Below, in pieces: positions 1 through 64,000 of a stretch of DNA of 64,000 bases. Every line of letters begins with the position of its first letter. Position 1 is the stretch's first letter. The DNA comes from Grifola frondosa (taxonomy: Eukaryota > Basidiomycota > Agaricomycetes > Polyporales > Grifolaceae), in NCBI GenBank assembly GCA_001683735.1, contig LUGG01000004.1:248001-312000 (forward strand), written 5' to 3'. The translations under genes and the position numbers were made by a program. Under the pieces are notes generated by a model. The model searched no databases. It was not told the origin of the DNA and saw only the letters and a program-made list of their open reading frames with translations.

Positions 1-3000
1 TACATCCCTGGGGTGCGCAAGGAGTCTGCCGAAGCATTCCGTGGAGAGTGCGTTGACGTGTTCTGAATGGCCGATACAAATTGGCCCGGCATATGAGCCG
101 CCGCCAGCGGAGGGTTCAGCGATTGACTATAGCGAGCAGGTGACTGATACATCACGTTCGTCGTGGATGTATGCGCAGGCATTTCCCTTGAATTCACAGG
201 GTACGTATGCGAGCGTGAAGGATAAGACGGCACTGAATCTAATGCCTGCATGGAGGGGGCAACCGGAGGTTTGGGTGAGCGTGGATCATACGACTGTTCA
301 TTGTAGACCTGGTTACTTGGTATCGCTGTGTGAGAAGGACCTGCCAGAGATTGGACATATTGGCTTGAAAGATTGCCTAATGGATACGGGGTCGAAGGCG
401 AAGCAGGTGCATTTGGTTGGCCAGGATATCGTACTCCGCCAGGTGAACCGTGAGGATGCGAAGCAGGAGCGGCAGGATCTGTCCGACGGGAATAGTCCGA
501 AATCCCATGCACCCCGGTATGGGCTTTTGAGGTTGAGGCCAAAGGGGAGTCTTCTACCACCGGAAATCTGGATGACGTATGCTGAGACGTTGATGGAACG
601 CTCTGCCCTGTACTAGGAGCCGATGTTCGTGGTCGGTCGACAACTGGCTCTATGGGCATCTTCTGAGAAGAAGGAAGAGCCGTATCCTTATTTTGCGTGG
701 CTGTAGATGTGGCTTCGGCACCACTGAGCGGCATTGAACCCGGTGCAGGAGAGCGATACGTATCCAGAGACGCATGACGAGCCGGTGAGTATGAATATGA
801 AGTGGCAGGCTGTGGCACATATGGCTGTTCTACGGAAGTTTGGACGCCATGGACAGCCGACTTGTACGTCTGAGCTCGAGGGTCCCCTGATTGATATTGG
901 CCCGAAGATTGACCGTTTTGCAAATATGGGGTGGTTGACATCCCTGTACTCCGGCCTGCCGCTTGGTTTGTGAGGGGAACAGCCGCGGAAGGCATCGAAA
1001 CGTTGGTGTTTTGAGGGATAGACATAGAAACCAATGACCGAATTGCGGCGTCGGCAGTCTGATTTGTTTGCGCTACAGGATATGTAGCCGTGGATGGGGC
1101 TACCGCGGTATGAGAGCTATGTGATGGAGCCTGTCGCAAATCTGACAACAGCGATGACTGCTGCATAGTCGATGGCGGCAGGTGAATCCCTGTAGTCGCA
1201 TCGCTAGCGGAACTGCTCTGATGTACCGCAGCGTTGGCAGTGGTAATGGTCGCACTATACGAGACTTGCACTGACGGTTGTTGAGTATGGTATGACGCAA
1301 GCTGGACGCGACCCATAGCATCGTACGAATACGACGCCGACGGAGCAGCCGCTGGGAAAACCTTGGGACTTTGAGGATCAGCCGGACCCTGTCCAGCTCG
1401 AATACTGACTATGTGTGATGCAGAGCGTTGAGAGGTGGTTAGACCTACGGGTAAGGTAGGCTTGCCTGAAGGCACAGACGACTGTACAGGTGCAGCACTC
1501 GGAGGGAACTGCACCGTGTCTGATGGTCTCTGGGACGGCGATTCTCGAGATTGGGGAAGCGCCAAACTCGTAGACGAGGAGTGTTTTGGTTGTCTCATCT
1601 GCTCACGATTGGTAAACAAATCGCGAAAGGGTTATCAATACTCGCCTGCTGATACCAAGTATTGCCGACTTCTTGGTTGCTTGAGTATCCTAGCTGAGCC
1701 GCGACTGCTGCCGAGTTAGATTCATAGACCACTGTAGCCCTGGCAAGACCGGAAGATTCTCCAGGCGTACGACTAATTTTCCGCTGATCCAAAACATATC
1801 AGAGACAGATACGAAATGCAGACTGCAAAAACTTACGCGCTCTCGAGTGGTTGCTCGTTCGTTCTCACTACCTGAAGGACCCGACGGATTGTTGTCTCCC
1901 TTCTGTTCCTTCAACAAGTACCGTTTCTCGGTTGCCGGCCGTTTCTACAACATTAATGAGATGGACTAAGAATAGCGCAACCAACGCACACTTACACGCT
2001 CCCGCCCCTCCTGTTCGCTACTCGACACCCCAGAGTCTTGGGCATTCTGCTGCGCAGCAATTCTATCTCGATGAGAACGGTGATGTTTGGATGACAATTT
2101 GTCACGTTCTGGCAGATAGAGAGGCATGACACGAGGGGCAGAAGGGGGATCCGCAGTAGGACGATTCACATCTGGTCGATTGGTTGCAGGTCGCTGAGAG
2201 ACATATGGTGTAGGAGGATCTGTAGGAGGCTGCGCCAATTGAGCAGGAAGTTCTAACCTGCAACGAAGAGAGATGAATCTGCACGTACGATAGTGGCAGG
2301 CGCCATCCTCCCATCTGGATATTGAGATTTCGGCACATCCGAGTGCTGACTTTGTGTTACGGGTACTGGGCGACCGTCAAGTGCATCAGAGTCTGCTCTG
2401 CGCCTCCCCTCGCGATCTTTGGACTTCTCCTTGTCTCGATGCTTATCCCTCTCCTTGCCAGATCGGTCTTTCTCCCTATCTCTCTCTTTGCGCCGGGCCC
2501 GCTCCACCTCCGTCTCCTTCGACCTCTGATTTTCTTTTGGCCTCGCTCTTTCCGCTTCCTTTACTCTCACCTTGTCCTCCTTGCCTCTGCTCTTCTCTTT
2601 CTCCCGTCTTTCTCCCGTTCCTTATGGTGCCGAGCAGCAGAAGACGGATCGCGTGTCGTCGGGGTTGGAGGGACCCAATAGCTTTGGTGAATGGATGATG
2701 TCTGCGGCGGAATAGTCGTCGTTGTCGCGTAACCAGCGCGTGATTGTTGGCTTGAACGAGAAACCTTGACATCCTCCGGAGATGACACTTTCTCGTTCGA
2801 CGACCGCGGACTATGTTTCCCAGCTCTCTTCTTGAGATACGCGCGTAGCCCGTAGACGTCGGTGTACGTTTCCTGCGATCCAAGTTGTAAGGGAGAGACA
2901 CCTACTTGCGTGGCAATCGGTATCGCGTAGTTTTGAGTTTGCGGCGCAGAATAGTATGAAGTCCCCTGTGGGACAGCGGAGGAATGGTCCTTGCTAGAGG

Positions 3001-3232
3001 ACTTATGACGTGAAGAGATGTGTGCAGCGGAAGGGTCGGTAGGGTCTACACGACGCGAAGAACTGTGATGTCTCTTCCTGGCCTCGCTGGACCCAACCTG
3101 TTCCACGTTATGCCTCTGAGTAGCGGCCATCGTCTGGCGCGGGCGGTCCAAGCCAGGGTCGTTGCGTCCGGTCGAAAAAGTGTCCTGTGGAGTCGAATCT
3201 GCGGTTGTGCTGGTGCGTTGGCGAAAAGTCAT
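1..3232 (-). CDS. Large disordered Ser/Pro/Gln/Tyr-rich protein, 3' end beyond the window
   Basis: I do not recognise the family. The chosen start gives a protein beginning MTFRQRTSTTADSTPQ; an in-frame Met lies 24 bases upstream at 3256. The N-terminal part is Ser/Thr/Pro-rich. A very highly charged segment follows (about 2600-2330 on this strand, repeated KERDREKDR-like Lys/Arg/Glu), then a long low-complexity tail rich in Ser, Pro, Gln and Tyr that stays open to the left edge. Small introns fit near 1955-2000 and 1800-1850 (gtaagt...tag/cag). The frame breaks near 2600 and near 1627; in both places the protein style resumes at once in another frame, so I read them as one-base errors. No catalytic domain is visible. 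The charged stretch could suit nuclear or RNA-associated work, but that is only a guess from composition. A C-terminal domain may lie outside the window. Confidence 0.7.
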
Positions 3233-4681
3233 GGTCCACGGTGACTGGCAAAGCACAGGGATGGCCTAAACCGGCTCCAGCTCGGAGTTCTTAAGGGGTA
3301 GGAAAGGCCGGGTAAACCAGAGAATGCAGACGAAAGGAGTATACGAGGAAAAGGTCGAGGACATGAGGCAGAACAGCCGTTCTCAAAGTTCCTCTTCCGG
3401 CGACTGACGCGCTCCTGAGCGCTGGTTGACGCTGATCCCTTCGCTTACCAGCCCCAGCTGCTCGCCACAGCCTGCTTCCAGCCATTTCAGCCAATCTGGT
3501 TTAAATAGCCATGGTTCGCGAGGGTGTGCGAAAGATAAATGCTCCGGCAATTTTTTGGTGCATACGGACGGTGGTGCAGAGTGGTGCCGACAACGGATTA
3601 CACTGCGCAGAGACTAGCTTGCCGATCGCGCGGTCCGTTTGGTCGCGCCCGCATTCTAGGTATGTGTTTCATATCCTCATCGTACACCCGCCTTGACTTA
3701 CATTGATGTATGTCTTGGACGAATGTTATTATTACTTGAGATCATCATCTCCCCTAGTTTAACATTCTTATGACTATGGAGAATGAGATCATTAGTTGAA
3801 ATGCGCGCCGTGTCGTCACACTTGACATTTGTCGAGACATGTCGCGGTCATAGACTGCGTAATCTGCCTCAACGTTGCCTCAAACGTCTTACTCCGTTGC
3901 GCATACAGTAGTCACTCTAGCTCATGAAAAGTTAATGGTAGCATTTGGTTATGAACAATAACAAAACATTCAGTACATGTGGGTAGGACAGGTAAAGCAA
4001 ACAAATATATGTGTGCACACAGTGAGAGACGACACCACCATGCAGGCGTCATCGAAGGCACCACAGGCTTTCACCGAAAGGAGATGGGGAAGATCAATTC
4101 CACTGAATGACCCAAAGACAGGGCCAAGCAGTAACCACCACCCATACGGCCTGATCTTACACGATTTTGACTCATTACCGACAGTAGACAGCGAAAAGGC
4201 TGGTGGAGGTAAAAACCCCCCTGTCGAGACAATTTAAGGATCGTGTGGAGTAGACGAGCTGATAAGCCAAGTATTCGACCTTGTTTTGCCTCGAAACAAG
4301 CCAAAAAGCTCAAGTACTTGAGATCTCAGACATACTTCGAGTAAGCAAAAGCGAACGACAGTGATAGCACTTCGAAACAACAAAGAGCGGAGTCGCCATG
4401 TACAGATTTTTATACAAAAGATGACTAAGAATGGAACATTCCCACGGACCACGACGGCTTCCCCCGGCCACAAGTCTCGTCTTACGGAGCGTTTGGCCAG
4501 TGCATCTTGTCTTGCGTATCATCTACCACCTAGCACCTCATCTTTCCTTCCTAGTTTTACTTAGGCCGGTCCATTTTTGCCACACCGTTCCACTGCTCAT
4601 CTTGGCCTTGAATTGCCATGGTACATTCCTTATTTATTCCTATATATCCCAAAAACTGAACATGCGTCATAGAGCGACACC
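3233..4681. other. Divergent intergenic region with no confident gene
   Basis: This 1.45 kb lies between the starts of the disordered-protein gene (leftward) and the USP7-like gene (rightward), so it should hold both promoters. The open frames are short, overlap on both strands and show no recognisable domain or consistent intron signals. I see no tRNA or repeat. Confidence 0.5.
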
Positions 4682-9012
<4,331 letters not shown>

Positions 9013-9206
9013 TTGAGCATTATCTCGGAGCCTAGGACGTTAGCGTGGTCGAATAGGGTTGTCAGTCGGTTCGCTTCATTTTCTTTCGTCTCTACATGTA
9101 CTGTTTTCGCCTTCCAAGTCTCTTTCATTCTGTACCACACGGCCAGATGAGTGTACACCATTCCCGATCGTGTTGCCAATATGGTTACTACGAACAAATG
9201 AGGGAA

Positions 9207-10115
9207 TTAATAATAAACCTGTATAGCTACTTTCGCTTCTTCCCCTTCTTTGACGACAACTGGACAAGGCTGCAATGAGTTGAAAGTATTTCCGAGATAA
9301 GACGACCTTACTGATTTCGAAGGCGTCCGAGGAGATGTCGGAGAAGCGGATCTTTCACCGTCGCTGAAAGTCGCATTGTCAGCGCCTGCGCTGGAAGGTA
9401 TTGCAAGCCCATTGGCGGACTTGGCTGACGTTGGAGTCTCCGGCGGTGCCGGAGAAGCTGCTATGGAGGGTACCGCAACAGAAAAGGCAGCACTCTTCGA
9501 TGTTCGGCCGTACTTGCGCTCTGTTGCAAGTGTCATGAGCAAGCACGGATACAACCCATAGTCTGACGAACCTGCTTCCGCCCTCGCCGCGGGAATATGC
9601 TCGTACAAATTCCGCATTTTCTCATTATGCAACATTTCGGTAGCTGTCTGGAAAATCACACTACCCCATCCCTCCACGAAACTGTTGGCCTCTGCAGCGA
9701 CCTCCAGAATCTCTGCCTCTAACTCCTTCTCTGCAGCTAACAGACTGTTCCAGAGATCATCTCCTACTGAGCCTTTCTGTAACAGATTTTGAAGGGCGGG
9801 TTTGTCTTCGCGTAAACGAAGGATACGTGTGACGTCTGTCATTGCGCGACGGACAAGAGCAGCTTTAAGCAATGTCTCCGGTACAGGCGGATTGGATTTC
9901 TGAAGGAGTGTGACGTATACATCGCGTTCACGGTGGGGAGGAAAGTACGATTCGTAGACTTTGTCTAAACGGACGTTCTAACGTCAGCCCCGAAGCCATG
10001 ACGGTGAGGAAATATGAGACGCACTTGCGTTACGCCGCCTATAGAACCAGCTAAACACGAGCAAGCTGCCAAAGACGATGACAACATATAAAACTGGGAC
10101 GAGGACCGACGCCAT
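9207..10115 (-). CDS. sec66: ER translocation complex subunit Sec66/Sec71
   Basis: Sec66 is a subunit of the Sec62/63 complex, which drives post-translational import through the Sec61 channel in the ER membrane. Exon 1 encodes MASVLVPVLYVVIVFG, one N-terminal membrane segment followed by a basic stop (YRRRNA). A short intron is followed by a long exon with RLDKVYESYFPPHRERDVYV, the RAMTDVTRILRLREDKPAL helix and EGWGSVIFQTATEML, which match the conserved Sec66 cytosolic domain. The last about 70 residues are a Ser/Pro/Ala-rich linker longer than in yeast. The start is the only Met that adds the membrane anchor before the conserved region. It is divergent from citrate synthase (332 bp between starts). 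No frame break was seen. Confidence 0.9.
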
Positions 10116-10447
10116 GGTCGTCGGTGAAAAGGGCTAAGTGCTAGATGTTATTGCACCGGGCACGATTCGCTGGCAATCGAGAAGACGCGTCGCGTGGTCG
10201 AGTTGCTAAATGAGGAAACATTGATGAACTAAGATTCACGATCTACTCGGAAAAGGCCGGAAATCTCTCGGCCGAATGAAATTCCGCTTAAATTCCGCGT
10301 ATGGGTTCATCACGTGAATCTACCCCATATCTGTGCCAAGCGTTCTGGCCAGGTCGTCAAGTATAAGATGCGGGGTGCGGGGTAATGAACTTTTTCCAGT
10401 CAAGTTTCCCCGCACACAGCTTCACCATCCACGCTCCAATTTTCAGC

Positions 10448-12745
10448 ATGTTTGCTCGCGGCGCAACCAAGTATTTTTCGAGGGGATTTTCCCAGAGACG
10501 CCTCGCCTCTACTAAGGTACACTAAATCTTACTATATGTGCTGGTGCGTTGTCTAAGTATAGCAGACAATCAGGGAAGCTCTGGAGGAAGTAGTCCCCAG
10601 AAAACAACTCCAACTGAAGCAACTTGTACGTTTTGATTCTCATGCGGTAGTCAGACGCAAATTATGCTAACTGCGTTGCAAGAAAACCGAGCATTCACAA
10701 GCTGTCTTGGGCGAAGTGACAGTAAGTCGAAAAAGATGTCGTTCTGGTTTATCCGTGACTTTGACCATTGTTTCCAGGTTGAAAATGTCGTGGGTGGTAT
10801 GAGAGGCCTGAAAGCCATGCTGTGGGAGGCGTCCGTGCTCGACCCGATTGAGGTACTGTCGTTTCCGTGGCGATACCGAAATCTTAGTTTGTGATGTCGA
10901 TTCTGTCTCATCTGTAGGGTATTCGCTTCCATGGGCTCGCCATCCCGGACTGCCAGAAACAGCTCCCTGCTGCTCCTGGTGGCAAGGAGATCATCGCCGA
11001 GAGCATGTTTTGGCTCTTGCTCACCGGCAAAGTTCCTACGGAAGCCGAGACGCGTCAATTGTCTCGCGAGCTCGCAGAGAAGGGCGACCTTCCCGAGTAC
11101 ATTGAGAAACTGATCGATTCGTGAGTTTGCCCACCACGGTTATCAAGTATTCACACTCAATATGTGCGCAGGCTTCCGCCGACCCTTCACCCGATGACGC
11201 AGTTGGGAATGGGAGTCGCTGCTTTGAATCATGATAGCAAGTTCCGGCTGCGTACGAGAATGGTATTAAGAAGAGCGAGTACTGGTTGTACGCTCTTGAG
11301 GATTGCATTAGTCTCCTCGCTCGTCTTCCTGCATTGGCTGCGCGAATTTACCGAAATGTATATAACCCCGGCAAGCCTATCCCTGCCATTAACAAGGATT
11401 TGGATCTCGTTGGTCAGTTGTTCGGAGGTGTTCAGGTCGAAGTGTTTACTGATGTGATCTGTTTATTAGGCAATTACGTGAACATGCTTGGTTTCGGCGA
11501 CAATCACGATCTCACCGAATATATGCGTCTGTATATCGCTATCCACGGGGATCACGAAGGAGGCAATGCGTCTGCGCACACTACTCGTGAGTTGATGAAT
11601 CGTCGGTCCAATTGTCTGTCGTTCTGGACGCTGACATACGTTGACATGACAGACCTGGTGGGCTCGACGCTCGCGGATCCATTCATTTCTTACTCTGCTG
11701 CGCTGTACGCTCTCGCTGGTCCTTTGCACGGGTATGCTTCGAACATATGATCATTTCCTGCATCTTGCTCATTTAACACTCAACAGTCTGGCGAACCAAG
11801 AAGTGCTAAGATGGCAGATGAACATGCAAAAGGAGATTGGTGACGAGATCACCCATGACAAGATCAAGGAGTTCCTCTGGAAGACGTTGAAGAGCGGACA
11901 AGTCGTTCCTGGGTGTGTTGCCGAGAGATAGTTCAATAATTAAGTCTCGACTGATCGTGGGTCTACGACCAGATATGGTCACGGTGTTCTCAGGAACCCG
12001 GATCCTAGATTCATGGCCCTTCAACAATTCTGCGAGAGCCGGCCACAACTCCTCGACGATCGTGTCATCCAGCTTGTCAGGAAGGTGAACGGGTTTCTAC
12101 ATTTTGAAGGGACTCCATGTTAACACATTTGCGTATCCTAAGACGTACGAGGTTGCCCCCGCTGTCTTGAAGGAGCACGGCAAGGTATGTGCTGGTCTGA
12201 CCCATGTCGAACGGCGCGTGACAGATTCCCCACAGACCAAAAACCCGTATCCCAACGTTGATGCCACATCAGGTACGAAGTTCTCGGTATATATCTCTCT
12301 CTGTTCTAACATCCTTACTAGGCTGTGTGTTGTACCACTATGGCTTGACACAGTTCAAGGTATCGTATCGTTCGCTTGGATCTATTTATTAGCAGACCTG
12401 TGCTCATAGTTCTGGACATTTCTAGTACTATACTGTGATCTTCGGTGTGTCCAGAGGTAAGCCACCATCATTTTATGGTCGTATGATATTATCTGAGCGG
12501 TCATATCTTTCCTTTATAGCTCTCGGTTGTCTGACGCAGCTTGTGTGGGCCAGAGGTTCGTATATGCGGCGATATTCCTTCCATTCCTGTGAGACTAACT
12601 CGATTTGTACGGATGCAGCTCTGGGTCTTCCGATCGAGCGGCCCAAGTGTAAGCGAATGGAATCTACCTCGTTTCTAAACATACTAATGCTATCTGGTTG
12701 CTAGCGTTGTCCATGGATGCGATCGAAAAGCTCATCAAGAATTGA
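10448..12745 (+). CDS. cit1: Citrate synthase, mitochondrial
   Basis: This enzyme condenses acetyl-CoA with oxaloacetate to citrate, the first step of the TCA cycle. The N-terminus [21 protein letters not shown] is an Arg/Ser-rich mitochondrial presequence. The body contains [49 protein letters not shown], the [24 protein letters not shown] segment (an active-site His is in the LHG part), VPGYGHGVLR, and the C-terminal [27 protein letters not shown], ending LIKN. These are the expected family landmarks, in order, over about ten introns. The frame breaks near 11244: the sequence reads ttccgg where one more C restores KFPAAYENG and the following YALEDC. This appears to be a homopolymer error, not a lesion. 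Early introns start gtacac, gtacgt and gtaagt. Confidence 0.93.
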
Positions 12746-13160
12746 GTACAGTAAATCGATTCTTCCTTCACGACGTCCGGGGCACGGATATGTGCCGGCG
12801 CATCGATGTGATTTGTGCAATTGTAAAAGTAGCAACTCTCACAATTGTTGTACACCGGATATATTTCATGGAATATCTGTCGTGCGCGTGCGCGTAAGGA
12901 ACGAGTAAAAAATAATAAGTACTCATGAAGAGACGTCAAAAAAGAAAAGAAAAAGCATCAAATTATGCCACGGAGAGGGGATCATGAAGGGCAAATACAT
13001 AGAATAACAATGTGAACAACAACTGTCACTGACATGAGAAGAAACCCAACCCATGGGCAATCTCGACGTACACGCACTACATATATGTCCGAAAGACACC
13101 ATTAACCCAACCATCAAAACGAAGGGATTGCAGTGCTACTCTCACGTCGCCTCAACACAC

Positions 13161-14487
13161 CTAAAAGCGACGAGGCTGCTGTTGCGGGGGTGGTCCAGAA
13201 CGTCCAGGGACTGGCTGGGAATATGCACCATTGGGTGGATAGCCCGCAGGTGGGTTCTGGGGGCCAGGGCGCGGGTGACCAGCACCCGGGGGAGGGAAGC
13301 CCTGGCCGGGCGGTGGGGCATATCCCTGCGGCGGGGGCATGCCACCATATCCAGGGCCGCGAGGTGGACCTTGAGGGGGTATCCTTGCCCTGGAGGGGGC
13401 GGGCCTCTGATACCGGGGCCAGGAGGCGGTGGGCCGCGTTGCTGCTGGGGAATGGGTACAGTCGCAGAGCGGGTGGGAGGATTGGGGCCTTGGGGTGCGG
13501 GGCCAGGATCACGAAGGGTAACGGGCGTAGGTCCGGGGCGCCCGCCTGGACCGGCAGGCGGCATAGGACCAGAAGAGCCAGGCGGCGGAGGGTTCTTCTC
13601 CGCTGCCTTTATGATCTCGTCGCTACATATTCCAAGTGGAGAGATCGGTGTGTTAGCGCAGGAAGGTATGCAAGCAGCAAGTACATACTCAAGGAGGTTC
13701 AGCGCTGCGCAGAGGACGACCCATTCTACACAATCCTCATTGCCCTCTCCCAATGTCTGCCATACCGCCTTCTCCTCGGCCGTCTTACCTGTGATACTGA
13801 TTCTTGTTCCGCCACCGTTAGGGCCAGGCGGGTTCTTCTGGATCTTTCCAAATTCTATCCTCTTCGGGGGTATATTGTGCCCAGCATAAGCGAAGTAAAA
13901 CATACTCCAGAACACAGCATTAGGGTTGGGCTTGGAAATTTGGAAGAGGGGAAGATCGGTAGAGTCGGGGAAGGCAGCGCAAGCTTATAGATGGGGGACA
14001 AGACACCCGTGTTGGTGATGGTCCACTTTAGGTTGCGCGACGCTTCGCAGCGAACGACTTTGGACGAAGAAGAAGCAGAATGTCCAGGGTCCGACGCGTT
14101 CGATTTGCCAGGTCCGGCATTGGGACGCGGGGGAAAGAGCTTGGCTACGCACAAGTCCCCCTGTGGGGAAGGCGTCAAAAGATAATTTTCGGCATTCTGG
14201 CACGGTGGTGTGAGTGGAAGAATATATCAGCGGCGCATAGCAGAGCGTACGAAGTTGGTATGGAGATAGGAATAGAGAATGTTGGTCGGTTGACCTGGGA
14301 AAATAGCACGTCAGTTGTGAGAAAATAGGAATGAAAAGCATGCCCACCATGGGAGTAACGATCAACGTTGGGAGGTGGTTCGGGATGGGAGGGTGTGTAG
14401 GAGAGGTATAGACCGTGTAGATCGCTGGCAAATGAGGTGATTAAAGGGTGAAGACGATAGGGAAGGAGAAAAGAAAATACCGGCCAT
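13161..14487 (-). CDS. Conserved unknown protein with a globular N-terminal region and a Pro/Gly-rich tail
   Basis: I do not recognise this family. Reconstructed across short introns, the protein has an N-terminal folded part (PTNILYSYLHTNF, then NAENYLLTPSPQGDLCVAKLF, RCEASRNLKWTITNTG, FWSMFYFAYAGHNIPPKRIEFG, EDCVEWVVLCAALNLLEY). The tail of about 150 residues is made of Pro, Gly, Gln and Tyr (GGMPPPQGY, PPPGQGFPPPG), ending PRRF. Two breaks, near 13968 (run of G) and 13375 (run of G), each disappear with one extra base. The folded part is Cys/Trp-rich and looks conserved rather than random. The exact start is uncertain: the ATG at 14487 gives a tiny first exon whose phase fits the next exon poorly. 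The gene is convergent with citrate synthase and divergent from the B56 gene. Confidence 0.7.
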
Positions 14488-14792
14488 GTCAGGGCGACGA
14501 TAGGTAAGGAGACAAGAGAAAGATGGGGAGTGATGAGAGGTGGGACAATAATAAGAGAGAGTTGTTGCCAACTGCTGTAACTGCTACTGGACTATACCCG
14601 AGCGCTCAGCGTTCCAGGCGCGTGATCTCTCATCGCGTCACATGTGTCACATAACCATCACACCTTGTTCGCTCGTACTCATCGATTCCGCCAGTGGCAG
14701 CGACTGTCTTCCCAGCATCTATTGCCACCACCTCAAAGACGACGCACTCAACGACGAGCTCACGTTTCTCGTTGTTGCCGCTAGGTATCAGC

Positions 14793-17376
14793 ATGAACAG
14801 CATGAAAGGCCTGAAGAAGACGCTGGTCAATATCTCATCCTACTCGGCGTCCAGCTCGCGTGTCTAACAATCCTTCTCATTGCGTTTTACAGCTCAGCAG
14901 GAAGAGCTCTAATGATTCAACATCCTCAAAGTCGAAAGATTCTAAAGCGGCTGCTATTGCGGCGGCAAATGCAGCTCCTCCTCCTCCTCCAACACCGCCA
15001 AACCGCTGCCTCAGCCTACTTCCGCCGTCGCGAGTCTCAGTCATCTCACGAACAACACGAGTAATCACTCCCTCCCCACGAATGGCGTAGCATCTTCGAA
15101 TCGTGCCTCCGCCCCTATTGCATCAAACGCCGATCGCAGATATGTGACATCGGACAGAGCGACTGCTGCTCCACCTATCGTTGTGGTCAGCCCTGACGCT
15201 TCCTCCGACCAGCCTGACCGGCATGCGCTTGGTATGGAGTCCTCTGGTGGTCCTGTAACTCCTCCACGAGCGAACACCCTCAATCGTCTGCGTACGACGG
15301 GACCGAAGGATACTATTCCTATCGTAGGCAAACCGCCTCGGAAGCAGAGAAGCAGTCGCTTCGTCGTCACGGAGAAAGTAGAGATAGAAAGACTGCCGCC
15401 TTTTATGGGTGAGTGCATACCATATTTGAGGCTGTCATTTATATATCTCTATGCGCGACCAGAAACATCTCCGAGCGAGCGTCCGCAGCTTTTCATCAGG
15501 AAGCTTCACCAGTGTGCTGTGCTCTTTGACTTCAACGATACCAATGCGGAGCTCAAGGGTAAGCAGATCAAGACCCAGACGTTACACGAGATGTTGGAGT
15601 ATATCACCACGCAACGTGGCGTGATTACCGAGAACATATACCCTGAAGTGGTCAAAATGGTGCGCGCTGATTATGTGCATCGATACCAGTGACCCATCTT
15701 CTCTTTAGTTTGCCACCAATCTCTTCCGTTCTATACCCCCTCCAGTCAATCCGACAGGTGACGCATTTGATCCCGAAGAAGATGAACCAGTCCTCGAGCT
15801 TGCATGGCCGCACCTCAAGATTGTCTATGAGTTCTTCCTCCGTTTTGTCGAAAGCCCGGATTTCAATACGAACGTCGCGAAGAAATATATTGACCAGAAT
15901 TTCGTGCTCAATCTCCTCGAGCTGTTCGACTCCGAAGATCCTCGGGAACGCGACTTCCTCAAGACGACTTTGCACAGGATATACGGCAAGTTCCTCAATC
16001 TACGCGCCCCCATCCGTCGAAGTATCAACAACGTCTTCTTCCACTTTGTCTATGAAACGGAGCGACACAATGGTATCGCGGAGCTTCTCGAGATCCTGGG
16101 ATCGATTATAAACGGGTTCGCGCTGCCTCTGAAGGAGGAGCACAAGACGTTCTTGATGCGGGTGCTCATCCCGCTACACAAGGTGAAGAGCCTATCAATG
16201 TACCACCCCCAATTAGCATATTGTGTGGTGCAGTTCTTGGAGAAGGATCCCTCCTTGGCAGAGGACGTCGTGCTGGGACTACTGAAGTATTGGCCCAAGG
16301 TGAACTCTCCGAAGGAGGTTATGTTCCTCAGCGAGATGGAAGAAGTTCTCGATGTCATCGACCCGCGGAATTCCAGAAGATCCAAGTGCCGTTGTTCCAT
16401 CAGCTTGCGCGATGCATCAACAGCCAGCACTTCCAGGTGGCGGAGCGCGCGCTGATGTATTGGAACAATGAATATATCGTCAATCTGATGAGCGACAATT
16501 TGGCGGTGATTTTGCCCATTGTGTTCCCGGCCCTGTATACGAACTCGAGGTCACATTGGAACCGGTGAGCATCATGCCTGTTGTACTCGCGACGGTGCTC
16601 GCGACGGTACTCGGGATTCTCAAATTTGCTGATACGAAATCGACAGTACCATACATGCGTTGGTCTACAATGCGCTGAAGCTGTTCATGGAAATCAACCC
16701 GGATCTCTTTGACGAGGCCATGCAGCAATACAAACAGCGCAAACTCGAGTGCGTTTCCTCCTGGATTGTTTCTTGGATCGTCCTAAGTATGCCTTCATTC
16801 CTGCCTATAGCGAGCGCCAACACGCGGTTGAGCGTTACGAAGAGTGGCAAAAACTGCGAGAGAAGGCCAGCCAGAACTGCGGTGGAGCCTTCCCCGCCGG
16901 ATATGTGGATCCTCAGCCGACGCCACCTCCACCTCCTGTAGACGATCTCGACATCATGGACCTGTCAATCGACCTGAATGCGGTCTCTATCGATGCAGAG
17001 GTGCCGTTGAGCGAGCTGGACGAGTCTGGGATTGAGCGAGTGCCCATGGCGGATCCTGGAATGGATGTGCGTATGATTGATGTGGTAGCGTAACGCTGGG
17101 TAGCATGGAAAGAAACAAGACTTACCACGATCCACTCTAGCGTCCGTTCCCTGAGGTCGGCTTGGAACATTCGCCGGGAGGTACTGGCCTGCACTCTCGG
17201 CGAAAAAGCGCCCTGCCGGGTAAGCTCGCTCCGTGACTCTCAGCGGCGCTGATGTCTAAGTATTTGCGTGCGATGTTATTGCAGTGGATCCGACTGTCCT
17301 CCGCGACCTGCAAGCACATCGAAGTCTTGACGACACGGTGGCGCCCGCTGGGCAGCGTGCCGCGGGAGATGCTTAG
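14793..17376 (+). CDS. rts1: PP2A regulatory subunit B56/B' (yeast Rts1, fission yeast Par1)
   Basis: B56 directs the PP2A core to LxxIxE-containing substrates in mitosis and stress. The N-terminal about 180 residues are Ser/Pro/Ala-rich; they lead into PPFM...[24 protein letters not shown], where the HEAT-repeat body begins. Diagnostic blocks follow in order: [116 protein letters not shown], and [10 protein letters not shown] last pair of exons after an in-frame gtagcg...ctag intron adds [20 protein letters not shown], the conserved C-terminal B56 block. Without this splice the frame would stop at 17093. Breaks near 15001 (run of A) and 16367 (run of G) look like one-base errors. ATGs at 14793 and 14802 are in frame; the exact splice after exon 1 is uncertain. 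Confidence 0.93.
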
Positions 17377-17690
17377 AGGGACTCGTGGTGAACATCTTGA
17401 AGATGCGCAGGAGTACTATTTTCCTGCCACGCCGGACGTTTTTCTTCTCGCCACGCGCACGCGATATACAGATCTTACGTTTCTACTCCGTTTCGCCCGA
17501 CATATATCCATCCTGTTCTCTTTCAAGTTGCCCCCGGATCGTCCTCATCTTCGTAGTTTATGGTGCATTCATACTTTCTTTCCGCGTATTCTACATTTAA
17601 CCCGTCTATATGTACGTGCTTGAGCACATACTGTCATGCATATGAGTGTTTGCAATTAGCATGCCAATTGGAATTTTCCACGATAAAAAG
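17377..17690. other. Intergenic segment between B56 and the tRNA-Val remnant
   Basis: This is likely the 3' untranslated region of the B56 gene and the left flank of the accessory island. No convincing coding frame is present. Near its right end the run of five A at 17686-17690 reads as TTTTT on the minus strand, a Pol III terminator in the right place for the adjacent tRNA 3' half. Confidence 0.4.
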
Positions 17691-17726
17691 TGGTTCCGCC
17701 CGGGCTCGAACCGGGGACCTCCTGTG
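17691..17726 (-). pseudogene. tRNA-Val 3'-half remnant, left copy of the direct repeat
   Basis: Read on the minus strand this is the 3' strand of an anticodon stem (ACAGG), a variable loop, a perfect 5-bp T arm with loop TTCGAGC, the acceptor strand CGGAACC and discriminator A, followed by TTTTT. It matches the 3' half of the intact tRNA at 25337-25436 at 35 of 36 positions. The matching 5' half (an acceptor strand GGTTYCG, D arm, 5' anticodon stem) is missing upstream, so this is not a working gene. The sequence just 5' of it, 17752-17765, repeats at the other end of the island. Confidence 0.75.
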
Positions 17727-18197
17727 CACGTGAGCCTATTACGTAAGCTGTACTACGTGTGAGTTCCTTTGGGACAGTTTGAATCTGCAACATCAAGATC
17801 AAAGTACAATATTGAATAGAAATATAATTCAACACACTCTTTTCACTTTGCATAATGGGTCAAAAATGTTAACCGAACCTGCTTTCACAAGAATTTGTGT
17901 TCATGCATGCACCATTGCCGGAGACGTCACAAGCAGTCCGTAATGTCACTGTGACAACCACTGTTCACTGCCGGAGTGAAGCAATGGCATGTCTTGTTCA
18001 GTACAAAGGCTGCTGTCTCAAACCAGGGACCTCCAGTGCACACTGACAATACATTGATTATGGAATACAACACTCTAGGGACAAACTAACTGATGACAAA
18101 AGGCGTGATAATACATGTAGTCTAAGCCTGCTGAATCACGGTTCCGGTTGAGGAGAGCCAACGTGCGATACACTCTAGTATGGATATGAGGGTCCAC
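17727..18197. other. Left-end non-coding segment of the island
   Basis: AT-rich spacer between the tRNA remnant and the stop of the unknown gene. It contains short perfect palindromes (for example TGTCACTGTGACA near 17945, TTCACT-AGTGAA near 17965) and a decayed copy of the tRNA T-arm segment at 18017-18041. No gene is seen. Confidence 0.4.
18017..18041 (-). repeat. Degenerate third copy of the tRNA-Val T-arm segment
   Basis: It matches 17705-17729 at 22 of 25 positions and includes the GTGCAC that is specific to the left remnant and absent from the intact tRNA. The changes break the T-stem pairing, so it is an old copy. It may mark an earlier end of the element or a tandem recombination event. 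Confidence 0.5.
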
Positions 18198-19598
18198 CTA
18201 CTCTGAAGGCACATTGGATGGATAGTCTGCAAGAAAGGCCTCCAAGTAATTAAAGAAGGTTTCATCCACTCTGTTGGCAATCTCCAGCAAGAGTTTGGTA
18301 GACCCCTCTTGAACGGCTGAGAGACAGTTTTGAGTGCCGTTCGATGGATAGACACGTGGAGTGTTTGTTATTAAGAGGTTGAGTAAAGTAGCAAAGTTGT
18401 GTGTGCCGTTGCGCAAGTTGGAGATACACCAGTGTGAATCCAACAGTACTGGGGTGCCAAACTATATAAATAGTGAGATCAGTACGATATCACTGTCCAT
18501 TCAGTGGCACTCACGTGAAGGTAGATATGCAGCAGTCGATTGCGTGCCTTGATGTCATTTTCAATGGAGCGCTTGAAAAGAGAATACTGTTTGCGATACT
18601 GTCGGTCTGTACGCTTGTCATTATCATCAAGAGAGTCAAAGCGCTTCAGCCAAAAGCCAGACTGATCCTCGGAAAAACACCAGCATAGAATTGCTGCTTG
18701 AACTGCATCCCGCCAGGACCGACTGCCTTGTCCGCAAAGTCATGAGCAAATTTGATAGCTTCAATCTTGAGAAAGAGCTTTTCGGAATATAGCTGGGTTT
18801 CCGTCATGGCATATGCATCTACCATGGTCTATATCATGCATATAACCACTGATAAGTACCACATCTAGTAGATATAGTAATCATTGTGATATACCTTCTG
18901 TCGCATCAGCGCTTTCGAGAGAAAGTCATCCTCCTCATCAACGTGTGCACTGCCGGTCAAGACATCAGACCAAGATGTGGGGGTAATTCCAATGGTAGCA
19001 GCCCATAATGCGTCCTAAGAGTGCCACATACAATTAGAAATTATACTACTGCATCACATAGTGTACTTACCCATTCCTGCTCGTTGACATTATTGGAATA
19101 CCCACGAAAAAGTCGGCGAAAAGCGGCTACTTCTTGTGCTTTGGTGGTTCCACCTTGTGGAAGAACACACTGCTTAAAGAACTCTGCTGGTAGAATCGAA
19201 TGCTCTCCGATGACCTCAAGAATGCTGTTGCATCTTGTTGTTGCATCAACAAGGGTCTTGCTCGGCGCCACTATCTGCTGGGATGTGTGGCTCTGCACAT
19301 CAGCTGGCACATCCTGTGTACGTATGCATATAGTCTTACATAGTCAGACAAAGAAGTAAAAGCACTGAAAACTCACCTGCGCTTCGTTCTCATCTTCTTC
19401 ATCAGAGCTTTCTTCTTGCTCTTTATCATGATCACCAACGAATTCATGTACAACCTTGCGAGCACATCGATGAAGTTGCCTGCGTCTTTTTTTGGTGTTC
19501 GGAGAGGCGGAATTACCAAGTGGATGACTGACTGCATAGCGCAAGACATTATTAAGGGTATTAATGACAGCAATATCAGAGTCAAGCTGAGGCAACAT
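18198..19598 (-). CDS. Unknown protein encoded downstream of the DUF3435 recombinase
   Basis: This protein of about 390 residues is built from five exons; introns have good gtgagt, gtaagt, gtatat and gtgagt donors. It begins MLPQLDSDIAVINTL, then has a basic patch (TKKRRRQLHRCARK), an acidic stretch (EESSDEEDENEAQ), and a helical body containing AAFRRLFRGYSNN, DALWAATIGITPTSW, SGFWLKRFDSLDDN and LLDSHWCISNL, ending NVPSE. I recognise no domain. The frame breaks at the run of A at 18673-18677; one extra base restores it. The start could lie upstream, because an open stretch precedes it in another frame. It shares strand and intergenic spacing (about 410 bp) with the recombinase, so it is probably element cargo or a mobility helper; that is inference. 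Confidence 0.6.
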
Positions 19599-20009
19599 TG
19601 TGGTTCAAGAAACAAGATATTATGATTGAGTGCGTGGTCAAAGATCAAGAAAGCTAGCTCAAAATGACGATCGCAACTTTCGATCATATATGTGACATGC
19701 TACCAGTGAAACTACTTTGAGCATATATGTTCTCTGACCATGACACTAGACCGCTATCTGGCCCAGATAAAATGCACAATATATTTTGTGGATTAAAAGT
19801 CACATGTATGACACTGTAATAACATCCTTTAAGAATACCGCAAACTGCCAGACAAAACAGAACAATGAAAACGCAGCACATGAGGTTGAGAAGACAACAT
19901 AAAGGAGGACAGACAATGAACATCTAGCAAGCACATCCAGACCTAGGGGCAAAGAGAGTCCACAGCAAGTCCAAGAGTCCACGTAAGTCCAAGAGTCCAA
20001 GCAAGTTCA

Positions 20010-23000
20010 TCAATCGTCCTTTTCAAATGGCGGTGCTGTCGCAGCCCATGTTGCAAAATCATGTGATGGTCCCCATATGCTGCGAGAGACTGATTCATCA
20101 CGAATTCTAAATGTTTGGTTCTTGCAAAGGTCAGGCATATGTTCGCGGATGTCATGAAATTGGCGACGATGGCTGGGACAATAATGCTTTGGCGGTCCTT
20201 TCGTATCAGATTTTCTGCACCTCTGATAGTAGTGTCAGCATATTAGTTATATGCAATGATCCATATAATCACCTTGCTAGGGCCGCTGGCTGAACTATCC
20301 GGAAGCCACAGGATCTTCTCACCAATGGTCTTCCTCGAGATTATGTCAAACATGCGGTATGCAGCAACTTCACGACAAGAAGCCTGGGTTGCATTACGTA
20401 TGTGGTCGAGGATGTTAACGTAGACAAGGTGACAACCGCAGCACCTCCAGTGCTCCTATAGAAATTATTTGGTTAAAAATTACAGCCAATATTTGCACAC
20501 ACACGTCACCTCAGTAGGTGAGATGCGTTTTTTCTTTCTCTGGCCTTGCACATTGTTATTGCTAGGACCTGCTATCGCTTCTGACTCTTGGGGATCAGTG
20601 AAAAATGTCTCGAGTGTGGACATATTAGATGCAGCTGGTAAACATCATAATAATGCACTCACCTTGTCGTGCATCCTCCTTGACGCAGCTTCACCTTCTC
20701 TATCTGATGTGTTCATCTCGCTGGTCTGATCACCCATCATATCTACCTCAGTATGGCTATTGACATCCATCTTGTTGTCCTTAGTGGGGAGTCTGAGCCG
20801 ACGTACGCGAACACATCGCTCTGTTCCGCAGATGGGCACTTGATGGTAACCTACCATATGGACTAAAAGTTCATGAGACGTAAATGAATTTGTGCCACAA
20901 CTTGGCACTGGACAGAGCATTGTCTGGCTGTCACCAACGATCATCGCGAGTTGCTTCCTGTGATATGAGAGATGATGCACAAATGCTTGAGTGCTCGCAA
21001 ATCTATTTTCACAATTTAATATTAGCCTAGCACAATGATAGAATCACGCACTGCATCATCCGGATAATCATAGATAACTCCTCGTCATAAACACACCATG
21101 GACATATCATTGGTGTAAAAGCGATGCCACTCTCGATATGTCCATGAAATTCTGGTCGCTTTCCACCAAAGCCTTCCTCAATATCAAACTCCACAGATGC
21201 CTGGGCTTCAAGAAGCCCAGTCGTAGATGGGGTCACATCGACATGATCGGTGAGTCGGACTGCAAAGGGTTGATAGAGAGTACCATAGTGTCCGATAAGG
21301 TGATCGTGCCATGCACGCTTGTCTCCAGATAAGTCCACATTCCTATTCAAACCATATTATGAGCAATATATGCAGTGTACATTAATTAAACATACCACGT
21401 ATCACAAAAATAACAGAATTGCACACGCGCTATCACCTCCACATTGATTGCATGTGCTTCTGCAAAGTGAACATTCCAATCGTCGCACTCATTCTGCCCA
21501 CACAGTACTCCATCGGCTATTTGCCATCGACATGATGGTGATCTAATCTGAGTATGCAGACTAGCCAGATGACGGTCGAGGTGTTTGAGGAAAGTCTTGC
21601 GATCTGAAAAGATTTCTTGCTTCTGTTTGCATGATAGCCATAGACACTGTCCAGGTACGTAGTTCTCATCTAGTGCTGCACTGGCATCGTTGATCTTCTG
21701 TTTCTGGAGGCACATGTGAATATGTGCCCCGACAGTCGTTCGTGGAAGATTCTGTGAGCTAAACTAGCTATGAGCAAAGATGACACTCATAATGATAAGC
21801 GAAAAATGTACCTGCAGATCAATCCACATACTGGACACTTGTTTTCCAGAGTAGGTGCCTCACCGGGATAACACTTTGGAAACGGACATGTAGGCATTTT
21901 GAGAAGCATTGTAATTGATGTGGAAAGGTGCTTTGAATCAGTCTCGACGACTTCGCTAGGATAAATGTGATGCAGAAAACTAGTATATGGATCATTTGAT
22001 GATGCCGTGGTGGAAATAGACCGGTTGCTGAAGCTGGCAGCTTCTGTGCCAGGGGAATTGAGGTTGCTCACATCGTTGCCTGAGAATGTCGCTGCCATCA
22101 TTTTAGTGGGCTTTTCAGGGGCCTACAATCATGTCAGTGTGTAGGTGACAAAGTTAATTGATAAAAATAGCTACTAATTTGTTTAACGCTCTAAAGGATG
22201 CCTTTGCAAAGTAGTTTTTGCGCATAATTTGGAGACGCTGGTCTTCTTCCCGCCGAAGTGTAGTATCTCTCTTCTGGGCCACCTGTTTGATCTCCTCACG
22301 TGTTTGTTCTATCCGTATGAGCAGGGAGGCATCATCATCTCTGCTGTTACCGGATGCAAGCTGATCACAGAGGTTTGAAACTTGGCGCTCCAACTAGCGG
22401 ACAAGGATGAGTAAGTTGATACCAACATATGCAAGAAATGGCCCACCTCCGCTTTACGTTCAAGAAGTGCAAGGATGACAGGGTCCGTGAGCAGAGCATT
22501 TCTCTCTGCTAATGTTAGCTGAGTGGGTGCATTGGGATCTAGGGTAGACGACATTTGGCCGATCGACTGTAAAACTAGTGTTCAGATTTGGTGGTCTCTA
22601 ACTCTGGGTTAAATGTACCTTGATAAAGCTTATTGCTTTCTTTCTCTGACCTCGCTCATCCCGCACTCCTTGAACATCAGTGGTTGATAGACGACTCTGG
22701 TAATGATTCTGTGTTTGTGCTATTAGTAATGTATGATCATGGACCATTGGAGAAACGCACATAAAAAGCTGACGACTTTGGAGTGTGACCCAACAACAAC
22801 TTGCGCTGCTCTTCTGTGAGCTCAGAACTCCATGTGTTGGCAGCGCCACGACGAAAGCAGTATGGCGTCATGTGGGCTATATACATTAGGATCAGTGCAG
22901 AATTTACAAGAGAAAACGAAAATTTGTACCTTCAAACCCAGCCAATTCGCTGTAAAGTGCAAGTAGCGATAGATACCGATAGTAAGGAAGAGGCTTATTG

Positions 23001-24086
23001 GCAGAAATTCGCCAGCCATTGGGTGATCGCTCCTCATTGCGAAGGAGTGGAAGTGCCTTCTTGTCGTCTTTGATTGTTAAATGATGTGTATATTCAGGTA
23101 TAAAGGCGAAAATCTGGTCAATGGTCTGAACATCTTCGAAAACATTGTCTTCCAGTGCCATGGCAAGGTACAGCATGGCGGGACAAGCAGAACGACGGTC
23201 TGATGACTCCTCGAAGATGATGAACTCTTTGTAAAAGCTGTCATCGTCACGATGGCCCTTTAAAAGCTGTATGCGGATAACGATGGCAATAACCACTGTT
23301 GTTTCATCGCAGGGGATAATCCACACGGAGTGATCACCATGGGTGATTGCCTGGTCAGAGTGGCGATATCCGGAGGCCTCGACCAATGCTCCGGGGCGCT
23401 CTCCTGAAACTGCAGATAATAAGCTTGTGTAGATAAGTTGAAGTTGCATACGAGAGGTGCGAAAGTGGGTGCTGTCGTGCCACATGGCATGGATAAGGAT
23501 ATTAACGTCGACCATATCAGCAACCGGTTTCTCTCGAATTTTGGTGGTAAGCTGAACAATCATGTCTTCAGACTGCAGGTATGCCAGAACTTGTATGCGG
23601 GTCTCGGGTGGCAGCAATAGACCTGCATAGAAAGCCCAGAAGCCCAAGAATGTGCGCACATAGGAATTAAGAGTGTTTTTCGAAATATATGCATCGAGGC
23701 GTCCGACCAATGACATTGCCATCCAGCGTACAAATTCTTTGATATGCTCTAGTGCATATATCAATGCATATATCAATGCATATATCAATGTATAAGATAG
23801 GAAATGGCATACCGGCACTAGGTATCATGCAACCGGGGACAATCTTTGTGCTCAAGTATGCGTATTTCTGGGCAATGACTGGTGGCTTTGATTGGTAATA
23901 GGTTACGAATTCCGTCCAGTATTTGAGTATGAGTGCATGATTTTTGAGTGTTGCTTTGGCAAGCTTCTTGTGATGATGAACATTTAGCGGTTCCTCAAAG
24001 CGAGCATGCAGTTCAGCGTCTGCAAGGCGTTGTTCGAGAACTTGTGCGCGAGTGAGACGATCATTTGTGAGAAAGCTGGAGGCCAT
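20010..24086 (-). CDS. DUF3435 tyrosine recombinase (Starship captain-like), with C-terminal coiled coil and Cys/His fingers
   Basis: DUF3435 proteins are a tyrosine-recombinase superfamily that includes the captain transposases of Starships. The first about 90 residues (MASSFLTNDRLTRAQVLEQR, KNHALILKYWTEFV) resemble an N-terminal DNA-binding region. The catalytic domain contains the box I Arg in SGERPGALVEASGY near 23398, FIIFEE...CPAMLYLAMAL, then HMTPYCFRRGAANTW, LLGHTP and the tyrosine region SSAFYNHYQ, split by an intron at about 22760. All expected R, H/R, GH and Y elements are present. A coiled coil follows (LERQVSNLCDQLAS to EDQRLQIMRKNY). About 600 C-terminal residues have many Cys/His pairs: CPFPKC, CPVCGLIC, CPWC, CPVPSC with H-x4-H, CCGCH, and HYCPSHRRQFHDIREH. 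Thirteen exons join in phase with no frame break, for about 1,140 residues. The start is the first Met, 1.25 kb from the intact tRNA. Family assignment is firm; activity is not shown. Confidence 0.85.
23753..23797. repeat. 12-bp tandem repeat inside the first intron of the recombinase gene
   Basis: About three and a half copies of gcatatatcaat lie head to tail, ending in a variant copy. They fall between the gtatgc donor and the cactag acceptor of intron 1, so they do not alter the protein. The unit is AT-rich with a TATA core. Confidence 0.85.
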
Positions 24087-24375
24087 GGCAAGACATGGAG
24101 CAAGTTGCCGCTTAAGAAGTGAGAGCCTGTGACAGTGCTACTGGCAATGACATGCATTATAATGCGAAGAGTTGGGGCTGTAGTACGTACATGACAAGTC
24201 ACAACAACACATAACAACATGAAAGACAGGACGAGCGTTGTGCAACAACATAAGCGCCCATGCAGACCGAGGTGGTTCTGGTTAATTCATGGTTAATTAG
24301 GGTCTGATAGTGTGATACGTGTCACAACGTGGTGGCACCAGCTCACTTTCATGGCAATGGACAGTGTTTTTTTTG

Positions 24376-24394
24376 GCCCGGTCAATGACCGGGC
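24376..24394. repeat. Perfect 9-bp inverted repeat
   Basis: Arms GCCCGGTCA and TGACCGGGC with a single A between, preceded by a run of eight T. It lies 290 bp upstream of the recombinase start, where an operator for autoregulation or a recombinase-binding site would be expected. Function is inferred only from shape and place. Confidence 0.5.
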
Positions 24395-25180
24395 AGCCCA
24401 GCAAGTCAGTACAAGGGTATATTGGAACTCTAGGTAATCAGAAACCACAATCAAAAGGCGCTCGGAGTAATTGATCGACTCCAAAATAATGTGCACGCAT
24501 CGCCTGTGATGTGGATGAACGTGCCCGTGCATGATATGCAGAGAGGGGGGATACCTATTCCGTGAGGTATATGGAGGCAGGGCATTTCAGCGCCAGTGGG
24601 GGCTCGGGGTCAGCAGTCGTGGATGCATCGTTGTCTGCGAGGTTGAGGTTGTCTGTCCTGAGGTTGAGCAGTCCAGCGAGCATAGCTCCGGAAATGTCGC
24701 GGGTGTTGTCTTGCCAGTGGTGGAGGATGCGCAGGCCATAAAGCTCAGGCTGCAGAAGACGCTCTTGCCGCTCCTGATGCTGACCGTCTCAGATGCATAA
24801 GGGCGCAGAGAGTCGGTGGAGGTGAGAGAGATGGAGGGATTCGGATGCTGCGGGCACGAGGTATAGGTGTTGGATGGGGAGCTGGGAAGGGTTGCATGGG
24901 TATAACATCCCAGTGAGAGCGAAAATGCTCGCCGGCTTGCATACTGTGCCACGCTGGCCCCAGAACGATCAGCGGCGCATGGTCATTTGACAAACAATGT
25001 CACGTACAATGAACTTGAGGTATGGCGAGTATTCGCTCCAAGGGGTCATCCGAGTCAGTGATACTGTGAGATGCATTGTATAGTGAGTCACACCAGAGAT
25101 ACGAAATATGACACACGCAGTGAACAAGTCGGATCTGTCCAGACAGTACCAGTGCTCGAGATTGGGCATGGCTCATGCAA

Positions 25181-25210
25181 GCGCACACAATCCCGAGGGA
25201 TTGTGTGCGC
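25181..25210. repeat. Perfect 30-bp palindrome near the right element end
   Basis: Two 14-bp arms (GCGCACACAATCCC and its exact complement) flank the dinucleotide GA. It lies 127 bp from the 3' end of the intact tRNA-Val, between tRNA and recombinase. A perfect inverted repeat of this size in fungal DNA is uncommon by chance. It could be a recombinase-binding or regulatory site, or a terminator-like hairpin. Confidence 0.7.
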
Positions 25211-25336
25211 CTGAAGTCGTCGCATCCGGCGCTCAGGTCATGCGCACCCGCCGACCAAACTTTGAGCCCAATTAAGCGCGCTCAAGGTTCGTACGGCGGG
25301 CGCACGTGACCAACTTGGGTGACTAGAAAAAGTAAG

Positions 25337-25436
25337 TGGTCCCGCCCGGGCTCGAACCGGGGACCTCCTGTGATCCAGGTCACACAATATGCCACACTGT
25401 GAAACAGACGTGATGAACCAACTACACTACAGGACC
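25337..25436 (-). tRNA. tRNA-Val(CAC) with a 25-nt intron
   Basis: The minus strand folds as a complete tRNA: acceptor GGTCCTG/CGGGACC (one T-G pair), D arm with the GTGTAGTTGGTTC A-box region, anticodon stem TCTGT/ACAGG, loop TTCACA...C, variable AGGTC, T stem CCCGG/CCGGG with loop TTCGAGC, and discriminator A. The anticodon is CAC (valine, codon GUG). A 25-nt intron sits at the canonical place after position 37 and can pair with the anticodon through its GTGTG. A run of five T follows the gene closely, as expected for Pol III termination. It appears fully functional. It lies inside, or forms the right boundary of, the accessory island. Confidence 0.92.
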
Positions 25437-25541
25437 AACATTTGTATTATTAGAGTTATCTATATCCTATTATTCAATTCAAGTTGCTAGTATTCACATT
25501 ATGGGACGGTGGTCAGCGTGATTGCATCATCAACCTAAAAA

Positions 25542-25573
25542 GGCAGGCATTCTATGGCCATAGAATGCCTGCC
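25542..25573. repeat. Perfect 32-bp palindrome, extended by A4/T4
   Basis: Arms of 16 bp (GGCAGGCATTCTATGG and complement) meet at the centre GG|CC with no spacer. The symmetry extends through AAAA and TTTT after one bulged C. It lies between the intact tRNA-Val and the 5'-half remnant. Near-perfect symmetry suggests a recent or selected structure, perhaps a small foldback element. Confidence 0.75.
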
Positions 25574-25637
25574 CTTTTGGGATTTTCAACGCTGGCCGTG
25601 CGATCAGCTCCTGTAATTGGTCAGCTCTCATGTGGAA

Positions 25638-25685
25638 GTTGGTCAACTCACACGTAGTGACCCGACTACGAGTGAGTTAACCAAC
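25638..25685. repeat. 48-bp imperfect inverted repeat built from the tRNA-Val D-loop sequence
   Basis: Two 21-nt arms, 19 of 21 complementary, flank GACCCG. The right arm overlaps the tRNA-Val 5'-half remnant. The left arm contains a 14-nt block (25645-25658) identical, in reverse complement, to 17752-17765 beside the left remnant. The right arm carries the same block in the direct orientation with one mismatch (25665-25678). Confidence 0.7.
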
Positions 25686-25699
25686 TACACCACGAAACC
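25678..25699 (-). pseudogene. tRNA-Val 5'-half remnant
   Basis: The minus strand reads GGTTTCGTGGTGTAGTTGGTTA, the 5' acceptor strand and D-loop region typical of tRNA-Val. The anticodon arm, T arm and 3' acceptor strand do not follow. Its acceptor strand pairs fully (one T-G) with CGGAACC of the left 3'-half remnant. It pairs less well with the intact tRNA's own 3' strand. Confidence 0.7.
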
Positions 25700-26438
25700 T
25701 GACAATACTGCTCCACACACGAAAATAATGATTTGATGAATCGAAGGTAGGAGTGTCTAGAGGCATAATATACTTGAATTGAGGCCTGAGCACCGCAAGC
25801 TGATTTATATATACTTCGAGGTTATGCAAATGGTATGGATAATATCCTCGCCACGAAGAGTGATCAGAAAATAAACGAGCAGAAAGGCATGATACACATC
25901 AGACGACTTACAATTTCGGAAGGGCAACAATAGAATGCCTGAGGAAAGCACTCACGCTTCCGTGCTTTGGGAGCTATCTTTACGGGAACTTCCAGGCAAT
26001 CCTTCGTGAGTCTACGGAGCCGAATCGTCAAGTGTGGTTTCGTGTGCTGAAGGCCGCAGTCGAGCAAGCATGGCATCCTGGGAACATCCGCGATCACGAA
26101 AAATTCGAGCCGATAGACCGGATACGCAGCAGAAGACCACGGTTACTCCGGGCGCGTTTCTGCACGGAGATAGACAGATATATGATATAAAACATATCAG
26201 CCAAGCTGAGCCAGCGAGAGGTGCGCCGAGGTAGAAACGGCGCAGTAGAGTGGCGGTAGGTTGAGAATGCCATAATTAGTCGTGGGATGCTATATTTAGC
26301 GCCGAGTGTGCAGCGCCACCGTTTGCAGTTCGCAGCAGTTCGCCATCTTCTCTTCTCCTAATAATCGCTTTCTCTCCTGATTTCTCTCCCCTCCCACCAC
26401 CACCACGCCTCCCCTGCCAGAGGGATCTCGTCGTCAAG
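25700..26438. other. Promoter-side region of the mannosyltransferase gene, no confident gene
   Basis: The last 100 bp are pyrimidine-rich, as is common upstream of basidiomycete starts. An open but ATG-less plus-strand frame at about 25866-26190 has somewhat coding-like composition. It lacks a recognisable domain, so I do not call it a gene. Confidence 0.4.
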
Positions 26439-28344
26439 ATGATGACTCCTATGCGTTATGTGGTATTGGTGCTGGCCATCATTGTGCGCTGCTTAACTCC
26501 GGTCTACCAACACTCTGCTTTCCGCACTGACTTCACCACGTAGATAAGTCTTCACTTCATCCTCAGCTTCTCCCATGAAGATTACGGCCGCGCCACTTCC
26601 ATCTCCCACATCACCGACCAGTTGAAGAGTTCGCGTCCTTCGTATGAAGTCACTCCGAGTTCTCCTCAAGGACGGAGAGCAAATGCGACTTTCGTCATGC
26701 TTGCTCGCAATGGGGACTTGCCGGGAATCATCACTAGCATGAAGCAAATAGGCAAGTGCCTTTATAAATGCTCAATTAGCAAGGTGCTAACCGGACAACA
26801 GAGGATCGTGTTAACAAGCCGTTGGGCTATCCGTATGTCTTCCTTAATGAGGAACCGTTTACCAAGGAATTCAAAGAGTGAGATTTGCTATCGTGACCAT
26901 TTTTGATATATTGTATCCTCATTCATGTGTCCAGGCGTGTATCGGCCCTCACCGATGCCAAAGTCGAGTTCGGGCTTATCCCTAAAGAAGACTGGTACCA
27001 ACCCAACTGGATTGATGAGGATCGTGCCTCTGCTGCTCGCCTGGACATGATTCAGAACAAGGTCATTTACGGAGGTAGACATGACCGCCTTAGACTTCAA
27101 TGTTCTGGCTTTTCTGACTTCTTCTCCGATCATAGGAAGCGTGCCGTATGTGTAGCTTGCATTCTGTCCGCAGTCGATGCTTACCTGACACATTGTTTAG
27201 TTACCGCAATATGTGCCGGTTCAATTCTGGGGTGAGTTTACAGTGAATGGCCTGGCCTTCTAACAACCTCCTCATCTATCCTCAGTTCTTCTACAGGCAA
27301 GAGCTGTTAGCAAAGTACAAATATTATTGGAGAGTCGAGTGCGTACCTGTTGGTGCTACATATATATGAATCATTTAACTTCCCTTGCAAACATAGGCCC
27401 GATGTCACATTCTACTGTGATCTGGACTACGACGTATGTCCGCATATATTCAATTATATCTATCAATTCAATTTTTTCAGCCTTTCTTGTTCATGCAAGA
27501 CAACAACAAGGTCTATGGTTAGTGGTCGTAACTTCTGAAATTTGTGGTTATGCTCAATACCATTTCATCCAGGTTTCACTGTCTCCTTGTACGAGTACCC
27601 CGCAACAATTCCGACATTGTGGGACTCCGTCAAAGGCACGTCTTACAATCCATGCACATCCATGCTCTGTCCATTCTCATATCCAATACCACAGAATTCA
27701 TCAGGGAGAATCCCGACTTCCTGCCGAAGGACAACGCTATGAGCTTCATTTCTGATGACGGCGGCGAGACCTACAATAACTGCCACTGTGAGTTACCTCG
27801 ATTGCCGTGATGCTCTCCAACCCCGCACTTACCACTCCCCCTGGCAGTTTGGAGCAACTTCGAGATTGGTGACCTCGACCTCTGGCGCGGGGAGGCCTAT
27901 TCCAAGTTCTTCGATTATCTCGATCAGAAGGGCGGCTTCTACTACGAGGTTCGTGTCATTCATTATCCTGCTCATTTTTGCCGTTAACACCGTCATGCTT
28001 CGCGTAGAGGTGGGGTGACGCGCCCGTTCACAGCATCGGCGCGGCGCTCTTCGCGCACAAGGACCAGATCCACTTCTTTGACGAAATCGGTATGCAGCAT
28101 CACGTTCGTTCCATTAGTGCCGCATCACTCTGATACCCGGATCTTCTAGGATACAAGCACAATCCCTTCCAGCACTGCCCACAGGGCCAGCTGCACGAGA
28201 AGGGCAAGTGCTGGTGCGACCCAAAGGAAAACTTTGGTGTGTTACGATTCCCGCATCTCCCTTGCCGCTGCTGATGTGTCACATTGCGATGTTACAGATT
28301 TTGAGTGGTACAGCTGTCTTAAGCGATACAATGCCCTGTTCTGA
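26439..28344 (+). CDS. kre2: Alpha-1,2-mannosyltransferase, GT15 (Kre2/Mnt1 family)
   Basis: GT15 enzymes are Golgi type II membrane proteins that add alpha-1,2-mannose from GDP-mannose to O- and N-linked glycans. The protein starts [15 protein letters not shown], a signal anchor, then a Ser-rich stem and the catalytic domain: [47 protein letters not shown], the Mn-binding acidic motif [16 protein letters not shown]-like [51 protein letters not shown], and the Cys-rich [17 protein letters not shown]. It ends LKRYNALF. All landmarks are present and in frame over about ten introns. One intron begins with GC instead of GT (after 26749). It is convergent with Pik1 (238 bp). Paralogue identity within the family (Kre2, Ktr, Yur1) is not resolved. 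Confidence 0.93.
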
Positions 28345-28582
28345 GCCAGTTTCTCCATAAGTACCTTGTTCATATTTATTGGTTTCTTGACGGACATGGT
28401 CTGCATGATATTGGAGTTCGGACCGCGCGCGAGCGGCGCTCGTGAGATCATCTTGGTGTACTGCTTTGACAGCAGAGCGCAAGGCCGTGATATGATACAG
28501 TACAAACAATAGTTGTCGCACACCATCTTTACGGACGGTGTCATCATAGGATGGATTGTGAGTAATATTGATACTATTAGAG

Positions 28583-31500
28583 TTATGTGAGACTGTTCGT
28601 TCGGTACTGTAAAGCATGTCCACTTACAGAGTCGTAAAGCCGTGTCCAATTAGATCCGAGAGAGGTATCGACGAGCCGCTGGACATGTTCCTCAACTGCG
28701 GCTTGCGTGAGCCCTTGCTGGAAGCGATCCCGCAATTGACTCGCGGTCTGCTCGCCGAGCGCAGCGAAACAAGGCAGCGTCGAGTCTACCACGCATACAA
28801 TTTAGTAGGCTCAACCCACCACACCGAAGGAACGGGCAACATACCTTTCTGCATCAACTCCACCAACGCTGAGAAATTTATCATACGATGAGTTCTCAAG
28901 CCTGTGAAGACCAGGGAATGGAGCTTACTGATTATCCTATCACAATGTTTGCGTGCGGCGTCGAAGCCCTCCCGGAACAGCTTCCTGAACTCGTGGTACG
29001 GCGGGCTATCGAGGCCGCCAAGTACTTCGATGTACTCCAGAGGTAGCTTAAATGGCGCTGCCTCGAAGCCGATGTTCCCAGGGGAGTTCGATAACATGAA
29101 CCCGAAGTCGATGTGTATCAGGTGCCCATCTCGGTCAAGGAGGATGTTGCCGTTATGGCGGTCCTTGATCTGCAGGAGGTATGTCACAAGCGAATAACCT
29201 GTGGGATTGGCCCAATGAGATGGAACAAACATGGGGTTACGCAGCAAGCACTCTCACCTGCGAGAGAGCGTGCGAAGTTGTGTTGTGCCCGCGCGAACTT
29301 CGCTGAGGATGGATCGCCGTAGGTCTGCAAATTCGGTCAGGACCGAGCAGGAGATTCGCATGGCGGTTGTGCTTACAGTTTTGAAGTGGTCGAACAGCGT
29401 GACGTGGCCAAATCGGCCTTCAGCAAGCCGCCGCGCATACTCTGCCTTCTTGATAGAATGTATCGATACGGCATCCGTAATTGTCTCCACCAACCCGGAC
29501 GAGTTGCCCGTGATAAGAATACGGAAACTAACATCAGTGTAGACTACACTGAGCGAGAATTATCAAAGTGAAGAAAAATTCGACGCACTACCGCACCCAG
29601 CATTGGCATCCCTCATCCTTCCAGATTTTCTCAAATTCCTGGATTAGCTGTACAGCGAGCTGTTCTTGCCGGAGATCACCGCCGGTCTTAACAATGACAG
29701 ACACGCAATCCCAGTTAGCTAGGATAAAGCATGAGCAACAGCGTGCACAGCGGAGAAAATAGAGCTCACCGAGATGTCCATAAGGCGAAGATTGTCGCAC
29801 TCGACTCTGATTCCTGCATTTAAGACAATGCAGCTGCCATGGTGTTGAGTGCGCTCACCTTCTTCGCAGCCCAAGATTCGCTGAACACGACCGCAGACGG
29901 GTCCGCCCTGCTCAGCTCACGACGGATGATGCCTTCGTCCTCGGCAGTCTTCATACTGCCGTCACCGAGCCCGATACGCAGGAATCCCTCGCCCACACCA
30001 TTCTCGCGCATACGCGCCATGCGTTCCTCCTCAAGCGCAAGCATCTCTTCCATGATCCGGTCGCGGATTGCAGCAGCTTCAGAGGGTTGCAGTTTCATCC
30101 TCACAGGCGCAGGTGTGGGTGCTGACGCGCCAGGGTCCTGAGATGACCCCGCCACAGGCACACTACTGGCTCCCGCCAAAGTAGAACCTGCCAGCCAACT
30201 CGTCCCGGGTAGCCAGCGTAGCGAGCCGGCCAGGATGGAGGGCTCCTGAGGAGGAAGTTGGTGCGCCGGGGGCGAGGGCGTCACCTGCTCGCGAACCAAG
30301 TTCGCATTGAGTTGCCAAGCATCACTGCCGCGGTACGCATGCGCTCGGAATATTCATCCAAGGAAGCATGCGTACTGCTGCCACTACTACTGTTCCCGTT
30401 GGCGCTCGGGCCTTGTGAATGCTGGCGGGAATGGATTCTGAGAAGAGGGACCGGCGCACTGTAGGAGCGTTCTGTTGAGGCTGAGAGACACGCCAAAAGG
30501 ATCATTGCTATCTAGAAGAGGTGTTTGAGGCATCGAAGAGGAACCCAACCATGTCGCCATGTCGAGTTCTTTGTTTTTGGGTGGGGAGGCACGATGGAGT
30601 CTGAAAGATTAAGCTCGTTCGCCCGTAGCGAGTTCCCTTTCCATATAGCTGCTCTACAAGATCAATCTCCTCCTCCTCGTCTACTGGCGTGATGGGAGAG
30701 GTTGGACGAGGAGAAGAAGACATAGCAACGTCGGGTTCTCTTCACCTTCATAGGTATCAGTACCCAATGCAAAGTTGAGCCAGTTACAGGCTCTGGTACG
30801 GATGCAGATTGACGCGGGACGGTTGCGTTGGTGAATTGAACAAGCTCCTTTGAGCACCCTTCCGCTCGTTCTCCTTGAGCACAATTTTTTCAGCACTTCC
30901 TTGTGCTACGTTTTGCTGGATCGAAGTCTAAGTCGCCATGGAGGATCTCAATGAGCAGGAGGTAAGGCGCGCGCTCTGCGGAGTTAAGTACGACACTCTC
31001 TCCTGGTGGGATTCGTACAATTCGGTGGTGAGGCTGTGGGGTGCCATCTGGCAACGTGGTATGTCTGAGGACGAGCACCACATTGGTATGCAGACCTGGA
31101 TAGATTCAATTGAGAAGTGATATAAAGAAGAAAGGCTATAGTTAAATACCTCCGCAGGCAGTTTGTGATTGAGGCCAGTCAGTTCTGCCCTCAATGCACT
31201 TACGCGGGCTGGTTTCGGTAACTAGAAGTCTATTGCAGATATTCTCCAATGAGAGCAAGAACTGCACCTAGGAACAGCCATTATTCATTGATATGATCAG
31301 ATGACTTTATTCTCAAACGAACATACCTCAGAACGACAGAAGTGTCCACGTAGAAGATGCATTTGTGATGCGAGATCATACTTCTGCAAGAGAATATCGC
31401 TGTAGGGAGACTGTTCGGCCTATATGGATGCCGTGACGCAGAGAACGACGGAGTAGACTGAAATGGTGATGCAGCAGATGTAGGTGGCATGGCATCTTGT

Positions 31501-32510
31501 TGACCGAATGGGTCGTCCGACAGCCGAGGCTTTCGTGCTTCTCGCAGATGGAGAGGGAGCGCTGGGCTGTCTGTGCAGCGATGGTTCTTCTCTGGAGAGT
31601 CGGGACGCGTTTTGAGAAGAAAAATCGCGTTCAAAGTCGTGTTCTTGTGTTTCGGCTGCTCCTTCGGGCGCTGTTTCGTTCGATCTTCGTCGAGTCTCGG
31701 AATCGATGTCTTCATCGAGACCCTCAGACACACGCTCTATGGTGATGGCTCGGAGGGAGTCGTCTTCTGTACGCTCAAAACTCTTGATATCTCGACCCTG
31801 CTCATCTATGCGACCCTGTTCGATCGCGACTTGACCCATGATATCTGTCAAGCGAGGCATGCCAGGTACTCCAGCCCAGACCATACCGATGCCAACCAAT
31901 GCGGGCTGAACATGGGTCTTACTTTCGTTCGTAGAGGTCCCAGGAGGGCCGGAAGCTGGATCGAGGAATAAGGGGCAGATTGTCCGGGAAAATCGCCAAA
32001 TATAATCTCGTGGCATTCGTGCAATATACGCTGGCATATAAGGAATGAATCGAAATTATGGTGAGGATAAGCGAGGTCCTTGAGATATGCTTGCATGAAC
32101 CACAACGTCTGGTCCTGTTAGCTTGATCATATAGGTCCAGTCGTGCACACGCGAACATACCAGCATGGCAATGTGGGTGACTTATAGCAAATCTCGACAA
32201 CGAAGCACTCCAGTGCTCTTGACTTGGACGGCCTGGTGACAAGAAGATGACTGAGACCCAGGACACGTTAAACAGGAGCCTGCAGTAGAAGGAACACTTG
32301 CGTTCACCATATGAAGCCCCATACTTCGCGGAGGTCTTGGGTGTCGAGCTCCCTGAGTCTGCGCGTTAAGTAATAGGTGATGCCAATATTATCAGAATAA
32401 ATGCGAAGATACTGTAGGGCGACATGGACGGAGAAAAATGAGGGCGAGAGAAAGAGGCGAAGAAGGAGAGCATGCGACATGGAGAAGGGCATCTGAAGGA
32501 CGCTGCTCAC
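28583..32510 (-). CDS. pik1: Phosphatidylinositol 4-kinase beta (Pik1)
   Basis: Pik1 makes PI4P at the Golgi, needed for secretion. The N-terminal lipid-kinase unique helical domain starts SHALLLRLFLSPSFFS and continues YLRIYSDNIGITYYLTRRL and WFMQAYLKDL. A Ser/Pro-rich linker follows, then PYSDILLQKYDLASQMHLLRGHF, HRIVRIPPGESVVLNSAERAPYLLLIEIL, and the kinase: GGDLRQEQLAVQLI, GLVETITDAVSIHSIKK, the catalytic loop DRHNGNILLD, the HIDFGF metal motif, and FKLPLEYIEVLGG, which is typical of the beta form. It ends LYDS...YRTNSLT. The linker at about 31420-31560 cannot be read in one frame; either a short unrecognised intron or small errors are responsible. The start is the first Met before the helical domain and lies 109 bp from the divergent Ost3 start. 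Confidence 0.92.
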
Positions 32511-32619
32511 AGGGCCTAAGCAGGCTACGCCAAGCTTACGCGCTCAGACACGTCGCGTCTCAACTGCTACGTGCTACTTCCACACTAACTCATTCCACTT
32601 TAACTCATCTCCCCCGACC
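32511..32619. promoter_or_regulatory. Short bidirectional promoter between Pik1 and Ost3
   Basis: Only 109 bp separate the two divergent start codons, so the core promoters must be shared or extend into the genes. The segment contains pyrimidine-rich stretches on the Ost3 side. No TATA box is clear. Confidence 0.5.
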
Positions 32620-33837
32620 ATGTTGCTCCCCCTCCTCGCTCTTTTGCTCGCGCCGTTGTGTCTTGCAGCGGCATCCACGGAATCCACTCATGCAAAACTT
32701 GTCCAACTCGCCGCTTCTAACAATGGCATCATCAACCTCGATGAGCATTCTTACAACATGCTGACCTCTCCTGAGCGTACGTGGTCTGCGGCTATTCACC
32801 TTACCGCTATGGACCCAAGAAGAAGGTGTATGCCGTGCAAGTGAGTGCCCTTTCTCTTTCTCCCGATCGTTGTGCTTCACAAGCGGGTATGTGCAGGGAG
32901 TTCGAGCCATCTTTCAATGCGGTGGCAAAAGCATGGACCAAAGTTCCTCCTCAGGATCGAGATTCTCATTTCTTCGCCACTGTAGACTTTGACACTGGAA
33001 TGGCTATCTTTCAGAAGGTGTGCGCGCCGCGTTCGATGGTTCTTATCCTGCATTGACGATTGGTCTTAGCTCGGCCTCCAATCCGCGCCTGTGGTACAGG
33101 TTCACCTCGCAACAGAGGGCCCTCGCCCAGCGAACGGCCGGACAGCGCCCATCTCCTATGACTTTGCCTAGTAAGCATTCATGTCGCTGTGTCGGTTTCC
33201 GCAGCATCTAACGCCATTCCAGCGGGTTTGATCCTGCCCCCCTCGCAGAACAACTCTCACAATATACGCCAGTTCCCATCCCCTACAAGGCCCCAGTCGA
33301 TTGGGCACGCATAGCTTCATACGGGGCTACGGCCCTCGTCGCTGTCACTGCTATCCGCTTCCTCGCTCCCGTTCTCCGTTCGCGTTGGACATGGGCCGCC
33401 GGCACCGTACTCACGTCCCTCATCATGACGTCGGGGTACATGTTTGTGCGCATTCGAGGCATGCCGAACAGTGGTGCGAACAATCAGTGGATTGCGCCCG
33501 GATACCAAAACCAGTTCGGCCAGGAGACGCAGGTCGTCGCCATGATCTGTGAGCAAGATGCTTAATTGAGTGTCATGACATCCATCGTACTGAATGGCTG
33601 TACAGACGGGCTTTTGGCGTCGGCGTTCTTGATGCTCACGGTCATCACGCCGTACCAAGTGTCGCCGCACAGACAGCGGCTGCAGATCTACCTATGGAAT
33701 GGGGTAATTTTCATCATGTTTTCAGTCCTCATCTCATTGTTCCGAGTAAAAAACCGAGGTTGGTTCTATTGCAACGTTAACGTATCTAATCTCATCATTA
33801 ACACCCCACAGGCTACCCGTTCAAGTTGTTGCTATAG
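32620..33837 (+). CDS. ost3: Oligosaccharyltransferase subunit Ost3/Ost6 (thioredoxin-like)
   Basis: This subunit of the ER oligosaccharyltransferase holds cysteines of acceptor proteins to help N-glycosylation. It starts with a clear signal peptide, MLLPLLALLLAPLCLAAAS. The luminal thioredoxin fold has the family pattern MLTSPERTWSAAIHLTA, then the redox motif CMPC followed by KEFEPSFNAVAKAW, FFATVDFDTG, and LGLQSAPVVQVHLATEGPRP. Four membrane segments follow: ASYGATALVAVTAI, AAGTVLTSLIMTSGYMFV, ASAFLMLTVI and LYLWNGVIF-type, ending GYPFKLLL. All exons join in phase, with no break. It is convergent with Sec16 (168 bp). Confidence 0.92.
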
Positions 33838-34005
33838 ACACTTTGTCGAGACTAAGAATATAGTTCTTTTTGAAACGGATAAGCACCGTAATGCAGAACT
33901 AAATTGTGAGTTGTGTAAGCCGCAGTCCGAAACTATGATGCACGGATATAGATACAGAGTATGATGTCGATGATGCAACCAGTGTTATAGCTGTCTGGTG
34001 TATGT

Positions 34006-37000
34006 CTAACTAGGGGTGCCAGTCGCTTCCTGCTGGAAAATATCCACATACCGACTGCGCACCGCGCGTTTACCTTGCCTACTAGCCCGCCCAGTGGAAG
34101 GAGGTGGTCCTGTCGCAGAATCAGGAATGGTGGCAGACGCAGGTGTAGGTGGCGCGGAGAAGGATCCCGCTTCGGTGGGCACAAGATTGGAACGCACGCG
34201 CATTGGTGGTCTCGGTGGAGGCTCGGTGGTCAGATCGATTGCATGGGCGGTAGCCGGGCGCGCCAGAGGGGACTGACTGCTGTACCTGCAGGCAATGGTG
34301 CATGAGACCTTCCCGGAGATGCAGTCTGTGCCCTTGGTGGAGGGGGAGGTTGAGCGGGCTTCGCCGCTTCAGCAGCACCCTAAATTATCCTCAGCAACGG
34401 CACATCAAAGGGAAAGCAATAACCTTACATTCTTGTTCACCCAGCGTTTCAATTCCTTGTCGTAGTAGAAGGACGATTGCTCTCCCAAGTTCGCCTTCAC
34501 AGCGCTTGGCGTCGTTTCATTACGCTTCCACAGACGGCTAATGTTCAACCATCCACCCGACGCTGTCGGTTTCAACTCTGCAAATGACAACGTCATTCAC
34601 AATCATTGATACACGTTGAGCCTACGAGCAATGCTTACCCGGTTTGTCAGCCGATTGTGCGGCTTTTGTTTTCTTCAGGCTGAGAGGCTGCCGCGGCCGT
34701 ACTCTCTGTTTGCTTCGGACGAAGCGAGGAATTGCCTAAGCCAAGGTCATCGTCATCGTCCTCTTCCGCAAGTAATTGCGCAGGCCCGCTCTGGATAGGA
34801 TTACTGAATGGCTTTCCTGCCGTAGGAGTCACAGAAAATGCAGGGTCATCCATGGGCGAGATGAAACCTGAGGTGGAAGCTGCGTTTGCATTGAAACTCA
34901 TGAACGATGATGCGGTAGGAGTAGGAGCATCAGAGTCCGGTGGACCCCACCAAGAGCCTGTACTCGGGCCGTTTACATGTCTGCCGGGTGACACGTCCCA
35001 TGGGAATTGTTATTTGTCTGGGTTTCGTCCATCCCACGTCCAAAAGCGTGCCCATTTCCGTACGGATTGAGCGCCTGCCGAACGATGGTGTATCAGCAAA
35101 GCTTGCGGCACTCGCGGATGATACTCGGGGAACAGGGGATGGTTTGCGATGAAATGGACGGACGACTTCCATGGCCGAAGATGCACGATTAATTTGGACG
35201 TGGGAAGCTGCCGAGGATCTTAGAGCCATAGCAGACCCCGCTCGAGGGGGTGTGGTGAGCTGGGTGTTTCGGTGAGATCAGTCTGTGAATGATGGGGGAT
35301 GGCTGAGCAGAAGTAGTGGTGGAGGAGATCGTGCTGTAATGGGCAAATGGTCCAGTAAAGCCGTGTGGATGGATAGCGGTAGCATCCTCATGTCGGGAAG
35401 ATGTATCACCTTCCCCTGCAATGAACTTGGTGAAGCGGCCTTCAAGCCAATTGCCAATGCTATCCAGACTAGGTTTAGCCATCTTGGATCCTATCCAAGA
35501 ACCCGACTTATCAACTTGAGGGGCAGCAATTAGCCTGTCAGTCAGCTCCTTCAGCTGCTCGATAAAGGTCATGTTCGTATAGGGCGAGCTGCGGTTAATG
35601 CAGCTACCGATGGCTTCGCAATATCTGAAACACGAAGTTCAGGACTAGGCAGCAGTAACGCAGACAGGTTCGCATACCTGTTCGCCAATTGAACATGCCC
35701 AATTTCGGCTAACGACGCAGCGCGGATTAGCCTGTATGGTTGCAAGTGAGGCAGCCCAGTGAACGTTTCTTGTCCCTTGGCAGGTGTTGCTAAAGACAAT
35801 GCGAACTCAGCAATCTCCGAGAAGATAATAGGGTCCGGATCCTTGTGGAATATCGGCGAGTTAGTAGGACCGGGACCGCCAAGAAGCACTAGACGACTGG
35901 CACTCCCCATGCCACCGAAAGGAGAAGTCTGAGGAGACAGCAAGTAGCTGGAAAGCACCATTAGCATAGGCCACCAGATAGGTCGATAGCTTTACTCACC
36001 AAACATGCGCTGCCTCAGTCCACTGATGCGCAGTGAGTTGGTCTCCCAGGGCGGTCAATGCAGCCGATGCCTCTGCCGTCATGGGATTCGACAGTATATT
36101 GCGGCTGTCTCCGCCCAATTCGCTAAGACTTCTTGGGAATGTTCATTGTCTGCATGATCGGTGGAAAGTTTGGCGACATGGGCGTAATGGACAACTGCGC
36201 GGATGACACTTGCAATGACTGTGAATTGTGAAGAAGTGCATTAGGAGGCACGAGTTCTTGAACTGCAGAAGGCAACAATCAGCTGTGCAACGTTTGACTT
36301 GACCAGTCTGCCTACCTGATGTTGACCATTCCCTGCATACAAGCTGTACGCTACCCGTAACGCCTCCCTACCGTTGGAGGCAACGCACTTCTCGTCACCA
36401 GCTCGTAACAAAGATGATGCATTGGGTTTCCCATTCTTGCTCGTCAACTCCGTCCTTATGAACTCGGTGGCCACATCCTTCCAACACTCTTTGTCGATGC
36501 TACTGCAATGATCATTGCATGAGCCCACAACTTCTCATCCGCAGCGTAGTGACAAGCTCCACGACGATCGCCTCGTAAGAGCAACTCCTGGATCTTGTCG
36601 AGATGCGAGGAGCGAAGCGTATGAACAGCGACAGGGAAGTCGTGAGAATCCTGCAAAGAACCAAGACTAGAAAATGCGCTCGACAACTCTGATGAGGATG
36701 CGTGAATGTCGGCCGCTCGTGGTATATTCATTATGCAGACACATTCTTCAATGCATCCGGAGGCGAACTTGTTCCGTCTAGACGAGGTATTAGCGCACCG
36801 CGAACAGCTGCATCAATCTGAGGGCTGCCGCATAATCAGAAAAGTACAACGAATAACTTTACGACACCATCTTACCTGCCAGATAATCGACCGTCGTTTT
36901 CTACCATGACCTTCAGCAACATGACGAGGATGCGTTTCGCGTCCGCTCGCTTCCTTTCCAAGCTCCCGGGATGATGATACCCAATGCCTTGAGACATCTC

Positions 37001-39877
37001 ATCGGACCGCTCTTCCAAGTACTTCACCACGCGAGCCTTCTTCGTCTTGAGTTGCGTAGCTGTGCCAGAGCGGACGAGACTTGTTGTCGGAGTGCCAGGG
37101 TCCGAGAATAACGGTCCAGGATAAGATGCAGCGGAAGTCTCCAAAGCCGACTCAGGGATAATCTGATGCAGCACATACATCTTGATATCGGTCGACTGCC
37201 GTGAAGACAGCGCAACATCAAAACCAGTGTTCATAGACGCCCCATGGAAGCAAGTGACCAACTTTCCCCCAGAACCGAAGCTGATCACCGGTACCCGAAC
37301 GGACGTTCGCCCGAGGGGGTCATTCGTGCCTAAAAGTGACGGCGAGGGGGCATACGTTGGATGCGTTGGAGGAGCGAGGGTGACAACCTGACTTGCGAGG
37401 GGTAACGATGATGCTGCATATACATCGAGAGGCTGCGACGGCGTTGAGAAAGTTCCACGGCTCCTCTCACTCACGAGCTGAGTAACCTGCCGAGGTGGGG
37501 CATAACGGTCATCACGAACAACGGATGTCGACGATGTGGACCCGGTGGAAGTTGAACGAGTATGGGGGGAAGAAGTAGCCACATGCTTTTCTGCAGGAGT
37601 ATATGGGTCATACGTGGTAGTCACGGGTCCATTGACAGAACGAATAGATTGCGCAGGAGACGAAGTCCTCTTGGCGTCACTTATCGTCTGCGGCTCGTAA
37701 AGGTTGGAGAAACCAGATTGATGTGAATCTGTAGACATCGGACGCACTATAGCAGATGGAGACATGGTAGCGGACGTCGAATATTTCCTGGCTGGCGGAT
37801 CATAGGTCTGCCTCTGGACGCTAGGTATTGAACGGATGGACGAGCCCCCAGGTGACTTCGTCCTTTCGGAATGAGTTGTAGCGAAAGACTTAGCAGGCGG
37901 GTCGTAACTCTGTCTCGGAATGCTCGCCACCGAGCGAACGGATGAACTCCCTGGCGACTTCGTCCTTTCTGGGGAATGGCTCACAGACCCGTGAGCGCTG
38001 CCATTGAAGCTACCCTGAGTGGATGTTACCGGTGCATCAAAAGAAGGCGGCACTGAAGTTGCCTGATTCGGGTCCGGTAATGCGTAGTTATGAGGTGGGT
38101 GCGGTGGCTCGTGAGGACTTGCTCCATTTGGTTTGTATGGTTCATACGGAGACGTTGCTGTAGCCAGAGGAATCGTCTCCTTCGGTGGTGAGAGGGTGGA
38201 AGCAGGAGTGTATGGAGAGGCTGGGGGTAGTTTCGGCAAATTCGATGCTTGAGCCGCAGGCAAACCTGGAAAAGTCGACGCTTGAACTACAGGTGGTCTC
38301 GGAAGATGCGTTGCCTGAACTACAGGTGATTTCGGAAGACTCCTCGCAGACATTGCCGGTGAGATTGAAAGGTACCACCGCAAGGGATTCCACATGGCCC
38401 CATGTCTGTGCGGACAGTCTCGGTGATGATGTACTTCCCGTGACAGGCGCAGATGTGATAACTCCGTCCTCTTCATCAGGATGAACGAAAGCCATGCCGA
38501 GCATAGGGTCCTCCATGTCTCGAGCAGGTTGTTGAGCATGCATAACAGGGGACATCGTGTCTGTAACGTGCGTCGATGCATCCGAGTAGTTTGCCACAGG
38601 AGAGGCATGATACATAGAATTGCTGACGTCCCGACGTTCTCCAGGAATTGCCTGATACTGCCTGTTCGCATCGTACGAACGCTCGTAACCGTCATCAATA
38701 GTATGGTCACGCCCTCCAGTCGAGTACTCCTGGGAAGCCCACTCGTCATGGTTCACTGCCTGCGGGGGACCATTGTGGGACGACCATTGTTGTTCCCGGG
38801 TATACGGCTCCGAGACGTGAGTACTCTGCTGGGGAGGAGCCGTGGGAGCGTGGTGAGCGCTCACTCCTCTGGAAGGCCCTCGTGCAGGGGACTGTGGTAT
38901 CTGCGCACCATATGACTGCTGAGAAAGGGGTGAGACTAGAGGTGCGGCGTGGTGCGTGTGCCATGGGGAACCTGATATATGGCGGGGCGCAGGCATTGGA
39001 GGTAGCGGAGGGTCGTAAGCGTTCATCGTCTTTGGACGGAAAGAGGCAACAGAAGGTCCTGGAGGCGATGGAGGCCGGGGAAGCAACGGCGCGATCATAG
39101 CAGGCGAAGATCGCGTCCACGTAGACGACGGTTCACCAGCATATGAGTGATGAGTCTGCGCATGTACAGGATCTGGTGGTGGAGGTGCTGTATGTGCTGT
39201 TGGCTTGTACGGATCGTAGGATGACTGCGCAGGGGGATGTGCATTGTATGCAGGGGTATAGTTGGGAGTCGTCTGCATTGCTGGTTTGTATGGGTCGTAT
39301 GCGGTGTACGTGGGATTCTGCGTTCGTTCTGATACAGGAGGAGCGGCATTATAATCGGGAACCGCTGGAGCATATGAACCATAAGACTGGTGGAGGGTGG
39401 CTTGAGGTTGGCTGTCATAGTGCGTATATTCTGGGGTGCGAAGAATGAGAACAGGACACAAAACCAAAGTAGAAGCACTGTACCAGAGCTCTGAGATATC
39501 TCATGGGTCATACCCTGGCCATACTGATCATACCATCCGTTCATGTGGTTTTGGGATGCGTATTCTGAGCTCGTTGGCGCATAAGTCGGCACTGCCGCAG
39601 TGTCATAGGTATAATTCTGTTGTGTGCTAGCATCGCACCACGTATTTTGCCTGTCATAGTCAAGGGTACCATGCGTCAACGCAGTTTCTTCTGCAGCGAA
39701 AAGGTCTGAGCTGTCCGTAGCATTGGCAAAGAAATCCGAAGCAGTCGAGGTGGGCTTTGCGTCGCCGTTAGGACGAGCAGGTGTGGGTACTTCGTCGCCT
39801 CCCAGAACAACAGCGAAGGGGTCGGCGGCAGAATCTGGGGAGCCAAAAAGAGCTGCTGCCTCGCCAGCGGTGCTCAT
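34006..39877 (-). CDS. sec16: COPII coat assembly protein Sec16
   Basis: Sec16 organises ER exit sites and regulates Sar1 and Sec23/24. The protein starts MSTAGEAAALFG. The N-terminal half is long, disordered and Pro/Tyr/Ser-rich, with repeated YDPYKP-like units. The central conserved domain has LEERSDEMSQGIGYHHPGS, VMVENDGRLSG, then the ACE1-type region RSSHLDKIQELLLRGDRRGACHYAADEKLWAHAMII and DKECWKDVATEFIR. Further conserved helices include IFSEIAEFALSL, YRLIRAASLAEIG, YCEAI and SGSWIGSKMAKPSLDSIGNWL. The C-terminal block has SSFYYDKELKRWVN and ends SRYVDIFQQEATGTPS. The frame breaks near 38370, where a run of T on the coding strand seems one base too long. Size (about 1,700 residues) fits fungal Sec16. 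Confidence 0.93.
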
Positions 39878-40528
39878 CTCGTTCGTCGTCCTACCAGTGG
39901 ATCGAATTAAGAGAGCTGATGGAGAAGAAATGGTTGTGACTACAGCAGAGGAGTGACGAGCAGGTCGGTCAATGACTGCAGCTCGAAATGGTATTTGGCT
40001 CGGTTTGCCTGGGCAGCGAACACGTATTCAATCCTACGTCACGTCCAGATGGTGTGATTGCACTCGGGCGACTCCCATCTCACGATACAACGACTCTGAA
40101 TATTGCTCGAAAATTTAACGACCTTCAAGCGTAATAGACAATCAGACGAGTATTCAATGTCATTATATTTCGAACTATTAGCACCATGGACCCCCAGTGG
40201 ATCTGCCGACAACGATGGTAAAGAATGGATAGACTGCAACGGTGACTAAACAGTGCACGACGTAATGGTATCGGTTGTGGAAGTGGAATCCAGGAAAGTA
40301 TGAACAGTGTCCGGAATGCAATATCCAACCCAAGAAAGACCGGAATGACATTAGCAAGGAACGTAGTGAGTGCAGCGATGATGAAGAGATTGCGAGTGCA
40401 TGAAAAGTGCGTAGGTTATGGTCAAGATGCAGATGCGAGCGAGGGACATATTACTAAAACGATGAGTAGATGATGGAAGTGAGCTAAGAAGTGCGGTATA
40501 ATAATCAGAGTTCGAGCAGAGCAGAGTC
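39878..40528. other. Intergenic region between Sec16 and the Pumilio gene
   Basis: This holds the Sec16 promoter and the Pumilio 3' end, both genes reading leftward. I see no coding frame, tRNA or repeat. Confidence 0.4.
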
Positions 40529-43500
40529 CTAAGAAGTTTCGATTGTAGTGTTTTCATGTGTGGCCGGCTCCTCAGTGTTAGAACCACATTTCTCTAGAAG
40601 ACGTTCGACTGCATGTAAATCAGTAACAATATACAAGATGGGAGAAAAGCCACGTACTCGCAACCAGATGTTTGCTATAAGCACTAGAATACCGCCGCAT
40701 ATTCATCAACTGCGGCCTGACCTTACTGATCAAGACCTCCTTCTGTTCCCCTTCCGCTACCGACAGCGCCCGCTGCAGGACGTAATCTGAAATGGGTATT
40801 TAATCTGTAGCATCAGAACAGATCTGTGGAATGGAGACGTACTGGCATATTGGTCCTTCATCATTGTCATGATCGGACTGAGACCATCTTGTTTGGGAGT
40901 CATGATCTCCTCGATCAAGAGTCGTCGGCTCTCCGGGTCCGCCATAATTAAAGCCTTCTCACAGACGTTCGATGCGAACTTGTGGCGGGCCATGTTCAGC
41001 ATCTGTCCGCGCAGCTTCGAAATGATAACTGTCCGGTCTTGGGGCTTGCCGTGCTCCAAAACAAATTGAACAACGTAGTTCTATACTGTGTTGGAGAGAG
41101 CACAGAAAAACAGTGGGATATTGGACACTTACCCCGAACTGATCTTGCATTAAGTTGATGATATACTTGTGCAATTCGTCTAAGAGTGGTCGGATTTGTT
41201 CTTCCGGTAAGTGCTCGAAACATCTCTGCAGCACTCTGCAACCATAAGGATGAGTAGAGAGCTCGTACACGTTGCCGCGGAAAGCATTGATGAAGCCTAG
41301 ACGTTCAGGTGCTACGCGTTCAATGAGCTTTTGTAGGACCTGTTCGATTGACCATTAGTAGGTAATATAGTATCTCCAAGGAGGTACTAACATGGTTTCC
41401 ATTCGCATCCTTAACGCATCTGAGGACGCTCGACTCCAGCTCCTTTACGAAAGCGCTTTGCTGCTCTGGGAGGACGAACTCAACGGCCTGAGGATAGCCG
41501 CATCAATCTCACAATCAACAACGACTAACAAAAGCAAACCTTCTGCACTACACGACATCCATACATCTGCAGGGACAAAGGTAGAATGTGTCCTTCCATG
41601 GTATTCGCAAGCATGGTTTTTTGAACCTGGGTGCCGTGTTCAAACAATTTCTGGATGACCTTTAAGAGACACTATATGTAAACACCTCGTACCCTGAACG
41701 AGAAGAATTACACGCACATAATTACCAAACACGTCCTGGATCAACTGCAGCGCATTATGAGGCACGATTTCATCGAACACAATTTGTTTCTCTTCGCTAC
41801 TAGCAGTTTCAAGTTTCTGTTGGATGAATCGTGAACCATGCTGGTCCCCGCTGAACTCTACGATATACCCAAAGAGATCCTATCCGCGACACATCAGAAA
41901 CCAGAACAACAGATGAAAGGGGAATGGGCACCCTCAGCTCCCATTTGCGAGTCTTGTTCGCACGGAAATCGTCAAGGAGCGCGCTGCGAATCGCACCTCG
42001 ACCGTCACCGCCACCATCACCACCACGTCGACCTGAGCGTCCGCCGTGATGATAACCATGCATAACGGGTGCGGCCAGACTAGTATGCCCGTATATCGCC
42101 CCGCCAGGAACCATTAGGGGGACCTGGGAGGCGTAATCCATCGCTGGGCCGTAGGCTTGCGGGTGTGGGGAAGGCGATGACCGTATATTGGCATACATGA
42201 TGTTCTGCGGAGGAAGCTGCTGTTGCAAGTTGTACTAGCGTGTGAGAAGGCGGATAAGTATGAGATTTCAATCATTGCTATCTTAGCGGATGATACACAC
42301 CTGGATATCACGCTTCTTATCCGACATTGTCCCTGAGCATGGGGACCGAGCATGGGTGAGTGCGAAGGCGGAGCATGGTAGACTACAGGCTGAGGAGGAT
42401 AGTAGTATTGTGACCCCAGGGCTCTGGTAGATCCGGCATAGTCGTAGAAAATACCCGACTGTTGACTGTGCAAATCGGTTACGGCATGTGGGTGTAATGT
42501 CTGTGGAGCCAAGCTTGGATAGACGTTAGGTGCAGTTGTCGAAGCGCTAAGCGCGGGTGACGACGCGTATAAAGATGGGTCCGGTGTTGCACGATATGCA
42601 TCATAAGTATACTGGTGATAGTCCAACCGTCCAGAAGAGCCATTGTAGTATGCGGCGTAATCGGCCTGTTGATATCCACCGTACGGTGCTCGAGGCTGCT
42701 GAACATGATGAGGGGTGCGAATCTGGGGGATGGAGGGCTGTGCCGGGTGGCCGGAGGATGGCACAACAGTCTGCTGACGGTATGCCGCGTTCTGTTGTGA
42801 TATACTGTACTCATCCTCTACGGCCATACCACGCAGAGCCATGGAGAGATCATTATCCACCATGGAAGCGGTCTGCAGGGACTCGTACGTCCCCGGACTT
42901 CCCGCTGGCATGAGCGGTTGCTGACCTAGAACGACGCCAGGTGTTAGAGTAAGCTCTTATTGACGGTTTTGCGAAGTCGTACCGAGCACGGAATCATAAC
43001 GCTGAGGGGAAAACTGGGCTTGTTTGGACACCGTTGAAGATGAAGTCGGCAAGCCGGCCACTTGTCTTTGTCTGGCCTGATGTAGAAATAAGGCCGGATA
43101 CCCATTCCATGTCAGAATATACGGAGTGTACGATGAAACAACACTTACAAGTTGTGACAGATCTTTCTTCTGCTGATTGTCAGTCATCTCGTCCCAATTG
43201 CCGCTCGTTGATCTAGAGCTCCAAGTGTCACCTAGGTTAGAACGGTAACCAGAGTCCGTGGCAGATGGAGAAGGATCAGGAATACTAGCGGCAGATGAAG
43301 TAGATGCGTTTCGTGTTGAAGTAGGAGCGTTGCCCCAAACCTAGCCACAGCATGAGTAACCGCAAACCTCTGCAGGCACCCTCTGTTCAACTTACTTGCC
43401 ACCCTGCGTTTAAAGTTTTCAGCCCGTTGGCGGTACCCATACCCACACCGAACACATTACCAGCAGCCTTTCTCTGAGATTGTACCTAAATAATAAGCAA

Positions 43501-43652
43501 TCAGCCTCGCCTGGCACTCTAGACGTGGCTCGAGAGTCAGAAAGTCGACTTACGTGATTAGGCGAGTCCGAGGGAGAGTGGCCTCCGGAATGAGTTGACG
43601 ATCCCGAAGGTTTTCGCGCAGAGACGTCGTGATTAGTTGATGACATGGCCAA
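40529..43652 (-). CDS. Pumilio/PUF-family RNA-binding protein
   Basis: PUF proteins bind UGUA-type motifs in mRNA 3' untranslated regions and repress or localise transcripts. The N-terminal half ([19 protein letters not shown] to about 42100) is disordered and rich in Ser, Pro, Gln and Tyr. The C-terminal half carries the Pumilio homology repeats: [98 protein letters not shown], and DQYANYVLQRAL. These give eight units of about 36 residues, as in canonical PUFs. The helix-2 triplets visible (NYxxQ, CRxxQ, SNxxE) are the usual base-reading positions, so binding specificity should be conventional. It ends ENTTIETS. Introns are short and join in phase. Confidence 0.93.
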
Positions 43653-44803
43653 TAATTTTTCTTATATCTACGATATCACTGTAAGTTGTCCAGAGCTGTT
43701 TCCGAGTGCTCCAGGACTCACGAGCAAGAGACAGAATTATGGCCACGCTGAACGCGTGTTTTCACCCTCTAATAAGGGATAAAACTAGGTGTAATTGAGT
43801 GAGGCAACAGGGGACGAGAGACGGCAACAAACGAACGTCGACCTCCGATGCGAGTGATGGTTACACGCTGGCAGAGGAAGAAAAGAGGAGCGTCGGCTGC
43901 GTCGCGGAGTCGACTAGGGTTGGGACTTGTTTGTCGGGACGGCGCGTTTCGAGACGTCTACTCACTCACGGATCACTATAATTGAGGAATACTTTGCCCG
44001 GGCTGCGGAGCTGAAGGCCCTCCTTATGATGGCACGAAGCTAACCTCAACTCGAGAAGAGAAAGAGGAGCTGGGGGTCGCCTCAATGAGACGAGATGAGG
44101 CGGCAGGCAAGCCGTCGCGAAAAAGAGGAGAAAAAGGCTAATAAAATTGGAGGTTGGCATGTACCTAATTTGATTCTGCTGAAACTGTTAAGGTTTCAGG
44201 TTTCTGGGTTGTCGGGCTATCGTCCACGTGTAAGCTCTCCTCGCCGCGTCCGTCATCCCAAGCACCCGCCGGATGGCATATCCTTTCCTTATAAGGTGTT
44301 CTTTGTCATCCTTTGATCTTTTTAGTTACCAAGCTGGGAACAGCGCGAACACCCCGATCTTCTTCCATCAATCGCGCCTATATGACCCTGACGGAGGAAT
44401 CGAAGCCACTCGTCACATCCGTCACGCCCCGGAAGCAGTTCCACCCAGTCCCCCTCTATATCCTCCGCCATTTCATGAAAATTTCTTTCTAGTGCCAGCT
44501 CTAGCCCTCCACGTCTGCCTTTCTCCCATCTATCCATGTGCCATCACAGCGCCTGCCCCGCCCCGTGCGATACATCGCGGTACGATACTCGGAAATCATG
44601 ACGAATTACAAGCGACAGAACGAACGTCCTCATTGGCTAGCCTCCGTGGTCCTCATTCGGCCCATTTAGAACATCTGGTCCGCACAAGACCGACAGTAAG
44701 TGTAGTATGGAATTATGACAACGATAGTGAGATACTTAGATGCGATGCAAGACATACAATTGCGACGGGTATGTGAACAAATGGATGGAATGTGGAATCG
44801 GAA
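43653..44803. other. Intergenic region upstream of the Pumilio gene
   Basis: 1.15 kb between the Pumilio start and the kinesin-1 stop. It should hold the Pumilio promoter. A weak candidate small gene is listed separately; nothing else is supported. Confidence 0.4.
44382..44669 (+). CDS. Possible small unknown gene (weak)
   Basis: An ATG at 44382 opens a 36-codon frame, MTLTEESKPLVTSVTPRKQF, with a coding-like mix of residues. A gtgcca...cacag segment after it could be an intron leading to a second open stretch (RYIAVRYSEIMTNYKRQNE) that stops at 44669. The phases agree only if one base is missing in the C-rich run near 44560. I recognise no family, and the whole could be chance. Confidence 0.2.
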
Positions 44804-47800
44804 TCACCGCGAGTTGAAGAACCACGAAGCTCGTTTCGCTGTGAGAAAGCCCCGTTAGTGCACGTCAAAATCAGACACATCAAGTAATCGCATACCTCCG
44901 GTGCTAGATCAAGAGCAAGCGAACGTCATGAGCTTAATTGAAAGCCAAGAGGCCGCTGTCACGTACCCTGATTCCTCGTTCTGCAATCTCGCCAGCGGGT
45001 TCGCAGAATTTGCAGACGGCGAAGGACTCGTGCCCGTGGTTGCAGCGCTTGCAGATGCTCCTCCACCTCCGCGCAGGGGCTTTGCAATGCGGCCAAAGCT
45101 CAACGGCGATGAGGATGCAGCCTTTTGAGCTATCAAGGATAAAATATCAGCCGTCACCCATTGTAGATACAAGAAAAGCCGATCGTACCGCGTGCTTGAT
45201 CGAGTCTTTCCTTTACAGCTTGGAGCTGTGCCTCAAACTTCTGGTTTTGAACAGCGAGTCTGCGATCAGCATCCTGAAGCATAGCTTCCAGATTCTGTAT
45301 CCGTTCATTTCGGGCGAGAAGTTTTCGCTCCGCGATACCAGCTTCCTTTTTGAGCGCGGAGTTCTGGTCGACAAGCTGCGAGCGATCGCTGAGCTTCATG
45401 GAGGGGTAAAGATAAATTTCGACTCACCTGCTTCTGTACAACTGACAGTTGCTCCAAATTACGCTCCAGGAATGCCATCTTCTTCTGCTGGGCTTTGCTG
45501 TTGCTGTTACGGATCACATTATTGTACTGCTCCTTGATCTCGTCCAGCTGAATCTCCAGCTCGACCACCTAGAAAACAGTCACGTGGTCTGATCGCCAGA
45601 AGGACCATGGATGCCTTACCTTCTCACAGCGGTTCTGCAGATCGCGCATGAGTGACTTTTTCACTCCATCAAACTCGGCAAGTTGGACGCTGATGGCCTT
45701 CCGAGTTCGCTCCAGATCCTGGGCGCTCTCGGCGAGGTTCTTGCCGCCCTCGATACCGGCTGATGTGACGGCAAAAGCGCGCTGAACGAAGGTTGTCGGT
45801 AAAGCTAAATTTTACAGAAGATGGGCACTGCGCCGCGTACCTTCAGCTCCTCGTTGACGCTCTTGAGGCTGTCGATGGTGGCATTAAGGGTGCGGACTTC
45901 GTTCCCCTTGATCTCAACTTGCTGCTTGAGATCTTGGACTTCGCTCAGGTGCGCATCACGCTTCGCAGCGTACTGTGCCTCAAGCTTGGTCTGAATGTAT
46001 GCATATCAGAGCCATAAGCTAGGAAGTATGAGGCTCGGAATCCTGCTTACCTTGAGTTCAGTCATAGACTCGGCTACATCCACATTAGTGACCTCTTCGT
46101 CACGAATGGTCTTCTCTGTAGACACAAAAAGATTAACCGGAAGTATCAACCCAATCACGAAGATAAATAACTCACCCAATAGCTCTTCATATTCAGCCTC
46201 AAGTGCTGAAATGCGGGACTCAAGCTCATCCCGTCTGCGCGAGTTCATCTCATTCTCCTCCTGGCTCTGCCTCAAACGGTCGACAGTCTCGCGAATGAGT
46301 GCTTGCCCATCTGCCACCTGACGCCTCAATGAAACGATATCCTCGTGCGAGAGAGATGAGACAGCAGCATCAGAGTCAATAGCATCGAGCTTGGCTAAAA
46401 GCTGGCGGAGCTGCTCGTCCTTCTCTGAGAAGGTACCTTGCTAAAATGGTTGACAGGATATTAGAGAAACACCATGAAGAAATAAAAATGTTACAAACAG
46501 CATCGAATTTCGCCATCATGAGCGCCATCTTCTCCTGCTTGCGCTTTTCCTTATCTTCTGCTGAAGCATCCTTCTGCGCAACCTTGAGGTCTGCAATGGT
46601 CTTCTTGAGCTCCTCCAGTTCAGATTTCCCGTCCTGGTTCTGCTCCTTGAGAATATCAATAGTAATGAGGCTCTCTTTGTTGTCGTAATCCAGGCGCTCG
46701 ACTTGCAAACGGAACTCATTGAGTTGGCCAGACATTGACTTGTTCTCCTATAATTAAAGTAACATGTCCACGCATTTCCCATGGTATGAATCAAATAGAA
46801 ACGCACCTTGGAGAGAGACGCTTCTTGTTCCTTGAGGAACGCAAGCTCTTCCTTGAGCTCGGTGACGAGCTTCTGCGCAGCAATGAGTGCAGACTCTCTC
46901 TCTGCAAGCTGGTCGCTCAGCTCGTTCTCGCGCTTCAAAAACTCTTCGCGCTCGTCCTTGTCCAATCCCACCACCGTCGGCGTTTGCGGCCGGCTCTCCA
47001 AATCCCCCGCAAACCCTCCAGTACAGGGTTCACCGGGGTCATGCTGCGAGTAGTCGAAGGCGTCGGGGATGCTGGTGTCTTCTTCGGTGCGGCAGAAGCG
47101 GGAGCACCTGACTTGTCTGACGATGCCCACTCGGCTTGCTCGACTTGCCCACCTGTGCGCCAGATAGCAAGCTCTGCCTCGAGCGCTGCAATGTACTTCT
47201 GGTATGAAGAGTTTGCTGCATTTGCCTTCGCCAGAAGACCCTTGAGCTCCAGAGGAGAAAGCTCAGCGTTAACACGAGCGGTGTTCTTGATGGATTTGGC
47301 ACGGATACCGAAACGAAGAGTAGAGAGCGTCTCAGCTTCATTGTAGGAGGAAGGGGAACAGTTGATGATGAGAGTTGTCCTGGAGTTACCACCAAGAGAC
47401 TCTTGCAGGATTCGAGTGAGTTTAGAGTCGCGGTACGGAACGTGTTTCGCCTGTATTAGTAGCTTAACGAATTGAAACTCCAACATAGAGAACGTTACTG
47501 CCCACCTTTCCGTCTGTAAGCGCGTTGATGACCATACCAAGGGCAGACAAGGACTTGTTGATCTTCTTGGCTTCTTCCAACGTCTGGCCAGAAGCACCAG
47601 TTTTTCCAACCTTCTCCGAACCTGCAAGATCCACAAGGTACAGATTACCGGTCTTCAATGCGCCACTTTCCGTATTCCGTTGTTGAATGGTGATGAGGAA
47701 GATCGAATGAGAACGCGAACTCTCAGCATTCATGTCTGGGAAGCAATGCGGCAGTGAGTTGTCGACGAAAAAGACAAACCAGAAGAATACTTACTTGTTG

Positions 47801-48760
47801 ATGAGACAACTCGTGCAGCCCCTCCTTGTCGCATGATCTCATATACTTCCGTCGTACTGCTCACATAGTAATCGGATAGGTTCTTAACATAGACACCTTT
47901 CGACTTCTCCTCATGAACTTGCAGATTGTCATTCTGAGCTTGAGATATGATGATGTAGTGTCGGGATCAATGCATAAACCTTGAGGAGATGACACGTACG
48001 TGCTAACAAGTCCCTGATTCGTTCGAGGTAGATTTCCATATAAGACACCTTCACAAGATATTCCAAGTGCGCATCGGATTCCACAATTGACTGGAAGATT
48101 TGTTCAGTGATGCGGGTATCAAGCCTTTCAGTTCGGGTGAATCTATGTCTGCACCCTATACACTTGTGTGAGCATGTCAAATATAAAACATGCATTGCCA
48201 CCACGTACCATCATGGTGAACGTCTTTCCACTACCGGTTTGTCCATATGCAAAGATCGTCCCGTTGTAGCCATCCAAGACATCTACCAAAATCAGTTAGC
48301 TAGATGAGCTTAGCTTCTACAAATATCTTCTCAAGTGAAGGTTTCTTCTCATCACGACCTCAGTGGTGCCGTTGTTCACGAGGTGATTCATGATCAAAGC
48401 AAGAGCCACTCACCCTTGACGATGCTGTATGAGACATTGGTTAGCGAGAAACGAACATGATGACATCCACGCTCACTCCTTAACACCGTAGTCGAAGACT
48501 TCGGGCTGCTTGGTCCCGGGTGGAAACACTCTATCAAATGTGAATCCATCCTTCTCCGGACCCGAGCCCAACTGCGCTGAGCGCATTTGCACGGTCTGTA
48601 AGTTCTCATCAAAAGCTACGACGATCTCGCCTCCTTCACGTTGCTCTATGGCATTTGGTGGTCGAAACTAGACGATGGAATGAAATCAACGTCTCGTAAG
48701 ATACAGCGATATATGTGGTTCAGGGTCTTACCGACAAACGACTTTGATATTCGTTGACAT
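44804..48760 (-). CDS. Kinesin-1 heavy chain (conventional kinesin)
   Basis: This is a plus-end-directed microtubule motor for vesicles and other cargo in hyphae. The protein starts MSTNIKVVC, then [13 protein letters not shown]. Motor landmarks follow: the P-loop [20 protein letters not shown] (switch I), [14 protein letters not shown] (switch II), [23 protein letters not shown], and the neck-linker region [16 protein letters not shown]. The C-terminal two thirds are coiled coil (many Glu/Lys/Leu heptads), then a Gly/Ala/Ser-rich tail ending [10 protein letters not shown], the short tail often seen in basidiomycete conventional kinesins. The last exon is reached by a longer intron (about 44842-44966). 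The first intron acceptor near 48665 needs one extra T to keep frame, probably a homopolymer error. Size is about 970 residues, as usual. Confidence 0.93.
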
Positions 48761-49195
48761 TGCAGCTGAACTCTAAGAGAATACCGAGTTGAAAGAGAGT
48801 TGTATTCCGTCCAGTAATTCGCCAAGGTATACGGGACACGCTTTGGCAGGGCGTGCCCTCTAATACAGATCGAGAATGAAAGACAGAGCTGGTGGGGTCG
48901 TAGGTGGCCAAAGACAAGCACTTTGGGGCTGTCGCGGTCAGGTATTTATGACTGTTGTCAAGCGAGCGCGGCAGCGCGCTTCACTGAAAGCGCTGGCCAT
49001 ACAACCGCTCCCTCGCACATTTGTGGTCTTGCGAATATATTGCACAACTCTCGGAGTATCAAACATACAGTGTCTTTTGTACAATGGGGAAGAGATAACG
49101 TAAAGAGAATCTAAGCAAGAAGAAAATACACTGGCCAGCACTACCACTACACAGGAGGCAGCGTGCCACGCCGCTCCCATGCATCCAACACGCTC

Positions 49196-49630
49196 CTACT
49201 CATCATCACTACCGAGTGAGGGAGCCGGTGCTGGTCTACTTGAAGAGGCGACTGGACGACGCGTAACGGTTGCGTCTCTTTCAGCGGCGTCAGCAGCATC
49301 GATCCATTCCGAGTAAATGTCGATGGGTTCTGTCAAATCTACAGCAGAGTAAGATTGACATCGTCTGAAAAACACAAAATGGAAGACATACGATTGACTT
49401 TGCTCTGATAGCGTTGATCGCATACTTTGCAGAATAACTGTGCGATGCCCTCTTTCCTGTCGATCCTGACGGTCACAGATTTATCATGGTGGCAGAACAA
49501 ACATGTGAAGCTGGATTCTATGGTCGAGAGTAAGGATTACGCCATAACGCCAACTATTGTGAAACTGACCTAGAGGCTCTCGTTTGCGAGGACCCGTAGG
49601 CTTGCGCGAGGATTTCTTGCGCTTGCCCAT
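49196..49630 (-). CDS. elf1: Transcription elongation factor Elf1 (ELOF1 homologue)
   Basis: Elf1 binds elongating RNA polymerase II and aids passage through nucleosomes and transcription-coupled repair. The small protein starts MGKRKKSSRKPTGPRKREPL, the basic tail of the family, followed by the zinc ribbon with CLFC and CKVC pairs, KEGIAQLFCKVCDQRYQSKVNH, and LTEPIDIYSEWIDAAD. An acidic C-terminal extension ends PSLGSDDE. The three exons join in phase. Its start is 184 bp from that of the divergent kinesin-5. Confidence 0.95.
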
Positions 49631-49814
49631 CTTCGAAGTTCCGCGTTTTGAGCAAGACGAAATGTGATTACGTAGGTCTGGAAAGGAAGGATACTCTCAC
49701 GAGCAATTTCTCACGCGTCCACGTGATGGACGCGCGATGTGAGACGCGTCGTGTTGACTGTTGAATTTGGATATCTCCGTGTCGCCACACCTTCCCTTCA
49801 TCCTCATCGTTATC
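49631..49814. promoter_or_regulatory. Short bidirectional promoter between Elf1 and kinesin-5
   Basis: 184 bp separate the two start codons. The segment contains repeated ACGCGT/GACGCG motifs near 49715-49750 (cacgcgtcc, gacgcgcg, gacgcgtcg). ACGCGT is the MBF (Mlu I cell-cycle box) consensus in other fungi, which would suit a mitotic kinesin. Confidence 0.5.
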
Positions 49815-52800
49815 ATGATGGCGTCGCGTCGTGCGCCCCCTCGTAGTAGAACAAACACATCTTCGATGCCCCCGCCAAATTCCCGTCCGCGTTCAGTACT
49901 TTCAAAATCCAATTCCTCTCAGCGTTCTGGTTTAGCGACCCCCATTGAAGAAACCATCGAACAGGGTCCATCTACTATACTCAGCAAGAACGGTGATGCG
50001 GAAACTAATATCCAGGTGGTCATTCGATGCAGACGTCGTTCTGAACGCGAAATCCAGGAGAACTCCCCCATCATCGTTACTACCAATGGCCCGAAAAGCC
50101 AGGATATCACAATCGAGACTGCTGCACCCGTTTCCAGCCTCGGAGTCATCACTCTCCCCGCCCACTCGCACATACCCCTTCGACATTGTGTTTGGGCCAG
50201 ACGCCGATCAAGCTTCGATATATCACGACGTCGTGAGCCCCATGCTCGATGAGGTTCTGATGGGTTACAATTGCACCCTTTTTGCGTACGGCCAAACGGG
50301 GACTGGTAAAACGTGAGTGCTTGCATTCATTATTTCCGATGATATGCGCATTGGTTTTTTCAGGTACACCATGCAAGGTGATCTCACCGTAACACCCATG
50401 GGCAATCCTTCTGCGCATGCAGGCATGATCCCGCGTGTCCTATTCCGCCTCTTCCATCAGCTCGAGTCATCCGGTACAGATTACAGCGTAAAGATCTCCT
50501 TCGTGGAACTTTACAACGAAGAACTACGTGATTTGCTCGCCTCAGATCTCGCTGCCCCGGTTGGGTCCATTCAGCCAATGGGCTTGGGTGCCCAAAAAGA
50601 TGCCGCGGGACAAGGAAATTTGAAGATATTCGACGATGCCACCAAGAAGGGTGTATTTATACAAGGTCTGGAGGAAGCATGCGTGAAAGACGCCGCCGAT
50701 GCGTTGGCTCTGCTCACGAAGGGTAGCCAGCGCCGACAGATTGCTGCCACCAAATTCAATGATCACTCCAGTCGCTCTCATTCTGTTTTCTCTATCACCG
50801 TGCATACAAAGGAGACGTCTACCCTAGGCCGAGGATTTACTCAAGGTTGGCAAGCTTAACCTGGTAGACTTGGCTGGTTCAGAGAATATCGGCCGATCGG
50901 AGCGGAGAACAAAAGAGCCAGAGAAGCCGGAATGATTAACCAGAGCTTGCTAACTCTTGGACGAGTTATCAACGCACTTGTTGACCGTTCTTCACATGTT
51001 CCTTACAGGTGAGGGTAAGCTCAACCAACTGCTGTGGATGCTTATACGCCACACAGAGAATCGAAGCTCACGCGTCTCCTGCAAGATTCCTTGGGTGGAC
51101 GTACGAAGACCTGCATTATCGCAACCATATCACCTGCACGCTCTAACATGGAAGAAACGCTTTCTACCTTAGACTATGCCATTCGAGCCAAGTCAATTCG
51201 TAACCGACCCGAAGTAAACCAACGCATGTCACGCAATGCATTGCTCAAGGAATATGTTGCGGAAATCGAAAGGCTTAAGGCGGATGTGCTCGCTACGCGA
51301 GAGAAGAATGGTATATTCTTCTCGGGGGAGACATGGACTCAAATGACCGCAGAGCAAGAACTTCGGGAGACAGAAATACAGGAGGCGCGCAAGCAGGTGG
51401 GGATCGTAGAGAGCCAGCTGCGGAGCGTCCGGGAGGAGTTCGAACAGAGCATTGCACTTCTCATGAAGCGTGATGGCGAGCTCAGGGAAACGAGAGAGAA
51501 ACTGAAAGAGGCGGAAGGGGAGCTGGTGGTGAAGGAGAGCCAGCTGAAGGCCGTTAAAACTGCTTTTGAGGAGGAGGTTGTAGTGAGGAATGCGTACCAA
51601 GAGAGTGAGGGAGCGTTGGATGGTGTGGCGAGCAGCTTGAAGAAGGTCGCGAAGGAGAGTATCGGAGACCTTGGACGCCTTTTCAGCAAGCTTGGTGAGT
51701 AATTCATCTATGGAAGGAGATAACTTCTGATTCCTCATGCTTGCGGTCCGGCAGAACGAAAGACCGCGATATTCTCTTCCAACATGAAGGCTGTGTCGAC
51801 GCATAGCAAGACTCTTGGAATCGAAACCCAGACGATGTCGGCTGAACTGGATGCCTTTCTTAAAGCCTCCAGCCAACACGTCGAGAAACTGCGCACCGAG
51901 ACTGAACAGTTCCAAAGGAAGGAATTGCAAACGCTTGCTGGGATCTCAGATAGAATCAATTCACAGAGTGAGAAAATCCGGGAGGCACTCCAGACCATTC
52001 ATGCAAAGGACGATGTGTCCAAAGAGACAGTGGACGCAATCCGAAATGCAGTCGAGGAATCTCAACAAGGCATCAAACTTGGCTTCACATGCTGGACGGA
52101 GGAGCTACGGAAACATTGCGAAAGCACGTGCAAGGAAGCTGAGGCATCTACCATTGCGAGTTGTACAACTGTAAGCTATTTTTCTGCCGTCAACGGTGCT
52201 CTTTCTTATCCAGTTATTCACAGGTCGAGAAAGCCTTCAAAACGCTTGGATCTGTGGCGGAGAGTCTCTTGCAGGAAGCGCAGGACTTCGTCGCCACGGA
52301 ACGCAAGTCTCTCATGGAGGCGAAGGCGCTTGCGGACAATGCCACCAGCACAGAGATCGCCCGTCTTCATCAACAGAACGCGTTGCTGACACGTTTATAC
52401 GAGTCGGAGAAACTCAAGAGCGAGCGCGCAAGAGACGAGCTGATCGAACGTATCTCAGGATTGTTGGGCGAGTTCACCGCGGAAAGAGACCGCAGTCTTA
52501 GAGAGACGTATGCGGAGGTGACACAAAGCAATGCTAGTGCCGAGGCGGAGATGGTTCAGCTAGGTACAGAACAAGGACGACGACTCGAAGCAGTAGTGAC
52601 CCGCGGCAACGAGTGGGGGGCTGTTCTGGAACGCAAGAGAGCAGATTGTAAGAGAACCAGAGACGGCGGCTTGAAGGTATCTCATCATGCACCGTTCAAC
52701 TTCTGTGGCGTGGCATTGAAGACTTTTTGTAGGCTCTCAGTGCTGCTAGAACTACGGTTCGTGACGGGCTGTCGAACGTTCAGGACTCGGTGATGAGTTC

Positions 52801-53635
52801 TACATCTGCATTCTCCGACGAGCTGCAACGACAAGGCCAGACATCGACAGCTACTTACAACGCAGGTTTGGCCTTTGTGTTGTTTGGGACTTCCATATAC
52901 TGATCTGTCGGCCTTATGTTAAGCCTTTGACCGATTGGCTCGAGCAAAGCGGGCTCGTCTTGATGCAACAGACTCTATGGCTGCAGAGGCCCAATCCGGT
53001 TTCCGTTACGCGCAACAGGGTGTTGCATCAACATCCCGGAACATCGATGCAGTATCAGGGCGAGTGTTGTCAGAAAGTTCTGGTTTGTCCGTGGTCACGG
53101 AGACATACCATGGCTCTGCGACGACGCGCCTGTTAAGCCTGCGTCAGGCCACGCAATCTCTTATGGACGAAGGAATGAGGGAGGATATGCCTATGGGCTC
53201 GTCGCCGCGCAAGCGTACCTGGCACTACGTCGATGAGTGGCATCTGACGGAGAGCAGGGAAGTGCTGTTGAAAGAATGGAGACAACGAGGTCTGTCTTCG
53301 GTAGGGAGTGATACCTTTTTGGCGGAACACTTACCTCTACCCGACGGCGAAGAGGAGAATGTTGTCTCCCCCGATGAAATGATCGTGGACGACGAACCCC
53401 AGCGACTATTCGATGACCGGGAAAATTCTCCCTCCCCAGATATCTCTCCTCCCTCTGCCAGTTCACTTTCTTCTTCTAGCTCATCCACATTAATACCAAC
53501 ATCAGCCCCCCTGTTCCTGTACCGAAGAAACCAATAACTGGCTCGTCAAAGTCAGGACTTCCTACACTGGGGACACTGACAGAACGATCGACGAATGTGT
53601 TGGCTGGACGGCGAACTCGACGTACTCAGAGATGA
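49815..53635 (+). CDS. bimC: Kinesin-5, BimC/Eg5/Cin8 type
   Basis: This tetrameric mitotic motor slides antiparallel spindle microtubules. It starts [17 protein letters not shown], a basic disordered head. The motor has [28 protein letters not shown], the P-loop [24 protein letters not shown], the family-specific [52 protein letters not shown] and [18 protein letters not shown] long coiled coil follows. Near the C-terminus [17 protein letters not shown] is the BimC box, with SP where TP is usual, and the end is RRTRRTQR. Frame breaks near 50157 (extra C), 50899 (missing G in GRSGAENKRA) and 53508 (missing C) are all in mononucleotide runs. Confidence 0.93.
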
Positions 53636-53847
53636 CCCATTCTATACTGCTCTTCGAATGCTATAACTGGACCGTATTTTTATTTCTGTTAGTTTCTGCA
53701 CCAATGATTTTTGTTTCTCTGCTCTAATGCACTAAGATATCCGGTTGCTTACGTAAGGGAAGCTACTTGTCGACGCCACCGCCGCGCAGTAAAGAGAGAC
53801 TGTCAGTGTTGTACGCGCCTTTATTCACGACAACCTCCTCAACAGCA

Positions 53848-54402
53848 ATGGCCCACGCAGGCATCAAAAGTCGGTACTCACTTATCTGGGATTGGATTGA
53901 TTCATGTACTCAAGGGCGACTTGCAGCCGTCATTCTTCTCGCTTTCGTGCTTGCTGTCGGCTTCCTGCTCGTCATTCTATCATGCGCTCTCTGGTCCAAT
54001 TGGCTGCCTCTCTTAGTTGGTATGTGCACCCTTACCTCCCCAATGGTCTCTGGAGCTCAAGCTACTTGCAGCGTTGACATTTGTAATCGCCCCGTTGCCG
54101 AATGCCTTGTTCTCACATTGCGGCGGTGACGAGTTCTCCCCTGAATACGATGGCTCCGGTCCCGTGGACTGGGACGGTTTATTACAGCCTCAATAGTAGT
54201 GACAGGATTTGCACTTCCTCTGGTACTTGCGCATTCCGAGGTCATACACCCAGGAGCGTGTGGAATGTCAATCGTGGGCGGATCGTGAGTTGCACCGTTA
54301 TCTGCGTTGTCAACGTTTACATTGACTTGTCACAGGCTCATTTACGCTACAATATTAGCCTATGCGGCTACATTCAAGGAGCCGGCCTCAGATTTTGACT
54401 GA
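53848..54402 (+). CDS. vps55: Vps55/LEPROT-family endosomal membrane protein
   Basis: Vps55 forms a complex with Vps68 and controls traffic from late endosomes to the vacuole. It starts MAHAGIKSRYSLI. Four membrane segments are visible: LAAVILLAFVLAVGFLLVILSCALW, then PLLV-ALTFVIAPLPNALF, the segment with VVTGFALPLVLAHSEVI, and MSIVGGSLIYATILAYAATF. The FLLVILSCALW-NW and GFALPLVLAH motifs are diagnostic of the family. It ends EPASDFD. A frame break at GGG 54171-54173 is repaired by one G, giving DWGRFITAS. A longer upstream start in the same frame exists but adds no conserved sequence. Confidence 0.9.
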
Positions 54403-54623
54403 CAGATATATATTGTCGAGGCGGACGCTAGGACAGACGGACGCAAATTACACCTCGTCGCGCTCCCATATACTGTAATTCCACTCTGTCACTTGCCCAT
54501 TGGGCTGGGATCTGGCGCAACAGATTATACCTGATTCGAGTCTGGTATTGTGAACGGTTGCGGCAGTGGCCAACGATATACGCGATGAATAACGCAGGCA
54601 TATGTGACCTGACGAAGCCATTG

Positions 54624-57600
54624 CTATGAAGGGTCGACTTGCACTACTGCTCTGAGCTGTCCACGGCCCACACGATTTGACTCCGCTGGACGACCCAATG
54701 CATGGACGTCTGCCGCCAAGTCAAACCGACCACATGATACGAAGGCAACAGGGATTTCTACCTCCTGGGATTCACCGTGCGCTAATCGTCCCAACGGGAT
54801 GTCTGCTAATGTGCCTTGGTAGATAACATGCTGAGAGGGCTCCAGAGTCAAGTTGAGAGTAAGAATGAGCTCTGAAGCTATGCAATGATTGTCAGGGCAA
54901 AATCGGGGACAACGAATGAAAAATTTGCTAACATGAGAGGTTGGTTACTTTGGTTCTCAGATAGACGAACTCGTTTGGTGGAGGTAGAAACTTGCCCCCT
55001 GCTTGAGCTACAGTAACTGGAGTGGCGCTTTGCACCTCATCGTAAGACACGAGCGACATGTGCACTCTTGCCGTTTCTACCCGCAGAGCCTCAAGCATTG
55101 GCAAAGTCATCCGTTGTTGCCGCAAAGAAAGGTGACCGGATCTGGTGCCACCGTTCTGGGTTTTCAAAGTAAGGAGACATGACAATGAGAAGACGAATTT
55201 GGCGGTCTGACCTCTCGCCAGCGACCGTGGACGGCCTTGAACAGTTCTTCCCGGTACCAGAAGAGTTCACGCTGAGCCTTCTCCTCTGCTGTAGACAACT
55301 TAGACTTATTGACAACGTATTGCCTGTCTGATAGAGTGGGGATTGGCTGAGATATGTCTTCTTTAGAAAGGGATATCTTCTTGATGGGTATGATAATTCT
55401 ACGAGTAGATCACCCTTATGAAAATTGATGTCTTCAGTAGAAGAATAACACATACCGGGATGTGGACCCTGGTGGGACGAGAGAGGTTATCGATGCCTTC
55501 TCTGTGTCTGATAACAGAAATTTTTAGCTCGTCACGACGGTAGATCCAAAAATTCGAAGACGAACCAGGCTTTGTTCGTTCGAACGTTACTTCGAATGGA
55601 AGGCCGTAGGTATTTCGTACCTCAACGGAGAAAAGACACCAGTCGGCAATGTCTCCAACATTCAGGAGTGCCTTCCGAGCCTTAGCCTCCAGTGACTCGT
55701 CGCCTTCAAGCTCTGTGTGCGCGGAAACAGTCGTAGTAGCCTCTGAGTACGACAGGATATCCATCGCATGGCATTCAAGCATGTGATATACAGTGACCAA
55801 GACAGGATAGGACAACTGTCTAGTGTGAAAGACATCCGATGGTTCCTGGAGTGTTGACTGTCGTCGGTGAACACATGCATAGGAAACATGAATCGTCCCG
55901 CTTGCGCTGTAAAGGCGTCAGCAAAGTCTGTAGGTTACATTTAAAACATGACCACGAACCATCCTACTTTACCAAAACAGTTCACGGTGACAATGGCCTT
56001 CTCACCAGGACCAACTTCTTGGGTCTCGTGGCTGCTATCCCAGGTAAAGACCGGTCTGTGGATGAGGTCATACTCTGTTTCGTAGGTCTCGAAGACAGAC
56101 AACTCTCCATCTGCAAGGGCTTGCTGGGCAGGCGCAATCGTGGAATCATCGAAGGATAATCGCATGAGATCGATCGGCAATGAAGATACATTCTCGAGAG
56201 TGATCCGGATCGTCGATCTGCATAAGAGAAATCAGTCAATGCGTACATGAGTTGCTGCAGTGCGAACTGACGTCTCTCCGTTATAGAGCATGACAGCTCC
56301 GTGGGTGAGAGAGGTACGCCGGATCCGTAGCAGAGGCTGCTCCGGGACGATCTTGCACTCAAGAAAACGTACGGGCTGCTTGCTTGACAACGCAGCGCCT
56401 TGAGTACTTTGCCGCTTATTACCCCGCTCCCACGGCCGAGACTCCAGTCCTGCGTGCTTTGATCGTCCCACTTCACATTCTATTGTGCTACGTCTCTTGA
56501 GACGCTTGTCCTCTTCCTCCTCGGTAGATAGGGGCAGCAGAAACTCTCTAGGAACACCACCAGGTGCTCGTACGATGCACCCGCGGATGACGAGGATGCC
56601 AGGTGCGAGCGCTTTGCCAGTAAATGTAACAGGATGGTACGAATTGGCAGGCACGATCACTGATGAGCCCTTGGACTCAAATTGTGCGCCAGACGTACTG
56701 AGTATGAAGTCAATTTCGATACTGTGCTCATTAACATAATGTGAACGTGCCTCAGTTGCAAGCTTTGCAAGTCCAGGTCGAAAACGTAGGGGTTCTGCAA
56801 TGTCACTACTAACTCAAAGTTCTCATTCTGTACTAAAATGATTTCACCCTATCGTCAAATTAAATTCATGAGAAACGTGTTAACAAGGGAGAAGGGAAAA
56901 GGTGTGACCTGTCCCGACATTATCTTCCGCGGATTGTAGAGGAAGGGATCCTTCATCCCTGCAAGTATTGGATTGATTTCAGAGGGCCGCCGTGAGAGTA
57001 CAGACATGGGCTTCTCAATAGGCAAGCGAACAGGTGGCAAACTACATTTCATCAGACAGATGAGAGTATGAGCAGTGCACAAATGACTCACGGAAGTATT
57101 CCTATGCTAACGATTGGTTGACCGGACCAATAGTCCACCGCTCGTCTGTCCCCTCTACGCTTCGCTGTCATCAGAGCCCGAGAAGCAGTGTTGTATAAGT
57201 GGTGCTGATCACCCTGGCTCATAACAGGGTGCAAAAGCTTCAAGGAGGATAGACAGAACTGGGCAACAGCAGGGTAATCTAGAGATATAGTCGCAACGCC
57301 TCGATATACATGAAGGATTTTGAGGAGATGTAAGCGCACCTGGCAAGGCTTCCGCTACAGCTATTGCTTCGCGAATGATGCCAATCTGCAGCTCAGGCCA
57401 ACCGAACGGCTCCCGCGAAGGCTCTTCTTCTTGGATAGAGGTGTTTTGGGAGCTCTTGCAATCTCCATTTACGTCGACGAGTTTGACGCCTTCTAGGTCA
57501 ATCCCATGCACTCTGCAGATATGCTTCACTATGCATAGAACACTCTCGTTTCCTTCATTGCTTTCGTTCTCCCGGATGCCTACGGCTCCTTGTCCAGTGG

Positions 57601-59489
57601 TCCCACCTAACCCTACTCCACGGATGCCTAACCCCATACTAAGAACCCGGGTACCGCCATTGCCGCTCTCTTCGCGCCCGCACACGACAAGGTCCATGAT
57701 ACACCCTAGCACCTCGCGAAGAATGTATGCCTCCTTGCGCACGTGTCCTATGGCGCCGAATATTGAGGCGAGAGTCTGTAGTGCGCGTATGCGCTCGCGT
57801 GCATCGAGGTGCAGCAGCCAGGGCCCGTGTGCTTGTGTGAGGGTGGCTGCAATCTGTGCACGAGTGATACCGGTGATTAATGTCAGGCGCTCGAGTTCCG
57901 CATATGATATACGAGTATTGGAGCGAGGGCTAGAGTTCGCATCTGCGCGGGGAGCGGCTGAGAGTGTAGTAGGGAAGTATGGATTGGGTCCTTGCTGCAG
58001 CATAGCCGTAAATGCGAGAGGACCCCAGCCCTTGCAGGACCAGACAGAGAAGAGAAGGGAGGCGTGACGCAAAACAGCGTCAGTATAAAGATACGCAAGC
58101 AGAGGATAGGTTGCCTCGGGTTCAGAAGCAGGTGCTGCCTTGTAGTAAAGAGCAATCGCTTGTGTCAGTTTATCGGAAACATCAGCCCATGGTTCCCTAT
58201 CGCCAACAGTGCCATTCTGAGGACGAAGTCGGGACTTCTATGAGTGTTCGGGAGCTCATTATGAAAGGTGTAACGAACTATGCCATGCGTTGAGGACCAA
58301 GCCTCAATGATCGGAATGGTGGCCAAGCCTTCCAATGCAGATGCGTGCCATACTATATCTTGTGGGCCCTTAAAAAGTGCTACTGCTTCGCTATACCTGC
58401 GTATCAATTCCAAATTAGTAGATTTGTAGAAAATGAGCGGAAATACGTACCATATAGATGCCTCTTCTAACCTTCCAGCAAGTAAGAAGAAATCGCCCAG
58501 CACTTTGAAGAGTCGTCCGTGAGATGACGCCGCCCCGATAACGTTGTGACGCTTTTTCACTGGTGTGGTTGGCAAACTTGCATGTCGGTGAGGCAGAAGC
58601 GATGGACCTGCGGAGGAATTACGTTTGAGGTTTAGTGGTGTTTTCGCGCGTAATGTCCCACTCGTCATTAGCTCAGGTTGACTATTGTGAGACGGTATGA
58701 CAGGTAAAGACTCGCGTCTAGGCTCGTCATCCAGTGACCTAGGCATCTCAGAAGGTGGTGGAAGGAAGGGAAATATTGAAGCATTTAAATATTCGTTCCC
58801 AAGAGGACTCTCCAGCGATTGCATCTACCACCATGGAGTAGAGTCAGAAATGAACTTACACTGAATAGGGCAAGGCACAAACCACTGTTGCGAATTCTCC
58901 AAGTATATGAGAGCATAAGTCAGCGAGTAAGGTGCCGATATACATCTTCTTGTGCCCCATCATGCTGGGAATGACGACCAAACCTGGGTAATTGTCGCGC
59001 GACTCGATATTGGTACTGTTATCGTTCTCCTCGAAAACGAAACAATTGCTGGCAATGGGAAATGTCGTATGATGCGGAAATATCTCACTCAATGCAACAT
59101 TAAAGTGGGAGAGAATGGAGGACAAGGTATCGGTTTGGGAGCAGGACGCTATGCCTACGACACCTAAAGGGAAATCGGACGCACGAAACAGAGCAAGCGG
59201 CGCATGCGATGCGGGAGGTGGATGCGAAGGATAGCTAAGATGAAGGTGTCCTGTAGCAAGAGGATTGGGCATGAAGCGGGCTATTGCGAAGGTTACATTT
59301 CAGATCGGCATTGAGAGAATAACCACGCACCTCTCTCATCTCTGGTATCGCGGGAATATCTCCTAGACGTATGCTATCGAAGCTCCTGATATCCGAAGCC
59401 CATTTATCAAAGGTTGCCCGACGAATGTTGCCAACCGGCAGAAGCAAAATCTGAACATGAGCAAGAGACGCGAAGGCGAATGGCTCCAT
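54624..59489 (-). CDS. trs120: TRAPPII subunit Trs120 (TRAPPC9)
   Basis: Trs120 is part of TRAPPII, the activator of Rab11/Ypt31 at the late Golgi. The start MEPFAFASLAHVQILLLPVGNI and IRSFDSIRLGDI are the family N-terminus. Further blocks are FHPHLHLSYPSHPP-like NPLATGHLHLSYPSHPP, PLALFRASDFPLGVVGIA, LVVIPSMMGHKKMYIGTLLADLCSHILGEFA, then SHGRLFKVLGDFFLLAGRLEEASIWY, LGPL...WHASALEGLATIPIIEAW, and the middle ASIGAI-like ALQTLASIFGAIGHVRKEAYILREV. The C-terminal half contains beta-rich segments (KNEFDF-type, RTKPGSSSNFWIYRRDELK, EVEIPVAFVSCGRFDLAADVHA) and ends VQVDPS. About 1,300 residues over many introns; I saw no clear frame break but did not check every junction. Confidence 0.88.
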
Positions 59490-59802
59490 GCCGTAAAGCA
59501 GGAGGTCCGCCTGAGCCAGAAACCCTGCAGTAGCTCGTAGGCAATGAAAAGACAAAAACCACAGATGTTCAGTAGAACGGTTGCCAAGCCCGAGGAATGT
59601 CGAATTGCGCTGTTAAGAAGTGCGGACTAGTACTGATAGCAGAGTCGGTCTGTCGAGCCGCGAGCGACGAGCGTGGTGTTCTACGCGTACGTAGCACGTG
59701 ATCTGACGCGTTCACACTGCACAGAACGTTGTAATTTGTCTCGGGAGTCAGTCGTCACAGCGGGGATCACCAATGTTTCTTTCCTTCGCCCAACCAATAC
59801 CG
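59490..59802. promoter_or_regulatory. Bidirectional promoter between Trs120 and Dpm2
   Basis: 313 bp between divergent starts of two ER/Golgi genes. The segment contains repeated ACGTA-like motifs (tacgcgtacgtagcacgtg near 59690), including a CACGTG E-box at 59696-59701. Either gene could use it. Confidence 0.4.
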
Positions 59803-60168
59803 ATGGTACGACGGCAGCACAGTTACTGTTGTCTGTAATGCAAATGTTGATGAGAAACTGCAGTGTATCAGTGACAAAACTTGCGGCGGAGTGATGCTCC
59901 TTGTTGCTGCGTTTACTTTCTTGTACTACACATTCTGGGCAATCCTCCTGGTGTGTCTTCTTTCTTTCTGTATCACATTATGCAGTAATTTATATCGCTT
60001 TCCTCAGCCGTTCTTTGATGAAGCTAGTCCTATTCATATTTGGTTCCCATCCCGGAATGGGCTGTCCGCATACCTGCATTTATAGTGATCGTTGGCATAT
60101 CTGCCATTGGATTTTTCGTTGGCTCGCTTATTGTTCAAGGTCACAGCAAAAGGGCGCGAAATTCATAA
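59803..60168 (+). CDS. dpm2: Dolichol-phosphate mannosyltransferase regulatory subunit Dpm2
   Basis: Dpm2 stabilises dolichol-phosphate-mannose synthase in the ER membrane, supplying mannose for N-glycans, O-mannose and GPI anchors. Reconstructed, it reads M|CISDKTCGGVMLLVAAFTFLYYTFWAILL, PFFDEASPIHIWFPSREWAVRIPAF, and IVIVGISAIGFFVGSLIVQGHSKRA: two membrane segments around the conserved PFFD...FPxREWA loop, as in human Dpm2. The first exon would be just the ATG, followed by a 58-nt gtacga...ctgcag intron. A second intron (gtgtgt...ctcag) follows AILL. The frame breaks at GG 60054-60055 and one G restores REWAVRIPAF. About 85 residues, the family length. Confidence 0.85.
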
Positions 60169-60258
60169 ATGCTACATCCTCAAAAACAGTTTTCAGATAT
60201 TACAAGATTGCAAGACGTCACAATCGTACACTGATGAACTATGCATAACAAGTCGATA

Positions 60259-63200
60259 TCAATTGGTAGTCCTCCGCCCCCTCTCCGTCATTATATACTG
60301 GCGTTTTGCCGCCTGTAACTTCTCCTCTGCCCAAATCTCCGTAGTGACTTGATTCACGAAGAACTCCAGTGCAACATCAGGCGGTGACTCGGTCATGCTT
60401 CGCAGCACTCTCGTTAGCTGTCAAAGTCGGAATGCCATGAGAAACCATAATAGCAACCCTGTCAGCAAATAAGATGTACCTTGGCCTCTGCTCGGACAAC
60501 CGTACGAAGACGATTGACAATGCGCGTCTGTGATGATATGTTCAATGCGACAACAGACCGGGACTGCCGGATGAACAAGAATAAGTCTGCTACGGATGCC
60601 CATACGCTAGATGCCAAGGGCTGTAATCAAGACAATCATTAGTAGGTTCAAGCAGGGCGTACTGCCGTGTTCTTACCGAGAGGTTTCCTGTATGCGCGTC
60701 TACTTCAAAAGCGCTGATGACAGACTCGAAAGGAGGCCACAATTCGTTCCAGACCATCTTTGAGGCAAAATTCTCCCCATCGCGCACCGTGCTTGTATCA
60801 TTTGACAGTTCCCGTTGATGTCCGGCCGCTTTGCGCGCAAGTAAGAGCCATAACTTGATGGCCGCATACGCATAACTGATATCCACGTATGCTATGTCTT
60901 GTGCATCGGGATCGGTGGATTGTTGTGGATGCTGATACGGTGTGAGAGATGTACTATACGCTAGTGAGAATGCAGAGAAGTGCTCGAATAGCAGCGCTGC
61001 CAACGCCCCAGATGGTTCATTAAGTGCGGCAAGGAGGAAGACGTTCCAAGCGCGGATGGACATGGGTCCTTTCTATACCAGGCGAAGGACAATCCTCGAT
61101 CAGTCTCACTCTTTGCTGCATCCGTGGAGAAAACTGACCGATAATCTTTCTAATATAGACGGCTGAGCTTCAGCAGTCTGAAGAACCAATTTTGCCACCG
61201 TTTGAGATGCAGTGAAGTTTGCTTGAGAAAGGCCTTCCATACGATTGTCGCCACACAGAAAGTCAAATGCATCATGAGCTAGAGAGCGTTGCAAGTCAAA
61301 AGACACGTAAGCAATTGTGCTGCTTCCACGATCGGGAGTGGCGGTCAGAGCCTAAGATGCGATAAATTTTTGACATTATAATTCCTTTTCGAAGAGCCCA
61401 ATAAGAGACTTACATCGATAAGCGCTGTGAGTGTCGCTGGAGATATGCGCGTCGTTACCCTAAGACTATCCCGTAAGATGTCAAACATCGTATTGAGGAC
61501 AGGATTCACTCGGACAGCATCAGAGCTAGACGCTGCTGTCTTGGCCTTTTTGAACAGCGCCGTCGTAACTTGGAGCAACCTCCTAAGACTCGCCACGGAA
61601 ACGTGGAACCGGCCAAGTGATGCACGTAAGAGCGTGTCCATAAAAGACAGAAGCTCCTAAACTGTCAGTCAGAATGATGCTTGACTGATCACATAGTTGA
61701 AGAAGCATACCCTACTCTGGGATTTGTTGTTTTGAATGAGCGTAGCAGATACAAGCAGAAAAGGACTTGGGTCAAATGTGTCGGTAGGCCAATCCGACGC
61801 TCGTCGGACGATTTGCACCAAACAGGTTCCAACGGCTAATCACGCAATGGAAAGTTGACGTGCCAACTGCACCGTCAGAAACATCCCACGCAAGGCGGAT
61901 GCACTCACTTTGCATTAAATCTGGACCATAGCCAGCATGATGCACTATTTCGACATACAATTGGATGTTGTCGACTATGAATTGGTTGAAATCCTGCTCG
62001 GTATTGATGGAACACTTCAGAACTTCGTGCAGCAGGGAATCCCGTAGACTAGTTTGATAATGCAGCACGATGTCTGCATTGGGGCTCGACGTGAACACAT
62101 ATCTGAGGACGGCAAAAAATTTCGATGAGAGTTTTCGCTGAGTCAGAGAAGGCCATAAAGTATTGGCTATGTCAGTGATTAATCTCAAGACAATAATATG
62201 AGAGTTGTCTGACCTTGCACAACACGAACATAACGCCAGTCCCAGAATATCTGGAATAACGAATGTGAACATTAAAAGACTGGATCTAAAGTGACAGTCC
62301 GTACCGAAACAGAGTTGAATACAAGAATAATCTTGTTTGGTCCACAAGAAGATCTTCACTGTTCTGCTCAAAATTGAGGTCCATCATCACTTTGGCTGCA
62401 ATCTCGATGACATCACTGCGTTACCCTCAAATCATCAGCACTCATATGTGTGAATAATACTACTACTATACCATATAAAGCTTCCTGGAGGATTGAAACG
62501 CTTGATATATGCTTGGCACGCCGTCAGACATAGTTGGCGTATTTCGTAGCTGAGGTCCATCAGCAAAAGATCTAGAATCCGTTTCATCGCTTTCCTGAGG
62601 TGCGGTTGCAAATCCTGCAAAGGTTTGCTGTCTAGGTCATGCTTGTGAATGACAATGATCAATGATTTGAGCATGCTCTTCAATGTGGTGAACTGCACGC
62701 ATTCCAACGCTTCCGCTTGGACGAAAAGTTGTAATAGAACGTCCACAAACACCGATCCTACCAACAGAGGACTTGTCGTCTCGTCTTGACCTCCCATTGC
62801 GGAAGGCGCAATATTATATGGCTCGGAGGAATCAAGAACGAGCGTTAGATCGTTCAAGCATGGGTACGCAACCGGCGGTATTTCGCCCAAGCCATCGAAG
62901 CGTACGTAGAAAGTATTCCCGGTAGGCTGCATTGCCACATCGTCGAAATTCAGCAAGCGCACGAGATGATCCTTGAATTTCAATAGTGGGTTAATATCAA
63001 TAGAGATACCGTCTGCGATCATTTCGTAAAGCGAGCGAAATAAGGGATGTCTATAAAGAATTTCAGCAGGGAAGTATATTAAGACGCTTGAGGCTCACCC
63101 GCAGATTGCTGAGGTCTTGATCCATGTTCCCAGAGGATATCGGTGTTGCTTTCGAAGAAAGGCCATACATTGACTACACACTAGTCAGAGAATTACTTGC

Positions 63201-64000
63201 ACGATGTAAGATTCAACTCACTAAGTGAGCCGACGCTGGTCCATCCTCATCATCGCCATTTCTTTGCATGAAATCGTTTTCAAGCAGGGTTTCGAATATG
63301 GCATCCCATGAGAGCACTATGCCATGTCAGAACACTCAGGCACCAATGAAGAAATGAAATGTGTACTTCTCCAGTTGGGGAAATGAGAACGAAGCTGGTT
63401 CAAGAAGGATATCAACTTCACACGATCAGCGATGGGAGATTTGACAAGAGCCTCATTCCAGCAAAGAGTTATAGCGTTGAAATGATCGGGAAGAAGCGTT
63501 TGGGCCCAGGTATCAACTGACAATCGAATTTCTTCCTAAATTGAGGCCATGTGATGAACAATATGGAGAGCGATTGATGAATAAACTTACTCTGTCATCT
63601 ATCCACATGCTCGAGAAGAAGTAATAGAATACTTCGATGACACTTGATCTCCATTGACGGTCTTCCACGTTGAAGGAAGGACTCGTCACATCCTCGATAA
63701 TCCGAAATAAACGCATCACAGCTTGCAACCTGTCATGGTAAGGGAACATGTCTACGAAGACATATTCGCATGGATCACTCACCGAATCTCCCAATCACCA
63801 TCTCTTTTGAACAAATCGTGTAGCAGAGCTGCGAACGGCTGAACATCCACCACAAGAACACGCAGGAGTATTGTGGTGCGTATTGAGGAGATTTCATGGA
63901 GTTGGATAGCGTAGAATTGCCACATGCTGGCACATGTCATCAGACCGCGTTCTAGTGCAAAGCAGCGTTGTCTTACCAGGCACAAAGAGTTGGTCCGTTA
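60259..64000 (-). CDS. Large helical-repeat protein, 5' end beyond the window (possibly UNC80-like)
   Basis: This gene runs off the right edge; the C-terminus, ending MTERGRRTTN, is inside. At least ten exons on this strand encode a continuous all-helical protein of more than 1,000 residues here. Recognisable stretches include FALERGLMTCASMWQFYAIQ, DWEIRLQAVMRLFRIIEDV, DRVKLISFLNQLRSHFPNW, LLKFKDHLVRLLNFDDVA, KRILDLLLMDLSYEIRQL and MVWNELWPPFESVISAFEVD. The pattern suits HEAT/ARM-like repeats. My best guess is the fungal relatives of the cation-channel subunit UNC80, but I cannot support this strongly; other giant scaffold proteins are possible. The exons appear intact. It is convergent with Dpm2 (90 bp). 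Confidence 0.75.

Follow-up and report, generated by a model that had tools for sequence, protein, structure and literature searches.

A small DUF3435 recombinase element associated with tRNA genes in Grifola frondosa

A tRNA-associated DUF3435 element of 8.0 kb was delimited in Grifola frondosa at positions 17691-25699 of the window (the whole stretch of 64,000 nucleotides analysed, on contig C4), where it holds two genes, a captain-like recombinase and an orphan gene. A sequence-only reading of the window had proposed a compact two-gene DUF3435 element at a tRNA-Val locus in a basidiomycete, and that description stands; its two genes were also recovered, with the corrections that both consist of several exons and that the second is 1 bp out of frame relative to its counterpart on contig C7.

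The recombinase gene spans 20010-24086 on the minus strand in approximately 13 exons, with the 3' end placed by eye against P0001, the publicly annotated protein of the C7 copy. Its start lies 1.6 kb inward of the right border, beyond a tRNA gene and a fragment of an oxysterol-binding-protein gene, and it reads inward from the right end as first described. Its assignment to DUF3435 (PF11917) was borne out on the spliced, hand-adjusted C4 model (E 1.2e-43), on P0001 (E 2.8e-43) and by a direct genomic match at 22925-23485 on the minus strand (C4:270925-271485, E 1.2e-13). The protein opens at its N-terminus with the tyrosine recombinase (DUF3435), continues with a helical stretch, perhaps a coiled coil, and ends in a long Cys/His-rich C-terminus that is zinc-finger-like. 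Candidate catalytic residues R209, K255, Y370, R373, H395, Y403 and Y406, whose catalytic roles we presume, were invariant in all three copies found in the genome. Homologue searches with the single sequence and with a three-sequence profile each returned one G. frondosa protein; in these searches the 7991 candidates sharing the most words were scored, so distant relatives may be missed. A profile search of the PDB gave a single match at E 0.4, which is not meaningful, and AlphaFold prediction of P0001 without an alignment gave a mean pLDDT of 35.3, exceeding 50 only near residues 484-556 in the helical stretch. GCR1_C was matched neither by the C4 model (searched up to E 5) nor by P0001 (up to E 10).

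Gene 2 (A0H81_04196) lies at 18198-19598 on the minus strand, has several exons and a stop placed by eye, and encodes an orphan protein family; the 1-bp frame difference between the C4 and C7 copies falls near 18688. A genome search located it only at the three element loci, and a homologue search gave two matches, both G. frondosa proteins. A DUF4800 identity was considered and dropped, the match being weak (E 7.5e-4) and below the curated cut-off. Both genes show purifying selection between C4 and C7, with dN/dS of 0.21 for the recombinase (970 codons) and 0.12 for gene 2 (241 codons, first four exons), and the copies are old, with dS of 0.31 and 0.22, respectively.

An intact tRNA-Val(CAC) gene with a 25-nt intron is carried inside the element at 25336-25436 on the minus strand. 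A default ARAGORN scan of the window called no tRNA genes; with introns allowed it called this one, and the 471 calls obtained with introns allowed at a lowered score threshold were disregarded. The same gene scored 49.5 bits with Rfam (gathering score 29), in agreement with the earlier identification, and is matched at 88% on C7 and at 93% on contig C2. Between it and the recombinase stands the decayed 5' part of an oxysterol-binding-protein gene (24527-25180, minus strand), 72.9% identical over 765 columns to C2:2418587-2419343. The source-type gene on C2 is situated downstream of a tRNA-Val, and its open frame matches PF01237 (E 9.4e-16).

At the left border, a tRNA-Val 3' half on the minus strand (17691-17725) extends from the 3' strand of the anticodon stem to the discriminator A, has the acceptor strand CGGAACC, and is followed on the sense strand by a T-run (plus-strand A-run at 17685-17689). 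It is identical to a 29-nt 3' half at C7:1273671-1273699. The 3'-half copy reported in the same orientation about 7.6 kb from the intact tRNA was found as a 97% repeat (17688-17726 and 25334-25372, 7646 bp start to start). The true right border is formed by an outer tRNA-Val 5' half (25665-25699, minus strand), beyond whose end BLAST finds no further similarity to C7 or C2, and not by the intact tRNA-Val(CAC); the sequence-only reading had given the end coordinate 25699 correctly but had not described this half.

Just inside the borders, a 14-bp terminal inverted repeat begins at the left (17752-17765, plus strand) and has an exact partner at 25645-25658 (14/14, a score reached in 0 of 3000 shuffles). 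Its right copy is also the inner arm of the right junction (25645-25678), in which two 14-bp arms, 13/14 complementary, flank a 6-bp spacer (22-column match, 0 of 3000 shuffles), an arrangement resembling a tyrosine-recombinase core site. In the C7 copy the terminal inverted repeat is absent (1087 of 3000 shuffles reached the score), the right-junction arms were not seen, none of three end comparisons beat shuffles (839, 1087 and 2721 of 3000), and a search for direct repeats of the target gave none that was clean; the end comparison on C2 was weak (82 of 3000). A palindrome within the right-end module (25534-25581, 24-nt arms, 92% complementary) is common to C4, C7, C2 and a relic on contig C10. 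Its Rfam matches to microRNAs fell far under their gathering scores, and that identity was rejected.

DUF3435 was detected at three loci in the genome, on C4, C7 and C10, each with both the recombinase and orphan gene 2, and all three lie between tRNA copies or halves; a genome search for further copies with tRNA-Val beside the recombinase, whose absence from every other copy had been named beforehand as a refutation, did not refute the proposal, as C7 has tRNA-Val at both ends and C10 has tRNA-Glu. The C7 copy has the same anatomy as that on C4 and measures 16 kb only because of a nested LTR retrotransposon. The two align at 84.8% (17685-19954) and 87.4% (19950-24450), with 85-87% identity inside and no similarity in the stretches of flank compared. 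The alignable block breaks off at the tRNA 3' end with its T-run on one side and at the tRNA 5' start on the other. The third, diverged copy lies on C10 between an intact tRNA-Glu (C10:259766-259875) and a tRNA-Glu 5' half with intron (C10:271064-271137); its recombinase is inverted relative to C4, a 13-bp direct repeat containing the 3' anticodon stem of tRNA-Glu was recognised by eye at its ends, and nearly 5 kb towards its right end is unexplained. Relics with element modules occur on C2 and C10, that on C2 carrying an outer 5' half and an intact tRNA without a recombinase.

These loci are best read, with a probability of about 0.75, as a small G. frondosa family of tyrosine-recombinase elements whose insertion sites are tRNA genes, in the anticodon arm or in the intron. 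The age of the copies, the frame difference in gene 2 on C4, the missing terminal inverted repeat on C7 and the inverted recombinase and extra sequence on C10 weigh against this reading. The block shared by C4 and C7 passes the intact tRNA and reaches the outer 5' half, and the host gene therefore looks split: the border halves would be a single host tRNA-Val gene, divided in the anticodon arm by insertion. By eye, the outer halves jointly give each tRNA segment once, loop and intron excepted. Their acceptor stem comprises six Watson-Crick pairs and one GU on C4 (five and two on C7), as against five and two (four and three on C7) when the outer 5' half is paired with the 3' half of the inner tRNA; the inner tRNA gives six and one with itself, and five and one with a mismatch against the left 3' half. 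The preference amounts to one pair per copy, Watson-Crick instead of GU. When the outer halves were joined, tRNA-shaped calls were obtained for 8/8 joins on C4 (four as tRNA-Tyr, with a nested intron that is implausible) and 6/8 on C7, none being Val because the anticodon loop has not survived. Joining a C2 half to a C7 half likewise produced 8/8 tRNA-shaped calls, and the joining test therefore discriminates little.

Under this proposal, the recombinase would recognise the 5' half of the tRNA gene, from D arm to anticodon stem, strands would be exchanged in the anticodon loop, and an excised circle would integrate, leaving the A and B boxes of the gene apart. The whole internal tRNA-Val(CAC) may then compensate for the split gene. 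It was probably captured from a C2-like locus along with the beginning of the oxysterol-binding-protein gene next to it, and this module would thereafter have moved as part of the element.

An alternative, which we consider unlikely, is the bacterial-island anatomy favoured by the sequence-only reading, in which the element extends between the 3' half at 17.7 kb and the intact tRNA at 25.3 kb, the tRNA there having been reconstituted with a 3' half supplied by the element, and the outer 5' half is left over from something older and unrelated. The shared orientation of the intact tRNA and the 3' half fits such an island, as does the presence on C2 of an outer 5' half and intact tRNA without a recombinase, and the C10 element, bordered on one side by an intact tRNA-Glu, comes closer to an island layout, but its displaced half is a 5' half. 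The C4 and C7 copies do not conform, because the block that they share continues past the intact tRNA and stops only at the outer 5' half. The host-gene fragment between intact tRNA and recombinase and the slight acceptor-stem preference for pairing the outer 5' half with the left 3' half also argue against it.

Quite improbable is that the entire block with its tRNA halves is simply a duplicated unit, either a segmental duplication or one in which the halves are the element's own ends, with no targeting of tRNA genes. The outer 5' half and right-end module are indeed common to three loci, but on C4 and C7 alike one border coincides with the start of a tRNA 5' half and the other with a tRNA 3' end and its T-run, between unrelated flanks, and the C10 copy sits at tRNA-Glu, of which intron-bearing genes without an element exist elsewhere in the genome. 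That the DUF3435 gene is solo and merely happens to have tRNA fragments close to it can practically be set aside: solo genes are the more usual state in fungi according to the available part of PMC12134995, but the loci on C7 and C10 contradict this reading. The tRNA association is above chance because the C4-C7 similarity stops at tRNA ends and all three loci share it; the chance of a tRNA within 12 kb at 3/3 loci was roughly estimated at 6e-6 to 1.5e-3, assuming 58 to 400 tRNA genes and leaving matched halves and shared ends out of the calculation. The figure of 58 is a lower bound from an Rfam search of the genome in which 63 of 1183 candidates were scored and at least 58 matched.

All five genomic matches to the tRNA-Val(CAC) 3' half (at most 3 mismatches) lie at element loci, including both spare 3' halves, and so do the three intact genes of tRNA-Val(CAC) type found in the genome, the one on C2 standing beside a right-end relic. 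Since every intact gene found is at an element locus, decoding by tRNA-Val(CAC) may depend on element-borne or element-linked copies, the elements having taken over a host tRNA, a suggestion that we put forward tentatively. If it is true, insertion ruins a tRNA gene and supplies another in return, so that the element is hard to lose. As no free-standing tRNA-Val(CAC) is apparent, this dependence can be tested directly.

In bacteria and archaea, insertion into tRNA genes is common: islands and prophages place a tyrosine recombinase beside a tRNA gene and a partial tRNA copy at the far end, and crossover often falls in the anticodon arm. The G. frondosa element resembles these, with a crossover that would likewise fall in the anticodon arm, but it is eukaryotic and nuclear, its recombinase is of another family, and its Val copies show a seemingly split host gene with a whole tRNA inside. 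We know of no eukaryotic nuclear element that inserts into tRNA genes with a captain-type recombinase, and no paper on tRNA targets of captain-type elements was found in the open-licence papers searched. The 5S rDNA and tRNA genes are both transcribed by Pol III.

Among fungal tyrosine-recombinase DNA elements, CryptonF, known in the basidiomycete Cryptococcus and with a proposed circle intermediate, combines a tyrosine recombinase with GCR1_C, has direct repeats of 4 or 6 bp and lacks terminal inverted repeats, as given in the accessible text of PMC3212892; unlike it, the present recombinase has no GCR1_C match. The captain of Starships is likewise a DUF3435/PF11917 tyrosine recombinase. The view that captains are confined to Pezizomycotina is outdated, since Starships in Basidiomycota are already published: the portion of PMC13066641 available describes eight elements in 6 genomes of Tremella fuciformis, which at 41,942-605,797 bp are far larger than the element of ~8 kb described here; that portion names no tRNA target for them. 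Starships in general range from 15 to ~700 kb with variable cargo (from the available part of PMC12134995), whereas this element combines its recombinase, which has a long Cys/His-rich C-terminus, with a single orphan gene and an intact tRNA. Terminal inverted repeats, seen here in one copy (C4), were present in 18 of 20 Starships in one study, and insertion into 5S rDNA is also published, for the Enterprise-family Osiris elements (both from the accessible sections of PMC12153272). Like Osiris, the G. frondosa element has an inward-reading DUF3435 gene at one end and is predicted to fragment a short Pol III gene, although its targets are tRNA genes. A compact element that splits tRNA genes and carries a replacement would widen captain targets from 5S rDNA to tRNA genes, would suggest a preference of captains for Pol III genes, and would provide a small experimental system in which to test the chemistry of captains.

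The 39.06-Mb, 64-contig Grifola frondosa assembly, in which the window is C4:248001-312000, was searched with PF11917 (DUF3435), and captain-like tyrosine recombinases were located at three genomic loci: in the window on contig C4, at C7:1286991-1287554 and at C10:262492-263052 (seven candidates, all scored). The sequence-only reading had described a bacterial-island-like element with an intact tRNA-Val at one end and a displaced 3' half at the other. Its components are real, namely the DUF3435 recombinase (PF11917 matches), the intact tRNA-Val(CAC) with a 25-nt intron (25336-25436, minus strand) and the tRNA-Val 3' half (17691-17725). The element finding itself stands and now extends to a family, found at tRNA genes in 3/3 loci and carrying a tRNA; the simple island anatomy is not supported, as similarity runs beyond the intact tRNA-Val and halts by BLAST at 25699, the 5' start of a second, outer tRNA-Val-like half (25665-25699). 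With the tRNA-Val gene as query, five genomic places were recovered: intact genes on C4, C7 and C2, and the 3' half alone on C4 and C7.

The second Val-type element, on C7, starts with its 3' half at about 1273665 and ends at 1289712. Its identity to the window is 84.8% and 87.4% in two main blocks, with the tRNA ends bounding the similarity; comparison of 30 kb of C7 with the 64-kb window gave no similarity between flanks. It is twice the length of the C4 element because an LTR retrotransposon (C7:1275980-1284014) sits inside it, Gypsy-like as judged by eye from its open frames and with a 5-bp target duplication seen by eye at its junctions. Its 503-bp LTRs are 99.8% identical, and the insertion is therefore recent. 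In the left flank of the C4 element is a gene for a PP2A B56 regulatory subunit (PF01603; 15144-16455).

Outward of the intact tRNA-Val, C4, C7 and C2 were similar by BLAST for a further 200-263 bp, across a palindrome; for C2, one of these right-end comparisons was confined to the inner part of the stretch. The acceptor strand of the outer 5' half reads GGTTTCG in C4, GGTTTTG in C7 and GGTTCTG in C2, that of the left 3' half reads CGGAACC in C4 and C7, and the inner tRNA combines GGTCCTG with CGGGACC. The outer 5' strand paired with the left 3' strand one pair better than with the inner 3' strand (3/3 cases tested), and the inner 5' strand had one mismatch with the left 3' half. Acceptor pairing is modest evidence for a split host gene; the borders of the shared blocks, which coincide with tRNA ends in two copies whose flanks differ, are stronger evidence. 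Each half ends on one strand of the anticodon stem: the outer 5' half terminates past the 5' strand, clearly in C7 and C2 and with its last part altered in C4, and the left 3' half starts with the 3' strand. The element would thus have split its host tRNA gene in the anticodon loop. Given the general layout of tRNA genes, one element end would then carry the A box, and the opposite end the B box with the T-run. Joined outer halves gave tRNA-shaped calls in 8/8 joins for C4 (four with an implausible nested intron) and 6/8 for C7, none of them Val because the loop is lost; a chimera of C2 and C7 halves also gave such calls in 8/8 joins, and the join test therefore discriminates little. A third, weaker tRNA-Val 3'-half motif (88%) lies inside the left end at 18017-18041, and in C7 too, and is perhaps an older junction.

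The C4 element carries an exact 14-bp terminal inverted repeat (17752-17765 and 25645-25658), the score of which was reached by 0/3000 shuffles. No such repeats were found at the C7 ends (scores reached by 839, 1087 and 2721 of 3000 shuffles), and the C2 end repeat was weak (82/3000); the difference comes either from decay at the C7 ends or from changes to those of C4. At the C4 right junction (25645-25678), two 14-bp arms (13/14) flank a 6-bp spacer, similar to the arms of 11-13 bp and spacers of 6-8 bp described for tyrosine recombinases (PMC3212892). A palindrome at 25534-25581 (24-nt arms, 92% complementary) lies upstream of the carried tRNA-Val and may serve as an accessory site for regulation or recombination.

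The recombinase was modelled with about 13 exons and 1000-1150 residues, and its C7 copy is A0H81_07058 of Grifola frondosa (Polyporales, Agaricomycetes) by homologue search. In a C4-C7 comparison of ten exons (four not aligned to their very ends), the aligned parts were gapless in 10/10, and dN/dS was 0.21 over 970 codons. The C4 and C10 proteins share 42% identity, and candidate catalytic residues R209, K255, Y370, R373, H395, Y403 and Y406 are invariant in 3/3 copies; their putative roles follow those in the family, with Y403 or Y406 as would-be nucleophile. By eye, the C-terminus contains many Cys/His pairs of zinc-finger type, and a public entry labels the protein C2H2-type; Pfam returned no zinc-finger match. 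Gene 2, the second gene of the elements, was found in the genome only at the three element loci, had no convincing domain in the domain search and no relative beyond G. frondosa among the two hits of the search made. Its dN/dS between C4 and C7 was 0.12 (241 codons, first four exons), and past these exons C4 has a 1-bp frame difference from C7.

A decayed fragment of an oxysterol-binding-protein gene (24527-25180) separates the recombinase from the intact tRNA-Val; the counterpart of this gene on C2 stands just downstream of tRNA-Val. The C2 locus has the outer 5' half, right-end module and palindrome, gave no DUF3435 match in the PF11917 genome search, and is read as donor or relic. The Val-type element would have captured the tRNA and gene fragment and then moved, in that probable order. 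The tRNA-Val(CAC) 3'-half pattern (<=3 mismatches) matched five genomic places, three intact genes and two left halves (reversed-pattern control, 0), and the 5'-half pattern (<=3 mismatches) matched 14 (control, 2). Three of the 14 are outer halves of the element family; the other 11, of two sequence types, are taken to be other tRNA genes, and at least three coincide with genome tRNA-search matches. As far as this assembly and the pattern searches go, the three intact tRNA-Val(CAC) copies would be the whole genomic supply.

The diverged C10 element lies at an intact tRNA-Glu(TTC) gene interrupted by a 34-nt intron (C10:259766-259875), 11.2 kb from an intron-bearing 5' half in the same orientation (C10:271064-271137). 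Gene 2 and the recombinase, the latter inverted relative to C4, lie between the two, each of which has a palindrome nearby, different from that of the Val type. The tRNA-Glu search gave nine places: the element gene, its half and seven others, of which six are intact intron-bearing tRNA-Glu genes and one was called tRNA-Thr; the intron is therefore native and not element-made. Between its recombinase and right end lie nearly 5 kb of further sequence (C10 about 266200-270900), a 102-bp stretch of which has copies at 87% on C3, C13 and C32. Relics comprise a decayed Val-type right end with decayed 3' half and oxysterol-binding-protein piece (C10:292484-292981), a decayed Glu-type right end (C10:294584-294866, within the stretch C10:294375-294876) and a left end (C2:2627631-2627841). 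About 2 kb separates the two C10 relics, which lie at a distance of 21-24 kb from the element on that contig and both appear by eye rich in C-to-T and G-to-A changes.

Starships, with reported sizes of 15 to about 700 kb (PMC12134995), differ from the element in size and cargo, and its recombinase, having no GCR1_C match, does not place it in CryptonF. The finding is weaker than first described in that the anatomy is not the simple island one, the copies are old and Starships were previously reported from a basidiomycete (PMC13066641). Starships targeting 5S rDNA are predicted to fragment the 5S gene (PMC12153272), a manner of target-gene fragmentation similar to that proposed for the element, and the recombinase would resemble in function a Starship captain with a tRNA gene as its target.
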